Assembly: GCA_021770445.1 (NCBI GenBank)
Contig: JAETQY010000002.1
Location: 62,001 to 126,000, forward strand
DNA length: 64,000 nt
From: Bacillota bacterium
GTDB lineage: Bacteria; Bacillota; Clostridia; Oscillospirales; Oscillospiraceae
Direction of reading: 5' to 3'
The notes under the pieces are model-generated. The model saw only the letters and a list, made by a program, of their open reading frames with translations, searched no databases and had not been told where the DNA came from. The translations under genes were made by a program, and so were the position numbers. This document shows, piece after piece, positions 1-64,000 of this stretch. The stretch's first letter is position 1. Each line of letters starts with the position of its first letter.

Positions 1-1
1 G

Positions 2-181
2 TACGCGGACCGCTTCGACGTGAAAATGAGGCTGAACGCCGACTTCAACTACAATATCCGGCTGATGCAGGCCGTCCGGGAGCAGATGGAGGAGAAGTAC
101 GGTCCGGAGACCGCCGGGACCATCGATCTGACCCGGGAAAAGCATGAGGCAGCTTACTCGCCAGCGAAGCCGGAGGGCTGA
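2..181 (+). CDS. 3' end of a cell-division protein, probably FtsQ/DivIB-like (partial, runs off window start)
   Basis: Open frame 2 ends ...LTREKHEAAYSPAKPEG* directly upstream of ftsZ; assignment mainly from position. Confidence 0.45.
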   Translation, partial: YADRFDVKMRLNADFNYNIRLMQAVREQMEEKYGPETAGTIDLTREKHEAAYSPAKPEG

Positions 182-334
182 TCGGTATGAAAAATGTGGA
201 AACTTTGGTCGGATGTGCGATTTCCTCTTGACCAATAGAAAAAACTGCGGTACAATGTAACAAAATCTTGATGAAAGCCGGGAGAGGGCCACAAGACCTT
301 GAGGCGGCTCCCGATGTACATAGGAGGAAAGGCA

Positions 335-1498
335 ATGGCGTTTGGATTGGATATGGGCCCTGACAGCGTGGTCAACATCAAGGTGATCGGCGTGGGCGGC
401 GGCGGCAACAACGTAGTCAACCGCATGGTCCGCACGGGGACCAAGGGCGTGGAGTTTATCGCCGTCAACACGGATAAGCAGGCGCTGGAGGCCTCCAGCG
501 CTACCAATAAAATTCAGATCGGTGAGAAGCTGACCAACGGACAGGGTGCTGGCGCCGACCCGGAGGTGGGCCGCAAGTCCGCCGAGGAGAGCCGCAAGCA
601 GGTGGCGGAGGCCCTGGAGAACACCGACATGGTGTTCATCACCGCCGGCATGGGCGGCGGCACCGGCACGGGGGCGGCCCCCATTGTGGCCGACATCGCC
701 AAGGAGCAGGGTATCCTCACGGTAGGCGTGGTGACCAAGCCCTTCCGGTTTGAGGGCCCCCGTCGGATGCGCCAGGCCGAGGCGGGTATCGCCGAGCTGC
801 GCTCCAAGGTGGACTCCCTTGTGATTATCCCCAACGAGCGGCTCAAGCTGGCCAGCGACCAGAAGATCACTATGCTCAACGCCTTTGAGATCGCCGACGA
901 CGTGCTCCAGCAGGCCGTCCAGTCCATCTCCGACTTGATTAAGAACACCGGCTTCATCAACCAGGACTTCGCCGACGTGTCTGCCGTCATGAAGGACGCC
1001 GGCCGGGCCCACATGGGCGTGGGCCGGGCCGCCGGCAAGAACAAGGCGGAGGAGGCGGCCAGAATGGCCATCTCCAGCCCCCTGCTGGAGACCTCCATCA
1101 ACGGCGCCCGGGGGGTGCTCATCAACGTCACCGGCTCCATGGACATCGGTCTGGAGGAGGTGGAGACCGCCGCCAATCTGGTCCAGGAGGCCGCCTACCC
1201 CGACGCCAACATCATCTTCGGCGCCGCCTTCGACGAGACCCTGGAGGACGAGATCCGGGTCACCGTGATCGCCACCGGCTTTGAGGAGGACCAGTCCGTC
1301 CCCTTCCCCTATATGCAGGAGCAGCCCGTCTACCAGCAGCCTGTGGCCGCGCCGGCCGAGGCGGAGACGCCCGCCCCGGAACCGGAGCCCGAGCCTGAGC
1401 CGGAACCCGAGCCGGAGCCTGTCCCCGAGCCTCCCAAGCCCGCCGTGGCCGACGACGACTGGGATATGCTGGAGCGCATTTTCAACCGGAAGAGATAG
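335..1498 (+). CDS. ftsZ: Cell division protein FtsZ
   Basis: [25 protein letters not shown] tubulin motif; SD taggagga before ATG 335; (EP)n linker and C-terminal [15 protein letters not shown]. Confidence 0.98.
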
Positions 1499-1538
1499 AC
1501 AGTTCCCCGCCTGCCGGCGGGGAACTGTTTTGTTTTTT
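1499..1538 (+). terminator. Rho-independent terminator after ftsZ
   Basis: ACAGTTCCCCGCC-tgcc-GGCGGGGAACTGT followed by T-rich tract. Confidence 0.9.
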
Positions 1539-1573
1539 GACTGGACCGTCCTGCTGATGGCAGGGCGGCCGTT

Positions 1574-2248
1574 TCATAGAAAGAGCACTAGGATGGAGGT
1601 CAAAATGCCGCAGACGCAGATGGCGATGGAGCTCATGGCCCCCTGGACCGGGCCGATCTCCATGGCCCGGGTGGTGCCCAGGGCGTGGGAGCAGGCCCCG
1701 ATGGCCAGCCCCTCCGCCACAGGGTCGGTGATGCGGAACAGCTTGGCGAAGAGAGGGGCGAACACCGCCCCGGTGAGGCCGGCCACCATCACCGCCGCCG
1801 CGGCGATGCCGCCGATCCCGCCCCGGCTCTCAGCGATGCCGATGGCGATGGCGGTGGTGACGCTCTTGGGCAGGAGGGAGGCGGCCAGGGCGTCATCCAC
1901 ATGAAACACCCTGCACAGCACCAGAACACTGCCCACGCTGGTGAGGCTGCCGGCCAGACAGCCGGCCAGGACGGGGAGGAAGTGCTCCTTCAAAATGGCG
2001 CGCTGGTTGTATATGTTCAGGGCCAGCACGGCGGTAACGGGACCCAGCATCAGCTTGATAAAGTCGCCACCGGCGGCGTAGCTGGCATAGGGGATATGAA
2101 AGAGGGACAGCGCCGCGATAACCAGGGCGGCAGCGGTGAGCAGAGGGGGCAGCGGCCCGATTTTTTTCTGCACCTGGCACCCCGCCCACCAGGCGGCGGC
2201 GGAGAGGGTCAGCCCGAACAGGGGGGAGGAGAGCATGGCGTCAAGCAT
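1574..2248 (-). CDS. lrgB: LrgB/CidB family protein
   Basis: 224 aa multi-TM; LPKSVTTAIAIGIAESRGGIGGIAAAAVMVAGLTGA and SHALGTTRAMEIG motifs. Confidence 0.93.
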   Translation of the reverse strand: MLDAMLSSPLFGLTLSAAAWWAGCQVQKKIGPLPPLLTAAALVIAALSLFHIPYASYAAGGDFIKLMLGPVTAVLALNIYNQRAILKEHFLPVLAGCLAGSLTSVGSVLVLCRVFHVDDALAASLLPKSVTTAIAIGIAESRGGIGGIAAAAVMVAGLTGAVFAPLFAKLFRITDPVAEGLAIGACSHALGTTRAMEIGPVQGAMSSIAICVCGILTSILVLFL

Positions 2249-2618
2249 GGGAGCGGCCCCCTTTCCCCATCAGGCGGATGAGAAGCTGGACCACCCAGGC
2301 GGTGACGCAGTAGATCAGCGGCACGGTGAGGAAGCTGACCAGCAGGAAGGGGGCCAGCTGGCCCAGAATGGCCGGGGCGTGCTCCATCACCTCCACGCAG
2401 GAGGGGAGGAAGAAGAAGGCCATGTTGGCCACCAAAAAGCCGCTGGCGCGCTGGATGTGCTCCGGCTTGAGGGCCCCAGAGAAAAGCAGCAGGGCCAGGA
2501 GGAGCAGCGCGATGACGCTGGCCGGGAAGGCCACAGGGATGAGGGCGGAGATACCCTCGGAGATCAGGCACAGACCAAAGATGATGGTCAGCTCCGACAT
2601 AATGTTCAATGGATTCAC
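2241..2618 (-). CDS. lrgA: LrgA/CidA family holin-like protein
   Basis: 125 aa; LIIFGLCLISEGIS..PVAFPASVIALLLL; GTG start overlapping upstream XRE stop (GTGA). Confidence 0.9.
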   Translation of the reverse strand: MNPLNIMSELTIIFGLCLISEGISALIPVAFPASVIALLLLALLLFSGALKPEHIQRASGFLVANMAFFFLPSCVEVMEHAPAILGQLAPFLLVSFLTVPLIYCVTAWVVQLLIRLMGKGGRSHA

Positions 2619-2824
2619 CTCTCGTCGCTGCGGCCCACCAGATAGTCCAGCGTAACGTTGTAAAAGTCCGCCATCTGCACCAGCACAGAGGCGGTGGGCT
2701 CGCGTTCGCCGGACTCATAGCGGCGGTAAGAGCGATATGTGATGCCTTGGCCCTCAGCAGCTTGCTCTTGAGTGAGCCTCTTTTCATTTCGTAAGAGCAA
2801 AAGAATTTCAGGAAGTTTTGTCAT
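2615..2824 (-). CDS. XRE-family helix-turn-helix regulator (69 aa)
   Basis: MTKLPEILLLLRNEKRLTQEQAAEGQGITYRSYRRYESGEREPTASVLVQMADFYNVTLDYLVGRSDER. Confidence 0.93.
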   Translation of the reverse strand: MTKLPEILLLLRNEKRLTQEQAAEGQGITYRSYRRYESGEREPTASVLVQMADFYNVTLDYLVGRSDER

Positions 2825-2839
2825 TTTATAATTCTCCTC

Positions 2840-2868
2840 TTGACAGGACCAAACGGGACAGTTATAAT
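2840..2868 (+). promoter_or_regulatory. Consensus SigA promoter (TTGACA-17-TATAAT)
   Basis: TTGACA 2840-2845, 17-nt spacer, TATAAT 2863-2868. Confidence 0.85.
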
Positions 2869-2911
2869 ATATAAAGAACTGGCCCAAATGGGACAGAACG
2901 GAGGTGTCACA

Positions 2912-3175
2912 ATGGATGACCTGACCCAATGCCTGTACGAATTTTTGCTGGACCGCCGCATGGGGAGCCTGTGGGAGAACGCGGAGTATAAAGCGTGTCT
3001 GTCCGCCGTGGTATCGTTGGAGGAACAGCTCAAATCCCACCTGAGCGAGGACCAGCAGGACCAGCTCGACCGCCTGATGGACAACATCCAGGAGCAGGGG
3101 TGCATCGAAAGGGAGCACCAGTTTCAGGCGGCGCTGGCGCTAATTCAAGAGCTGAACGCCCTCGTGCGGGCGTAA
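2912..3175 (+). CDS. Small hypothetical protein, DUF6809-like
   Basis: 87 aa MDDLTQCLYEFLLDRRMGSLWENAEYKAC...; SD ggaggtgtc. Confidence 0.65.
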   Translation: MDDLTQCLYEFLLDRRMGSLWENAEYKACLSAVVSLEEQLKSHLSEDQQDQLDRLMDNIQEQGCIEREHQFQAALALIQELNALVRA

Positions 3176-3316
3176 AGCCTTCCCCTTTAGGGGAAGGTGC
3201 CCCAGTGCGCACACTGGGGCGGATGAGGCCCTTACCGGAATTTCCCGCGGAACGCCTCATCCGTCATTTGCTCCGCGAGCTCCGCAAATGCCACCTTCCC
3301 CTAAAGGGGAAGGCTT
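3175..3316. repeat. Dispersed palindromic element, copy A
   Basis: AAGCCTTCCCCTTTAGGGGAAGGTG ... CACCTTCCCCTAAAGGGGAAGGCTT ends with internal hairpins; second copy at 45893-46025. Confidence 0.85.
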
Positions 3317-3337
3317 GGTCCTGCGGGGGACAGGGGG

Positions 3338-4597
3338 TTAGTCCCAAATCGCCGTGGCGAAGTAGTCCTCCGGGGTCTCGGCCCGGCGGATGAGGCGGGT
3401 AGAGCCGTCCTGACAGAGGAGCACCTCGGCGGAGCGCAGCCGGCCGTTGTACTGGTAGCCCATGGCGTGGCCGTGGGCCCCGGTGTCGTGGATGACCAGC
3501 AGGTCGCCGATCTGAATTTCGGGCAGCATCCGGTCCACGGCGAACTTGTCCGAGTTCTCGCACAGGGAGCCGGTGACGTCGTACTTGTGGTCCCGGGGAG
3601 CGTCCTCTTTGCCCATGACGGTGATGTGGTGGTAGGCCCCGTAGATGGCCGGGCGCATAAGATTGGCAGCGCAGGCGTCCACCCCCACGTACTCCTTGTG
3701 GATGTGCTTCTGGTGAAGTACCCGGGTCACCAGATGGCCGTAGGGGGCCAGCATGAACCGGCCCAGCTCGGTGCAGATGGACACGTCCCCCATCCCGGCG
3801 GGGACTAGAATCTCCTCATAGGCCTTCCGCACCCCCTCGCCGATGACCGCGATGTCGTTGGCGGGCTGATCCGGGCGGTAGGGCACCCCCACGCCCCCGG
3901 ACAGGTTGATAAAGGTGATGTGGGCTCCCGTCTCCTCTTTCAGCTCCACCGCGGTGCGGAAGAGGATAGCGGCCAGGGCGGGGTAGTAGTCGTTGGACAG
4001 GGTGTTGGAGGCCAGGAAGGCGTGGATGCCGAACTCCTCGGCCCCCAGCTCCTTCAGGCGGCGGAAGGCTTCCGTCATCTGGGGCCGGGTGAGGCCGTAC
4101 TTGGCGTCGCCCGGGTTGTCCATCACCTGGAAGCCCTCCTCGCTCTCCCCCAGGGTGAAGGTTCCCCCCGGGTTGAAGCGGCAGGAGATCTTTTTGGGGA
4201 TATGGCCGATGGTCCTCTGCAAAAAGTCGATGTGGGTGATGTCGTCCAGGTTGATGGTGGCCCCCAGCTTGTCCGCCAGGACAAACTCCTCCGCCGGGGT
4301 GTCGTTGGAGGAGAACATGATCTCCCCGCCGGCAAAGCCGCAGCGGTGGGACATCATCAGCTCGGTGAGGGAGGAGCAGTCCACCCCGCAGCCCTCCTCC
4401 CGGAGGAGCTTCAAAATCTGGGGGTTGGGGGTGGCCTTCACAGCGAAATGCTCCTTGAAGCCCGGGTTCCAGGAGAAGGCTTTATACAGCGCCCGGGCGT
4501 TTTCCCGGATGCCCCGCTCGTCGTAGAGGTGGAAGGGGGTGGGGTAGTCCTTCACGATCTCCTGGAGCTGCTCCAGGGTGACAAAAGGCTTTTTCAT
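3338..4597 (-). CDS. lysA: Diaminopimelate decarboxylase
   Basis: 419 aa; FAVKATPNPQILKLL PLP-lysine region, GVDCSS, LSGGVGVPYRP. Confidence 0.93.
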   Translation of the reverse strand: MKKPFVTLEQLQEIVKDYPTPFHLYDERGIRENARALYKAFSWNPGFKEHFAVKATPNPQILKLLREEGCGVDCSSLTELMMSHRCGFAGGEIMFSSNDTPAEEFVLADKLGATINLDDITHIDFLQRTIGHIPKKISCRFNPGGTFTLGESEEGFQVMDNPGDAKYGLTRPQMTEAFRRLKELGAEEFGIHAFLASNTLSNDYYPALAAILFRTAVELKEETGAHITFINLSGGVGVPYRPDQPANDIAVIGEGVRKAYEEILVPAGMGDVSICTELGRFMLAPYGHLVTRVLHQKHIHKEYVGVDACAANLMRPAIYGAYHHITVMGKEDAPRDHKYDVTGSLCENSDKFAVDRMLPEIQIGDLLVIHDTGAHGHAMGYQYNGRLRSAEVLLCQDGSTRLIRRAETPEDYFATAIWD

Positions 4598-4658
4598 AGG
4601 GCTGGTCGCTCCTTTTCTGTATATAAGGCAACAGACAGTCTATCTAATTTGCGTCGAT

Positions 4659-4704
4659 TTGTCAATAAAATTCCTTGACAATACCGCCCTGTCAATGCGA
4701 TACT
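4659..4704 (+). promoter_or_regulatory. glnA promoter with upstream dyad
   Basis: TTGTCAA-N9-TTGACAA; TTGACA 4675-4680, 18-nt spacer, GATACT 4699-4704. Confidence 0.6.
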
Positions 4705-4740
4705 AAAGACCGATATTGAAAAAAGTGAGGGATTTCGCTT

Positions 4741-6072
4741 ATGGCCTACACCAAAGAGGACATTATCCGCATCGTCCGGGAGGAGAAGATCGAGTTTATC
4801 CGGATGCAGTTCACCGATATTTTCGGCCAGATGAAAAACGTGGCCATCACTGCCTCCCAGGTGGAGAAAGCGGTCAGCAACCAGATCATGTTTGACGGCT
4901 CCTCCATTGAGGGCTTCACCCGCATCCACGAGTCCGACCAGTGCCTCTATCCCGACCTGAACAGCTTCGCCATTCTGCCCCCCGAGGCCGCCGGCGGCCG
5001 AGTGGCCCGGATGTTCTGCGACGTGTACAACACCGACGGCACCCCCTTTGTGGGCGACCCCCGGGGGGTGCTGCGCCGGGTGCTCCGCCGGGCCAAGTCC
5101 ATGGGCTTCGACGTGTTCAACGTGGGGCCTGAGCTGGAATTTTTCCTCTTTGAGTTGGACGAGGACGGCCACGCCACCACCAATACCAAGGACGAGGCCG
5201 CCTATTTCGACCTGGGCCCTCTGGACCACGGGGAGGCCACCCGGCGGGAGATCTGCCTCAACCTGGAAAAGCTGGGCTTTGAGATCGAGGCCAGCCACCA
5301 CGAGTGCGCCGTGGGCCAGCACGAGATCGACTTCAAGTACAACGACGCCCTGGATGGGGCGGATAAGATCATGACCTTCCGCCTGATGGCCAAGAGCGTG
5401 GCCCAGAAGAACGGCCTCCACGCCACCTTTATGCCCAAACCCATCTACGACATCGCGGGCAGCGGTATGCACCTGAACATGTCCCTGTTCAAGGACGGGA
5501 AGAACGTGTTTTACGATCCCAACGGCGCGCGGGGGCTGTCTAAGACGGCCTACGCCTTCATTGCGGGCCTACTGGACCATGTCCAGGGCTTTACCGCCAT
5601 CACAAATCCGCTGGTCAACTCCTACAAGCGCCTGGGCGCCGGCCATGAGGCCCCCCGCTACCGGGCCTGGTCCGCCTCCAACCGGTCCGCCCTCATCCGC
5701 ATCCCCGCCGCCCGGGGGCAGGCCACCCGGGTGGAGCTGCGCTCCCCCGACCCCTCCTGCAACCCCTATCTGGCGGTGGCCGTCTGCCTGGCCGCCGGCC
5801 TGGACGGCATCGCCCGAGGGCTCACGCCCCCGCCGGAGATCACCGGCGACATCTACGCCATGGACGAGGCCACCCGGGAGGCCAACGGGGTCTACACCCT
5901 GCCCGATACCCTGAAGGACGCCCTGGAGGAGCTGGAGAAGGACGCCCTCATCCTGGACGTACTGGGCCAGCATGTGGCCGAGCACTTCATCAAGGGCAAG
6001 ATGAAGGAGTGGAATGAGTACCAGACCCGTGTATCCAGCTGGGAGCTGGAGAAGTACCTGGTCATCTATTGA
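4741..6072 (+). CDS. glnA: Type I glutamine synthetase
   Basis: 443 aa; MFDGSSIEGF, HHECAVGQHEIDFKY, GSGMHLNMSL, NRSALIRIP. Confidence 0.98.
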   Translation: MAYTKEDIIRIVREEKIEFIRMQFTDIFGQMKNVAITASQVEKAVSNQIMFDGSSIEGFTRIHESDQCLYPDLNSFAILPPEAAGGRVARMFCDVYNTDGTPFVGDPRGVLRRVLRRAKSMGFDVFNVGPELEFFLFELDEDGHATTNTKDEAAYFDLGPLDHGEATRREICLNLEKLGFEIEASHHECAVGQHEIDFKYNDALDGADKIMTFRLMAKSVAQKNGLHATFMPKPIYDIAGSGMHLNMSLFKDGKNVFYDPNGARGLSKTAYAFIAGLLDHVQGFTAITNPLVNSYKRLGAGHEAPRYRAWSASNRSALIRIPAARGQATRVELRSPDPSCNPYLAVAVCLAAGLDGIARGLTPPPEITGDIYAMDEATREANGVYTLPDTLKDALEELEKDALILDVLGQHVAEHFIKGKMKEWNEYQTRVSSWELEKYLVIY

Positions 6073-6078
6073 TCCCCA

Positions 6079-6110
6079 ACCGGGGACGGCTCTGTCCGTC
6101 CCCGGTCTTT
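6079..6110 (+). terminator. Terminator after glnA
   Basis: ACCGGGGACGG-ctctgt-CCGTCCCCGGT followed by CTTT. Confidence 0.75.
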
Positions 6111-6155
6111 CTATGGGGAGAGGCGCATAGGCTGGAAGCGGAAAGGGGCGATGAT

Positions 6156-6941
6156 ATGCGCTTTACAAAAATGGAGGGCCTGGGCAACGACTATATCTAT
6201 CTCAACTGTCTGGAAGGGGTCCCGGAGGACCTGCCCGGGCTGGCCGTCCGGCTGTCCGACCGCCACTTCGGCGTGGGGGCGGACGGGCTGATCTGTATCA
6301 GGCCGGGACAGGGGGGCGACTTCACCATGGAGATGTACAACGCCGACGGCTCCCGGGGGACCATGTGCGGCAACGGCATCCGCTGCGTGGGCAAGTACGT
6401 CTACGACAAGGGGCTGACCCGTAAGACCTGCCTCACCATCGACACCGGGGCCGGTCCCCGGCAGCTGGAGCTCCACGTCCTGGGGGGCAAGGTAGACGCG
6501 GTGACGGTGGATATGGGCCCGGCCCGGGTGGACACTCCTGTCCGGGCCGAGGCGGCGGGGGAGACCTTTGCCGTTGTCCCCGTGGATGTGGGCAACCCCC
6601 ACGGGGTGATCTTCTGTCCCGACCCGGCGACCGTGGAGCTGGAGCGGCTGGGCCCTCTCTTGGAGCACCATCCCGCCCTGGGGGAGCGGCGGAACATCGA
6701 GTTTGTCTCCTGTCCCGACCGGGAGCACATCCTCCTGCGGGTGTGGGAGCGAGGAAGCGGCATCACCCTGGCCTGCGGCACCGGGGCCTGTGCCTCCTTC
6801 GCCGCCGCACTGGGGGAAAATCGCTGTGGCACAAGGGTGGAGGTCACCCTCCCCGGCGGGACCCTCACCCAGGAAAAACGGGGGGAGCATATCTTCATGA
6901 CCGGCCCGGCCCGGAGGGTGTTTGAGGGGGAACTCCCATAA
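6156..6941 (+). CDS. dapF: Diaminopimelate epimerase
   Basis: MRFTKMEGLGNDYIYLN; MCGNGIRCVGKYVYD; ACGTGACAS. Confidence 0.97.
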   Translation: MRFTKMEGLGNDYIYLNCLEGVPEDLPGLAVRLSDRHFGVGADGLICIRPGQGGDFTMEMYNADGSRGTMCGNGIRCVGKYVYDKGLTRKTCLTIDTGAGPRQLELHVLGGKVDAVTVDMGPARVDTPVRAEAAGETFAVVPVDVGNPHGVIFCPDPATVELERLGPLLEHHPALGERRNIEFVSCPDREHILLRVWERGSGITLACGTGACASFAAALGENRCGTRVEVTLPGGTLTQEKRGEHIFMTGPARRVFEGELP

Positions 6942-6958
6942 TCGACAAAAAACTTTCC

Positions 6959-6987
6959 TTGACAACCGGGGGGGATACCTTTATTAT
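6959..6987 (+). promoter_or_regulatory. SigA promoter of the TrmH-family gene
   Basis: TTGACA 6959-6964, 17-nt spacer, TATTAT 6982-6987. Confidence 0.8.
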
Positions 6988-7020
6988 ATAAGAATCGTGT
7001 CCAAAAGGAGGCGAACTCCC

Positions 7021-7782
7021 CTGGAAATTATCACCAGCCGGCAGAATCCTCTGGCGGCTCAGATCAGAAAGCTGAACAGCTCCCGGTCCGCCCGCCGGGA
7101 GGCGGGGCTGTTCCCCGCCGAGGGCCCCAAGCTGCTGGACGAGGCCCTGAGGGCCGGCGTCCATATCCGGACCGTGATTGCCGCCAGGGGGACGGAGGTT
7201 CCCTGTCCGGAGGGAGCCCGTCAGGTGGAGGTCCCGCCTGACCTGCTGAAAAGCCTCTGCGACACCCAGACCCCCCAGGGGGTGCTGTTCCTGGCCCAAA
7301 TGCCGGACACCGCCCCCCCGGAGCGGCTGGAGGGGGACCGCTGGCTGGTGCTGGACGGCCTCCAGGACCCGGGCAACGTGGGCACCATTTGGCGCGCCGC
7401 CGACGCCCTGGGGGCGGACGGCCTGATTTTGGTAAACTCCTGCGCCGACCCCTTCTCCCCCAAGACCGTGCGGGCCACCATGGGGGCCTGCTTCCGCCTG
7501 CCCGTCTACGAGGTTGAGGCGGATGCCCTGCCGGGGCTGCTGGAGCGGTCCGGCCTGCCCCTGTACGCCACCGCCCTGCGGGAGGACACCGTGGACATAA
7601 AAAGGGCGCAGCTTGACCGCTGCGCCGTGGTGATCGGGAGCGAGGGGCGGGGGGTATCCCCGGAGCTGCTCCGCCTGAGTGAAAGGACCGTTAAGATCCC
7701 CATGCGGGAGCGGTGCGAGTCGCTGAACGCAGCCGTGGCCGCCGCCATTGTGCTGTGGGAGATGGGGCGGGGGAGGCTTTAG
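7021..7782 (+). CDS. TrmH/SpoU family RNA 2'-O-methyltransferase (putative CTG start)
   Basis: ITSRQNPLAAQIRKL; VLDGLQDPGNVGTIWRAADALGADG; VIGSEGRGVSPELL; SLNAAVAAAIVLWEM; AGGAGG at 7006-7011, 9 nt before CTG. Confidence 0.9.
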   Translation: MEIITSRQNPLAAQIRKLNSSRSARREAGLFPAEGPKLLDEALRAGVHIRTVIAARGTEVPCPEGARQVEVPPDLLKSLCDTQTPQGVLFLAQMPDTAPPERLEGDRWLVLDGLQDPGNVGTIWRAADALGADGLILVNSCADPFSPKTVRATMGACFRLPVYEVEADALPGLLERSGLPLYATALREDTVDIKRAQLDRCAVVIGSEGRGVSPELLRLSERTVKIPMRERCESLNAAVAAAIVLWEMGRGRL

Positions 7783-8984
7783 CGCCTCCTCCGGTAGAGC
7801 CCCTGCACGATCAGGAAGGCGGCAAGCATAAGTACAAGAAAGGCCGCGTAGGCGGGGACATAGCCCCCCAGCCAGCCGGCCAGCAGGCCGGGCAGCGGGC
7901 CAAAGACCAGCATCCCGGCGGTGAAGGCCAGGGTGATGGTGCGCACCGCGCTCTCGTAGTCGGCGCACAGGTCGGCGGCCCACCGGGCCGGGGAGATGGC
8001 GGTAATGGACATTCCCAGCCCGAAGGCCGTGATGGCCAGGATGGGAAGGAGGACGCCTCCCACCGGGGCCAGGCAGCACAGGGCCAGGGAGAGCAGCAAT
8101 GTCCCGAAGGCAAAGCGGTTGCCGCCCCGGCCGCCCAGCCGGTCGTAGACCTGGCCGCAGAGGATTTTTCCAAGGCTTATCATAGCCCCCAGGTAGGACA
8201 GCAGCCCGGCCACAAAGAGGCTGTCGTAGCCGGAGGATGTATAGAGCATGGTCAGGTGGGAGAAGCCAGGGCCGCCGGTGGCACCCACCAGTAGGGCGGC
8301 CAGCAGCAGGAGAGCCCACTGCCCTGAGGACAGGCCACGGTCGCTCTTTTGAAGGGCGGCCCGCTCCGGCTGCTGAGCGCCGGACAGGCTGTAGGAGGTC
8401 AGGCCCATGTCACCGGGAGTGTCCCGCACCAGCAGCCACACCAGAAGGGCGCACAGGAAGACGACGGCCCCCTCACACAGGAAGGAGGTCCGCATCCCCC
8501 AGTGGGCCATGGTCCGGGTGAGGAGCACCGGAGCGATCACCGTGGACACCCCGCTGCCCGCTGAGGCCAGTCCCAAGGCCAGCCCCCGCCGGTCCTGAAA
8601 CCACCGGGCGATGGCCAGGGAGATGGGCACCATCCCTGCCCAGCAGTAGCCCACCCCGGTGAGGGCGGCGGCGGCGCAGTACATGGGAAAGCTGCCGGCG
8701 TAGGCGAAGCAGAGGCAGGACAGCCCCACCAGCAGGACTCCGGCGGTCATGATCCGGCGCAGGCCGAACCGGGCGCACAGCTGGTTGACGCACAGCAGGG
8801 CCCCAAGGATGAACAGGCTGCGGGTGGTGGTAATCCAGGAGCCCTGGGCGTCGGTGAAGCCATTGAGGCGGATAATCTCCGGCTGGTAGACCGAGAAGAC
8901 GTTGACCCCCAGGCCCATCACCGCGAACAGGGCCAGCGCACCGCCCAGGCAGACCAGCCAGGCGTAGTGAGGACGGTTGGACAT
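7779..8984 (-). CDS. Major facilitator superfamily transporter
   Basis: ~401 aa, ~12 TM; OFA/monocarboxylate-like N-terminus MSNRPHYAWLVCLGGALALFAVMGLGVNVFSVYQPEI. Confidence 0.88.
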   Translation of the reverse strand: MSNRPHYAWLVCLGGALALFAVMGLGVNVFSVYQPEIIRLNGFTDAQGSWITTTRSLFILGALLCVNQLCARFGLRRIMTAGVLLVGLSCLCFAYAGSFPMYCAAAALTGVGYCWAGMVPISLAIARWFQDRRGLALGLASAGSGVSTVIAPVLLTRTMAHWGMRTSFLCEGAVVFLCALLVWLLVRDTPGDMGLTSYSLSGAQQPERAALQKSDRGLSSGQWALLLLAALLVGATGGPGFSHLTMLYTSSGYDSLFVAGLLSYLGAMISLGKILCGQVYDRLGGRGGNRFAFGTLLLSLALCCLAPVGGVLLPILAITAFGLGMSITAISPARWAADLCADYESAVRTITLAFTAGMLVFGPLPGLLAGWLGGYVPAYAAFLVLMLAAFLIVQGLYRRRR

Positions 8985-9066
8985 AAAAATCACTTCCTAA
9001 TGGAATAACCATACCTTGGAATGGGGAATTTGTAAAGAGCATTTTGCGGAGAGGGGGAGACGACCA

Positions 9067-10290
9067 ATGGCAGAGCTGGAATACTGGCTGTGGCTGACCA
9101 CCCGGAAGGGCCTTGGTCCGGCGGGCGCGCTGACGGTGATTGATCATTTTATTACCCCGGAGCGGGCCTACTATGGGGAGCGGGAGGACTACGACGCCCT
9201 GCCTCTGCCTCCCCCTGTCCGGCAGTCGCTGCTGGACAAGAGCATGGACGAGGCCAACAGGATTTTGGGAGACTGCGACCGGCTGGGAGTGCGCATCATG
9301 ACCTTCCAGGACGCCGGCTACCCCCAGCGCCTGCGGCAGATCGAGGTGCCGCCGGTGGTGCTGTATATCCGGGGAAGGACCTTCCGCTTTGACGAGGAGC
9401 CGGCCATCGCCGTGGTGGGGATGCGCAAGTGCTCTCAGGTGAGCCAGGTCCGGGCGGAGCGGTTTGGCATGGAGCTGGCCGCCAACGGGGCGCTGGTGGT
9501 GTCCGGCATCGCCGAGGGCATCGACTGCAGCGCCGTCCGGGGCGCCCTCAAGGGGGGCGGGCCGGTGGTCTCCCTGCTGGCCGGGGGCGTGGACGTACCC
9601 TTCCCCTGGGAGAACCGCTTCCTGTTTGAGGATGTGGCCGCCGCCGGGGCGCTCATCTCGGAGTACCCGCCGGGCACCCCCCACAAGGGCAGCCACTTCA
9701 ATCCCCGCAACCGCATTTTGAGCGGCCTGTGCCTGGGGGTGCTGGCCGTGGAGTGCAAGCCCAGCGGCGGCACCATGCTCACCGTCAACCACGCCCTGGA
9801 TCAGGGGCGGGAGGTGTACGCCATCCCCGTGGGCCTGGACGAGGAGTGCGCCCGGGGGACCAACTGGCTGATCAAGGAGGGCAGAGCCAAGCTGGTAGAG
9901 AAGGCAGAGGACATTCTGGAGGACTTTGTGGAGCTGTTCCCGGCCAAGCTGGCTGGGCTGGCCCCGCTGTCCCGGTCGGTGGCCGAGGCGCGGCTGTCCA
10001 CACCGGTGGAGGACAAGCCCGCCCCGGAGGTCCGGGAAAAGGCGGAGCCCGCCCCGCCTACTCGGGAGATCATCCCCCGGGAGCAGCAGAAGTCCCGCTT
10101 CACCGACGACGAGCTGGCCATCTTAGCCGCCGCCGAAAAGACCGCCCTCACCGCCGATGAGCTGGTGGAGAAGACTCAGATTCCCGCCAAGCGGGTGCTG
10201 TCCGCCCTCACCATGCTCCAGGTCCAGGGGGCGGTGGAGGAGCGGCCGGGCCGTAGATTCTATGCTCTGGTGGAGCTTCTAAATTCGTAA
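9067..10290 (+). CDS. dprA: DNA-processing protein DprA/Smf
   Basis: VVGMRKCSQ, VSGIAEGIDCSAVRGAL, SEYPPGTPHKGSHFNPRNRILSGL. Confidence 0.96.
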   Translation: MAELEYWLWLTTRKGLGPAGALTVIDHFITPERAYYGEREDYDALPLPPPVRQSLLDKSMDEANRILGDCDRLGVRIMTFQDAGYPQRLRQIEVPPVVLYIRGRTFRFDEEPAIAVVGMRKCSQVSQVRAERFGMELAANGALVVSGIAEGIDCSAVRGALKGGGPVVSLLAGGVDVPFPWENRFLFEDVAAAGALISEYPPGTPHKGSHFNPRNRILSGLCLGVLAVECKPSGGTMLTVNHALDQGREVYAIPVGLDEECARGTNWLIKEGRAKLVEKAEDILEDFVELFPAKLAGLAPLSRSVAEARLSTPVEDKPAPEVREKAEPAPPTREIIPREQQKSRFTDDELAILAAAEKTALTADELVEKTQIPAKRVLSALTMLQVQGAVEERPGRRFYALVELLNS

Positions 10291-10314
10291 TCAATCTCTG
10301 GAGGTATATCCAAA

Positions 10315-12633
10315 GTGGCAAATAAAACTGACTTAGTGATCGTGGAGTCCCCGTCCAAGGCTAAGACCATCGGCAAGTACCTGGGGCCGGGCTATGAGGT
10401 AAAGGCATCCATGGGCCATGTCCGGGACCTGCCTAAGAGCAAGCTGAGCGTGGACATCGAGCACGGCTTTATCCCCGACTATCAGCCCATCAAGGGCAAG
10501 GAGGACGTGATCAGCGACCTGAAGAAGGCGGCCAAGCGCAGCGATAAGGTCTATCTGGCCACCGACCCTGACCGGGAAGGGGAGGCCATCTCCTGGCACC
10601 TGAAGGAGCTTCTCAATATCCCCGACGACAAGACCTACCGGGTGACCTTCAACGAGATCACCAAGAACGTGGTCAACCAGTCCATCGCCGCCCCCCGGGC
10701 CATCGACCAGAACCTGGTGGACGCCCAGCAGGCCAGGCGCATCCTGGACCGGATCGTGGGCTACCAGCTCTCCCCCCTGCTGTGGAAGAAGATCCGCCAG
10801 GGGCTGTCCGCCGGCCGGGTGCAGTCGGTAGCCACCCGGCTTGTGGTGGAGCGGGAGGAGGAGATCCGGGCCTTCGTTCCCCAGGAGTACTGGTCTATCG
10901 AGGCCGACTTGGAGCGGGTGAGCCCCCATATTGGCTCCTTTAAAGCCCAGTTCCACGGGAAGGACAAGAAGATGGAGCTGAGCAGCCGGGAAGAGGCGGA
11001 GGAGGTAATCGCCGCGGTGTCCAAGGGGGCCTGGTCTGTCTCCAAGGTGAAGCGGCAGGAGAAGAACCGTCAGCCCGCGCCCCCCTTTACCACCTCCACC
11101 TTGCAGCAGGAGGCCAGCCGCAAGCTGAACATGTCCCCCGCCCGCACCATGGCGGTGGCTCAGCAGCTCTACGAGGGGGTAGAAATCGCCGGCCAGGGGG
11201 CTGTGGGCCTCATCACCTATATGCGTACCGACTCCCTGCGCCTGTCCGACGAGGCGGTGACCGCCGCCCGAGGCTTTATCAGCCAGCGGTACGGCGGGAG
11301 CTACTGTCCCGCCCAGCCCCGGCACTACAAGACGAAGGGCAACGCCCAGGACGCCCACGAGGCTATCCGCCCCTCCGACGTCACCCTGGTCCCCGAGGAC
11401 ATCAAAAAGGACCTGACCGCCGAGCAGTTCCGGCTGTACAAGCTGATCTGGTCCCGGTTCCTGGCCTGTCAGATGGACAACGCCATCTACGACAGCCTGT
11501 CTATCGACGTGGCCAACTCCGGCTATATCTTCCGGGCCAGCCACTCCTCCCTGAAATTCTCCGGCTTCACCGCCGTGTATGAGGAGGGAAAGGACGACGA
11601 GGAGGAGGAAAAGACCTCCCCCCTGCCCGACCTGAAGGAGGGGGAGGCCCTCACCCACAAGAAGCTCAGTAAGGACCAGCACTTCACCCAGCCCCCCGCC
11701 CGGTACTCCGAGGCCACCCTCATCCGGGCCCTGGAGGAGCAGGGCATCGGCCGGCCCTCCACCTACGCCCCCACCATCTCCACCATCCTGAACCGGGAGT
11801 ATGTGGTGAAGGAGGGGAGCAAGGCTCTGCGGCCCACCCCCCTGGGTGAGGTGGTCACCGGCCTGATGAAGGACAAATTCCACGACATCGTGGACTACGA
11901 CTTCACCGCCCAGATGGAGCAGCGGCTGGACAAGGTGGAGGAGGGAGCGGCCGACTGGAAGGCCCTTCTGGACGATTTCTATAAGAACTTCGACGCCGAG
12001 CTGAAGCAGGCGGAGCACGACCTGGACGGGGAGCGCATCAAGGTGCCTGACGAGGTGTCGGAGGAGGTCTGTCCCCAGTGCGGGCGGAATCTGGTCATCA
12101 AATCGGGGCGGTTTGGCCGCTTCCTGGCCTGCCCCGGCTGGCCGGAGTGCGACTTCACCATGCCCCTGGTGGTGGAGATGCCCGGCAAGTGCCCCCTGTG
12201 CGGCGGCCGGCTGTTCAAGCGCACCGGCAAGTCCAAAAAGACGGGCAAGCAGTACACCTACTACTGCTGTGAGCACCGGAGCAGCAAGGACGAGGCCCAT
12301 CGGTGCGAGTTTGTCACCTTCGACGTGCCTGTGAAGGACAACTGCCCCGTCTGCGGCCAGACCATGTTCAAAAAGTCGGGCCGGGGGGCCAAGAAGCCCT
12401 TCTGCATCAATGAGAAGTGCTCCAACTTTACCCCCGAGGACAAGCGGGGTGGCTGGCAGAAGAAGCCCGCCGCCTCCACTGAGGGAGGAGCCGCCCCCGC
12501 CGAAACGGAGGAGAAAAAATCCGCCGCCGCGAAAAAGGCCACAGCAAAGAAGACCACGTCAAAAAAGCCGGCCGCGAAAAAGCCGGCCGCAAAGAAAACG
12601 ACTACTAAGAAAGCCGCGGCGAAAGAGAAATAA
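10315..12633 (+). CDS. topA: DNA topoisomerase I (GTG start)
   Basis: VIVESPSKAKTIGKYLGPGY, ATDPDREGEAISWHL, GLITYMRTDS, C-terminal Zn fingers plus Lys/Ala-rich tail. Confidence 0.98.
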   Translation: MANKTDLVIVESPSKAKTIGKYLGPGYEVKASMGHVRDLPKSKLSVDIEHGFIPDYQPIKGKEDVISDLKKAAKRSDKVYLATDPDREGEAISWHLKELLNIPDDKTYRVTFNEITKNVVNQSIAAPRAIDQNLVDAQQARRILDRIVGYQLSPLLWKKIRQGLSAGRVQSVATRLVVEREEEIRAFVPQEYWSIEADLERVSPHIGSFKAQFHGKDKKMELSSREEAEEVIAAVSKGAWSVSKVKRQEKNRQPAPPFTTSTLQQEASRKLNMSPARTMAVAQQLYEGVEIAGQGAVGLITYMRTDSLRLSDEAVTAARGFISQRYGGSYCPAQPRHYKTKGNAQDAHEAIRPSDVTLVPEDIKKDLTAEQFRLYKLIWSRFLACQMDNAIYDSLSIDVANSGYIFRASHSSLKFSGFTAVYEEGKDDEEEEKTSPLPDLKEGEALTHKKLSKDQHFTQPPARYSEATLIRALEEQGIGRPSTYAPTISTILNREYVVKEGSKALRPTPLGEVVTGLMKDKFHDIVDYDFTAQMEQRLDKVEEGAADWKALLDDFYKNFDAELKQAEHDLDGERIKVPDEVSEEVCPQCGRNLVIKSGRFGRFLACPGWPECDFTMPLVVEMPGKCPLCGGRLFKRTGKSKKTGKQYTYYCCEHRSSKDEAHRCEFVTFDVPVKDNCPVCGQTMFKKSGRGAKKPFCINEKCSNFTPEDKRGGWQKKPAASTEGGAAPAETEEKKSAAAKKATAKKTTSKKPAAKKPAAKKTTTKKAAAKEK

Positions 12634-12704
12634 TGTAGGAGGCGGCGCCTTCGCCGCCCCGTAAGCAATTAAGAAACGGGCCGCCGAGGGCGGCGGCCCC
12701 TACA
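12634..12704. repeat. Small inverted-repeat element between topA and trmFO
   Basis: TGTAGG...CCTACA ends; two GC-rich hairpins around a 12-nt AT-rich core. Confidence 0.6.
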
Positions 12705-12715
12705 AGGAGAACGAC

Positions 12716-14020
12716 ATGGAACCTGTCATCGTCATCGGTGCTGGCCTGGCGGGGAGCGAGGCGGCCTGGCAGCTGGCCTGGCGGGGCATTCCCGTGGAGC
12801 TGCGGGAGATGAAGCCCGAAAAGATGTCCCCCGCCCACCACACGGAGTATTTCGGGGAGCTGGTGTGTTCCAATTCCCTGCGCTCCGACCAGCTGGAGAA
12901 CGCGGTGGGGCTGCTCAAGGAGGAGCTGCGCCGGTGCAATTCCCTCATCATGGCCTGTGCCGACGAGCACCGGGTGGAGGCGGGGGGCGCTCTGGCGGTG
13001 GACCGCCATGCCTTTGCTGCCGCTATCACGGAGAAAATAAAAAACCACCCCAACATCACTGTAGTGGAGGGGGAGGTCACTGAGATTCCCACCGAGGGGC
13101 ATGTGATTATCGCCACCGGGCCGCTGACCAGCGAGGCCCTGTCGGAGAAAATCGGGGCGCTGTTCCCCGACAGCAAGTATCTCAACTTCTTTGACGCCGC
13201 CGCCCCTCTGGTGACCTTCGACAGCATCGACATGGACAGTGCCTGGTTTGCCTCCCGGTACGACCGGGGGACGCCCGACTATATCAACTGCCCCCTGACC
13301 CAGGCGGAGTACGACGCCTTCTGGACCGAGCTGACCACCGCCCAGGAGGCGGAGGTCCACGGGTTCGAGGACGCGGGGGTGTTCGAGGGCTGTATGCCGG
13401 TGGAGGTGATGGCCCGCCGGGGGCGGGACACCCTGTGCTACGGGCCGCTGAAACCTGTCGGCTTGAAAGACCCCAAGACAGGGAAGGAGCCCTTCGCCGT
13501 GGTCCAGCTGCGGAAGGACAACGCCCAGGGGTCCATCTATAACATGGTGGGCTTTCAGACCCACCTGCGCTTCCCGGAACAGAAGCGGGTGTTCTCCATG
13601 ATTCCCGCCCTGAAAAACGCGGAGTACGTCCGGTACGGCGTCATGCACCGAAACACCTTCCTGGACTCCCCCCGGCTGCTGGACCGGTACTACCGGGTGC
13701 GGGGGAAGGAGCGGCTCATGTTTGCCGGACAGATCACCGGGGTGGAGGGCTACGTGGAGTCCACCGCCTCCGGGTGCCTGGCCGCCCTGGAGCTGGCCCG
13801 GCGGCTGGAGGGCAAACCGCCTGCCAATTTCCCCCAGGAGACCGCCATGGGCGCACTGGCTCTTTACATCAGTGACCAAAGTGTGGTAAACTTTCAACCG
13901 ATGAATATCAACTTCGGCCTGATCCCTCAGCTGGGCTACCGGGTGAAGGGCAAGCGGAACAAAAACGCCGCTATCTCCCAGCGGGCCCTGGAGGCCCTGG
14001 ACAAGCTGGATCTGATGTGA
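12716..14020 (+). CDS. trmFO: TrmFO, FADH2-dependent tRNA (uracil-54-C5) methyltransferase
   Basis: VIVIGAGLAGSEAAWQLAWRGIPVELREMKP; HHTEYFGELVCSNSLRSDQLENAVGLLKEE. Confidence 0.96.
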   Translation: MEPVIVIGAGLAGSEAAWQLAWRGIPVELREMKPEKMSPAHHTEYFGELVCSNSLRSDQLENAVGLLKEELRRCNSLIMACADEHRVEAGGALAVDRHAFAAAITEKIKNHPNITVVEGEVTEIPTEGHVIIATGPLTSEALSEKIGALFPDSKYLNFFDAAAPLVTFDSIDMDSAWFASRYDRGTPDYINCPLTQAEYDAFWTELTTAQEAEVHGFEDAGVFEGCMPVEVMARRGRDTLCYGPLKPVGLKDPKTGKEPFAVVQLRKDNAQGSIYNMVGFQTHLRFPEQKRVFSMIPALKNAEYVRYGVMHRNTFLDSPRLLDRYYRVRGKERLMFAGQITGVEGYVESTASGCLAALELARRLEGKPPANFPQETAMGALALYISDQSVVNFQPMNINFGLIPQLGYRVKGKRNKNAAISQRALEALDKLDLM

Positions 14021-14026
14021 ACTCCC

Positions 14027-14112
14027 CCCGCCCCTTCGGGGCACCCCCCTCTGAGAGGGGGGCTAATAGGCTCCCTCTTTGAGGGAGCTGTCAGCCGAAG
14101 GCTGACTGAGGG
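14027..14112. repeat. Cluster of short hairpins resembling a dispersed repeat
   Basis: GCCCCttcGGGGC; CCCCCCTCtgaGAGGGGGG; GCTCCCTCtttGAGGGAGC; TCAGCCgaaGGCTGA. Confidence 0.55.
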
Positions 14113-14332
14113 AGTTTGCCCACCGCTTTAGCCTCAGCCCCAATTTCAGCCCGTGGGCGAAGGAGATGAAGTTGGCGGTCTCCATTAGATCGAAAATCGG
14201 GTCGGGAAGGTCACCGCCGGGGAAGAGGGCGACGCTCCGGCCGAGCAGATCGACATACTCCGGGAAACTTTCAAAGTTCAGCCGGCCCCGATCCTGTTCG
14301 TCGTAGAAAAATTCCTGTAGCTGTTTGTCCAT
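14063..14332 (-). CDS. Hypothetical protein (89 aa), C-terminus encoded by repeat
   Basis: Open frame; ATG near divergent promoter; ends SLSQPSADSSLKEGAY. Confidence 0.5.
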   Translation of the reverse strand: MDKQLQEFFYDEQDRGRLNFESFPEYVDLLGRSVALFPGGDLPDPIFDLMETANFISFAHGLKLGLRLKRWANSLSQPSADSSLKEGAY

Positions 14333-14344
14333 TTATCATCACCA

Positions 14345-14381
14345 CACTAAAAGGATATATTTAATATACATCCTTTTAGTG
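14345..14381. promoter_or_regulatory. Long inverted repeat, candidate operator of XRE regulator
   Basis: CACTAAAAGGATATAT-ttaat-ATACATCCTTTTAGTG (15/16 bp). Confidence 0.7.
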
Positions 14382-14402
14382 GTGTTGTTAAGGGGGTTAG
14401 CT

Positions 14403-14645
14403 ATGTTTCATAAAGATTTATATGGTCTCCGGCTGAAAAAGCTGCGCAATCAGGCGGGGGAGAAACAGGCCGACCTTGCGGAACTGCTGGGAGTAAAGCC
14501 GAATCAGATTGTTGAGATGGAAAATGGGCGTAAAACCACAACCTTTGAAAAGTTGACGATCATCTGCCAGCACTACAACGTATCTGCCGACTATCTGCTA
14601 GGTCTCATCGACGAGCCGAGGCCGCTGAAGAAAGAGGGAATTTGA
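14403..14645 (+). CDS. XRE-family helix-turn-helix regulator (80 aa)
   Basis: LRLKKLRNQAGEKQADLAELLGVKPNQIVEMENGRKTTTFEKLTIICQHYNVSADYLLGLID. Confidence 0.93.
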   Translation: MFHKDLYGLRLKKLRNQAGEKQADLAELLGVKPNQIVEMENGRKTTTFEKLTIICQHYNVSADYLLGLIDEPRPLKKEGI

Positions 14646-15688
14646 TGAAGATCATCGTAGACGCCATGGGCGGGGACAACGCGCCCCAGGCCCCGGTGAT
14701 GGGGGCCATCCAGGCCAACAGGGAGTACGGGGTGAACATCGTCCTGGTGGGCAGGGGGGAGGATATCCTCAAGGTACTGGCCGACAATGGCATCAGCGAC
14801 CTGCCCTCCGGGGTGGCGGTGAGTCACGCCAGCGAGGTGGTGGAGATGTGCGACGACCCGGCCACCGCCTTCCGGAAGAAGAAGGACTCCTCCCTCACGG
14901 TGGGGCTGAATCTGCTCAAGGAGGGAGCGGGGGACGCCTTCGTGTCCGCCGGCTCCACCGGGGCCCTGCTGTCCGGGGCCACCCTGGTGACCAAGCGGAT
15001 CAAGGGCATTCGCCGAGCCGCCCTGGCCCCTGTGGTGCCCACAGGCGGCGGTGGGGCAGTGCTCATCGACTGCGGGGCCAACGCCGAGTGTCCCCCGGAG
15101 TATCTGCTCCAGTTCGCCTATATGGGCTCCTACTACGCCGAAAAGGTGCTGGGCAGGGAAAATCCCAAGGTGGGGCTGCTGAACATCGGCGCCGAGCCCT
15201 CCAAGGGAACCAGCCTGCAAACTACCGTCTACCCTATGCTGGAGGCGGCGGGGGAGGCCGGCCGCATCAACTTTGCGGGCAACGTGGAGGCCCGGGAGGC
15301 GGTGGAGGGCGCGGTGGACGTCATCGTGGCCGACGGCTACTCAGGAAACATCTTCCTGAAAACCATGGAGGGCACCGGGCTCTTCCTGGCCCGGGAGATT
15401 AAGAAGATGTTCAAAAAGAGCGCCGTCACCAAGCTGGCCGCTGTGATGGTGTCCGGCGGCCTGAAGGACTTCAAGAAGCTGATGGACTCCAGCGAGGTGG
15501 GGGGCACCGCCCTGGTGGGTATCTCTAAGCCCGTCATCAAGGCCCACGGCTCCTCCGACGCCTACGCCATCCAGAATGCTATCCGCCAGGCCCGGGACTT
15601 CGCCAACTCGGGCATCATCGAGAGCATCACTGAGAATATCGACCTCATGCGGCTGGACACCCCGGCGGCCTCCGCGGAGAAAGAATAA
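14645..15688 (+). CDS. plsX: Phosphate acyltransferase PlsX
   Basis: MKIIVDAMGGDNAPQAPV; SAGSTGALLSGA; VADGYSGNIFLKTMEG. Confidence 0.97.
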   Translation: MKIIVDAMGGDNAPQAPVMGAIQANREYGVNIVLVGRGEDILKVLADNGISDLPSGVAVSHASEVVEMCDDPATAFRKKKDSSLTVGLNLLKEGAGDAFVSAGSTGALLSGATLVTKRIKGIRRAALAPVVPTGGGGAVLIDCGANAECPPEYLLQFAYMGSYYAEKVLGRENPKVGLLNIGAEPSKGTSLQTTVYPMLEAAGEAGRINFAGNVEAREAVEGAVDVIVADGYSGNIFLKTMEGTGLFLAREIKKMFKKSAVTKLAAVMVSGGLKDFKKLMDSSEVGGTALVGISKPVIKAHGSSDAYAIQNAIRQARDFANSGIIESITENIDLMRLDTPAASAEKE

Positions 15689-15692
15689 AGCT

Positions 15693-15722
15693 GACCGCCG
15701 CCCGGCTGGGCGGCGGTCTTTT
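15693..15722 (+). terminator. Terminator after plsX
   Basis: GACCGCCGCCC-ggct-GGGCGGCGGTC-TTTT. Confidence 0.85.
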
Positions 15723-15724
15723 CG

Positions 15725-17569
15725 TTATTTCACGTTGAGCATCCGGCTGGCATTGAGAATAGCCAGCACGGACACCCCCACGTCGGCAAAGACGGCGGCC
15801 CACATGTTGGCATATCCAAAGGCGGACAAGATCAGCACCAGCAGCTTGACCCCCAGGGCGAAGACCACATTCTGCCGCACGATGGACAAGGTTTTTCGGG
15901 CGATGCGCACCGCCGCCGGGAGCTTGAGCAGGTCGTCGTCCATAAGGACGATGTCCGCCGCCTCGATGGCCGCGTCGGAGCCCAGGGCCCCCATGGCCAC
16001 CCCGATGTCCGCCCGGGACAGGACGGGGGCGTCGTTGATGCCGTCTCCCACAAAGACCAGCTTCTCCCGGGGGGCCTTCTCCTCCAGCAGTTTTTCCACC
16101 CGTTCCACCTTGTCCGACGGGAGGAGCTGGGCGTAGAACTGGTCCAGCCCCAAAGTGGACGCCACCGCCTGGGCGGCCCCCTGGGCGTCGCCAGTGAGCA
16201 TGACGGTCTGCCGTACTCCCGCCGCCTTCAGCTCTTTCAGTGCCTGGGCGGAGGTCGCTTTCGGCTGGTCGGCGATAACCAGGTGGCCGGCATATTTGCC
16301 GTCCACCGCCACATGGATGACGGTGCCCGGGTGGTCGTGGCCGGTGTTGACCGGGATGTTTTCCCGGTCCATCAACTGGCCGTTGCCCGCCAGGACAGTC
16401 CGGCCGTCAATGGCCGCTCGCACGCCGTGGCCAGCCACCTCCTCCACCTGAGAGACCCGCTCCTGGTCGGGGACACCCCCCCAGGCGGCCACAATGGACC
16501 TTGAGATGGGGTGGGTGGAGAACTGCTCGGCCAGGGCGGCCAGCTCCAGCAGCTCCCCCTCAGACATGCCCTTGGGGTGGATGGCGGTAACAGAGAACTG
16601 CCCCTGAGTGAGAGTGCCCGTCTTGTCAAAGACCACCACCCCTGCCTGGGCCAGGGCCTCCAGGTAATTGCTGCCCTTCACCAGAATGCCCTGCTTGGAG
16701 GCCCCGCCGATGCCGCCGAAGAAGCTGAGGGGGATGGAGATCACCAGGGCGCAGGGGCAGGACACCACCAGAAAGTTTAGTGCCCGGGGCACCCAGGTGC
16801 CCCACTGGCCATCTACTAGGGAGGGAATCACCGCCAGGGCCAGGGCGGCAAAGACCACGATAGGTGTGTAGTACCGGGCGAATTTGGTGATAAAGTGCTC
16901 CGCCTGGGCCTTTTTCTCGCTGGAATTCTCCACCAGATCCAGAATCCGGGCCACGGTGGACTGTCCAAAGGGCTTGCTGACTTTCACATGAAGCAGGCCG
17001 GACAGGTTGACGCAGCCGGAGATCACCTCGTCCCCCACGGCCACGTCCCGGGGGAGGGACTCGCCGGTGAGGGCGGCGGTATCCAGGGCGGAGGTCCCCT
17101 CCAGGACTACCCCGTCCAGGGGCACCCGCTCCCCGGCCTTGATGACAATCACATCCCCCACCGCCACCTCCTCCGGGTCCACCTGGAGGAGGTGGCCGTC
17201 CCGCTCTACGTTGGCGTAGTCGGGGCGGATGTCCATCAAAGCAGAGATAGACTGCCGGGACCGGGAGACGGCCACGTTCTGGAACAACTCACCCACCTGG
17301 TAGAAGAGCATCACCGCCACCGCCTCGGGGTACTCGCCGATGATGAGGGCCCCGACGGTGGCCACACACATGAGGAAGTTCTCGTCAAAGACCTGGCCGT
17401 TGAGGATGTTCCGGACTGCCTTCCAGAGCACGTCCCAGCCAATGACGGCATAGGGGACCAAAAAGACAGCCAGCCGGAACAGGCCTTCCACAGGCAGAAG
17501 GAGGGAGATCACAAACAATATGAAGGCAATGAGGATGCGCCAGAGCATCTTTTTTTGTTTCCGGGTCAT
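15725..17569 (-). CDS. cadA: Heavy-metal P1B-type ATPase (Cd/Zn type)
   Basis: SCPCALVISIP, FDKTGTLTQG, VGDGINDAPVLSRADIGVAMG. Confidence 0.93.
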   Translation of the reverse strand: MTRKQKKMLWRILIAFILFVISLLLPVEGLFRLAVFLVPYAVIGWDVLWKAVRNILNGQVFDENFLMCVATVGALIIGEYPEAVAVMLFYQVGELFQNVAVSRSRQSISALMDIRPDYANVERDGHLLQVDPEEVAVGDVIVIKAGERVPLDGVVLEGTSALDTAALTGESLPRDVAVGDEVISGCVNLSGLLHVKVSKPFGQSTVARILDLVENSSEKKAQAEHFITKFARYYTPIVVFAALALAVIPSLVDGQWGTWVPRALNFLVVSCPCALVISIPLSFFGGIGGASKQGILVKGSNYLEALAQAGVVVFDKTGTLTQGQFSVTAIHPKGMSEGELLELAALAEQFSTHPISRSIVAAWGGVPDQERVSQVEEVAGHGVRAAIDGRTVLAGNGQLMDRENIPVNTGHDHPGTVIHVAVDGKYAGHLVIADQPKATSAQALKELKAAGVRQTVMLTGDAQGAAQAVASTLGLDQFYAQLLPSDKVERVEKLLEEKAPREKLVFVGDGINDAPVLSRADIGVAMGALGSDAAIEAADIVLMDDDLLKLPAAVRIARKTLSIVRQNVVFALGVKLLVLILSAFGYANMWAAVFADVGVSVLAILNASRMLNVK

Positions 17570-17581
17570 GGAGATCGCTCC

Positions 17582-17803
17582 TTACTTCAAGACAATTTGG
17601 CAGTCGGGCTCCACCTTTTTACAGGCTTTCACGATCTGCTTCATAATATCCTCGAACCGGGCGTCATCCGCCTCTACAGTCATCTTCTGGGCCATGAAAG
17701 ACACCGAGGCGTCCGAAACCCCATCGATCTTTTTAATAGCGGTCTCCATCTTGGCGGCGCAGTTGGCGCAGTCCAGGTCGATGAGCTTAAAGGTCTTTTT
17801 CAT
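17582..17803 (-). CDS. Stand-alone heavy-metal-associated (HMA) domain protein
   Basis: 73 aa MKKTFKLIDLDCANCAAKMETAIKKIDGVSDASVSF; CxxC motif. Confidence 0.9.
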   Translation of the reverse strand: MKKTFKLIDLDCANCAAKMETAIKKIDGVSDASVSFMAQKMTVEADDARFEDIMKQIVKACKKVEPDCQIVLK

Positions 17804-17823
17804 AGTGATACATCCTTTCTCCG

Positions 17824-18183
17824 TTACTCTAAAATATGTTCCATCCCCTGGGCCAGAATGTGGATCACGTGGTCGTCGGCCAGGGAGTAGTACACCGTCT
17901 TGCCCTCCCGGCGGAATTTGACCAGCTTGCTGTTTTTCAGAACCCGCAGCTGGTGGGACACGGCAGACTGGGTGACCTCCATCAGCTTGGCGATGTCGCA
18001 CACGCACAGCTCCGCCTCCAGCAGGGCATAGAGAATCTTGACCCGGGTGCTGTCCCCGAAGATTTTGAACAGCTCAGCCAGGTCGTAGAGCTGTTCGTCG
18101 GGGGGGAGCTGCCCCCGTACATGGTCCACCGCCTCGCTGTGGACCAGAGCCTCCTGGCAGCAGGGAACCGTTTTCAGTTTCAT
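17824..18183 (-). CDS. ArsR/SmtB-family metal-responsive repressor (CadC-like)
   Basis: ELCVCDIAKLMEVTQSAVSHQLRVLKNSKLVKFRREGKTVYYSL. Confidence 0.94.
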   Translation of the reverse strand: MKLKTVPCCQEALVHSEAVDHVRGQLPPDEQLYDLAELFKIFGDSTRVKILYALLEAELCVCDIAKLMEVTQSAVSHQLRVLKNSKLVKFRREGKTVYYSLADDHVIHILAQGMEHILE

Positions 18184-18203
18184 AGGAGCCTCCTTTACTA
18201 TAT

Positions 18204-18219
18204 ATGAGCACTTGTTCAT
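18204..18219. promoter_or_regulatory. Candidate ArsR/CadC operator
   Basis: ATGAGCA-CT-TGTTCAT imperfect palindrome upstream of arsR-like gene. Confidence 0.65.
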
Positions 18220-18432
18220 GTGTTGACTTTATGATACTACGCCAAAGCTCTGCTGTCAAGAGGGAAGTAAAAAAATTTTGGGATTATACCCCAAAATATG
18301 CGCCTGCCCCCTCCCAAAACAGGGCTAATTTAATTGAAACACTATGCAGCCAGTTAATTGTATTGCAGTTCTGATTGTGCTACGATAAACGAGGATATAG
18401 ATACTTCCACTACATATTAAGGAGGCAAAAAA

Positions 18433-19593
18433 ATGAAAAAACTTCTCGCATTTATGCTTGCGGCCGCCATGACCCTGTCTCTGGCGGCTTGCGGCGGAGA
18501 CAACGGGCCGGCGGCCGGCGGCAGCAGCTCCAGCAGCTCCGGCGGTTCCAGTAACCCTGGCAGCTCTGGCAGCTCCGCGGGTTCGTCCCAGGATTCCTCA
18601 CAGGAGCCCAGCCAGGAGCCGGAAAAAGAATTTACCACTGCCACAGTCGGTGAAACGGTTACGCTCGCAGGCGTCGACATTGAGTTGACAACCAGTGAGT
18701 TCCAGTCCGACGCCGAAAAATTAGGCGGCAACATCTCGGTATCTACCCATAGCGACAGCAACAAGTATTTCTGGCTTTTGGGAACCATGACCAATGTCGG
18801 AAAGGAGACCATCTCCTCCTGGAGCGTGGACTGCATGGTAAATATCATCTTTGATGATGATTATACCTATGAGGGCAGTTTGAATATCCGGGACGACATG
18901 GGCCCGTTTGCGGAAAGTGAAGTTCTGTTCTGGGCCGACGTACCCCCCGCTATGCTGGACCGCTATCAAACCGTAAAAGTCCAATTCGCCTATAACGACG
19001 GCTTCGCGGACTATAACTGGGAGGCGGCCAATTACGAAAAGAATATGGATGGCTACGACCATAAATATGAGTTTGTCCAGGGCTCCGGCGGAGGCGAGGC
19101 GGCCCAGGCAGGGGGAGGGTCGGAAGCAGCTCCCGGCATCTGGTCGGTCAACTACTATGTGGACGACTTCCAGCAGCCCACAGACGAATGGTACATTACC
19201 GCGAACACCAGCTTCTCCGGTACCTTCAGCAACAGCGCCACAACCAATTCCAAGCTGGCTGTCCAGGTCGCTGTGGACGCGGAAGATGTCGCGTTCTTCC
19301 TGTATGAGTACGGGCGCTCCCAGGTGAAAAATCCCTCCAGCAATTATGTGGATGAGTACGACATCACCATGCGGACGGCAGATGGGACCGACCACTCGCT
19401 GTCGGGCACCGTCTACTGCGGCGGCGACCGGCTTATGATCGAGGGTAAGGATATGGATACGGTGTTGGCCGCTATGAAGGACGGGGGCACGATCAGCTTC
19501 CACATCGTAGAGTCCGACCGGACCACCACCTCTTATCTGTTCTCCCTGGAGGCTTCTAATTTCTCCCAGGTCTATGAGGAAATGGCCGGCTAA
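18433..19593 (+). CDS. Predicted lipoprotein with Ser-rich linker
   Basis: MKKLLAFMLAAAMTLSLAACGG lipobox; SSSSSSGGSS... linker; two presumed beta-rich regions. Confidence 0.85.
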   Translation: MKKLLAFMLAAAMTLSLAACGGDNGPAAGGSSSSSSGGSSNPGSSGSSAGSSQDSSQEPSQEPEKEFTTATVGETVTLAGVDIELTTSEFQSDAEKLGGNISVSTHSDSNKYFWLLGTMTNVGKETISSWSVDCMVNIIFDDDYTYEGSLNIRDDMGPFAESEVLFWADVPPAMLDRYQTVKVQFAYNDGFADYNWEAANYEKNMDGYDHKYEFVQGSGGGEAAQAGGGSEAAPGIWSVNYYVDDFQQPTDEWYITANTSFSGTFSNSATTNSKLAVQVAVDAEDVAFFLYEYGRSQVKNPSSNYVDEYDITMRTADGTDHSLSGTVYCGGDRLMIEGKDMDTVLAAMKDGGTISFHIVESDRTTTSYLFSLEASNFSQVYEEMAG

Positions 19594-19597
19594 TAGG

Positions 19598-19637
19598 CAA
19601 AAAGAGGGAAACGGGGAGACCCGTTTCCCTCTTTTTT
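19598..19637 (+). terminator. Terminator after lipoprotein gene
   Basis: AAAAAGAGGGAAACGG-loop-CCGTTTCCCTCTTTTTT. Confidence 0.9.
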
Positions 19638-19654
19638 CAGGTTTTCGCAGGCAG

Positions 19655-19810
19655 TTATGCCTTCTCAAAGACGTCCTTGCCCATACCGCAGATGGGGCAC
19701 TCCCAGCTCTCGGGAACCTCTTCCCAGGGGGTGCCGGGGGCGACGCCGTGGTCGGGGTCGCCTACCGCGGGGTCATACTCATAGCCGCAAGGGCACACAT
19801 ATTTGTCCAT
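19655..19810 (-). CDS. Rubredoxin (51 aa; below ORF-track cutoff)
   Basis: Read by eye: [51 protein letters not shown]. Confidence 0.92.
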
Positions 19811-19834
19811 CGGTCAGACCTCCGAAGTTGAAAA

Positions 19835-20377
19835 TTACTTGAAGTACCGCTCCAGCAGGCCCTGGAACGCCTTGCCGTGGCGGGCCTCGTCCCGGGCCAT
19901 CTCGTGGACGGTGTCATGGATGGCGTCCAGGTTCTGCTCCTTGGCCATCTTGGCCAGGGCGACCTTGCCGGCGGTGGCGCCGTTCTCGGCCTCGACCCGC
20001 ATCTCCAGGTTCTTCTTGGTGGAATCGGTGACCACCTCGCCCAGCAGCTCAGCGAACTTGGCGGCGTGCTCGGCCTCCTCCCAGGCGGCCTTCTCCCAGT
20101 ACAGGCCGATCTCGGGGTAGCCCTCACGGTGGGCCACACGGGCCATAGCCAGGTACATACCGACCTCAGTGCACTCGCCCTGGAAGTTGGCGCGCAGGCC
20201 CTCGATGATCTGAGGATCGACGCCCTGAGCGACGCCCACGATGTGCTCGGCGGCCCAGGACATCTCGCCCTTCTGCTCTACGAACTTCTCGGCGGGGGCG
20301 TGGCAGATGGGGCACTCGGCGGGGGCGGCGTCGCCCTCGTGGACATAACCGCAGACGGAACAGACAAACTTTTTCAT
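19835..20377 (-). CDS. Rubrerythrin-family protein, rubredoxin domain at N-terminus (reverse rubrerythrin/NADH peroxidase-like)
   Basis: [28 protein letters not shown] then ferritin-like EXXH motifs. Confidence 0.93.
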
Positions 20378-20793
20378 GATAGTGTTTCCTCCTTCAAATT
20401 TTGTTGGTCTGTACAGTTGGGGCACAGACCGTAGAAAGTGAGCTCGCAGCGTTCCACCGCGAACCCGTATTGCGTGCTGACAGTCCGTTCCAGACCACCC
20501 TCCGGACAGATATCCGGAAGGTCCAGGACCGTGCCGCAGCAGTTGCAAACAAAGTGGCTGTGGGGAGTGGTGATGGCGTCGAATCGCTCCTGGCCCTGGA
20601 CCACTCCCACGCTTTGGACCAGGCCGCGCTCCCGAAAGAAGGTCAGATTGCGGTAGACCGTCCCCAGGCTCAGGTCCGGGTGGAGCGGCCGCAGCTGCTG
20701 GTATACCCATTCAGCGGAGGGATGACAGCTTGTCCCCTGGATGGTGGCCAGGATAGCCTCACGCTTCTTACTGTAGCGAACAGTGCGCTCCAT
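20374..20793 (-). CDS. perR: Fur-family regulator, PerR-like
   Basis: [40 protein letters not shown]...CPNC. Confidence 0.88.
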
Positions 20794-20806
20794 GGGCCGC
20801 CCTCCT

Positions 20807-20827
20807 TAACAATACTTATTCTTGTTA
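20807..20827. promoter_or_regulatory. Candidate Fur/PerR box
   Basis: TAACAA-TACTTATTC-TTGTTA upstream of perR-like gene. Confidence 0.45.
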
Positions 20828-20908
20828 TGCCGGTATCATATCACAACCGGGGGGATTTGTAAAGAGAAAAACAGCAAAAATTGGAACCGGGTCCTAAATT
20901 TTCTGCGC

Positions 20909-21607
20909 CTATTCAGTGTTGCCATGTTTCTGCCCTTTCAAACGGCTGAGGACGGATTCCTCTACCTTGTCGCCGTATTTCATCCCCAGCAGGAACAGAG
21001 CCAGCCCGGCCAGGCCGATGGGGACCATTGCCCAGGGGGACAGGCCCAATGTGGACCCGCCCAGGGCGCTGGCAAAGAGCAGGCCCCAGGGCCGGGTGAG
21101 CAGGACGATGACGGCAAAGCGGCGGAAGGACAGCTTAGTCAGCCCGGCCAGGATGCACAGCATGTCGTCGGGGAAGAAGGGGAACAGGAAGGCCAGCACC
21201 AGAAAGACCGGGGCCTTGGTCCGCAGGACGTCCTGATACTTCTCCGATAGCTTCCGGCTGACCAGCCGGTCGGCGAAGTCCCGGCCCAGTGCCCGAGCCA
21301 GCCAGAACACCAGCAGCGACCCGGCCACCACCGCCCCGAAGGTGAGCAGGAAGGCGGGCCAGGTGCCGAACAGGACGCCCCCGGCGGCGGCGGTGATGTT
21401 GCTGGGGATGGGGGCCAGGACGACGGACAGGAGCTGTACCAGGAAAAAGGCCAGGTGAGAGTAGGGCGCGAAGTGGGCAATATAGGCCCGCAGCCCGTCC
21501 AGAGACCGGGCCGCCTGGAAAAAACCGCTGCTGTATAAAAACCATCCGCCCCCCGCCAGCAGCAGGAGGACGGCGGCCAGGATCAGGAGCTTCTGTCTGT
21601 TTTTCAT
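20909..21607 (-). CDS. TVP38/TMEM64 (DedA-like) membrane protein
   Basis: APIPSNITAAAGGVLFGTWPAFLLTFGAVVAGSLLVFWLARALGRDFADRLV; FPFFPDDMLCILAGLT. Confidence 0.88.
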   Translation of the reverse strand: MKNRQKLLILAAVLLLLAGGGWFLYSSGFFQAARSLDGLRAYIAHFAPYSHLAFFLVQLLSVVLAPIPSNITAAAGGVLFGTWPAFLLTFGAVVAGSLLVFWLARALGRDFADRLVSRKLSEKYQDVLRTKAPVFLVLAFLFPFFPDDMLCILAGLTKLSFRRFAVIVLLTRPWGLLFASALGGSTLGLSPWAMVPIGLAGLALFLLGMKYGDKVEESVLSRLKGQKHGNTE

Positions 21608-21793
21608 AAAACTGCCTCCGTTCTCAGGAGGTATTGTAGCACAGCGGCGGCGGGAATACGACAAAAAACTCCTTAAAATTTCGTGAAGAAGCTGTGAACA
21701 AAGGTGCTCCCCTGGAACATTTACTTTAAGGCCGTTGAATAACTGTCCTCCAACTTGATAACAATAGACGTTTCTGGCATGGTTCTTATCTCC

Positions 21794-21822
21794 TTGACTT
21801 ATTCTTAAGTAGATGATATACT
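21794..21822 (+). promoter_or_regulatory. SigA promoter for small ORF
   Basis: TTGACT-17-TATACT. Confidence 0.75.
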
Positions 21823-21857
21823 CTGTTCATATCTCTATTTATTTGGAGGTAATTCAG

Positions 21858-21959
21858 ATGTTTTATTACCTTTTTCGGAGGCTCCTTTCTGACGATCCTA
21901 CACAGCGGTTTTTAGGACAGGCGTTTTTAGTTATGGGAGATATCGCTTTGTTTCTCTGA
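21858..21959 (+). CDS. Candidate small protein (33 aa)
   Basis: SD tggaggt; MFYYLFRRLLSDDPTQRFLGQAFLVMGDIALFL*; promoter 36 nt upstream. Confidence 0.5.
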   Translation: MFYYLFRRLLSDDPTQRFLGQAFLVMGDIALFL

Positions 21960-22097
21960 ATATTATTTGTTGTTTTGTCGCCCTTTTAGGGAGGCTTGTT
22001 TATATCCGCTCCAGCCCTTTGCCTCTCCCCTTGGACAGGTGCCCCCGTGGGAGCGGAGAGGGCGATGGATTCTCCCGGCATAGGCTTCACCTCGCTG

Positions 22098-22126
22098 TTG
22101 ACCTAATGGGAAAATTCGCATATAAT
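22098..22126 (+). promoter_or_regulatory. SigA promoter
   Basis: TTGACC-17-TATAAT. Confidence 0.8.
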
Positions 22127-22148
22127 AAGACAAAAAGGGGGGATATCC

Positions 22149-22583
22149 ATGCTGCCTCACGAATATCTGGACAGTCTGTACCACCTGCGCAATCAGGAGC
22201 AGGCGGAGATTTTAGAGTCCATTGGACGGGCTGCCCAGAGAGAAACCATCCTGACTGCCAATCGTGTTTCAGATCATATTTCTCAACTACGGGCGGAACG
22301 CCGGCCCTTGCTGGAGGCCATTGATTCGGAGATTGAGCGGATGACCGGCTATTGTTCCTCCTGGTACTATAAACTATGGCTGGAAAGCTATAACAACCGA
22401 GGTTTTATCTGGATGGCAACCATCGGGGCGGCGTTCTGCTTTTTTTCCTGGGCTCCGATTAGTGCCCGCGGAAACGGCGGAGCCCTGTCTGGCTCAGACA
22501 TATTTATCGGGATCGTGGCCGCTCTCTCCTTCGTCTGGTCCATTTGGTCCAGCATCATACCGGACTATCAAACCAAGGCCTGA
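22149..22583 (+). CDS. Hypothetical membrane protein (144 aa, ~2 C-terminal TM)
   Basis: SD ggggggat; charged N-terminal half then GFIWMATIGAAFCFFSWAPI and IFIGIVAALSFVWSIWSSII. Confidence 0.8.
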   Translation: MLPHEYLDSLYHLRNQEQAEILESIGRAAQRETILTANRVSDHISQLRAERRPLLEAIDSEIERMTGYCSSWYYKLWLESYNNRGFIWMATIGAAFCFFSWAPISARGNGGALSGSDIFIGIVAALSFVWSIWSSIIPDYQTKA

Positions 22584-22609
22584 CCGCCCACCCCTGGAGG
22601 GCGGTTTTT
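22584..22609 (+). terminator. Terminator after hypothetical membrane protein
   Basis: CCGCCC-acccctgga-GGGCGG-TTTTT. Confidence 0.8.
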
Positions 22610-22621
22610 GTAAAAGAAAAG

Positions 22622-22656
22622 CAGGAGCGGTAAGGCGAAAAGCCTTGCCGCTCCTG
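22622..22656 (-). terminator. Terminator of metF
   Basis: CAGGAGCGG...CCGCTCCTG with U-rich tract on the minus strand. Confidence 0.8.
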
Positions 22657-22671
22657 GTGATTTTATGGACG

Positions 22672-23538
22672 TTATACCTTCCGAATCGAGGAAATGCTCC
22701 CGGCGATCTGCTTGGCCACGTCGGGGTTGTTCATGGTGTACAGGTGGATGCCCTCCACCCCGCCGGCAATGAGGTCGGCGATCTGGTCGATGGCGTAGGC
22801 GATGCCCGCCTCCCGCAGGGCGTCGGGGTGGTCGCCGTACTTGGCCAGAATGCGGGTGAGCTTGCCGGGCATGGATGCCCCGCACATGGACACCATCCGC
22901 TGGATGGACTTGGCGCTGAGCACCGGCATAATGCCCGCCTCTATCGGCACGTTGATCCCGGCGATGCGGGCCCGCTCCAGGAAGCGGAAGAAGTCCTCGT
23001 TGTCGAAGAACAGCTGGCTGACCAGGTGCTGGGCCCCGGCGTCCACCTTTTCCTTCAGGTGGCGGATGTCGCTGACCAGGTCGGGGCTCTCCAGGTGGCC
23101 CTCCGGGTAGCAGGCGGCGGACACGCCGAAGTCCCCCCGGGCCCGGATATAGCTCACCAGCTCGCTGGCATACTTGAAGTCAGTCTTGGGGGGGTAGTCC
23201 GGGTTGACGTCCCCCCGCAGGGCCAGCACATTCTCCACCCCATCGGCCTTCAAATCGGCCAGCAGGCGGTCCACGTCCTCCTTCCCGGCGGCCACGCAGG
23301 TGAGGTGGGCCATGGCGGGGATGTGGTATTGATTATGGATCAGGGCCGCAATATCCCGGGTGGTTCGGTTCACCTGGGAGCCCCCCGCCCCGAAGGTGAC
23401 GCTGATAAAGTCGGGCCGGATATCCTTCAGACCGTCCAGCGTCTGGTAGATGCTGTCGATGGGGTCGTTTTTCTTGGGGGGGAAGACCTCGCAGGAAAAG
23501 ACCGTTTTTCCCTTGCCGAACAGTTCGCACAGTTTCAT
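22672..23538 (-). CDS. metF: 5,10-methylenetetrahydrofolate reductase
   Basis: FSCEVFPPKKND; DFISVTFGAGGS; AHLTCV; QLFFDNEDFFRF. Confidence 0.95.
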   Translation of the reverse strand: MKLCELFGKGKTVFSCEVFPPKKNDPIDSIYQTLDGLKDIRPDFISVTFGAGGSQVNRTTRDIAALIHNQYHIPAMAHLTCVAAGKEDVDRLLADLKADGVENVLALRGDVNPDYPPKTDFKYASELVSYIRARGDFGVSAACYPEGHLESPDLVSDIRHLKEKVDAGAQHLVSQLFFDNEDFFRFLERARIAGINVPIEAGIMPVLSAKSIQRMVSMCGASMPGKLTRILAKYGDHPDALREAGIAYAIDQIADLIAGGVEGIHLYTMNNPDVAKQIAGSISSIRKV

Positions 23539-23556
23539 GATAATCGCTTCTTTCTG

Positions 23557-23598
23557 TTAAATATCCAGCTCCAACAGGACAGGACAGTGATCGCTTCG
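23557..23598 (-). pseudogene. Remnant of a second, diverged xth 3' end
   Basis: Encodes SDHCPVLLELDI*, same peptide as intact xth end, ~35/42 nt identity to 23709-23750. Confidence 0.65.
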
Positions 23599-23708
23599 TC
23601 GTCGCAAAGTCCGCTCCATTCGGAACACCCTGTCGGGTATTCCTCATTTCGCTCCCTTGCTCCTCCTCTCCACACACGACCCGCTTCGCTGGGCTCGTGT
23701 GTGGTTTT

Positions 23709-24467
23709 TTATATATCCAGCTCCAGCAGCACTGGGCAGTGGTCGCTTCCTTCAATGTTGGACAGTATTTCAGCCCGAAGGATCTTGTCCTTCAAGCGGT
23801 CGGAGACGATGAAGTAGTCGATGCGCCACCCCGCGTTGTTCTTCCGGGCGTTGAAGCGGTAGGACCACCAGGAGTAGGCCCCCTCCTTGTCCGGGTAGAG
23901 ATACCGGAAGGTGTCAGTGAAGCCGGAGGCGAGCAGGGCGGTCAGCTTCTCCCGCTCCTGGTCGGAGAACCCGGCGTTTCCCCGGTTGGTCTTGGGGTTT
24001 TTCAGGTCGATCTCCTCATGGGCCACGTTCAGGTCACCGCAGTAGATCACCGGCTTTGTTTTGTCCAGGGACATGAGGTAGTCCCGCAGGTCGTCCTCCC
24101 ACTCCATCCGGTAGTCGATCCGCTTCAAGCCATCCTGGGCGTTGGGGGTGTAGCAGCACACCAGGTAAAACTTCTCGTACTCCAGGGTGATGAGCCGGCC
24201 CTCGTGGTCGTGGACGTCCATGTCCATACCGTAAGCGGCGTCAATAGGGGCGTGGGGGGTAAAGACGGCCGTTCCCGAGTAGCCCTTTTTCTCCGCTGAG
24301 TTCCAAAACTCGTGGATTCCCTCCCCTAGAGGGACGTCGGCCTGGCCTCGCTCCATCTTGGTCTCCTGGAGGCAGAGAAAGTCGGGGGCCGTGCCCTGAT
24401 AGAAGTCGATGAACCCCTTTTTCATGCAGGCCCGCAGGCCGTTGACGTTCCAGGAAATGAAAACCAT
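23709..24467 (-). CDS. xth: Exodeoxyribonuclease III
   Basis: FISWNVNGLRA; LCLQETKM; YCGDLNVAHEEIDLKNPK; GSDHCPVLLELD. Confidence 0.95.
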   Translation of the reverse strand: MVFISWNVNGLRACMKKGFIDFYQGTAPDFLCLQETKMERGQADVPLGEGIHEFWNSAEKKGYSGTAVFTPHAPIDAAYGMDMDVHDHEGRLITLEYEKFYLVCCYTPNAQDGLKRIDYRMEWEDDLRDYLMSLDKTKPVIYCGDLNVAHEEIDLKNPKTNRGNAGFSDQEREKLTALLASGFTDTFRYLYPDKEGAYSWWSYRFNARKNNAGWRIDYFIVSDRLKDKILRAEILSNIEGSDHCPVLLELDI

Positions 24468-24542
24468 AGCGCGCTCCTTCCGGCGGTGGTCATCCCGCTG
24501 AGTTTCCCCCATTATACGCCGAAAAGGTCGGTTTTGCAAGAG

Positions 24543-24570
24543 GAAAGCCCTCCCCTGGGGGAGGGCTTTC
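24543..24570. terminator. Hairpin terminator between xth and aldose-epimerase genes
   Basis: GAAAGCCCTCCCC-tg-GGGGAGGGCTTTC. Confidence 0.7.
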
Positions 24571-24573
24571 AAC

Positions 24574-25440
24574 TCACTGGACATATAAGGTGTAGGTTAG
24601 GCGCTTCTCGCTCCCCGGCTGGAGGACGGTGCAGAAGGGCTTGTCCTCAAATTTTCCGCTCTCGTTGTCCCAGGCGGCGCAGCCCTGCCAGGGCTCCAGA
24701 CACAGGAAGGGCGCCCCCGGCTTGGTCCAGAAGGCCACCATGGGGAACTCGTGGAAGTCCAACCGCACCCCCCGGCCAGTACCCCGGTGGAGCAGGGATA
24801 CGTTCCCGGAGCGGAGCATACTGAAAATGATGGTATCCATCTGAGCGAAGTCATCATAATTCAGGGCGATTCGGTTTCCGTCCAGCATGGGCTTTCGGCC
24901 GTCGTGGCGGATGATACCCTGGGCGTTGAGCAGATGGCTGTCGGCCTGCTCCAGCATATCGAAGACCAGGTCGTAGTCCTCAAACCGCTCCCCCTCCGGA
25001 ATGCGGATGGCGGTGTGGCCGCCCACGCAGAAGGGCATGGGAGCGGAGCCGGTGTTGGTCACGGCAAAGGTGGTGGCAAAGCCGTCCTCCAGCAGCCGGT
25101 GGGTCACCTTCAGAGAGAAGGGGAAGGGGTAGCATTTTAAGGTCTCCTCATTTTCCCGCAGCTCCAGAGTGACAAAGTCCTCCCCCTGATCCACGGGGGT
25201 AAACTCCATCCCCCGGGCAAAGCCGTGGCGGCCCATCTCGTAGATCTTGCCGCCGATGTCCACCTTTCCGTCCTTCAGGGAGCCCACGATGGGAAACAGG
25301 ATAGGGTTCTGTCCCGCCCAGAAGGCCGGGTCCCCCTCCCAGACATACTCCTGACCCTTCTCGTCCTTCAGGGAGACCAGCTCCCCGCCCAGGCTCCGGG
25401 CCACGGCCCGCAGATTTCCCTTTTTCAGCTCAATTATCAT
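24574..25440 (-). CDS. Aldose 1-epimerase family protein
   Basis: 288 aa; GGELVSLKDEKGQEYVWEGDPAFW..PILFPIVG; CLEPWQGC. Confidence 0.9.
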   Translation of the reverse strand: MIIELKKGNLRAVARSLGGELVSLKDEKGQEYVWEGDPAFWAGQNPILFPIVGSLKDGKVDIGGKIYEMGRHGFARGMEFTPVDQGEDFVTLELRENEETLKCYPFPFSLKVTHRLLEDGFATTFAVTNTGSAPMPFCVGGHTAIRIPEGERFEDYDLVFDMLEQADSHLLNAQGIIRHDGRKPMLDGNRIALNYDDFAQMDTIIFSMLRSGNVSLLHRGTGRGVRLDFHEFPMVAFWTKPGAPFLCLEPWQGCAAWDNESGKFEDKPFCTVLQPGSEKRLTYTLYVQ

Positions 25441-25455
25441 AGCTTGCCTCCTATC

Positions 25456-26787
25456 TTAGAACGCTACTTTCAGGAACAGAGCTACACAGCACAGAATGAT
25501 GGCACAGGGGACATAGAAGTACCGGCCCACGCTGTACCAGAGCTGCCCGGCGGGCTTTCTGGCCCCCCGGCTGATTTCCTCCATCAGCTCCTCCCGCCTC
25601 ATGATCCAGAACCAGGACACAGCCCCCAGGGTGGCTCCGATAGGGATGATATAGATGGACACGATGTCCATCCAGGGGCCCCACTTGAAGATGGGCTCCA
25701 TGTTCAGGCCGATGCCTAAGCAGATGACGCACAGGATGGCCAGCATGGCCTTCCGGTTCAGCCTGGGGAAGCGGTGGAGGAGGGACTCGCCCACCGCCTC
25801 AAACATGTTCTGGAGGGAGCTCACCCCGGCAAACACCATGGCGGTGTACAGGATGACGGCGAACAGCCGGCCCAGGGGGATGTCCTGTAGGATACGGGGC
25901 AGGGTGACGAAGAGGAGGGAGGGCCCGGCCCCCACGTCCAGCCCGTAGGCGAAGCAGGCGGGGATGATCACCAGGGCGGCCACCAGGGCGGCGATGGTGT
26001 CAAAGAGGGCGGTCTGGCGTGCCAGGGAGACCACGTCCTCCTCTGGGGACAGGTAGGCCCCGTAGACGATCATGCCGCTGCCCGTGATGGACAGGGAGAA
26101 GAAGGCCTGGCCCATAGCCCAGATCCACACCATGGGATTCAGAAGGTCTTTCCACCGGGGGGTAAACATATACTTATAGCCCTCGGCGGCTCCGGGCAGG
26201 AAGGCCACCCGAACAGCCAGGATGAGGAAGATGATGAAGAACAGGGGCATCATCACCTTGTTGGTCCGCTCAATGCTCCTGGCCCCCAGCAGGAGGGTGA
26301 GCAGGGTACCCACGACCACGATTACGTGGAAGGGGACCACTGAGTAATTGTTCAGGGAGAAGCCCTCAAACCAGGGCTGGGGGTCCACTGTCATCAGCGA
26401 GCCGCCCACCGAGGCGGAAAAGGCCTTGAGCACATAGGCGATGATAACGGCGTAGCCCAGGGCGATGCACATGGACCCGGCCAGGGGCAGCCAGCCCAGC
26501 AGACCGCCCGTCTTGCCCAGGCCCTTCTTCCGGCTGGCCCAGGCCATCTCGTAGGAGCCCAGGGTGCCGGTGTGGGCCCGGCGGCCCACAGCGTACTCCG
26601 CCGACAGGCCAACCGTGCCGAACAGGGCGATGAAAAACAGATAGGCCAGTAAAAAGGCACCGCCCCCGTTGCTCCCCATCTTGGCGGGAAAACCCCACAC
26701 GTTGGCCATGCCCACGGCGGAGCCCACCGCGGAGAGGACGAAGCCCCAGCCGCTGGAAAACCGGTGTTTTTTGTTGTCTGTACTCAT
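25456..26787 (-). CDS. Neurotransmitter:sodium symporter (NSS) family transporter
   Basis: SSGWGFVLSAVGSAVGMANVWGFPAKMGSNGGGAFLLAYL; ~12 TM. Confidence 0.94.
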   Translation of the reverse strand: MSTDNKKHRFSSGWGFVLSAVGSAVGMANVWGFPAKMGSNGGGAFLLAYLFFIALFGTVGLSAEYAVGRRAHTGTLGSYEMAWASRKKGLGKTGGLLGWLPLAGSMCIALGYAVIIAYVLKAFSASVGGSLMTVDPQPWFEGFSLNNYSVVPFHVIVVVGTLLTLLLGARSIERTNKVMMPLFFIIFLILAVRVAFLPGAAEGYKYMFTPRWKDLLNPMVWIWAMGQAFFSLSITGSGMIVYGAYLSPEEDVVSLARQTALFDTIAALVAALVIIPACFAYGLDVGAGPSLLFVTLPRILQDIPLGRLFAVILYTAMVFAGVSSLQNMFEAVGESLLHRFPRLNRKAMLAILCVICLGIGLNMEPIFKWGPWMDIVSIYIIPIGATLGAVSWFWIMRREELMEEISRGARKPAGQLWYSVGRYFYVPCAIILCCVALFLKVAF

Positions 26788-26931
26788 ATTCTCTCTCCTT
26801 GATTTTGTCCGGCGCGTTTCCTCCGGACACAGTGCGCTTTCAGCACGAATGATTATACTATAAAGTGGACAAAAACACAATGAAAATCTCCGATTTTTTT
26901 GCAGATTTAACTGGACTTGTTTTCTCCGGCG

Positions 26932-26947
26932 TGGTATGATGATACCA
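26932..26947. promoter_or_regulatory. Palindrome in nagBA promoter region, candidate operator
   Basis: TGGTAT-GATG-ATACCA. Confidence 0.5.
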
Positions 26948-27020
26948 AAGGCGCAAGGTCGTTAATCCATTATTTTTTGAAACGCAGTTGACCCAATATT
27001 TTTGGAAGGAGTAATGTGTC

Positions 27021-27767
27021 ATGAGAATCTATCGTGAAAAAGACTACGAGGCTATGAGCTGCCGAGCCGCTCAGATCATCGCCGCGGAGATCACCCACAA
27101 CCCCGCCTGCCTGCTGGGCCTGGCCACCGGCTCCACCCCCGAGGGGGCCTACCGCTATCTGGTGGACTGGTATAAAAAGGGCTGCCTCAGCTTTAAGGAC
27201 GTGCGCTCTGTCAACCTGGACGAGTATGTGGGCCTGGCCCCCGACCACGATCAGAGCTACCGCTACTTCATGCAGAGCAATCTGTTCGACCATGTGGACA
27301 TCGCCCCTGAGCACACCCGGGTGCCCGACGGCCTGACCAAGGACGCCAAGGCCTTCTGCGACGAGTACGACGCCTATATCCGCGCCCAGGGCTATGTGGA
27401 CCTACAGCTGCTGGGCATCGGCCGTAACGGCCACATCGGCTTCAATGAGCCGGGGGACTGCTTCGTGAAGGAGACCCACGTGGTGGACCTGGCCGAGAGC
27501 ACTATCGACGCCAACGCCCGCTTCTTCGCCAGCCGGGACGACGTGCCCAAGCAGGCCATCAGCATGGGCATGGGCGCCATCATGGGGGCCAAGAAGGTGC
27601 TGCTGTGCGCCAGCGGTGAGGAGAAGGCGGACGCCATCTGCGGCTCCGTCCTGGGGGCCATCTCCCCCAAGTGCCCCGGCTCCATCCTCCAGCTCCACCC
27701 CAACGTGGTCGTCGTGGTTGACGAGGCCGCCTTCAGCAAGCTGGCCGCCGCCGGGTTCCAGGCATGA
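27021..27767 (+). CDS. nagB: Glucosamine-6-phosphate deaminase
   Basis: LGLATGSTPEGAYRYLVDWYK; LDEYVGL; GIGRNGHIGFNEPG. Confidence 0.97.
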   Translation: MRIYREKDYEAMSCRAAQIIAAEITHNPACLLGLATGSTPEGAYRYLVDWYKKGCLSFKDVRSVNLDEYVGLAPDHDQSYRYFMQSNLFDHVDIAPEHTRVPDGLTKDAKAFCDEYDAYIRAQGYVDLQLLGIGRNGHIGFNEPGDCFVKETHVVDLAESTIDANARFFASRDDVPKQAISMGMGAIMGAKKVLLCASGEEKADAICGSVLGAISPKCPGSILQLHPNVVVVVDEAAFSKLAAAGFQA

Positions 27768-28891
27768 GGATTACAAACGGTCAGGTCTTTGACCTGAAAG
27801 AGGGCTTCATCCGCCGGGACCTGTGTACCGACGGCGCCCTGATCGCCAAAACCAGCGGGGACGGGGACGTCCTGGACGCCGCGGGCTGCTACGTCATCCC
27901 CGGCCTGGTGGACGTCCACTTCCACGGCTGCGTGGGGGAGGACTTTTCCGACGCCACCCCCGATGGCCTGCAAAAGATCGCCGACTTTGAGCTGTCCCAG
28001 GGTGTCACCTACATCTGCCCCGCCGGCATGACCCTCCCCGAGGACCAGCTCACCGCCATCTGCAAGAACACCGCCGCCCACCGGAAGCACAACGCCGGCG
28101 GCGCCGAGGTGGTGGGAGCCCACCTGGAGGGACCCTTCCTGTGCATGGCCAAGAAGGGCGCCCAGAACGGGGACTACCTCCACGACCCGGACGGGGCCAT
28201 GCTGGAACGCCTCCAAAAGGCGGCGGAGGGCTGCGTTAAGCTGGTCACTCTGGCCCCGGAGCAGCCCAACTCGGTGGAATTTATCAAAGCGGCGGCGAAG
28301 ATGGGCATCCACGTCTCGGTGGGTCACACGGTGGCCGATTACGAGACGGCCAAGGCCGCCTTTGAGGCGGGGGCGGACCACGCCACCCACCTGTACAACG
28401 CTATGCCCCCCCTGGCCCACCGGGACCCCGGGGTCATCGGCGCGGCCTGGGAGGATCCCTCCGTCATGCCCGAGCTGATCTGCGACGGCATCCACATCCA
28501 CCCGGCCGTGGTGCGCCTCACCTTCGGCCTATTCGGCAAGGAGCGGATGATTATCATTTCCGACTCCCTCCGGGCCACCGGTATGCCCGACGGGGAGTAC
28601 CCCTTCGGCGGCCAGATGATCGAGGTCCACGGCAACCGGGCCACCATCCTGGGCCACCCGGAGACCCTGGCCGGCTCCGTCACCAGCCTGATGGGCTGCC
28701 TGCGCCAGGCGGTGTCCTTCGGCATCCCCGTGGCCGACGCCGTGCGGGCCTGCACCTACAACCCCGCCAGGTCCATCGGCATTGACGACCGCACCGGCAC
28801 CCTGGACGAGGGCAAGGAGGCCAGCATCGTGCTGCTGGACGAGAAGGACCTGTCCATCAAGGCCATCGTCTTTAAGGGACAGGTGGTATAG
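27764..28891 (+). CDS. nagA: N-acetylglucosamine-6-phosphate deacetylase
   Basis: PGLVDVHFHGCVGEDFSD; GAHLEGPFL; HLYNAMPPLAHRDPGVIG; ATGA overlap with nagB. Confidence 0.97.
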   Translation: MRITNGQVFDLKEGFIRRDLCTDGALIAKTSGDGDVLDAAGCYVIPGLVDVHFHGCVGEDFSDATPDGLQKIADFELSQGVTYICPAGMTLPEDQLTAICKNTAAHRKHNAGGAEVVGAHLEGPFLCMAKKGAQNGDYLHDPDGAMLERLQKAAEGCVKLVTLAPEQPNSVEFIKAAAKMGIHVSVGHTVADYETAKAAFEAGADHATHLYNAMPPLAHRDPGVIGAAWEDPSVMPELICDGIHIHPAVVRLTFGLFGKERMIIISDSLRATGMPDGEYPFGGQMIEVHGNRATILGHPETLAGSVTSLMGCLRQAVSFGIPVADAVRACTYNPARSIGIDDRTGTLDEGKEASIVLLDEKDLSIKAIVFKGQVV

Positions 28892-28922
28892 CCCCCACGG
28901 TAAACAGGGGAAGTTCTTTTTC

Positions 28923-28950
28923 GGTTCCTTTTTCTTTCAAGAAAAAGGAA
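28923..28950. repeat. Perfect inverted repeat downstream of nagA
   Basis: GTTCCTTTTTCTT-TC-AAGAAAAAGGAAC, 13-bp arms. Confidence 0.75.
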
Positions 28951-29039
28951 CAAAACCCCCGTTGGAGTGGGCGGGTCCGCCCGCCTTTCCAAATATAATC
29001 CACGGGTCGGGCTGCTACTCCATCACTATAGCGCCCGGC

Positions 29040-29175
29040 ACCAAACAAAAAGGAGGAAAAACCCGCTGCGGCTTGCGGTACGGCAGTGTGGAGACCTGTC
29101 GTAAAGCCCCTGGGGACTACGCTGCTCCAGGGCGAGGTGGAATGGCGGAGGCCGTTTCATCAAAGCCGAACGCAA
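29040..29175 (+). other. Potentially structured 5' leader of ugpC
   Basis: Successive stems CCGC/GCGG, ACGGCAG/CTGTCGT, GCCCcTGG/CCAGGGC; no good SD before ATG 29176. Confidence 0.35.
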
Positions 29176-30366
<1,191 letters not shown>

Positions 30367-30392
30367 GCGCATTCTTCCTCCCACGGAACATA

Positions 30393-30432
30393 CCGGCCCC
30401 GCCTGTGATGGACAGGCGGGGCCGGCTTTTTG
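30393..30432 (+). terminator. Terminator after ugpC
   Basis: CCGGCCCCGCCTGT-gatgg-ACAGGCGGGGCCGG-cTTTTT. Confidence 0.9.
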
Positions 30433-30455
30433 TCAAAGGCACAGGGAAAGGAGCA

Positions 30456-32468
30456 TCAATCCACTCCCAGCTGGGTCCAGAGCTTCTTATACAGGCTGAG
30501 GGTCTCGCCGGGCAGATTCTGATAGGCCTCGCACCGCTCCAGCGTCTCGGGAGGGGCGGCCATGATCTCGTAAATTTCGGGGTCCAGCTCCTCGCCGTAG
30601 CGCTTCTCGTAGTAGGCGGGGTAGCGTTCCAGGGCCTCCCGGTTGGGAGAGGCGTACCAGATATAGTCCATATTGGCCAGGTTCGCCTCCGTGGAGGCGA
30701 TGAAGTTGATCCACTTGTGGGCCTCCTCCTGATGGGGGGCGTCCTTCAGCATACACATGGCGTCCACGAACCAGTTGGAGCCCTCCTCCGGGATGACGAA
30801 GGCCAGGTCTACCCCGTCGGCCTGGTTGTCCACCATGGACAGGTAGTCCCCGGCGTAGTAGGTGGCGATGGCGGCGTTGCCCCCCTCCATCTTCTGGAAC
30901 ACCTCGTCCATCACCCGGCCCTGGAATACCCCCCGGCGGTTGGCGTCGGCCACCAGCTCGTAGGCCTGCCTGATCTCCGCCTCGTCGGTGGTGTTCACCG
31001 AGTAGCCCAGGTAGAGCAGCGCCTCCCCGATGGCGTCTCGGGAGTTGTTGATGAGCAGCACGTTGCCGGCGTACTTGTCGTCGTACAGGGCGCTCCAGCT
31101 TGTGATCTCCTCGTCCACCACAGCCCTGTTGTAAATAATGCCCAAGGTGCCCCAGGTGTAGGGGACGGTATACTCGTTGTCCGGATCGTAGGACAGGCCC
31201 TTAAAGCGGTCATCAATGAGGGAGAAATTGGGAATCTTGCTGTAATCCAGGGGCTCCAGCATGTCCTCGGCGATGAGGCGGCCGATCATATAGTCGGAGG
31301 GGACCACCACGTCGTAGTCCGCCCCGCCGCTCTTTAACAGGGAGTACAGGGCCTCGTTGCTCTCGGCGGTCTGGTAGTTCACCCGGATGCCGGTCTGTTC
31401 CTCAAACTGGGTGATAAGGTCCTCGTCGATATACTCCCCCCAGGAGCACACGTTGACCACCGGCCGGGAGCTGGTGGCGTAACTGAGGAAGCCCACCGAG
31501 GCCACAAAGGCGCAGGCCAGCACCCCGGCCGCCCACCGGCGGAGCCACAGGTAACGGGGTTCGGCAAATTTCTGACGGGCCCGGTCCAGGGCGGAAGATT
31601 TCCGGGTCGTCCCCAGCCGCTCCCGAGCCTCCTGCCGTACCTCCTTCAAATTGGACAGCACCAGCAGCACCAGCACCGAAAGAAACAGCAGGGTGGACAC
31701 CGCGTTTACCTCCGGGGTGACCCGCTTCTTGGTCATGCCGTAGATGGTCATGGCCAGAGTGGAGCTGGCGGAGCCGGCGGTGAAGTAGGAGATGATGAAG
31801 TCATCGATGGACATGGTGAAGGCGATGAGCGCCCCAGAGACGATGCCCGGCTTGATCTCCGGGAGCATCACCTTCCCGAAGGCCTGCATCCAGGTGCAGC
31901 CCAGGTCCTGGGCGGCGTCCATAAGATTCCGGTCCATCTGCCGCAGCTTGGGGGCCACATTCAGGATCACATAGGGGATGTCAAAGGCGATGTGGGCCAG
32001 CAGCAGGGTGGTAAAGCCCAGCACCAGCCGGTCGGGCAGCTCCACCGCGCTCTGGATGGAGTTGAACCACCGGGCGAAGGTCCCCCAGCCCTGGAAGAAG
32101 GCTACAAAAAACAGACACAGGGATACGCCGGTGACGATATCGGCGTTCATCATGGGGATGTTGTTCACCGTGAGCAGGGCCTCCCGGCGGCGCCGGCCCA
32201 GGCTGTACAGCCCAATGGCGGCGAAGGTGCCGGCCACTGTGGCGATCACCGTGGCCAGCAGAGAGACCAGCAGGGTGGTGTAGACGCTCTCCATAATCAG
32301 CCGGTTCTGAAACAGCTTACCGTACCAGTGGAGGGAGAAGCCCTTCCAAACGGCGCTGGAGTCCCCGGCGTTGAAGGAGAAGATGATCAGCAGGATAATG
32401 GGGGCGTACAGGAAGAGGAACATCAGGCCGATGACCAGGCGGCTTCCCAGACGATTCTGCTTTTTCAC
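30456..32468 (-). CDS. potCD: Fused polyamine ABC permease (PotC) + substrate-binding protein (PotD)
   Basis: 670 aa: N-terminal permease MSIDDFIISYFTAG...; C-terminal NVCSWGEYIDEDLITQFEEQTGIRVNYQTAESNEALY. Confidence 0.93.
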   Translation of the reverse strand: MKKQNRLGSRLVIGLMFLFLYAPIILLIIFSFNAGDSSAVWKGFSLHWYGKLFQNRLIMESVYTTLLVSLLATVIATVAGTFAAIGLYSLGRRRREALLTVNNIPMMNADIVTGVSLCLFFVAFFQGWGTFARWFNSIQSAVELPDRLVLGFTTLLLAHIAFDIPYVILNVAPKLRQMDRNLMDAAQDLGCTWMQAFGKVMLPEIKPGIVSGALIAFTMSIDDFIISYFTAGSASSTLAMTIYGMTKKRVTPEVNAVSTLLFLSVLVLLVLSNLKEVRQEARERLGTTRKSSALDRARQKFAEPRYLWLRRWAAGVLACAFVASVGFLSYATSSRPVVNVCSWGEYIDEDLITQFEEQTGIRVNYQTAESNEALYSLLKSGGADYDVVVPSDYMIGRLIAEDMLEPLDYSKIPNFSLIDDRFKGLSYDPDNEYTVPYTWGTLGIIYNRAVVDEEITSWSALYDDKYAGNVLLINNSRDAIGEALLYLGYSVNTTDEAEIRQAYELVADANRRGVFQGRVMDEVFQKMEGGNAAIATYYAGDYLSMVDNQADGVDLAFVIPEEGSNWFVDAMCMLKDAPHQEEAHKWINFIASTEANLANMDYIWYASPNREALERYPAYYEKRYGEELDPEIYEIMAAPPETLERCEAYQNLPGETLSLYKKLWTQLGVD

Positions 32469-33301
32469 AACATCACCGCCTGTTCCTCACCCTCACCGAA
32501 GTGATTCATCACCACCATGCACAGCACCACAATGACCATCATCACCATGGAGATGGCCGCTCCCAGGTGGGGGTCATAGGCCCCGCCCAAAAACTGTTGC
32601 TCAATGAGGTCGCCCAGCATGATCTGGGTGCCCCCGCCCAGCAGGCGGGAGATGGCAAAGGTGGACACCGAGGGGACAAACACCATGGTCACCCCGGACA
32701 GCACCCCGGGCAGGGACAGGGGCAGAATCACCTTCCGGAACACCCGGCGGCTGTCCGCCCCCAGGTCCCGGGCGGCCTCCAGCAGACTGCCGTCCAGCTT
32801 GACAATGACCGAGTAGATGGGCAGGATCATAAAGGGTAGGTAGTTGTACACCATGCCCAGCACCACCGCTCCGGGGGTGCCGATCATGGGGATGTACTCC
32901 ACCCCCAGGGCATCCAGCAGGCCGATGGTCTTGAAAAACTGGTTGAGCAGGCCGTTGTTCTCCAGAATGGACATCCAGGAGTAGGTCCGCAGCAGGAAGT
33001 TCATCCACATGGGCAGCATGATCAGGGCCATGGCCAGGCGCTGAAAGCCCGGGCCCTCGTGGGCCATCCAGTAGGACACCGGGTAGCCGATGAGCAGGCA
33101 GACCAGGGTAGCGATGATGGCCAGCCGGAAGGAGCGGAGAAATACCGAGGCGTAGGTGCCCATCTCGGCGAAATTCTCCAGAGTGCCCTGAAATTCCGCG
33201 GTGGTAAAGGCGTAGACCACCATGATGAGAATGGGGATGACCACCATCAGTGCCATCCAGCCCACATAGGGGACGGCGAACCAGGACAGCTTATTCTTCA
33301 T
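32465..33301 (-). CDS. potB: Spermidine/putrescine ABC permease PotB
   Basis: [62 protein letters not shown]. Confidence 0.94.
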
Positions 33302-34460
33302 CCCCGCTGTCCTCCTCCTCCGGGTCATAGCTGGCGTCGCTGATCTCCTCGTACTCCTCGGAGTAGGAGGAATAGTCGCCGAACATGCCGGAGTACTCGC
33401 TCTTCTTCATCACATGGATGCCGTCAGGGTCGATCTTGATGCCGATGCGGCTGCCCACGGGGGACAGATCGGTGGTCTGGATGAGCCACTTGAAGCCGTA
33501 GAAGTCCACGATGATGTCGTACTGCATCCCCTTGAAAGTGACGGAGGTGACGGTGCCCTTGAGCTGGCCCTGATCCTCGGGGACGATGTCCACGTCCTCG
33601 GGGCGGATGACCACGTCCACCGCCTCGTCCTGCTCAAACCCGCCGTCCAGACACTGGAAGCGGCGATTGAAGATCTCCACCACCCCGTCGGAGCGCATGA
33701 TGCCGTCAATGATATTGGACTCGCCGATAAAGTCGGCCACAAAGGCGTTTTTTGGCTCGTTGTAGATGTCCTCGGGGGAGCCGATCTGCTGAATGCGGCC
33801 GCTGTCCATCACCACCACCGTGTCGGACATGGCCAGGGCCTCCTCCTGGTCGTGGGTGACGTAGACGAAGGTAATCTCCATGGCCTTCTGGATGCGCTTG
33901 AGCTCGTTCTGCATGTCCTTGCGCAGCTTCAGGTCCAGGGCGCCCAGGGGCTCGTCCAGCAGCAGCACCTTGGGCCGGTTCACCAGCGCCCGGGCGATGG
34001 CCACCCGCTGCTGCTGTCCGCCGGACAGCTGGGTGGTCCGGCGCTTCTCAAAGCCCCGCAGGTTGACCACCTCCAGCATCTCCGTCACCCGCCGGTCGAT
34101 CTCCTCCTCGGGCAGCTTCACCTTGACTCCCTTGGCTTCCACCTTGGGGATACGCAGGCCAAAGGCGATATTCTCGTACACGTTTAGGTGGGGAAACAGG
34201 GCGTACTTCTGAAACACCGTGTTGATAGTCCTCTTATGTGGTGGAACAGAATTGATCCTCACCCCGTCGAACAAAACATCTCCAGAGGTGGGCGTCTGGA
34301 AACCACCGATGATTCTAAGCGTGGTGGTCTTGCCGCACCCGCTGGGTCCGAGCAGTGTGAGGAATTCTTTATCCTTGATGCTTAAATTGATCTTGTCGAG
34401 TACAACCTCGTCGTCGAACGCCATGGTGCAGTCGGCCAGGCGGATCAACTCCTTGGACAT
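33291..34460 (-). CDS. potA: Spermidine/putrescine ABC ATPase PotA
   Basis: [56 protein letters not shown]. Confidence 0.95.
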
Positions 34461-34580
34461 GTATCCTCCCCCATTTCTCTTTGTTTTACCTTGTCAGCTC
34501 CCTCGATTTATTCACCGGGCGGCCAGACCGTCCTGGGGGGACGGCGGTGCGGTGACCGGCTTTCACGGATAGCGAGATAC

Positions 34581-34609
34581 ATGATAGCGGGTTATACCCT
34601 AATTGTCAA
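34581..34609 (-). promoter_or_regulatory. pot operon promoter with internal palindrome
   Basis: TTGACA-17-TATCAT on minus strand; GGGTTATACCC at 34589-34599 in the spacer. Confidence 0.7.
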
Positions 34610-34684
34610 TGATTTTTCCCGAAAATTTTGACGGATTTCCTGCCCGGAGACGGCGCGGCGGCAAAAGGTCCGCCGCACCCGGTT

Positions 34685-36001
34685 TTACTCCGTCCGGGAC
34701 CGGCTCTTCCAGGCGTACCGCAGCAGGTACAGTCCCAGCAGCACCAGCCAGGAAAATGCCTCGGCGTAGGCGATGACCATTCTGCCGAACACCCCGGCGA
34801 AGGCGTAAGAGGACACGATGCGCACCGCCAGGGCGGCGATGCCCGCCGCTCCGGAGAAGGTCATGTCCCCCAGACCCTCCAGGTAGCCCCGTACCGCCAT
34901 GGCCAGGCCGTAGACCACATAGAAGGTAGCCAGGCGGATAAAGAACTGCCTGCCGATTTCCACCGACTCCGGGGTCAGTCCGAACATGGCGATGAGGGGC
35001 CCGCCGGCCAGCAGGATCAGCAGGGTCAGCAGCAGGGACACCCCCGCGATCATGGCCGCCCCGGTTTTCAGCGCCTTCTTCGCCCGTTCCGGGTGGCCCG
35101 CCCCGATGTTCTGGGCCACCATGGTGGCCACGCCGGAGCCGAAGTTGACGATGGGCAGCAGAAGGACCGTGTCCACCCGATAGGCGGTAGTGATGGCGGC
35201 CACGGTCTGGTCGCCGAAGCCGTTCATAAACCGCTGGAGGAGGATATTCCCAAAGGAGGTGGTCCCGGACTGGATGGCCGGCGGGACACCGAAGCGGGTC
35301 CCCTCGCCGGCGGTGCTCCGGCGGAACATGCCCCGCCGGGGCCGGAGAAAGGGGTACTTTTCCCCGGCGTACCACAGGATATAAACTGTCATGGCGATCT
35401 GAGACAGGACGGTGGCGATGGCCGCCCCCGCCGTACCCATGCGCAGACCGGCGATAAAGATCAGGTCCAGAAGCACGTTGATGACACAGCATACCATAAC
35501 GGAGGCAAAGGGGGCTTTGCTGTCCCCCAGCCCCCGGAGGACGGCGCAGCAGGTGTTGTACAGGGCCAGGAAGGGGATGCCGATAAACATGATGCGCAGG
35601 TAGTTCTCCGCATTTTGAAAGATGTTCTCCGGGGTGTCCAGTAAAACCAGGATCTGCTCCACAAATACTGCGCCCAGGGAGCAGACCACCAGGAAGAGCC
35701 CGCCCAGCACCAGACTAAAGGAGGACAGGATATATTTAATCTCCTCCGTTCGTCCCATGCCGAACCGCTGGGCGGCCAGCACGGACAGTCCGGAGGTGAA
35801 GCCCACGATGACCATGACGAACATGGAGTAGGTGGAGGTGACCGCGCCGATGCCTCCCAGGGCCAGCTCCCCCTCCACGTTGCCCACGATAAAGGCGTCC
35901 ACCCAGTTGAACAGCTGCTGGAACACCCCGCTGAGGATCAGAGGCACGGTAAAGGCGGTCAGCGCCCCGGCGATGCTCCCCTGGGTCATGTCGTTTTTCA
36001 T
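34685..36001 (-). CDS. MATE family efflux transporter
   Basis: 438 aa; [34 protein letters not shown]. Confidence 0.93.
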
Positions 36002-36774
36002 GACTGCTTCCGGTCCTGCTCGATCAGCAGCTTCATGGCCTCTACACCCACCGACACGGCAATCTCAGTGTTGAGGCTCTCCTCTTGGTCTAGGCCGGCC
36101 TTCTCCCGTTCCTGGTTCCAGATGACGTGGAACACGGCGCCGCACCGCACCCGTCGGCTGGCGGCTACAGTAAAGAGAGCGGCGGACTCCATCTCGGAGG
36201 CCAGGACACCCAGCCGCTTCCAGGCCTCCCACTTCTGCTCCAGCTGGTAGGACACGGGCATCCGGGCGGGGGAGTGCTGGCCGTAGAAGGAGTCCTTGCT
36301 CTGGACTACTCCGGCGTGCCAGGAGCAGCCCAGGCGTTTACAGGCATCTACCAAGGCGGTGGAGACGGCGAAGTCCGGGACGGCGGGCCACTCGATGGGG
36401 GCGTACTCCCGGCTGGTGCCCTCCATACGGACGGCTCCGGTGGCTACCACTACGTCGCCACTCTGGATGTCCAGGTCGATCCCCCCGCAGGTGCCCACCC
36501 GGATAAAGGTGTGGGCGCCCAGATTGGCCAGCTCCTCCATGGCGATGGCGGCGGAGGGCCCCCCGATGCCAGTGGATACCACGCTCACCTTCTCTCCCAG
36601 CAGCGTCCCGGTGTAGGTGACATACTCCCGGTTGGTCTGCACATGGACAGGGTCGTCAAAGTGCCGGGCGATGGCCTGGCACCGGCCCGGATCGCCGGGC
36701 AGGATGCAGTAGCCACCTACCTCCCCGGCCGCACACTGGATATGGAACTGCCTCTCCCGTGTCTGTTCATTCAT
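35998..36774 (-). CDS. Nucleoside phosphorylase (uridine phosphorylase-like)
   Basis: [55 protein letters not shown]. Confidence 0.9.
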
Positions 36775-36855
36775 GAGGATGACCTCCAATACTGAAATTT
36801 ATGTGCTATTTTACCATAAAGGCGGCCCTCTTTCAAGGTTCCTTTTGTTTATGAC

Positions 36856-36884
36856 TTGACCTTTTGCCTGTTATGCCCTATAAT
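36856..36884 (+). promoter_or_regulatory. SigA promoter
   Basis: TTGACC-17-TATAAT. Confidence 0.8.
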
Positions 36885-36940
36885 ATCAACGAAACAAAGG
36901 TTGCCTCATGTCCGTTCCTGCTCTGAAGGAGGCCTTGAAC

Positions 36941-37654
36941 TTGAAACGATTTCTTTATTTTCCCTGTGTGCTGTGCCTGGTGATCGGGCTGCTGGTGGGG
37001 GTTCTTCTGCCAATCAATTTTCAGGAGGAAGACAAGCCCGCCGCCAATCTCACCGGCAGCAACGGCTTTACGCCGCCCCCCGGCGCCTCCCAGCCCGAGG
37101 GCAGCGGCACATCCTCCTCAGCGGCCGCCCCGGTCACCCTGGACCCGGCGGAAAATTTCCCCCTGCTGGGCTCTGCCTGTCTGGTCAACCGCTGCCTCCA
37201 GCGTCAGGACTGGACCACGCTGGCCGCCTATGTTCACCCGGAGCGGGGGGTCACCTTCACCCCATACTCCACCGTGGAGCCGGAGACCGACCTCACCTTT
37301 ACCGCCGACCAGATCAAAAACCTGGCCCAGGACCAGAACATCTATACCTGGGGCTTTGAGGACGGCCGGGGCGACCCCATTCAGATGACCCTCACCCAGT
37401 ATTTTGAGCGGTACGTCTACGACCGGGACTACACCCAGGCCACAGAGATCGGCATAGACCGGATCATTACCGGCGGGAATGCCCTGGAAAATCTGTCTGA
37501 GGCGTATCTAGGCTGCCGGTTTGTGGACTTCTGCTTCCCCAGCGCCGACCCGGTGAACGACGGGCTGGACTGGTCCTCCCTCAAGCTGGTGTTCCAGCCG
37601 GAGGCGGAGCACTGGTATCTGGTGGGCATTGTCCACGGAGAGTGGACGATATAA
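36941..37654 (+). CDS. Hypothetical membrane-anchored protein upstream of trkA (TTG start)
   Basis: SD aaggagg 8 nt before TTG; MKRFLYFPCVLCLVIGLLVGVLLP then exported region. Confidence 0.8.
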   Translation: MKRFLYFPCVLCLVIGLLVGVLLPINFQEEDKPAANLTGSNGFTPPPGASQPEGSGTSSSAAAPVTLDPAENFPLLGSACLVNRCLQRQDWTTLAAYVHPERGVTFTPYSTVEPETDLTFTADQIKNLAQDQNIYTWGFEDGRGDPIQMTLTQYFERYVYDRDYTQATEIGIDRIITGGNALENLSEAYLGCRFVDFCFPSADPVNDGLDWSSLKLVFQPEAEHWYLVGIVHGEWTI

Positions 37655-37705
37655 TAAAACAGGCGGCTGTGCCGCCTGTTTCAATTAGAAAGGACCTTTC
37701 AAGCT

Positions 37706-39097
37706 ATGAATATTGTGATCGTAGGCAGCGGGAAAGTGGGCTTTACCCTGGCCGAGCAGCTGGTGAAGGAGGAGCACGACGTCACCATTGTGGACAGCGA
37801 CGAGGAGGCCCTGCGCCGGGCTGGAGATCAGCTGGATATCATGACGGTGCGGGGCAACGGCGTGTCCACCGCCACCCTGCGGGAGGCGGGCGCAGAGGGG
37901 GCCGACCTGCTGGTGGCCGCCACCAACTCCGACGAGGTGAATATGGTGTGCTCCCTCACCGCCAAGGGCCTGGGGACCAAGTACACCATCGCCCGCATCC
38001 GCAATCAGGAGTACACCGCCAGCGTGGCCGAGCTGCGCCGGGACCTGAAGATCGACATGGTCATCAACCCGGAGAACACCACCGCCATCGAAATTTCCCG
38101 GCTGCTCCGTTTCCCCTCCGCCGCCGACATCGAGACCTTCTGCCGTGGGCGCGTGGAGCTCATGGGCTTCCGCCTTCAGGAGGGGGACTTCCTGGTGGGC
38201 AAGCCTCTGTACAATCTGCCCGGGCAAATCAAGCGGCTGTCGCTGCTGTTTTGCGCCGTGGACCGGAACGGAGAGGTGTCCATCCCCAACGGCTCCTTCG
38301 TGCCCCGGGCGGGGGACAAGCTGTATATGATCGGCCGGCCGGACAGCCTGGACCAGTTCTTCCGCCAGCTGGGCCGCTACGCCCCCAAGGTAAAGCAGGT
38401 GTTCCTGCTGGGAGGCGGAAAGGTGTCCATGTACCTGGCCAATATCCTGGACCATATGGGTATCCGGCTGAAAATCGTGGAGCGCAGCGAGGAGCGCTGC
38501 CGCCTCATCAGCGAGCGCTTCCCCCGGGTCACCGTCATCTGCGGCGACGGCACCGACTCAGAGCTCTTGGAGTCGGAGAATCTCACTGCCAGCGACGCCT
38601 TTGTGGCCCTCACCGACCGGGACGAGGACAACCTTATTATTTCACTATACGCCATGCAGCAGGGCCTGCCCAAGGTCATCACCAAGTGCAACCGGCAGAA
38701 TTACGCCGGCATTGTCCGCTCCTTAGGTCTGGACAGCGTCATCTCCCCCAAGTTTGTCACCGCCTCTCACATCCTTCATGTGGTGCGGGGGATGCAGAAT
38801 ACCCACGGCAATGTGATGAACTCCCTTCACCGCATTGCCGGCGGCGAGGCGGAGGCCATGGAGTTTACCGTGGGGCCGGGCACCAAGCACCTGGGCATCC
38901 CTCTGAAGGACTTAAAGCTGCGTCCAGGCGTGCTACTGGCTGTCATTGTTCGGGGAAAGGATATTATCATCCCGGAGGGCTCCTCCTGTCTACAGGAGGG
39001 GGACCAGGTCATCATCATTGCCCGGGAGAGCGGCATCCTGGACCTGAACGCCATCTACGCCGCCGAGCCCGCCGCCCCGGGGGGGAGTGGGACATGA
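37706..39097 (+). CDS. trkA: Trk potassium system NAD-binding subunit TrkA
   Basis: MNIVIVGSGKVGFTLAEQLVKEEHDVTIVDSDEEAL; duplicated RCK region. Confidence 0.96.
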   Translation: MNIVIVGSGKVGFTLAEQLVKEEHDVTIVDSDEEALRRAGDQLDIMTVRGNGVSTATLREAGAEGADLLVAATNSDEVNMVCSLTAKGLGTKYTIARIRNQEYTASVAELRRDLKIDMVINPENTTAIEISRLLRFPSAADIETFCRGRVELMGFRLQEGDFLVGKPLYNLPGQIKRLSLLFCAVDRNGEVSIPNGSFVPRAGDKLYMIGRPDSLDQFFRQLGRYAPKVKQVFLLGGGKVSMYLANILDHMGIRLKIVERSEERCRLISERFPRVTVICGDGTDSELLESENLTASDAFVALTDRDEDNLIISLYAMQQGLPKVITKCNRQNYAGIVRSLGLDSVISPKFVTASHILHVVRGMQNTHGNVMNSLHRIAGGEAEAMEFTVGPGTKHLGIPLKDLKLRPGVLLAVIVRGKDIIIPEGSSCLQEGDQVIIIARESGILDLNAIYAAEPAAPGGSGT

Positions 39098-40530
39098 ACA
39101 TCAAGCTGGTCCTGAAACTGGTGGGGCGTGTGCTGATGATTGAGGCGGCCGCACTGGTCGTCCCTCTGGCGGCAGCCTTGATCTACCGGGAGAGCCCCCT
39201 CCCCTTTCTGCTCACCATGGCCATTATGGGGGCCTGCGGCCTGGCCCTGTCCGCCCTGCCCGCGAGGCAGCAGTTCTTCGCCCGGGAGGGCTTTGTGGCC
39301 GTAGGCCTGATCTGGATCTTTACCGGGCTGGCGGGGGCGCTGCCCTTTATCTTCTCGGGCTACTTCGCCACCCCCATGGACGCCATCTTCGAGTCCTGCT
39401 CCGGCTTTACCACCACCGGCTCCACCATCCTCACCGACATCGAGGCCCTGCCCAAGGGCATTCTGTTCTGGCGGTCCTTCACCCACTGGCTGGGGGGCAT
39501 GGGAGTGCTGGTGCTGGCCACCGCCATCGTGCCCAAGCTGGGCATCCGCTCCCACTACCTGACCCAGGCGGAGACCCCGGGGCCGGTGTTCTCCAAGCTG
39601 GTGCCCAAGCAGTCCCAGACCTCCAAGATTCTGTACACCATGTACTTCGCTCTCACCGCTCTGGAGGCCGTCTGCCTGAAAATCGCCGGGATGCCCCTCT
39701 ACGACGCCTTGATCCACTCCTTCTCCACCGCGGGCACCGGAGGCTTCTCCAACCGGAACGCCAGCGTGGGGGCCTACGACAGCGTAGCCGTCGACATCAT
39801 CATTACGGTATTTATGCTGCTGTTCTCCATCAACTTCGCCGTCTACTTCCTGCTGCTCACCAAAAAGTGGCGGGAGGCCCTGCAAAGCGACGAGCTGCGC
39901 TTCTTCCTGTCGGTGGTGTTCGGCGCTACGGCGATCCTCACCATAGCCAATCTGGGGGTATACTCCGGTGTGTGGGAGAGCCTGCGCTACACCGTCTTTC
40001 AGGTGGCCTCCATCATCTCCACCACCGGCTTCGGCACCGCCGACTTTGTACTGTGGCCCCAGTTCTCCCAGCTCATTATCGTTTTGATTATGTTCTGCGG
40101 GGCCAGCGCCGGCTCCACCGGCGGCGGAATGAAGTGCTCCCGCATTCTGCTGCTTCTCCGGGCCGTCCGCCGGGAGATCCACCGAATCACCCACCCCCGC
40201 AGTGTAGAGGTGGTCAAGTTGGACGGCAAGCTGGTGAGCGAGGCCACCCTCCACTCCCTGCTGGTGTTCCTGGGGGCCTATGTGATGACTGTCTTTGGGG
40301 CCGCCCTCATTATCTCGCTGGACGGGCAGTCCTTCGCCGTCTCCTTCAGTGCTGCCCTCACCTGCGTCAGCAACGTGGGCCCCGGCCTGGAGGCCATCGG
40401 CCCCAGCGGCAACTTTGCCGCCTTCTCCGGGCTGTCCAAGGGGGTCATGTCCCTGTGCATGATTATTGGCCGGCTGGAGATCTACCCCATTTTGGTTCTG
40501 TTCTCTCCCTCCACCTGGCATAGAACATGA
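39094..40530 (+). CDS. trkH: Trk potassium uptake protein TrkH
   Basis: [46 protein letters not shown] overlap with trkA. Confidence 0.96.
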
Positions 40531-40533
40531 GAA

Positions 40534-40563
40534 AACGGCCGCCCGAAAAATCGGGCGGCCGTT
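40534..40563. terminator. Bidirectional terminator trkH / HPr-like
   Basis: AACGGCCGCCCGA-AAAA-TCGGGCGGCCGTT. Confidence 0.85.
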
Positions 40564-40565
40564 AT

Positions 40566-40787
40566 TCAGGCCATTTTGGCGACCAGACGGTCCAGGGAGC
40601 GGGGCGGGACATCGTCCTCCACCACCACACGGGCCCTTTGGCCCACCAGGGCGAACAGGCCTAGCAGAGACCGGGCGTCCAGCATCATGTTGTCGGTGAA
40701 AAGCCAGACCTCATAGGGAGCGTCACAGGCCAGACGGTTGATTTTTTCCACCTGGGCCTCGCTCTTGATATCAATTTCTCTTGTCAT
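40566..40787 (-). CDS. HPr/Crh-like small protein, lacks HPr active-site His region
   Basis: 73 aa ..EVWLFTDNMMLDARSLLGLFALVGQRARVVVEDD..; DARSLLGLFAL resembles HPr AKSIMGL. Confidence 0.6.
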   Translation of the reverse strand: MTREIDIKSEAQVEKINRLACDAPYEVWLFTDNMMLDARSLLGLFALVGQRARVVVEDDVPPRSLDRLVAKMA

Positions 40788-40867
40788 TGCAAAGACCTCC
40801 TTGCACAGGATCGGATACCGGCTGCGGGACAGGCCGCCGCCGCGCCGCCTCTCTGGCGGGTGTCCGT

Positions 40868-40896
40868 ATTGTAGCAGGGCGGAGGGGCTGCGTCAA
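40868..40896 (-). promoter_or_regulatory. Promoter of HPr-like gene
   Basis: Minus strand TTGACG-17-TACAAT. Confidence 0.65.
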
Positions 40897-41098
40897 GGAA
40901 TGAATTGTGGATTTGGAACAAAAATCGGAAAATGAATTTGTGCAATAAGTGCAGAAACAAGCTGGAGCAAAGAAGGCAAGAAAGACATATGACCGCGTGC
41001 AACGGACGGACACGGCACATCCTGCGGGATATATTTGGGAAAACCTACATAGGAGGGGTCAAATTGAAGGGGAAATTTTAGAAAATTGCAAAATCCAC

Positions 41099-41127
41099 TT
41101 GACAAATGCCTGCTGCCGGTTTACAAT
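41099..41127 (+). promoter_or_regulatory. SigA promoter of a short transcription unit
   Basis: TTGACA-17-TACAAT. Confidence 0.75.
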
Positions 41128-41201
41128 AACAGAAACCGAAACGGAGGTGGCGTTTAGCTTCTCCGGTCGGCAGAGATTTTTCAGGAAAGAGGTGGGTAAA
41201 G

Positions 41202-41267
41202 ATGCAACAGCGTTATGTTACCCAGGGGGGACTCTTTGCCTGCAAGCGACTGGAGCATATTGTGTGA
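41202..41267 (+). CDS. Candidate 21-aa ORF
   Basis: MQQRYVTQGGLFACKRLEHIV* with gaaagaggtg upstream. Confidence 0.3.
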   Translation: MQQRYVTQGGLFACKRLEHIV

Positions 41268-41377
41268 GGCTGTTCAAATTGACAGGCCGGGTCACGGATT
41301 TTTCTCCATCGTTTGCGGCGCAGACGGTGGTATTTTTATACCCATTTTTCAGCGACTACAGAAAGGAGATGGCAGCG

Positions 41378-41506
41378 ATGACGATGCCGAAACGGGAAGT
41401 GAACAGTATCTGGTCCAAGGTCCGGGAGGACCGGGACATTGATGATCTGATCTTCAATTACGACGCCTGTCACACCAGTGAGGACGACGCAGACAGCGAC
41501 CGGTGA
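41378..41506 (+). CDS. Candidate 42-aa acidic small protein
   Basis: SD gaaaggaga; MTMPKREVNSIWSKVREDRDIDDLIFNYDACHTSEDDADSDR*. Confidence 0.5.
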   Translation: MTMPKREVNSIWSKVREDRDIDDLIFNYDACHTSEDDADSDR

Positions 41507-41547
41507 AGGCCGTCTGTGACCGGCGGAAGGCCGGTAAAAGAGAATGA

Positions 41548-41580
41548 GACGCCGCGGCTTTGTGCCGCGGTGTTTTTTTT
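41548..41580 (+). terminator. Terminator of the short unit
   Basis: GCCGCGGC-tttgt-GCCGCGGT-gTTTTTTTT. Confidence 0.9.
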
Positions 41581-41652
41581 GAAAGCCTATTCTATTTTGC
41601 CCAAAAGTTTGCTATAATCAGATGATAAAGACTTCACCGCTTTGGAGGGCCT

Positions 41653-42576
41653 ATGGAACGACTGGAAAAACTGCTGAGAGAGCGCTGCCCGGAGCTGGAG
41701 CTGCGGAGAGACGAGCCTATGTCCAGGCACACCTCCTTCCGGATTGGCGGGCCGGTACCCCTGATGGCCCTGCCCCGCAGTGAGGAGGAGGTACAGGAGA
41801 TCCTGTCCGCGGCGGCTTTGGAGGCGGGCGTCACCCCCTTTTTTATGGGGAACGGCACAAATCTTCTGGTGGCCGACGAGGGGGCAGACCTGTTTGTGGT
41901 CAAGGCGTTCCACGGATTGAACCGTCTGGAGCTGGCGAAGGAGGGTGAGTGGCCCGGCCGCCGCACAATCGTGGCCGGCAGCGGGGTGCTGCTGTCCCAG
42001 CTGGCCAATTTTGCCATGGAGCACGGCCTGACGGGGCTGGAGTTCGCCCAGGGCATCCCGGGCACGGTGGGCGGGGCGATCACCATGAACGCTGGCGCTT
42101 ACGGCGGGGAGATTGCCCAGGTGCTCAGCAGTGTGACCTCTGTGTCCCTCCCGTCGGAGGAACTGATCCGGGAGCGGGATTTTCAATTCTCCTACCGGCA
42201 CAGTATCTATCAGGAGCGGCAGGAGTTTATCCTTCGAGCGAGCTTTACTCTGGAGCAGGGGGACCCAGCCGTCATCAAGGCCCGCATGGAGGAACTGGCC
42301 GCCAAGCGGAAGGAAAAGCAGCCCCTGGAGTACCCCAGCGCCGGGTCCATGTTCAAGCGCCCGGAGGGACACTTTGCCGCCGCCCTCATCGACCAGTGCG
42401 GGCTGAAGGGCTTCACCGTGGGCGGGGCCCAGGTGTCGGCCAAGCACGCCGGCTTCGTGGTCAACCGGGGCGGGGCCACCTGCGCGGATGTGCTGGAGCT
42501 GGTGGACCGGGTGAAGGAGAAAGTCCTCCGGCAGACCGGCGTGGAGCTGGAGATGGAAGTCAAGGTTTTACGATAG
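41653..42576 (+). CDS. murB: UDP-N-acetylenolpyruvoylglucosamine reductase
   Basis: HTSFRIGGPVPLMALP; GTNLLVADEG; GIPGTVGGAITMNAGAYGGEI; YPSAGSMFKRP. Confidence 0.97.
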   Translation: MERLEKLLRERCPELELRRDEPMSRHTSFRIGGPVPLMALPRSEEEVQEILSAAALEAGVTPFFMGNGTNLLVADEGADLFVVKAFHGLNRLELAKEGEWPGRRTIVAGSGVLLSQLANFAMEHGLTGLEFAQGIPGTVGGAITMNAGAYGGEIAQVLSSVTSVSLPSEELIRERDFQFSYRHSIYQERQEFILRASFTLEQGDPAVIKARMEELAAKRKEKQPLEYPSAGSMFKRPEGHFAAALIDQCGLKGFTVGGAQVSAKHAGFVVNRGGATCADVLELVDRVKEKVLRQTGVELEMEVKVLR

Positions 42577-42590
42577 AGAGAGTGATTTCG

Positions 42591-43454
42591 ATGGAATTCG
42601 TGATAATCTCCGGCCTGTCCGGAGCGGGGAAGAGCAAGGCGGCCTCCTTCATGGAGGACATGGACTACTTCTGCGTGGACAATCTGCCCGCGCCGCTGAT
42701 TCCCAAGTTCGCGGAGCTGGGCATGGCGGGCTCCGGGGAGTACGACCGGGTGGCCCTGGTCACCGACGTGCGGGCGGGCACCAACTTCGACGGGCTGTTC
42801 CACGCCCTGGAGGACCTGGGGCGAATGAAGTGCTCCTACCGCATCCTGTTCATGGACGCCGCCGACGAGACCATCATCAAGCGGTACAAGGAGACCCGCC
42901 GCTCCCACCCTCTGGGGGAGGAGACCGACAGCCTGGAGGGGGCCATCGCCCTGGAGCGGCGGATGCTGGCCCCCCTGCGGGAGCGGGCGGACAAGATCGT
43001 GGACACCACCAACCTGTCCACCGCCAAGCTGAAGGGGGTCTTGCGGCAGATGTTCGGCCGAGCGGGCACCAACCAGGGGCGGATGGAGGTGCGGGTCACC
43101 TCCTTCGGCTTCAAGCACGGGGTGCCCATGGAGGCCGACCTGGTCTTTGACGCCCGCTTCCTGCCCAACCCCTTCTATGTCACCGAGTTGCGCCCCCTCA
43201 CCGGGCTGGACGATGGAGTACGGGACTATGTGTTTCAGAACGGTCAGGCGGAGGAGTTTTTAAACCGCCTGTGGGACTTGGTGGGCTGGCTGCTGCCCCG
43301 GTATGAGGAGGAGGGCAAGACCTCCCTGGTCATCGCCGTGGGCTGCACTGGCGGCCACCACCGCTCGGTGGCCATTGCCCACGCCCTGGGGGAGAAGATC
43401 AGGGCCCAGGGCTGGCCGGTGGCGGAGAGCCACCGGGACCTGGGACGAAATTAG
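42591..43454 (+). CDS. rapZ: RNase adapter RapZ/YvcJ family nucleotide-binding protein
   Basis: FVIISGLSGAGKSKAASFMEDMDYFCVDNLP; VAVGCTGGHHRSVAIAHAL. Confidence 0.96.
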   Translation: MEFVIISGLSGAGKSKAASFMEDMDYFCVDNLPAPLIPKFAELGMAGSGEYDRVALVTDVRAGTNFDGLFHALEDLGRMKCSYRILFMDAADETIIKRYKETRRSHPLGEETDSLEGAIALERRMLAPLRERADKIVDTTNLSTAKLKGVLRQMFGRAGTNQGRMEVRVTSFGFKHGVPMEADLVFDARFLPNPFYVTELRPLTGLDDGVRDYVFQNGQAEEFLNRLWDLVGWLLPRYEEEGKTSLVIAVGCTGGHHRSVAIAHALGEKIRAQGWPVAESHRDLGRN

Positions 43455-43465
43455 GAGGGATCGCT

Positions 43466-44503
43466 ATGGCGGAATACCCCACCCTTCAGCAGTGGGAGCG
43501 GGGGCCCAAGATCGTGGCCATCGGCGGCGGAACGGGCCTGTCCACCATGCTGCGAGGACTGAAAAAATACACCCAAAACCTTACCGCCATCGTCACGGTG
43601 GCGGACGACGGAGGGGGCTCCGGGATGTTGCGCCAGGACCTGGGGATGCCCCCGCCGGGGGACATCCGCCACTGCATGGAGGCCCTGGCCAACACCGAGC
43701 CTATCATGGAAAAGCTGCTCACCTACCGCTTTACCGAGGGCAGCCTGACAGGGCAGTCCTTCGGCAACCTGATCCTGGCTGCCCTCAACGGGGTGACCGG
43801 CTCCTTTGAGGAGGCGGTCACCGAGATGAGCCACGTGCTGGCCATCACTGGAAGAGTGATCCCGGTGACCAGTGCCGATGTGCAGCTGGAGGCCGTCTTT
43901 GAGAACGGCGCCCGGGTGACGGGGGAGTCCCAGATCGCCGCCTTCAAGAAGGAGCAGGACTGCCGCATCCACCACGTGAACCTGATCCCCGACCACCCCA
44001 AAGCCACTCCGGCGGCGATTGATGCCATCGGGGAGGCCGACCTGATCCTGATGGGGCCAGGGAGCCTGTACACCAGCGTCATCCCCAACCTGCTGGTAGA
44101 GGGGGTGGCCCAGGCGGTGGCCCAGGCGGACGCCCCTAAAATTTACGTCTGCAACATCATGACCCAGGACGGTGAGACCGAGGGCTATACCGCCGCCGAC
44201 CACCTGGAGGCCCTGCTGGTCCACGGCGCGCCCGGGCTGCTGGACCTGTGCCTGGCCAACACCGCCCCGGTACACCCCGGGCTGCTGGAGAAGTACCGGG
44301 AGGAGGACGCCGTCCCCCTGACGGTGGACCGGGAGCGGATCGCCCGGCTGGGGCTGGAGCTGGTGGAGCGGCCGGTGGCGTCCACAGCGGGCAGCTATGC
44401 CCGCCACGACCCGGACCTGCTGGCTCAGGCGGTGCTGGACATCTACCGAAGCCGCGCGGTGCGCATCTTCCGGGGCGAGCGGCGGTATATTTTGGAGGAA
44501 TAA
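43466..44503 (+). CDS. yvcK: YvcK/CofD-like gluconeogenesis/morphogenesis factor
   Basis: KIVAIGGGTGLSTMLRGLKKYT; VTVADDGGGSGMLRQDLGMPPPGDIR. Confidence 0.95.
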   Translation: MAEYPTLQQWERGPKIVAIGGGTGLSTMLRGLKKYTQNLTAIVTVADDGGGSGMLRQDLGMPPPGDIRHCMEALANTEPIMEKLLTYRFTEGSLTGQSFGNLILAALNGVTGSFEEAVTEMSHVLAITGRVIPVTSADVQLEAVFENGARVTGESQIAAFKKEQDCRIHHVNLIPDHPKATPAAIDAIGEADLILMGPGSLYTSVIPNLLVEGVAQAVAQADAPKIYVCNIMTQDGETEGYTAADHLEALLVHGAPGLLDLCLANTAPVHPGLLEKYREEDAVPLTVDRERIARLGLELVERPVASTAGSYARHDPDLLAQAVLDIYRSRAVRIFRGERRYILEE

Positions 44504-44505
44504 CT

Positions 44506-45393
44506 ATGTCCTTTGCGGGAGACGTGAAAACCGAGCTGTGCCGCGCCCCCCTGAGCCGGAAGTGCTGCGCTCAGGCGGAGGCCTACGGCGTGCTGCTCTA
44601 CTGCAACACCTTCACCGGGGCTGAGGCCCGTATCGTCACCGAGAACGCCTCCTTTGCCCAGCGGCTGCCCGCCCTGTTCAAGAAGGCCTTCCGACTCACC
44701 TTCGACCGCCTGCCCCAGGGAGAGGGAAAGCAGGTCTTCGCGGTAGATGACCCGGAGAAGCTGGCGGCCATCCGCCAGACCTTCGGGGCCGACCCCAGGG
44801 CCCTGGCCCTCCACCTCAACTTCGCCGTGGTGGAGGAGGCCTGCTGCCGCGCCGCCTTCCTCCGGGGGGTGTTCTTAGCCGGAGGGTCGGTCACCGACCC
44901 CCGGAAGGGCTACCACCTGGAGCTGGCCACCTCCCACCACAGCGTCAGCCGGGAGGTGCTGGCCCTCATGCGGGAGCTGGACCAGGAGCCCCGGTCCGCC
45001 CAGCGCAAGGGCAATACGGTGCTCTACTTCAAGCAGAGCGACCAGATCGAGGACTTCCTCACCTGCATCGGTGCGCCCATCGCCGCCATGGAGGTGATGA
45101 ACGCCAAGCTGGAGCGGGACCTGCGGGGGAAGGTGAACCGCCGGGTGAACTGCGACGCCGCCAACCTGGACAAGGCGGTGGAGGCCGCCATGTCCCAGGT
45201 GGAGGCCATCCGGAGGCTGGAGAAGGCGGGCACCCTCATCACATTGCCGGACAAGCTCCGGGAGGCCGCCGCCCTGCGCCTGGCCCACCCCGAGGACACC
45301 CTGGCCCAGCTGGCCCAGCGCTGCGACCCGCCCATCACAAAATCTGCCCTCAACCACCGGCTGCGCAAGCTGGTGGAGCTGGGAAAGGAGTAA
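44506..45393 (+). CDS. whiA: Sporulation regulator WhiA-family protein
   Basis: SFAGDVKTELCR; AAFLRGVFLAGGSVTDPRKGYHLEL; C-terminal HTH TKSALNHRLRKLVELG. Confidence 0.95.
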   Translation: MSFAGDVKTELCRAPLSRKCCAQAEAYGVLLYCNTFTGAEARIVTENASFAQRLPALFKKAFRLTFDRLPQGEGKQVFAVDDPEKLAAIRQTFGADPRALALHLNFAVVEEACCRAAFLRGVFLAGGSVTDPRKGYHLELATSHHSVSREVLALMRELDQEPRSAQRKGNTVLYFKQSDQIEDFLTCIGAPIAAMEVMNAKLERDLRGKVNRRVNCDAANLDKAVEAAMSQVEAIRRLEKAGTLITLPDKLREAAALRLAHPEDTLAQLAQRCDPPITKSALNHRLRKLVELGKE

Positions 45394-45397
45394 TATT

Positions 45398-45883
45398 ATG
45401 TCAACCTGCACCTTCCGTCCCGCCGTCCCCGGCGACGAGGAATTGATATTGACCTTTATCCGCGCCCTAGCGGACTACGAGCACATGTCCGACCAGGTGG
45501 TGGCCACCCCGGAGATTTTGCGGGAGTGGCTCTTTGAGAAAAAGACGGCGGAGGTCATCTTTGCCGAGGCCGGGGAGAAAGCTGTGGGCTACGCCCTGTT
45601 TTTCCACAACTTCTCCACCTTCCTGGGCCGGGCGGGGGTCTATCTGGAGGACCTGTTCGTCCTGCCCGAGGAGCGGGGAAAGGGCTACGGAAAGGCGCTG
45701 CTCAAGGAGCTGGCCCGCATCGCCGTGGAGCGGGGCTGCGGCCGGCTGGAGTGGGCGTGTCTCGACTGGAACAAGCCCTCCATCGACTTCTACACCAAGA
45801 AGATGCACGCCGTCCCCATGGATGAGTGGACGGTGTACCGTCTCACCGGGGAGACCCTGGAAGAGGCGGCGAAGCCCGAGTAG
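45398..45883 (+). CDS. GNAT family N-acetyltransferase
   Basis: YLEDLFVLPEERGKGYGKALLKELARIAVERGCGRLEWACLDWNKPSIDFY. Confidence 0.92.
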   Translation: MSTCTFRPAVPGDEELILTFIRALADYEHMSDQVVATPEILREWLFEKKTAEVIFAEAGEKAVGYALFFHNFSTFLGRAGVYLEDLFVLPEERGKGYGKALLKELARIAVERGCGRLEWACLDWNKPSIDFYTKKMHAVPMDEWTVYRLTGETLEEAAKPE

Positions 45884-45892
45884 ACGCACCAA

Positions 45893-46025
45893 AAGCCTTC
45901 CCCTTTAGGGAAAGGTGCCCCAGTTCGCAAACTGGGGCGGATGAGGTCGTTTGGCGGAGTGTACCGGTTGTCGGCCTCATCCGTCACGGCTTCGCCGTGC
46001 CACCTTCCCCTGAAGGGGAAGGCTT
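45893..46025. repeat. Dispersed palindromic element, copy B
   Basis: Same arms as 3175-3316, with diverged hairpins. Confidence 0.85.
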
Positions 46026-46068
46026 GCCGCCTGCGGGCGGGACGAGAGAGAAAGAGGAGGAACCGACC

Positions 46069-49000
46069 ATGTCCTTTGTCCACTTACACCTGCATACGGA
46101 ATTTTCTCTGCTGGACGGCGCCTGCCGCATCAAGAAGCTGGTGGAGCGGGTGAAGGAGATGGGCCAGGAGGCGGTGGCCATCACCGACCACGGCTGCATG
46201 TACGGGGTGATCGACTTCTACCGGGCCTGCAAGGCGGCGGGAGTGAAGCCCGTCATCGGCTGTGAGGTCTACGTGGCCCCCCGGGGGCGGACCCGGTTCC
46301 AGAAGGTCCACGAGTTCGACTCCCGCTATAACCACCTGGTCCTGCTGTGCCGGAACGAGGAGGGCTACCGCAACCTCAGCTACATGGTGTCCAAGGGCTA
46401 TCTGGAGGGCTTTTACATCAAGCCCCGGATCGACCTGGACCTGCTCCGGGAGCACACCGGGGGGCTGATCGCCTGTTCCGCCTGTATGTCCGGGGAGATC
46501 TCCCGGCTGTTGCTGGCGGGGGACTACGACCAGGCCAAGGCGGTGGCCCTGGAGATGCGGGAGCTGTTCGGGGAGGACGGCTACTACCTGGAGCTCCAGG
46601 ACCACGGCATCCCCGCCCAGAAGCAGGTGAACGCCCAGATCGTTCGCCTGAGCCAGGAAACGGGCATCCCCCTCATCGCCACCAACGACGCCCACTACCT
46701 CCGCCGGGAGGACGCCGAGACCCAGGATATCCTCATGTGCATCCAGACGGGCAAGACCCTGGACGAGCCCGGCCGGATGCGCTTTGAGACGAGGGAATTT
46801 TTTGTCAAGTCGGAGGCGGAGATGGCCGCCCTGTTTCCGGAGCACCCAGAGGCCATCGAAAACACGGCCAAGATTGCCCAGCTGTGCAATGTGGAATTTG
46901 AGTTCGGTAAGTATCACCTGCCCCTGTTCCAGCTTCCCGAGGGCTGGACCGACGGGGAGGCATACTTCCGTAAGCTGTGTCTGGACGGCTTCGCCTGGCG
47001 CTACCCGGACCAGCCCCCGGAGTACCTGAAACAGCTCAACTACGAGATGGACATGATCCGCAAGATGGGCTTTGTGGACTACTTTTTGATCGTCTCCGAC
47101 TTCATCGGCTACGCCAAGGGCCAGGGTATCCCGGTGGGGCCGGGCCGGGGCTCGGCGGCGGGGTCCATGGTGGCCTACTGCCTGAACATCACCGACGTGG
47201 ACCCCATGGAGTACGGGCTGTACTTCGAGCGCTTCCTCAACCCGGAGCGGGTATCCATGCCTGATATCGACATCGACTTCTGCCCCCGTCGCCGGCAGGA
47301 GGTCATCGACTACGTCAAGCGCAAGTATGGCGAGGACCACGTGGCCCAGATCGTCACCTTCGGCACCATGGCCGCCCGGGGCTCCGTCCGGGACGTGGGG
47401 CGGGTGATGGGGGTGCCCTACGGGGAGGTGGACGCCCTGGCCAAGCTGATTCCCAGCGGCCCAGGGGCGCTGCACATTACCCTGGAGGAGTCCCTCAAGC
47501 TGTCCAAGCAGCTGAAGGATGCCTACGACGAGAACCCCGCCACCAAAAAGCTGATCGACACCGCTATGGCCATCGAGGGGATGCCCCGGAACACCTCCAC
47601 CCACGCCGCCGGGGTAGTGATTACCCGCCGGCCGGTGGTGGACTACGTCCCCCTGGCCGCCAACGACGGCCAGCCGGTGACCCAGTACGTCATGACCACC
47701 CTGGAGGAGCTGGGGCTTCTCAAGATGGACTTTCTGGGCCTGCGCAACCTCACCGTCCTGGACGACGCGGCTAAGATGGTGCAGAAGAAGGAGCCCGGCT
47801 TTACCATCGATGCCATCCCGGAAAACGACCCGGCCACCATGGCCATGCTGGCCGAGGGCAAGACCTCCGGCGTGTTCCAACTGGAGTCTGCCGGTATGAC
47901 CGGTGTGTGCGTGGGGCTGAAGCCCAAGAATATTGAGGATATCTGCGCGGTGATCGCCCTGTACCGGCCCGGACCCATGGACTCCATCCCTAAATTCCTG
48001 GCCTGCGCCCAGGACCCGGCCAAGGTGACCTACAAGGACCCCTCCCTGGTGCCCATCCTGTCCGGGACCTACGGGTGTATCGTCTATCAGGAGCAAGTGA
48101 TCCGCATCTTCCAGGACCTGGCGGGCTACTCCCTGGGTCAGGCGGACATGGTGCGCCGGGCCATGAGCAAGAAGAAGGTCAAGGAGATCGAGAAGGAGCG
48201 GGAGGCCTTCCTCCACGGCGACCCCGCCCGGAACATCCCCGGCTGCGTGGCCAACGGGGTGCCCGAGGAGGCGGCTCAGGCCATCTACGACGAGATGTAC
48301 GACTTCGCCGAGTACGCCTTCAACAAGTCCCACTCCCTGGTCTACGCCATCGTGTGCTACCAGACGGCCTGGTTCAAGTGCCACCACCCCAGGGAGTACA
48401 TGGCTGCCCTGCTCACCTCGGTGCTGGACTCCACCGAGAAGGTGGCCGAGTACATCGCCGAGTGTCGGGAGATGGGCATCAAACTGCTGCCCCCCGATGT
48501 GAACCAGTCCGGGGCGGACTTCACCGTGGTGGAGGAGGGCATCCGCTTCGGCCTGGTGGCCCTGAAGGGGGTGGGGCGGTCCTTCATCGCCAACCTGCTG
48601 TCCGAGCGGGAGAAAAACGGCCCCTTCGCCGATTTTATGGACTTCTGCGACCGGCTCTTCGACCAGGACATGAACCGGCGGATGGTGGAGAGCCTCATCA
48701 AGAGTGGGGCCTTCGACACCATGGGCTGCCGCCGGTCCCAGCTGATGCAGGTCTACGGCCAGGTGCTGGACGGCATCGCCGCCGCCCGGAAGCGGAACGT
48801 GGAGGGACAGCTGGACCTGTTCGGCTTTGGGGGCGGGGAGGAGGAGAACGCGCCTCTGCCCAACCTGGTCCTGCCCGACCTGCCCGAATACACCCCCCAG
48901 GAGCTGATGACCATGGAGAAGGAGACGACCGGCCTCTACCTGTCCGGCCACCCCATGGACCAGTACCGAGAGCTGGCAAAGCAGCTCGGGGCGGTGACCA

Positions 49001-49539
49001 TCGGCTCTATTTTAAATGACTTCCAGCGGGAGGACGGCCCCCGGGAGTACCGGGACGAGCAGCGGGTGTCTATCGCCGGGGTAATCTCCACCTACCGCAC
49101 CCGCACCACCCGAAATAACACCCTGATGGCCTATGTGATGCTGGAGGATGACACGGCCTCCATGGAGCTGATCTGCTTCTCCCGGACGCTGAATGAGAGC
49201 GGCAGCTTCATCCGGGAGAACGCCGCCATCCTGGCCGCGGGCAAGATCTCCGCCCGGGACGACAAGGAGCCCCAGCTGATGGTGGACACAATCCAACCTC
49301 TTAACGGCCTGGAGGTGTCCGCCGGAAGCGGAGAAACTCTGTACCTCCGTATGCCCTCCCGGGAGGACCCCCGCCTGCGGAAGGTACGGCTGGCCCTGTC
49401 CTTCTTCCCCGGGGAGGATCAGGTGGTGCTCTACTTTGAGGACTGCAAAAAGCGGGTGGGCTCCCGGTGCGAAATTCACCCGGCCCTGGTAGACGACCTG
49501 AAGGAGCGGCTGGGGGAGGAAAACGTGGTGGTGAAGTGA
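46069..49539 (+). CDS. dnaE: DNA polymerase III alpha subunit DnaE
   Basis: FVHLHLHTEFSLLDGACRIKKLV PHP; PVGPGRGSAAGSMVAYCL; PDIDIDFCPRRRQEVIDYV. Confidence 0.97.
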   Translation: MSFVHLHLHTEFSLLDGACRIKKLVERVKEMGQEAVAITDHGCMYGVIDFYRACKAAGVKPVIGCEVYVAPRGRTRFQKVHEFDSRYNHLVLLCRNEEGYRNLSYMVSKGYLEGFYIKPRIDLDLLREHTGGLIACSACMSGEISRLLLAGDYDQAKAVALEMRELFGEDGYYLELQDHGIPAQKQVNAQIVRLSQETGIPLIATNDAHYLRREDAETQDILMCIQTGKTLDEPGRMRFETREFFVKSEAEMAALFPEHPEAIENTAKIAQLCNVEFEFGKYHLPLFQLPEGWTDGEAYFRKLCLDGFAWRYPDQPPEYLKQLNYEMDMIRKMGFVDYFLIVSDFIGYAKGQGIPVGPGRGSAAGSMVAYCLNITDVDPMEYGLYFERFLNPERVSMPDIDIDFCPRRRQEVIDYVKRKYGEDHVAQIVTFGTMAARGSVRDVGRVMGVPYGEVDALAKLIPSGPGALHITLEESLKLSKQLKDAYDENPATKKLIDTAMAIEGMPRNTSTHAAGVVITRRPVVDYVPLAANDGQPVTQYVMTTLEELGLLKMDFLGLRNLTVLDDAAKMVQKKEPGFTIDAIPENDPATMAMLAEGKTSGVFQLESAGMTGVCVGLKPKNIEDICAVIALYRPGPMDSIPKFLACAQDPAKVTYKDPSLVPILSGTYGCIVYQEQVIRIFQDLAGYSLGQADMVRRAMSKKKVKEIEKEREAFLHGDPARNIPGCVANGVPEEAAQAIYDEMYDFAEYAFNKSHSLVYAIVCYQTAWFKCHHPREYMAALLTSVLDSTEKVAEYIAECREMGIKLLPPDVNQSGADFTVVEEGIRFGLVALKGVGRSFIANLLSEREKNGPFADFMDFCDRLFDQDMNRRMVESLIKSGAFDTMGCRRSQLMQVYGQVLDGIAAARKRNVEGQLDLFGFGGGEEENAPLPNLVLPDLPEYTPQELMTMEKETTGLYLSGHPMDQYRELAKQLGAVTIGSILNDFQREDGPREYRDEQRVSIAGVISTYRTRTTRNNTLMAYVMLEDDTASMELICFSRTLNESGSFIRENAAILAAGKISARDDKEPQLMVDTIQPLNGLEVSAGSGETLYLRMPSREDPRLRKVRLALSFFPGEDQVVLYFEDCKKRVGSRCEIHPALVDDLKERLGEENVVVK

Positions 49540-50264
49540 TGGAACTGCTGGACTATCTGCGGGAATTTAATATTCTGTCCGTGTTCCTGCGACTGACGCT
49601 GGCGGTACTGTGCGGGGGCCTGATCGGGATCAACCGGGAGCACAAGAGACGGCCGGCGGGCTTCCGCACCTATATGATGGTTTGCCTGGGGGCGGCGCTG
49701 ACCATGGTGCTGGGCCAGTACCAGTACCGGATGTTTGACACGGTGTGGAGGAGCGCCCAGCTGGAGGTGGGCATGACCACCGACGTCACCCGGTTCGGCG
49801 CCCAGGTCATCAACGGCATCGGCTTCCTGGGCACGGGCACCATCCTGATTACCGAGCAGCGGGAGGTGAAGGGCCTGACCACGGCGGCGGGACTGTGGGC
49901 CTCGGCCTGCATGGGGCTGGCCATCGGGGCGGGCTTCTATGAGGGGATGCTGCTTGGCTTTTTGACGATCTTCCTCAGCATCAAGGTGCTGCCCTACGTG
50001 GAGGGCTTCCTGCTGGCCCGCTCTCGTAACATGAACCTCTATGTGGAGCTGACCGCGTTGGAGCGGATGAAGGACTTTATCCAGCTGATGCGGGATCGGG
50101 GCATCCAGATTTACGACGTGGAGATCGACCGCCGGGGGAGCGGGCGGGATCAGAGCGGTCCCAGTGTGGTATTTTACCTCCATCTGCCCAAATACCAGTC
50201 CCACACCCGGCTGCTGACAGACCTGTCCTACAGCCCAGACGTGCGGGCTATCGACGAGATATAG
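49539..50264 (+). CDS. MgtC/SapB family membrane protein
   Basis: GGLIGINREHKRRPAGFRTYMMVCLGAAL; GIGFLGTGTILI; GLTTAAGLWASA. Confidence 0.92.
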   Translation: MELLDYLREFNILSVFLRLTLAVLCGGLIGINREHKRRPAGFRTYMMVCLGAALTMVLGQYQYRMFDTVWRSAQLEVGMTTDVTRFGAQVINGIGFLGTGTILITEQREVKGLTTAAGLWASACMGLAIGAGFYEGMLLGFLTIFLSIKVLPYVEGFLLARSRNMNLYVELTALERMKDFIQLMRDRGIQIYDVEIDRRGSGRDQSGPSVVFYLHLPKYQSHTRLLTDLSYSPDVRAIDEI

Positions 50265-50276
50265 GAGGCGGAAACG

Positions 50277-50966
50277 GTGTTCAGCTCTTTGAATTTTCTG
50301 CGGCAGCCCGATATGCTGGGCATGACCGTGCGGGTGCTGCTGGCGCTGGTGTGCGGTGGGGCCATCGGGTGGGAGCGGACGGAGAAACGCCGCCCCGCCG
50401 GCTTCCGAACCCATATCCTGATCTGCCTGGGGGCGGCTATGACTACCGCCACCAGCCAGTATCTGTACATCGTCATGCACTATCCCATCAGCGTCAGCCG
50501 TATGGGGGCCCAGGTGATCGCCGGTGTCAGCTTCATCGGTGCGGGGGCCATTATGATGACCAAGTGGCGGCGGGTGCGGGGGCTGACCACCGCCGCCGGG
50601 CTGTGGGTGGTGGCCATCGTGGGCCTGTGCTGCGGCACCGCCTTTTACGAGGGGGCGGTCTATGCCACGATTTTGGTGCTGGTGGCGGAGGTCTTTTTCT
50701 CCAAGCTGGAGTACCGCCTGCTCCGGGAGACCAAGGAGGTGGCGGTCTATACGGAGTACGCCAGGTCCTCCTGCCTGGAGGACATCATTGCCCGGTGCCA
50801 CACCCTGGGCGTCAAGATCGTGGATGTGGAGATCACGAAAAAGGACGATGAGAGCGGCCGCTCCTGCGCCCTGCTGGCCCTCCTCTCCCGCCAGGGAGCG
50901 GGGAAGGAGGATATCCTCCGGGAGCTGGCCGGGATCGACGGTGTGGAGAACGTGGTGGAGGCGTAA
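50277..50966 (+). CDS. MgtC/SapB family membrane protein (second, GTG start)
   Basis: GGAIGWERTEKRRPAGFRTHILICLGAAM; GVSFIGAGAIMM; GLTTAAGLWVVA. Confidence 0.92.
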   Translation: MFSSLNFLRQPDMLGMTVRVLLALVCGGAIGWERTEKRRPAGFRTHILICLGAAMTTATSQYLYIVMHYPISVSRMGAQVIAGVSFIGAGAIMMTKWRRVRGLTTAAGLWVVAIVGLCCGTAFYEGAVYATILVLVAEVFFSKLEYRLLRETKEVAVYTEYARSSCLEDIIARCHTLGVKIVDVEITKKDDESGRSCALLALLSRQGAGKEDILRELAGIDGVENVVEA

Positions 50967-51004
50967 AAAAAGCGGGGCAGGTAGCGATACCTGTCCCGCT
51001 TTTG
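50965..51004. terminator. Terminator mgtC / ribU
   Basis: AAAAGCGGGgCAGGTA-gcga-TACCTGtCCCGCTTTT. Confidence 0.85.
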
Positions 51005-51029
51005 GTATAGGGAGGACTGCAATTCTCCC

Positions 51030-51734
51030 TCAAATCACCCCGGCCAGTACCAGGGCAAAGGTGACGAAGGTGGCCAGCAGAGCCAGAGAGAACAGCAGGA
51101 AGCCCAGATTGAACTTCTTGCCCTCGGTGCTCTGGGAGGGGGGCACCAGCCCGGAGGCCCGCAGAGCGGTGACCACCGGCTTGTACAGCAGCAGAGTGGC
51201 TGCCATATTCATGCCGCCCTTGGCCAGGTTGAAGGGGAGAAACAGGGTCGGCAGCATAGCGGCTACGGTGGCCCGGGAGACCAACTCCCCGGAGGCGCCG
51301 GTCATGTACAGGGGGGTAATGAGGTAGTTCCACAGCAGCATGACGACCACCATGAAGACCAGACCCAGGCTCAGGCCGATGACAGCGCCCTTTTTGGTGT
51401 GGTTCCGCTTGTAGACCCAGGAGGCGGTGCAGCAGAAGGAGCAGGTGGCCAGGGCGTTCATCAAAAAGCCCCAGGGGCCGGTGTGGCTGAAGGTGATCAT
51501 CTCAATGAAGGAGGAGATGATGCCGATAATGGCGGCGGCCATGGGGCCGAAGGTAAAGCCGCCGACGCAGACGGCCACATGCTTAAAGTCGAAGTCCAGG
51601 AACATGACGGGGGGCATCAGCTTGGACATCCAAGCGATAATCACCGAGACGCCGGTGAGCATGGCGATGCTGGTAATGGTCTTGGTATCCATCTTGGGAC
51701 GGGCGGGGGTCGCGGTTACGGTGGGTGTGGACAT
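51030..51734 (-). CDS. ribU: ECF transporter substrate-specific component, probable riboflavin transporter
   Basis: MPPVMFLDFDFKHVAVCVGGFTFGPMAAAIIGIISSFIEMIT; FMN riboswitch upstream. Confidence 0.85.
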   Translation of the reverse strand: MSTPTVTATPARPKMDTKTITSIAMLTGVSVIIAWMSKLMPPVMFLDFDFKHVAVCVGGFTFGPMAAAIIGIISSFIEMITFSHTGPWGFLMNALATCSFCCTASWVYKRNHTKKGAVIGLSLGLVFMVVVMLLWNYLITPLYMTGASGELVSRATVAAMLPTLFLPFNLAKGGMNMAATLLLYKPVVTALRASGLVPPSQSTEGKKFNLGFLLFSLALLATFVTFALVLAGVI

Positions 51735-51848
51735 AAAAAACACTCCTTTTTTGAATTTGACCGCTGAAAGACCATGTCTTCCAGGTGTCAAAACAAACAA
51801 GGAGGTGCGCCCTAAGCGCGCCGAAACGGCGCGTGTTGTTTTACACAC

Positions 51849-51967
51849 ATCTTCTTCCATCCGGACTGTAACCGTTGGTCCCGGAGTTTCACCGGGTCAG
51901 CGGACGCTTGCGCGCCCGGTCGCGGACTTTACCGCCAGTGGGGAATTTCACCCCGCCCTGAAGACAT
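51849..51967 (-). ncRNA. FMN riboswitch (RFN element)
   Basis: Minus strand: AGGGCGGGGTGAAATTCCCCACTGGCGGTAAAGTCCGCGA...CTGACCCGGTGAAACTCCGGGACCAACGGTTACAGTCCGGATGGAAGAAG. Confidence 0.95.
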
Positions 51968-52121
51968 CGTATCCAGTTGTCTGGAAGCATTATACGACAC
52001 AGCCGGGAAAAATGCAACCCCCAATTTCAGGCGCTGGGCAAATTGTGGACAAATTGAAAAACTTTGGCTTACCCTCTATGCAAACGGTAAAAAATATATT
52101 AAAATAGGATCAAGAAAAAGA

Positions 52122-52850
52122 ATGGGAGTGGTTCCATTGGAGAAGCCAAAGTATAAGCGGGTACTGTTAAAGATCAGCGGCGAGGCCCTGGCTGGGGACG
52201 CGTCCAGAGGGCTGGACTTCCACGTCATCGGCCAGGTGTGCGACGTGGTCAAGCGCTGCGTGGACATGGGGGTCCAGGTGGGCGTGGTGGTAGGCGGTGG
52301 CAACTTCTGGCGGGGCGTCAAGGACGGCGGCGACGCTATGGAGCGGGTCCGGGCCGACCACATGGGTATGCTGGCCACCTGCATCAACGCCCTAGCCGTG
52401 GCCGACGTGCTGGAGCAGAAGGGGGTGGAGGTCCGGGTGCAGACGGCCATCGCCATGCAGGCCATGGCCGAGCCCTACATCCGCTCCAAGGCCATCCGCC
52501 ACCTGGAGAAGGGCCGGGTTGTGATTTTCGGCTGCGGTACGGGCAACCCCTTCTTCTCCACCGACACCGCCGCGGTCCTCCGGGCCGCCGAGATTGACGC
52601 GGACGTGATCCTGCTGGCCAAGAACATCGACGGCGTCTACTCCGCCGATCCCAAGGTGGACCCCACCGCCGTCAAGTACGACGCCATCACCTACGACGAC
52701 GTGCTGGCCCAGCACCTGAAGGTGATGGACACCACTGCCACCTCCCTGTCCATGGACAACAAGATCCCCGTCCTCCTCTTCGCCCTCAAGGACCCGGAAA
52801 ATATCTTCCGGGCCGTGATGGGGGAGAAGATCGGGACCATTGTAGAATAA
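52122..52850 (+). CDS. pyrH: UMP kinase
   Basis: [58 protein letters not shown]. Confidence 0.97.
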
Positions 52851-52863
52851 CAGAAAGGAAGTC

Positions 52864-53424
52864 ATGACCATGAGCCCTGAGATCGTAAGCTATGATGAGA
52901 AAATGCAGAAAACCATTGAGGTGGTCAAGGCCAATTTCGCCGCTGTCCGGGCGGGCCGGGCCAACGCCGGCGTGCTGGACCGCATCACGGTGGAGTACTA
53001 CGGCGCCCCCACCCCTCTGAACCAGGTGGCCAACATCGGCTCCCCCGATCCCCGGACCCTGACCGTTCAGCCCTACGATATGTCCCTGCTCAAGGCCATT
53101 GAGAAGGCCATCCAGACCTCCGACTTAGGGATTAACCCCCAGAACGACGGCCGGGTGATCCGTCTGGCCTTCCCCCAGCTTACCGAGGAGCGCCGTAAGG
53201 ACCTGACCAAGCAGGTGCGCAAGTACGGTGAAGAGGGCAAGGTGGCCCTGCGGAACATCCGCCGGGACGCCATGGACGACATCAAGAAGAAGACCAAGAA
53301 GTCCGAGCTCACCGAGGACGACCAGAAGAAGCTGGAGAAGGAGCTCCAGGACATGACCGACAAGCGGTGCAAGGACATCGACGATTTGACTGCCAAAAAG
53401 GAAAAGGAGCTCATGGCGGTTTGA
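52864..53424 (+). CDS. frr: Ribosome recycling factor
   Basis: RAGRANAGVLDRITVEYYGAPTPLNQVANI; EERRKDLTKQVRKYGEEGKVALRNIRRDA. Confidence 0.97.
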   Translation: MTMSPEIVSYDEKMQKTIEVVKANFAAVRAGRANAGVLDRITVEYYGAPTPLNQVANIGSPDPRTLTVQPYDMSLLKAIEKAIQTSDLGINPQNDGRVIRLAFPQLTEERRKDLTKQVRKYGEEGKVALRNIRRDAMDDIKKKTKKSELTEDDQKKLEKELQDMTDKRCKDIDDLTAKKEKELMAV

Positions 53425-53452
53425 ATTTGCTCCGGACAGGAGGTAGAAGGGA

Positions 53453-53626
53453 ATGAATGAGATTATGACTGAAAAAGAGCAGGCAACTGCTTTGATCGAA
53501 GAATATACCAAGCTGCAAAGGATCAAGGCGGCTCCAAATCGGGATGAAGAAATTGACTATCAGATCAAAACGGCAAAGGCCAAACTGGAAGCTCTGGGAA
53601 TCGTAACAGAAAACCTGGATAAATAA
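53453..53626 (+). CDS. Small hypothetical protein (57 aa; below ORF-track cutoff)
   Basis: SD aggaggta; MNEIMTEKEQATALIEEYTKLQRIKAAPNRDEEIDYQIKTAKAKLEALGIVTENLDK*. Confidence 0.75.
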   Translation: MNEIMTEKEQATALIEEYTKLQRIKAAPNRDEEIDYQIKTAKAKLEALGIVTENLDK

Positions 53627-53629
53627 AAG

Positions 53630-53657
53630 AAAGGCCCCCTTTTCCAAGGGGGCCTTT
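53630..53657 (+). terminator. Hairpin between small ORF and uppS
   Basis: AAAGGCCCCCTT-ttcc-AAGGGGGCCTTT. Confidence 0.7.
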
Positions 53658-53692
53658 GAATGGAAGAAAAAACACACAAAGGAGCGACCGCG

Positions 53693-54430
53693 ATGGCCCT
53701 CTTTCCGAAAAAGACCGAGACGGCGGACCTGTCCCGTCTGCCTGAACATATCGCCATCATCATGGACGGCAACGGCCGCTGGGCCAGAAAGCGCGGCCTG
53801 CCCCGGACGGCGGGCCACGCCGCCGGGGCGGAGACCTTCCGCACCATCGCCACCTACTGCAAGGACATCGGGCTTCAATACCTCACCGTCTACGCCTTCT
53901 CCTCCGAGAACTGGAAGCGGCCGGAGGAGGAGGTGGGGGCCATTATGGGGCTTTTGAAAAAGTACCTGCTGGAGGCCATCAGCCGGATGGAGCGGGACAG
54001 GGTGAAGATGGAGTTTTTCGGCGACCTGTCCCCCCTGACGCCGGAGCTGAGAGAGCTGTGCGAGCGGACCCGGGAAATTTCCCGGCACTATGAGGGCTGT
54101 CAGGTGAACATCTGCCTAAACTACGGCGGCCGGGACGACATTGTCCAGGCAGCACGCGCCTTCGCCCTGGACTGCGTGGAGGGCAGGGCCGACCCCAACC
54201 ACCTGAGCGCGGACCAGTTTGGTGGCTACCTCTACTCCAAAGGAGTGCCCGACCCCGATTTGATTATCCGCACCAGTGGGGAGCTACGGCTGTCCAATTT
54301 CCTGCTGTGGCAGGCGGCCTACTCCGAATTCTATATTACTGACGTGCTGTGGCCCGATTTCTCCAAGGAGGAGCTCCACCGGGCCATCGCGGCCTATCAG
54401 AGCCGGGACCGCCGGTTTGGAGGTGTGTGA
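53693..54430 (+). CDS. uppS: Isoprenyl transferase (undecaprenyl diphosphate synthase)
   Basis: HIAIIMDGNGRWARKRGLPRTAGHAAG; YAFSSENWKRP; PDLIIRTSGELRLSNFLLWQAAYSEFY. Confidence 0.97.
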   Translation: MALFPKKTETADLSRLPEHIAIIMDGNGRWARKRGLPRTAGHAAGAETFRTIATYCKDIGLQYLTVYAFSSENWKRPEEEVGAIMGLLKKYLLEAISRMERDRVKMEFFGDLSPLTPELRELCERTREISRHYEGCQVNICLNYGGRDDIVQAARAFALDCVEGRADPNHLSADQFGGYLYSKGVPDPDLIIRTSGELRLSNFLLWQAAYSEFYITDVLWPDFSKEELHRAIAAYQSRDRRFGGV

Positions 54431-54431
54431 T

Positions 54432-55250
54432 TTGGCAACTCGTATTATCGTAGGTCTGGCCCTGGGGCCGGCCTTCCTGGCTGCCCTGTTCCTCCTGCCG
54501 CCCATGGGCCTGGCCGTGGTGGCGGCCTTCATCGCGGGGGTGGCCTCCTTCGAGCTGCTGCGGGCCGCCAGGGTGGCCCACGGCAGCGGTATGTACATCT
54601 TTACCGCCATTGCCGCCGCCGCCATCCCCCTGGGTCACGGCCTGGGCTATGGAAGCTGGACCACCCGGGCGGTGGCCATCCTGCTGATGGCCGCCCTGTT
54701 TCTCCCGGCCCTGCGGCTGTACGGCACCAGTGGAGAGATCAAATTTGAGCATATTTTAGCCTGCCTCTTCGGCGGTGTGGGCATCCCCCTGTTTCTGTCC
54801 GCCCTGGTGCAGCTCAAAGGGTTGGACAACGGGCAGTTTTTTGTCCTGCTCCCCGTGATCTGCGCCTTCACCACCGACATCGGCGCCTACTTCTTTGGAG
54901 TTTTCCTGGGAAAACATCGGGGGATCACCCAGGTCAGCCCCAACAAGTCGCTGGAAGGCTACATCGGCGGCATTGTGACCGGCTGCCTGTGTATGCTGCT
55001 CTACGGCTGGCTGGTGGAGTATTTCGGCGGTATCCAGGTCAAGCTGCCCGTTATGGCCCTCTACGGCTTGCTGGGCAGCACCGTCACCGAGCTGGGCGAC
55101 CTGTCCTTCTCCCTCATCAAACGGCAGTACGGGGTGAAGGACTACGGCACCCTTCTGCCCGGCCACGGTGGGATGCTGGACCGGTTCGACTCCACCACCT
55201 TCGCCGCCCCCATGCTGCTGCTGCTGGTGGAGATTCTGCCAGCCTTTTAA
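54432..55250 (+). CDS. cdsA: Phosphatidate cytidylyltransferase (probable TTG start)
   Basis: DIGAYFFGVFLGKHRGITQVSPNKSLEGYIGGI; GDLSFSLIKRQYGVKDYGTLLPGHGGMLDRFDS; SD ggaggtg 7 nt before TTG. Confidence 0.95.
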   Translation: MATRIIVGLALGPAFLAALFLLPPMGLAVVAAFIAGVASFELLRAARVAHGSGMYIFTAIAAAAIPLGHGLGYGSWTTRAVAILLMAALFLPALRLYGTSGEIKFEHILACLFGGVGIPLFLSALVQLKGLDNGQFFVLLPVICAFTTDIGAYFFGVFLGKHRGITQVSPNKSLEGYIGGIVTGCLCMLLYGWLVEYFGGIQVKLPVMALYGLLGSTVTELGDLSFSLIKRQYGVKDYGTLLPGHGGMLDRFDSTTFAAPMLLLLVEILPAF

Positions 55251-55261
55251 GGAGAACGAAT

Positions 55262-56398
55262 ATGAGCAGAAAAGTTGCAGTTTTAGGTTCTACCGGCTCT
55301 ATCGGGCGGCAGTCATTGGATGTGATTGCCGCCTGTGGCATGGAGGCGGTAGCTCTGGCGGCCAACTCCAGCGCCAAGCGGATGGAGGAGCAGGCCCGTC
55401 AGTTCCGGCCGTCCATCGCCGCCCTGGCCGACGAGAAGGCCGCGGCCGACCTGCGTGTCCGGCTGGCGGACACCAACGTCCGGGTCCTCAGCGGACTGGA
55501 GGGTGTGCTGGAGGCGGCCACATTTTCCGGAGCAGACACGGCCATCGCCGCCCTGGTGGGGATGGCAGGGCTGCGGCCCACCCTGGCCGCCATCCGGGAG
55601 GGCAAGCGGGTGTGTCTGGCCAACAAGGAGACCCTGGTATGTGCCGGGCCGCTGGTGCTGGAGGAGGCCAAGGACTACGGGGCCAAGCTGTACCCCGTGG
55701 ACTCGGAGCACTCCGCCCTGTTCCAGTGCCTGGAGGCCAACCGGGACAGGGGAGAAGTAAAGCGGCTCATCCTCACCTGCTCTGGCGGGCCCTTCTACGG
55801 CAAAAAGCGGGAGGAACTGGTTGACATAACAGTTGAGGACGCCTTGAAGCATCCCAACTGGTCTATGGGGGCCAAGATTACTGTGGACTCGGCTACCCTG
55901 ATGAATAAGGGCCTGGAAGTGATCGAGGCCATGCACCTGTACCACATGCCCGTGGAAAAAATTTCCGTGGTCATCCACCGGGAGAGTATAGTCCATTCCC
56001 TGGTGGAATACTGTGATAATGCCATGCTGGCCCAGCTGGGGGCGCCGGACATGCGCCTGCCCATCCAGTACGCCCTGACCTACCCCAAGCGGGTCCCGGG
56101 ACCGTCCACCCCCCTGGACCTGTGGAGCTGCGGGCCCCTTACCTTCGGCACGCCGGATATGGATGCGTTCCCCTGTCTGGCCCTGGCCCTGGAGGCGGCC
56201 AAAACCGGCGGCACCGCCGGGGCCATCCTCAACGGGGCCAACGAGGGGGCGGTGGCCCAGTTCTTGGCGGGGAAGATCGGCTTCCTAGATATCCCCGCCA
56301 AGGTGGAGAAGGCCCTGTCCCAGATCAAGGTGGTGCAGAACCCCACCATGCAGGACATCCTGGACGCCGACAGGGCGGCCCGGGAAGCTGTTATGTAA
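55262..56398 (+). CDS. dxr: 1-deoxy-D-xylulose-5-phosphate reductoisomerase
   Basis: VAVLGSTGSIGRQSLDVI; LANKETLVCAG; PVDSEHSALFQCL; NWSMGAKITVDSATLMNKGLEVIEA. Confidence 0.97.
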   Translation: MSRKVAVLGSTGSIGRQSLDVIAACGMEAVALAANSSAKRMEEQARQFRPSIAALADEKAAADLRVRLADTNVRVLSGLEGVLEAATFSGADTAIAALVGMAGLRPTLAAIREGKRVCLANKETLVCAGPLVLEEAKDYGAKLYPVDSEHSALFQCLEANRDRGEVKRLILTCSGGPFYGKKREELVDITVEDALKHPNWSMGAKITVDSATLMNKGLEVIEAMHLYHMPVEKISVVIHRESIVHSLVEYCDNAMLAQLGAPDMRLPIQYALTYPKRVPGPSTPLDLWSCGPLTFGTPDMDAFPCLALALEAAKTGGTAGAILNGANEGAVAQFLAGKIGFLDIPAKVEKALSQIKVVQNPTMQDILDADRAAREAVM

Positions 56399-56420
56399 AC
56401 TATTTGGAGGTCCCTATTTT

Positions 56421-57485
56421 ATGCTCTATATCATCATTGCGATCCTGATTTTCGGTATTCTGGTGGCCACCCACGAGCTGGGCCACTTCGCCACCGCCAA
56501 GCTGCTGGGGGTGAAGGTGAACGAATTTGCCGTGGGCATGGGTCCGGCTCTGCTCAAGTGGGGGAAGGGAGAGACCCTCTACAGCCTGCGGGCTCTGCCC
56601 ATCGGCGGCTTCTGCGCCATGGAGGGAGAGGACGACGACTCCGCCGACCCCCGGTCCTTCGGCCGGGCGGCCTGGTGGAAGAAGATCATCATCCTGTGTG
56701 CTGGGGCTGCTATGAACTTCCTCACCGGCGTCATTATTATGGCGATCCTCTACGCCCCGGCCACCGGCTTCCGGGCGGAGGTCTACGGCGGACCGCTGGA
56801 GGGCTACGGCACCGAGGACTGCGGCCTGCTGGCGGGGGACCGGTTCCTGTCGGTGGACGGCCACAAGGTGCTGGTCTACGGCAACGCCCGTTTTTACCTG
56901 GACCGGGCGGGGGAGACCATCGACTTTGTGGTGGAGCGGGACGGACAGCGGGTGGAGCTGAAGGGCGTCCACCTGCCCTACCAGGAGCGCACCGATGAAG
57001 AGGGCAACTACACCCGCCTGCGGGGGCTGACCATGACGGCTACGGCGGACCCCACCACGTTCTTCGGTAAGCTGGGCTATGCCTGGAACACCTGCATCGA
57101 CTTTGTGCGGGTGGTGTGGGTCAGCCTGGGCGATCTAATCACCGGGGCGGTGGGTCTGCGGGACCTGTCCGGGCCGGTGGGCATCGTAAACATGATGGGC
57201 GAGGTGGGCAGCCAGTCCCCCACCCTCTTCGACGCCGCCTGGAACCTGGGCTATCTTGCCGCCCTCATCGCCGTCAACCTGGCGGTGATGAACCTGCTCC
57301 CCCTGCCCGCCCTGGACGGGGGCCGGGTGTTCTTCCTGGCGCTGAATGGGGTGGTCTACCTCCTGTTCCGGAGGAAGATCGACGCCAGATACGAGGGCTA
57401 CGTCCACCTGGCCGGGCTGGCCGCCCTGATGTGCCTGATGCTGGCGGTCACTCTCAGTGATGTGGGCAAGCTGTTTGGAAAATAA
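56421..57485 (+). CDS. rseP: RIP metalloprotease RseP (site-2 protease)
   Basis: ATHELGHFATAKLLGVKVNEFAVGMGP; NLLPLPALDGGRVFF. Confidence 0.95.
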   Translation: MLYIIIAILIFGILVATHELGHFATAKLLGVKVNEFAVGMGPALLKWGKGETLYSLRALPIGGFCAMEGEDDDSADPRSFGRAAWWKKIIILCAGAAMNFLTGVIIMAILYAPATGFRAEVYGGPLEGYGTEDCGLLAGDRFLSVDGHKVLVYGNARFYLDRAGETIDFVVERDGQRVELKGVHLPYQERTDEEGNYTRLRGLTMTATADPTTFFGKLGYAWNTCIDFVRVVWVSLGDLITGAVGLRDLSGPVGIVNMMGEVGSQSPTLFDAAWNLGYLAALIAVNLAVMNLLPLPALDGGRVFFLALNGVVYLLFRRKIDARYEGYVHLAGLAALMCLMLAVTLSDVGKLFGK

Positions 57486-57491
57486 AGTTGA

Positions 57492-57516
57492 TTTTCTCCC
57501 CCAGAGGGGGAGAAAA
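57492..57516. other. Perfect intercistronic hairpin rseP/ispG
   Basis: TTTTCTCCCCC-AGA-GGGGGAGAAAA. Confidence 0.7.
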
Positions 57517-57537
57517 CCGTTAAAAGGAACGATCAAA

Positions 57538-58575
57538 ATGACAAAACAGATCAACGTGGGCGGAGTCCTCATGGGCGGGGGCGCCCCCGTCACCATACAG
57601 TCCATGACCAACACCCCCACCCAGGACGCGGAGGCCACGGCGGCGCAGATTCGGAAGCTGGCCGCCGCCGGGTGCGAAATCGTCCGGGTGGCGGTGCCCG
57701 ATATGGAGGCCGCCCGAGCGGTGGGGAAGATCAAGGAAAACAGCCCCATCCCCGTGGTGGTGGATATTCACTTCGACTACAAGCTGGCGTTGGAGGCCAT
57801 TGCCGCCGGGGCGGACAAGGTGCGTATCAACCCGGGGAACATCGGTGGGGAGGACAAGGTCAAGGCGGTGGCGGAGGCCTGCCGCAACCATAACATCCCC
57901 ATCCGCATCGGGGTGAACGGCGGCTCCCTGGAGAAGCCCATCCTGGCCAAATACGGCGGGGTGACGCCCGAGGCCATGGTGGAGTCCGCCTTCGGGCACA
58001 TCAAACTGCTGAATAAATTTGACTTTGACGATATCTGCGTCTCCCTCAAGTCCTCCAGCGTACCGGTCACCATGAAAGCCTATCAGCTCATGAGCCAGGA
58101 AAGCAATTACCCCTTACATATCGGCGTCACCGAGGCGGGGACGGTGCGCATGGGTACCCTCAAGTCCGCCGTGGGGATCGGGGGCCTGCTGGCCCTGGGG
58201 ATCGGCGACACCATGCGGGTGTCCCTGTCCGCCCACCCGGTGGAGGAGGTCTACGCCGCCCGGGAAATCCTCAGGGCCGCCGGGGTGCGCAGAGAGGGCC
58301 CGGAGCTGGTGAGCTGTCCCACCTGCGGCCGGACAAGGATCGACCTGATCGCCCTGGCCAATGAGGTGGAGGAGCGGCTGAAAACCGTGGACAAGCCCAT
58401 CACCGTGGCCGTCATGGGCTGCGCCGTCAACGGCCCGGGGGAGGCCCGAACCGCCGACTGCGGCATTGCCGGAGGAATAGGCGAGGGCCTGCTGTTCCAA
58501 AAAGGGGAGATCGTGAAAAAGGTCCCTCAGGACCGGCTGGTGGACGAGCTGTTCGCCCTGATTGAGAGGCTGTAA
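57538..58575 (+). CDS. ispG: 4-hydroxy-3-methylbut-2-en-1-yl diphosphate synthase
   Basis: APVTIQSMTNTPTQD; VRINPGNIG; SCPTCGRTRID; GCAVNGPGEARTADCG. Confidence 0.97.
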   Translation: MTKQINVGGVLMGGGAPVTIQSMTNTPTQDAEATAAQIRKLAAAGCEIVRVAVPDMEAARAVGKIKENSPIPVVVDIHFDYKLALEAIAAGADKVRINPGNIGGEDKVKAVAEACRNHNIPIRIGVNGGSLEKPILAKYGGVTPEAMVESAFGHIKLLNKFDFDDICVSLKSSSVPVTMKAYQLMSQESNYPLHIGVTEAGTVRMGTLKSAVGIGGLLALGIGDTMRVSLSAHPVEEVYAAREILRAAGVRREGPELVSCPTCGRTRIDLIALANEVEERLKTVDKPITVAVMGCAVNGPGEARTADCGIAGGIGEGLLFQKGEIVKKVPQDRLVDELFALIERL

Positions 58576-58589
58576 AGGAGACCGACTAA

Positions 58590-61500
58590 ATGTCCCAAAA
58601 GATACCGTTTTTACAGATGTTTGCCGCCCTGCGCCAGTGGACCGAGCTGTCCAACGGAGTGGAGAGCTGGCTGATCCTGTCCGCCGCCATCGACAAACAA
58701 AGCCGCTCTGCCAAGATCGCAGTGGAGGGGGCCACCGGAGCCGGCCCCAACCTGATCGCCCAGGCGGAGGAGGCGCTATGCCGGGCTTACGGCCTGAACA
58801 GCGTGAAGATTGAGGCGGCAAAACCGGCCCCCGCAGTGGAGGGTCAGAATGTAGACCAAGAAAAAAATATAGTTGACAAACAGAAAACAGAAGGGCCGGA
58901 GCCCTTGGAAGACAAGGGGTCACAGAATGTAGACCCAAAAATAAATAAAGTTGACAATGCTTTTGCGCGCACCGAAGCCATCCGCCGGGCAGCCCTGCAA
59001 AAGAGCGCCCGCCCCGCCGCCCCCGTCAAGGGGGACAAAAAGCCCAAAGGCAAGGCCATTTTCGGCAAGCCCGTCACCAAAGCCCCCACCCCTATGGGTG
59101 AGCTGGAGCTGGACATGGGTATGGTGGTGGTGGAGGGGGATGTCTTCGCCATCGACAACCGGGAGCTGAAAAAGCGGGGGGCCTGGGTGGTGGCCTTCGA
59201 CATGACCGACTACACCGGTTCCATCCGGGTGAACAAGTTTTTCCCTGGGGACGAGGGCAAGCCCCTGGTGGACGGCATCAAAAAGGGGATGCACATCAAG
59301 GTCCAGGGCCGTCTCAATATGGACCGGTTCTACGGCGACATGGTGCTGGAGCCGGTGGCCGTCACTACGGCAGAGAAGAAGATGAAGGAGGACACCGCCG
59401 AGGAAAAGCGGGTGGAGCTCCACCTCCACACCACCATGTCCACCATGGACGCCCTCACCAGCGTGGGGCCCAAGCTGGGCCCGGACAGAAACGTAGTCAA
59501 GCGGGCGGAGGCCTGGGGCCACCCGGCCATCGCCATCACTGACCACGGGGTGGCCCAGTCCTTCCCCGACGCCTGGCACTCGGCCAAGAAAATTAAAATT
59601 CTCTACGGTGTGGAGGCCTACTTCATCAACGACGTGGACGACCGGGTGGCTGTCCATGGGGTGGCGGAGGGACCCTTTGACCAGGAGATCGTCTGCTTCG
59701 ACATCGAGACCACCGGCCTGAACCGGAAGTACGAGGTCATCATCGAGATCGGGGCGGTGGTGCTGAAAAACGGGGAGATCACCGATACCTTCAACACCTT
59801 CGTGTCCCCAGGGCGGATCTTATCCCCGGAGATCATCCGCCTCACCGGTATCACCGACGAGATGCTGGAGGGGGCTCCCTCCCAGGAGGAGGCCCTGCGC
59901 TCCTTCCTGGCCTTCACGGGGGACCGGCCCCTGGCCGCCCACAACGCCGACTTCGATATGGGCTTTATCGCCGCCGGCTGCCGGAAATATAAAATTCCCT
60001 TCCATAACCCCTCGGTGGACAGCCTGATTCTGGCTCAGAACCTGCTCCCTGAGCTGGGCAAGTACAAGCTGGATGTCGTGGCGGAGCACCTCCATCTGCC
60101 CGCCTTCAACCACCACCGGGCCAGCGACGACGCGGCCACGGTGGCCTACATGCTGCCCCACTTCTTCAAGAAGCTGGAGGGAGTTGGTTTACATAACCTA
60201 TCTGAGATCAACTCCTATATGACCACCCTCCGTGGGAAGGGCAAGGCCAAGCGCCAGCCCAAGCACCTGATCGTCCTGGCCAAGAACCAGACCGGCCTGC
60301 GCAACCTGTACAAGCTGGTTTCCCTGTCCCACCTGGAGCACTTCAAGCGCTACCCCATCATGCCCAAGTCCCTCATCAATGAAAACCGGGAGGGCCTCAT
60401 CATCGGCTCCGCCTGCGAGGCGGGGGAGCTGTTCCGGGCCCTGGCCGACGGCAAGGACTGGGAGGAGCTGAAACGCATCGCCTCCTGGTACGACTATTTG
60501 GAAATTCAGCCCATCTGCAACAACATGTTCATGCTCCGCAAGGGGATGGTCCGCTCTGAGGAGGAGCTGAGGGACTTCAACCGGGACATTGTCCGGCTGG
60601 GGGAGGAGCTGGGCAAGCCGGTGTGCGCCACCGGAGACGTCCACTTTCTGGACCCGGAGGACGAAATTTACCGCCACATCCTCCTGGCCTCCAAGGGCTT
60701 TGAGGACGCGGACGAGGACCTGCCCATCTACTTCAAGACCACCGACGAGATGCTCCGGGAGTTCGCCTACTTAGGCAAGGAGAAGGCAAAAGAGGTGGTA
60801 GTGACCAATACCAACCTCATCGCCAACTGGTGCGACCCCATCGAGCCCCTGCCCCAGGGCCTCTTCGCCCCCAAGCTGGAGGACTCCGACGGGGAGCTGA
60901 AGCGGCTTGTCTGGGGCAAGGCCCACGAGCTGTACGGGGAGAACCCGCCTCAGATCGTGGTGGACCGCATCGAGGCCGAGCTGGGGGACATTATCCGGTG
61001 TAAGTACGACGTGATCTACATGTCAGCCCAAAAATTAGTGCAGAACTCCCTGGAGCACGGCTATCTGGTGGGCTCCCGGGGGTCGGTAGGGTCGTCCCTG
61101 GTGGCCTTCATGTCGGGGATCACCGAGGTGAACTCCCTCCCTGCCCACTACCGCTGCCCCAAGTGCAAGCACACCGACTTCGACTACGCCCAGGACCCGG
61201 ACCACCCCTACGGCTGCGGGGCGGACATGCCCGACGCGGTGTGCACGGTGTGCGGGACCAAGTATGTGAAGGACGGCTTCAACATCCCCTTTGAGACCTT
61301 CCTGGGCTTCGGGGGCGACAAGGTGCCCGATATCGACCTGAACTTCTCCGGCGAGTACCAGGCCAGCGCTCACCGGTACACCTTCGAGCTGTTCGGACAG
61401 ACCCACGTGTTCCGGGCGGGGACCATCGGCACAGTGGCGGAAAAGACCGCCTTCGGCTATGTGAAGAAGTACCTGGAGGAGAAGGGCGTCACAGCCTCCA

Positions 61501-62768
61501 AGGCGGAGGAGAACCGCTTAGCCATCGGCTGTACCGGCGTGAAGCGCACTACCGGCCAGCACCCCGGCGGCATGGTGGTTATCCCCCAGGACAAGGAAAT
61601 CTACGACTTCTGCCCCGTCCAGCACCCCGCCGACGACCCGGACAGCGACATCATCACCACCCACTTTGAATACCACTCCATGGAGTCCAACCTGCTGAAG
61701 CTGGACATGCTGGGCCACGATGACCCCACCATGATCCGGATGCTGGAGGACCTGACCGGGGTGAACGCCCGGGAGATTCCCCTGGACGACAGGGACACCA
61801 TGTCCCTGTTCTCCTCCTCCAAGGCGCTGGGCTACGAGGACGACAAAATTCTGGGCCCCACCGGGGGCACCGCCATCCCGGAGTTCGGCACCTCCTTTGT
61901 CCGGGGGATGCTGGAGGAGACCCAGCCCAACCAGTTTGACATTCTGGTGCGGCTGTCCGGTTTCTCCCACGGCACCGACGTGTGGCTGGGCAACGCCCGG
62001 GACCTGATTATCCAGCAGGGAATTCCCGTGGGCCAGGCCATCGGCTGCCGGGACGATATTATGCTGTTCCTGATCTCCAAGGGGATGCCCCCCAAGCGGT
62101 CGTTCAAGATCATGGAGGCCGTCCGGAAGGGCAGGGGCCTGCCCGACGGGGCGGAGGAGGAGATGAAGGCCGCCGGGGTCCCCGACTGGTACATCGGCTC
62201 CTGCAAGAAGATCGCCTACCTGTTCCCCAAGGCCCACGCCGTGGCCTATGTGATGATGGCCTTCCGCATCGCCTGGTTCAAGGTCCACCGGCCCCTGGCC
62301 TTCTACGCCGCCTACTTCTCCATCCGGGCCAAGGCCTTTGACGAGGCCTTCATGTGCCGGGGGATGGACGTGTGCCAGAAGAAAATGCGGGAGATCATCG
62401 CCAAGGACAAGGAGGCCACCGCGGTGGAGCAGGACATGCTCACCACCCTGGAGGTGTGCTACGAGTTCTACCTCCGGGGCTTCCAGTTCGACCGGATGGA
62501 CCTGTACCAGTCCCAGGCCATCCACTTCACCGTGGACGAGGAGAAGGGCACCCTGCGGCCCCCCTTCGTGTCGGTGGCAGGACTGGGGGAGACGGCCGCC
62601 ATTTCCCTGGCCGAGCAGCGGGAGGGGAAGCAATTTATCTCCATTGAGGAGGTGTCCGCCGCCTGTCCCAAGGTGTCCAAGACCCACATCCAGCTTTTGA
62701 AGGAGGCAGGGGCCTTCGGCGACCTACCCGAGACCAGTCAGATGGACCTGTTCTCTATGTTTGGATAA
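58590..62768 (+). CDS. polC: DNA polymerase III PolC-type alpha subunit with internal 3'-5' exonuclease
   Basis: 1392 aa; PHP HLHTTMSTMDALTSV; exonuclease FDIETTGLNRKYEVIIEIGAVVL; VPDIDLNFSGEYQASAHRYTFELFG. Confidence 0.97.
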   Translation: MSQKIPFLQMFAALRQWTELSNGVESWLILSAAIDKQSRSAKIAVEGATGAGPNLIAQAEEALCRAYGLNSVKIEAAKPAPAVEGQNVDQEKNIVDKQKTEGPEPLEDKGSQNVDPKINKVDNAFARTEAIRRAALQKSARPAAPVKGDKKPKGKAIFGKPVTKAPTPMGELELDMGMVVVEGDVFAIDNRELKKRGAWVVAFDMTDYTGSIRVNKFFPGDEGKPLVDGIKKGMHIKVQGRLNMDRFYGDMVLEPVAVTTAEKKMKEDTAEEKRVELHLHTTMSTMDALTSVGPKLGPDRNVVKRAEAWGHPAIAITDHGVAQSFPDAWHSAKKIKILYGVEAYFINDVDDRVAVHGVAEGPFDQEIVCFDIETTGLNRKYEVIIEIGAVVLKNGEITDTFNTFVSPGRILSPEIIRLTGITDEMLEGAPSQEEALRSFLAFTGDRPLAAHNADFDMGFIAAGCRKYKIPFHNPSVDSLILAQNLLPELGKYKLDVVAEHLHLPAFNHHRASDDAATVAYMLPHFFKKLEGVGLHNLSEINSYMTTLRGKGKAKRQPKHLIVLAKNQTGLRNLYKLVSLSHLEHFKRYPIMPKSLINENREGLIIGSACEAGELFRALADGKDWEELKRIASWYDYLEIQPICNNMFMLRKGMVRSEEELRDFNRDIVRLGEELGKPVCATGDVHFLDPEDEIYRHILLASKGFEDADEDLPIYFKTTDEMLREFAYLGKEKAKEVVVTNTNLIANWCDPIEPLPQGLFAPKLEDSDGELKRLVWGKAHELYGENPPQIVVDRIEAELGDIIRCKYDVIYMSAQKLVQNSLEHGYLVGSRGSVGSSLVAFMSGITEVNSLPAHYRCPKCKHTDFDYAQDPDHPYGCGADMPDAVCTVCGTKYVKDGFNIPFETFLGFGGDKVPDIDLNFSGEYQASAHRYTFELFGQTHVFRAGTIGTVAEKTAFGYVKKYLEEKGVTASKAEENRLAIGCTGVKRTTGQHPGGMVVIPQDKEIYDFCPVQHPADDPDSDIITTHFEYHSMESNLLKLDMLGHDDPTMIRMLEDLTGVNAREIPLDDRDTMSLFSSSKALGYEDDKILGPTGGTAIPEFGTSFVRGMLEETQPNQFDILVRLSGFSHGTDVWLGNARDLIIQQGIPVGQAIGCRDDIMLFLISKGMPPKRSFKIMEAVRKGRGLPDGAEEEMKAAGVPDWYIGSCKKIAYLFPKAHAVAYVMMAFRIAWFKVHRPLAFYAAYFSIRAKAFDEAFMCRGMDVCQKKMREIIAKDKEATAVEQDMLTTLEVCYEFYLRGFQFDRMDLYQSQAIHFTVDEEKGTLRPPFVSVAGLGETAAISLAEQREGKQFISIEEVSAACPKVSKTHIQLLKEAGAFGDLPETSQMDLFSMFG
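58845..58957 (+). repeat. Two in-frame copies of an AT-rich 35-bp unit in polC linker
   Basis: CAGAATGTAGACC-N15-TTGACAA at 58845-58879 and 58923-58957, 31/35 identical. Confidence 0.8.
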
Positions 62769-62787
62769 GCTCCGAATACGATGAAAA

Positions 62788-62815
62788 GGGCAGATGCCTG
62801 CATAAGCATCTGCCC
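62788..62815 (-). terminator. Terminator of hicBA
   Basis: GGGCAGATGC-ctgcataa-GCATCTGCCC with TTTT on minus strand. Confidence 0.65.
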
Positions 62816-62825
62816 TCTCAATGTT

Positions 62826-63023
62826 TCAGCGAAAGCGGTGTGCCACACCGCTCTGTTTCATGATCGCGTTTGCAGTGTGGCGGGACTTGATTCTGCTGTC
62901 AACCGTAAAATGGCGCTTGGTAATGGGACTGTACCAGATATCATGGTCTCCCTTGCCTCGCCTGACGAAGGTGCACCCGTTCAAGGTCAGGATGTTCCGC
63001 ACCTGTTTTTCATACTCTGCCAT
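62826..63023 (-). CDS. hicA: HicA-like mRNA interferase toxin
   Basis: MAEYEKQVRNILTLNGCTFVRRGKGDHDIWYSPITKRHFTVDSR. Confidence 0.85.
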   Translation of the reverse strand: MAEYEKQVRNILTLNGCTFVRRGKGDHDIWYSPITKRHFTVDSRIKSRHTANAIMKQSGVAHRFR

Positions 63024-63241
63024 CAGATCGCCACCTGCTCATGACGGGAGGAAACAAAATTCAGATACAAGGGAGAGCGCGGCCTGCTGTTGAGCTCCAG
63101 CAGTTCCGGTACGGCAAAGCGCAGCCGTTCGATCAATGCGTCGAAGGAGCCGGATTCCATTGTCAACCCCGGCACATCGTCGCTTTCAGCAATCCAGACC
63201 AGAGCTTCAGGGTCCCAGGTCATTTTAATTAAAAGTTCCAT
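63023..63241 (-). CDS. hicB: HicB-like antitoxin (DUF1902-like)
   Basis: WDPEALVWIAESDDVPGLTMESGSFDALIERLRFAVPELLELN; stop overlaps hicA start. Confidence 0.82.
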   Translation of the reverse strand: MELLIKMTWDPEALVWIAESDDVPGLTMESGSFDALIERLRFAVPELLELNSRPRSPLYLNFVSSRHEQVAI

Positions 63242-63288
63242 TGTGGCCTCCGTTTCCGGTTTATTGATTGGATTTGTTCTATAGCTCC

Positions 63289-63317
63289 ATGGTAAATAGT
63301 TTCCGCGCGGTTGTCAA
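63289..63317 (-). promoter_or_regulatory. hicBA promoter
   Basis: Minus strand TTGACA-17-TACCAT. Confidence 0.65.
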
Positions 63318-63435
63318 GTAAAACATAGGTCCCAAGAATTTATGAAAAATTAAAGAAATATCCCTTGACTGTCTGGGGGCAAGTGAGTAAAGTAGGAAAA
63401 GTAAAAATGGGGTCTTTGATGGGAGGCTGATTCCA

Positions 63436-64000
63436 ATGGCTTATAACGGCAGAAGGATGAGCGGACGTTCTCGCCGAAACGGGGACGCTGTGCTGGCTCA
63501 GACTATGGCCCGGGTGCTGCTGTTTCCGGCGCTGCTGCTCTATCTGGAGCTGGTGCTCCATATCTATATGAAAATGTCCCTGGCCTATGTGCCGGTGTAC
63601 CTGGTGTTCAGCCTGGCGGGAGGCCTTTTTCTGTCCGCCCTGGCCTTGCCCTGGCGCAGACTGCCCAACAGCCTGGTAGGCAAGATTTTGGCGGTGCTCC
63701 TCTCTGTCATCTATGTGGTGGAAATGATCGCCAGGACCATCCTCCAGACCTATTACGGCCTCAGCTCCCTGAAAACGGCGGCGGGCAACAAGCTCACCGA
63801 CTACGCCGACGTAATCATCTCCACCGTCCTGTCCAGGCTGCCCATCATCCTGGTGTTCCTCCTGCCCTCCATCCTGCTGTGCATCTTCGGCACCCGGCTG
63901 CTGGGCTTCGAGCGGCTGGACGTTCGCTTTGCCGGGCTGGTGGTAATCGCCTGTGTGGTGTTCCATATTGTGGGCCTGGGGGTGATCCACCTGCCCTGGA
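63436..64000 (+). CDS. Probable LTA synthase/phosphoglycerol transferase family protein, N-terminal TM region (partial at window end)
   Basis: MAYNGRRMSGRSRRNGDAVLAQTMARVLLFPALLLYLELVLHIYMKM... ~5 TM; SD and promoter upstream. Confidence 0.55.
   Translation, partial: MAYNGRRMSGRSRRNGDAVLAQTMARVLLFPALLLYLELVLHIYMKMSLAYVPVYLVFSLAGGLFLSALALPWRRLPNSLVGKILAVLLSVIYVVEMIARTILQTYYGLSSLKTAAGNKLTDYADVIISTVLSRLPIILVFLLPSILLCIFGTRLLGFERLDVRFAGLVVIACVVFHIVGLGVIHLPW

Follow-up and report, generated by a model that had tools for sequence, protein, structure and literature searches.

The two palindromes of the window, i.e., of the whole 64,000-nt stretch of DNA that was analyzed, are, with a probability of roughly 70%, non-autonomous members of a mobile family of hairpin repeats that is moved by the DUF559 nuclease bracketed by such repeats. 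The best reading of this system is that of a REP/REPtron-like one in which an EDxHD homing-type nuclease replaces the HuH transposase. DUF559 is a widespread domain whose biological role in these organisms is unassigned; if this reading is true, it would drive the movement of one of the most common repeats in gut Clostridia. It would also imply that a homing-endonuclease fold took over the transposition of hairpin repeats, adding an enzyme chemistry for the movement of bacterial DNA, and it would account for the abundant intergenic palindromes in genomes that lack RAYT. No paper connecting DUF559 or EDxHD nucleases with palindromic repeats was found in the open-access literature, and the pairing of a hairpin repeat with a DUF559 nuclease appears to be undescribed so far.

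Architecture and mobility of the repeats

Both palindromes reported in the initial annotation are present, with the arms and stems described there (Table 1). Copy 1 possesses perfect outer inverted arms of 25 bp (AAGCCTTCCCCTTTAGGGGAAGGTG / CACCTTCCCCTAAAGGGGAAGGCTT), the inner arms GGATGAGG/CCTCATCC, and the stems GCCCCAGTG-cgca-CACTGGGGC and CATTTGC..GCAAATG; its first A is the final base of the TAA stop codon (3173-3175) of the upstream gene. Copy 2 is located between a GNAT-like gene (stop codon at 45881-45883) and dnaE (start at 46070) and shares this plan, with the stems GCCCCAGTT-cgca-AACTGGGGC and CACGGC-ttc-GCCGTG, one mismatch in the left arm (GGGAAAGG), and the loop TGAA on the right. 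The 142-bp palindrome consists of two inverted monomers of about 50 nt, each comprising, from the outside to the inside, AAG, the hairpin H1 (CCTTCCCC-TTTA-GGGGAAGG), TG, a variable hairpin H2, and the tail GGATGAGG. The differences between the two copies consist largely in the exchange of entire H2 hairpins and less in single compensated substitutions.

Table 1. Positions of the two palindromes and of their parts in the window
Feature	Position	Strand	Evidence
Copy 1, head-to-head dimer of two type-A monomers, ends AAGCC/GGCTT	3175..3316		Sequence; fold z -11; orthologous site empty in G035
Copy 1, terminal hairpin H1, CCTTCCCC-TTTA-GGGGAAGG	3178..3197	+	Sequence; fold
Copy 1, second, variable hairpin H2, GCCCCAGTG-CGCA-CACTGGGGC	3199..3220	+	Sequence; H2 covariation
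Copy 1, tail GGATGAGG, type A	3221..3228	+	Sequence; H1-end/tail pairing rule
Copy 1, central spacer, 26 nt, different from that of copy 2	3229..3254		Sequence
Copy 1, tail of second monomer (CCTCATCC on the + strand)	3255..3262	-	Sequence
Copy 1, H2 of second monomer, CATTTGC..GCAAATG	3265..3290	-	Sequence; fold
Copy 1, H1 of second monomer	3294..3313	-	Sequence
Copy 2, head-to-head type-A dimer	45893..46025		Sequence; fold z -10; site in relatives holds other elements or plain hairpins
Copy 2, left H1	45896..45915	+	Sequence
Copy 2, H2, GCCCCAGTT-CGCA-AACTGGGGC, G-C to T-A change relative to copy 1	45917..45938	+	Sequence
Copy 2, tail GGATGAGG	45939..45946	+	Sequence
Copy 2, tail of second monomer	45975..45982	-	Sequence
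Copy 2, H2 of second monomer, CACGGC-GAA-GCCGTG on the minus strand, GNA loop	45985..45999	-	Sequence; loop statistics
Copy 2, H1 of second monomer	46003..46022	-	Sequence

The tail of the family has the consensus [G/T]GATGAGG and is located 3' of the second hairpin. In type-A monomers, H1 ends with ..AAGG and the tail is GGATGAGG, and in type-B monomers, H1 ends with ..AAGC and the tail is TGATGAGG. An H1 end of GG was combined with a GGA tail in 269 cases and one of GC with a TGA tail in 48 cases; this rule was obeyed in 317 of 318 cases, with a single exception. Monomers occur singly, head to head (as in both window copies), or tail to tail. In the genome of the window (G000; 2.64 Mb, 94.5% complete), head-to-head spacers form classes of 0-1, 28, and 52 nt, and tail-to-tail spacers measure 21-23 or 38-39 nt. 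These discrete spacings and the swappable halves of the monomer pairs are a likeness to BIMEs. Genome-wide copy counts, which derive from BLAST and pattern tallies, amount in this genome to 78 BLAST pieces, about 30 places with monomers, and 28 occurrences of a strict pattern. The same pattern was detected in 74 of the 394 genomes of the order Oscillospirales, representing 50 genera, at up to 82 copies per genome, and the reversed control pattern had no match in any of the 394 genomes. The exact pattern also has matches in public genomes, among them those of Pseudoflavonifractor, Flintibacter, and Lawsonibacter.

Some variants of this design were noticed. In tail-to-tail pairs (e.g., L052 2137-2159, L056, and L057), the linker of 21-23 nt is partly conserved and palindromic, reading about CTTTGGGATGCGTATCCTTTG. 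A related element in the genome of the window (L055 1980-2150; G000:C19:226500) has other end hairpins (CCTCC..GGAGG), the tail GGAGGATTGTA, and an extra module, TATTTCGCCGCAAGCGAAATGTGCGGAGCAAAC, that is also found after type-B tails at four loci (L043, L046, L051, and L052).

The hairpin repeats are mobile. The site of copy 1 is empty in the sister species G035, where the two convergent genes abut. The site of copy 2 is occupied by the same family with a different spacer in G029, by a different subfamily with the tails TGGGGG and GGTGGAGGG in G009 and G033, and solely by a plain terminator-like hairpin in G035 and G014. The gap between groES and groEL contains an element in G000 and is empty in G016, G033, and G020. 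The initial annotation had set a selected fold against a mere mobile repeat, a contrast that is refuted by these empty and differently filled orthologous sites, and the conserved fold is best explained as the feature that the mobility machinery recognizes. The groES-groEL gap of G009, G035, and G029 (L289, L290, and L292) is occupied by palindromes of an unrelated family whose ends read TGTAGGGGCGG..CCGCCCCTACA. Phages were rejected as carriers (10 contigs of the 2.9 million in viral_contigs).

The DUF559 nuclease, its cassettes, and their target sites

DUF559 is the sole protein that was repeatedly found between monomers. Long head-to-head spacings mostly contained other repeats, and DUF559 genes were present in two of them, from two unrelated genomes; in G010 (L075 1160-2010), an HTH gene together with a small ORF, and no DUF559, lies inside a head-to-head pair of a CCCCC-stem subfamily. 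The domain (PF04480) was identified in 121 of the 394 genomes, and its co-occurrence with the repeats corresponds to an odds ratio of 7.3 (p = 3e-13, uncorrected for phylogeny); among the genomes with at least 10 repeat copies, 21 of 24 possess it. A strict structural search placed a monomer within 260 bp of 24 of the 41 DUF559 genes, on both sides in 10 of these cases, and more were recognized by eye. Near DUF559 genes, 42 monomers were counted in about 21 kb vs. 4 in 82 kb of distal flank of the same loci, corresponding to a density about 40 times higher. Same-type DUF559 genes are usually single-copy, and the cassette itself seldom multiplies; in the GATGAGG-type cassette of G000, the left monomer is missing.

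Other DUF559 lineages are accompanied by related monomers with the tails GAGGGATTGT, GAGGGAG, GAGAGGG, TGGGGG, and GGGG-TGG. Where tails were present on both sides of a DUF559 gene, their class agreed in 42 of 50 genes; the margins alone would give about 12. A tree of 99 nucleases was derived from 109 columns and has many open forks, so that its clustering is trusted and its single branches are not. The tail class requires 13 changes on it, compared to a mean of 42.7 after shuffling, and none of 200 shuffles was as low. For the host family, 41 changes are needed on this tree, and at least 30 remained in every shuffle of tails within host families. Since the tails track the nuclease tree and not the host family, these comparisons of sequences show joint inheritance of nuclease and repeat type across host families. 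If DUF559 moves the repeats, the several tail types, each with its own nuclease lineage, would form a matched enzyme-site set. Divergent DUF559 proteins elsewhere in the phylum, many of them in frames of 1,000-1,900 aa or without hairpins, had no monomer flanks, and bracketing is thus a property of this nuclease clade; two standalone DUF559 cassettes outside the order (L383 and L384) are bracketed by monomers. At three loci upstream of rnhA (L229, L244, and L199), the DUF559 frame remains open through the downstream monomer into rnhA, resulting in a predicted DUF559-RNase H frame in which the repeat would be translated in between.

The nuclease has about 120 aa, with E24, D51, E62, D64, H68, D77, R80, R93, and N96 being invariant (alignment numbering). 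Profile matches were obtained to the N. gonorrhoeae endonuclease-like protein 3hrl (E value, 8e-22) and to the catalytic domain of I-Bth0305I, 3r3p (E value, 6e-4). The same two structures were the first fold matches of an AF2 model of moderate confidence (mean pLDDT, 67; core, 84-92), with TM scores of 0.55-0.79 to both, and Vsr scored lower. Sequence match, predicted-fold match, and the invariant acidic and His residues point alike to an EDxHD/Vsr-like catalytic fold. Pairwise dN/dS values among the nucleases are mostly 0.03-0.2, and this purifying selection indicates a function. EDxHD is a recognized homing family, and I-Bth0305I forms dimers on its target, which spans nearly 60 bp (PMC3943268); a cyanobacterial DUF559 gene in an intein context has been classed with the EDxHD homing endonucleases (PMC9403480).

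Cassettes are associated with long target duplications, measuring 39 bp (L226), 45 bp (L362), and 56 bp (L262), as well as about 36 bp at the 3' end of cysS (L044 in G000, and L188). Some direct repeats were obtained in control windows as well (4 of 92, compared to 16 of 99). At the site of L226, the cassette is absent in G064 and G101, and the 39-bp stretch occurs once in G101. The site of L362, a cassette of the GAGAGGG family in G314, is empty in its congeners G433, G428, G440, G429, and G439. In a sixth congener, G438, a lone, nuclease-free monomer of the GAGAGGG type is present at the gene end that holds the cassette in G314, accompanied by a duplication of roughly 72 bp and arranged as target-monomer-target-monomer-target. 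Monomer and same-family cassette have therefore settled at one target, and long duplications also arise with the nuclease-free form. Among the targets are several gene 3' ends, and many different gene ends are used; the inserted element provides the stop codon at L362 (GATAGATAAGCC), copy 1 (GCGTAAAGCC), and L050 (CAATAAGCC). For the short copies of G000, G029, and G010 (47 elements), no target duplication beyond the control was detected (mean score, 6.7 vs. 6.8); in G000, this may reflect old age of the copies or a different mode of entry for dimers.

These associations could also arise if another enzyme or host repair moved the hairpins and DUF559 were passenger cargo, for example, a defence or self-preserving nuclease. 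Such a scenario would be in line with the 24 of 74 pattern-bearing genomes for which no DUF559 was detectable, including the well-assembled G050 (20 copies) and G038 (11 copies), with other small genes between monomers such as those at L075, and with other palindromic families that also lie between duplicated gene ends and in which no nuclease was seen. However, the same tail type on both sides, tracked across host families, is unexpected of a passenger, DUF559 alone recurs between monomers, and the nuclease is under strong purifying selection and is kin to a homing endonuclease. We consider a passenger role unlikely.

Appreciably less probable is the possibility that selection retains the hairpins for transcription termination or for stabilizing mRNA 3' ends and that their spread is incidental. 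The start of many copies coincides with a stop codon (copy 1, L050, L040, and L057), a T run often follows H1, and, as mentioned above, plain terminator-like hairpins are present at the copy 2 site in G035 and G014; statistics on the distance to stop codons were left out of the evidence, because a simple ORF caller is unreliable in GC-rich DNA. Yet terminator-like sites were not called in copy 1, and a single weak one (minus strand) was called in copy 2, copies are present inside the co-transcribed groES-groEL, and a terminator function leaves unexplained the covarying H2 and strand-polar loops described below, the tail, and the link to the nuclease. Termination may still be a secondary benefit.

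Folding, covariation, and loop polarity

The single-strand fold of copy 1 has an energy of -58.1 kcal/mol (shuffle mean, -24.2; z, -11.0) and that of copy 2 of -52.7 kcal/mol (shuffle mean, -22.5; z, -10.0), and no shuffle equals either of them; the z-scores of dimers against dinucleotide shuffles were -11.0, -11.2, and -10.0. The compensatory change noted in the initial annotation is real, as all six pairs of H2 vary on both sides in 24 equal-length hairpins from many genomes. The covariation score of H2 is 0.559, compared to 0.158 for shuffled data and at most 0.10 for slid registers, by which non-covarying stems are excluded. A perfect H2 stem directly before the tail is present in 277 of the 394 monomer candidates (33 when shuffled), with 69 different stems; these monomer and stem counts, like the loop counts below, are descriptive, since copies within one genome are non-independent. 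The proposal that the fold is kept is thus borne out by H2 covariation, perfect stems before the tail, and the fold z-scores. The H2 of the copies in G333 and G352 has the recurrent form CCGAGC-NNN-GCGAGG, which pairs only when tandem G-A mismatches are allowed.

The loops of H2 are strand-polar. Among the triloops read on the tail strand, 101 of 121 are C-GNA-G and one is the complementary TNC, whereas background triloop hairpins are balanced (22 vs. 20 of 381); four-base H2 loops comprise 148 of the form G..A vs. 2 of the form T..C. In DNA, mini-hairpins with GNA or GNNA loops and closing G-C pairs are of extraordinary stability (PMC4686876, citing Hirao and Yoshizawa). Because the C-GNA-G loops are confined to one strand, we infer that the selected form is probably single-stranded DNA and not RNA or a symmetric cruciform. 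Since GNA triloops are found in RNA as well, this argument is indirect. Selection on the fold, as proposed initially, is supported, and an RNA form is less likely than single-stranded DNA given the strand-polar GNA loops. If so, covarying stems in genomes can be a reflection of DNA, and not of RNA, structure.

It is very improbable that the palindromes represent a structured non-coding RNA or riboregulator that has multiplied by duplication. Their covariation and low folding energy would agree with such an RNA, but no Rfam 15 family matches the palindromes at the gathering threshold, gene context is not fixed, copies are found in both orientations beside genes, and the loops follow the tail strand in their polarity and belong to the GNA type that is stable in DNA. 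Known RNAs were discarded after a relaxed Rfam search, which gave weak matches to miRNA precursors only, as expected of any long hairpin. Elsewhere in the window, a malK-I RNA (RF03069; 28999-29181, plus strand) and an FMN riboswitch (RF00050; 51845-51969, minus strand) were identified, both well over the Rfam gathering score.

Relation to known systems and proposed mechanism

The elements have a similar look to REP sequences moved by a RAYT (HuH tyrosine) transposase, which likewise are intergenic palindromes of high copy number that form inverted pairs and carry a short tag (PMC3733652, PMC6006769), and RAYT-like genes exist in some relatives, e.g., G029. REPtrons consist of a usually single-copy TnpA_REP (RAYT) gene flanked by its own repeats, with a lineage-specific repeat for each enzyme (PMC6006769). 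REP/BIME and REPtron systems and the present one have in common short tagged intergenic palindromes, inverted pairs, and typical spacings, and the REPtron layout recurs here as a single nuclease gene flanked by its own repeats, with DUF559 in the place of TnpA_REP. Membership in the REP/RAYT group, however, fails on enzyme and tag. An EDxHD/Vsr-like metal-dependent nuclease is found here and a HuH tyrosine transposase there; two hairpins with a 3' tag (GATGAGG, GAGGGATTGT, GAGAGGG, and others) contrast with GTAG/CGTC 5' of one hairpin, a tag that is absent from the present repeats; and target duplications of 36-72 bp are a further difference. No match to a Y1/RAYT transposase (PF01797) was detected in G000, G010, G039, and G050, all of which have many copies. 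A RAYT/Y1 mobilizer, for which 60 relatives were searched, was rejected, being absent from G000 and several other high-copy genomes and having no repeats nearby where such genes were found. Movement by RAYT is thereby the least probable of the explanations considered. In a comparison made outside repeat libraries such as ISfinder, the palindromes matched neither a known family of transposon ends nor a known REP family. One RAYT-like gene, coding for 248 aa with an HIH motif, was noted in the repeat-rich relative G029 (L092 1057-1803), with none of these repeats nearby.

EDxHD homing endonucleases such as I-Bth0305I and free-standing homing genes resemble the DUF559 system in their homologous nuclease domain, in selfish spread into defined sites, and in a very long target (PMC3943268). 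The free-standing DUF559 cassette differs in that it lies outside an intron or intein and hits many gene ends, that its protein of about 120 aa showed no NUMOD-type DNA-binding tail, and that terminal hairpin repeats, target duplications, and abundant nuclease-free derivatives occur here. IS200/IS605 elements and their palindromic derivatives are similar with respect to subterminal hairpins at both ends and the probable recognition of single-stranded DNA. IS200/IS605 inserts without target duplication, whereas duplications are made here, and no Y1 transposase was detected in the four high-copy genomes named above. The short gene-free inverted-repeat elements known as DDE MITEs and Correia elements are likewise of high copy number, but the ends of the present elements are themselves hairpins with a covarying inner stem. 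DDE elements generate target duplications of 2-14 bp, compared to 36-56 bp for the cassettes, and the partner gene identified here, DUF559, is not a DDE transposase. At slightly less than even odds, the DUF559 system would form a separate class of transposable elements, with a ~120-aa EDxHD (DUF559) nuclease as its sole protein, folded single-stranded hairpins, gene 3' ends as targets, duplications of 36-72 bp, and thousands of nuclease-free repeats in Clostridia.

According to the mechanism proposed, the transposing unit would be the monomer of about 50 nt, with its two hairpins and short 3' tail, either alone or as an inverted pair. DUF559 would be supplied by single-copy cassettes with monomers of one and the same tail type on either side, and monomers would be mobilized in trans. 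The enzyme would recognize the folded monomer, probably as single-stranded DNA, via H2 and tail, and would cut or nick both the repeat (donor) and the target, which often would be a gene 3' end. Monomer or cassette would then be inserted, and the filling in of staggered nicks tens of bases apart would leave the 36-72-bp target duplication, restoring the end of the target gene. Palindromes of other families are also present between gene-3'-end duplications of 58-71 bp, namely, in groES of G027 (L293 427-484), rnhA (L199 2386-2448), and a uvrB-like gene (L097 1006-1076), and long gene-end duplication may be common to several families of hairpin elements in these genomes.
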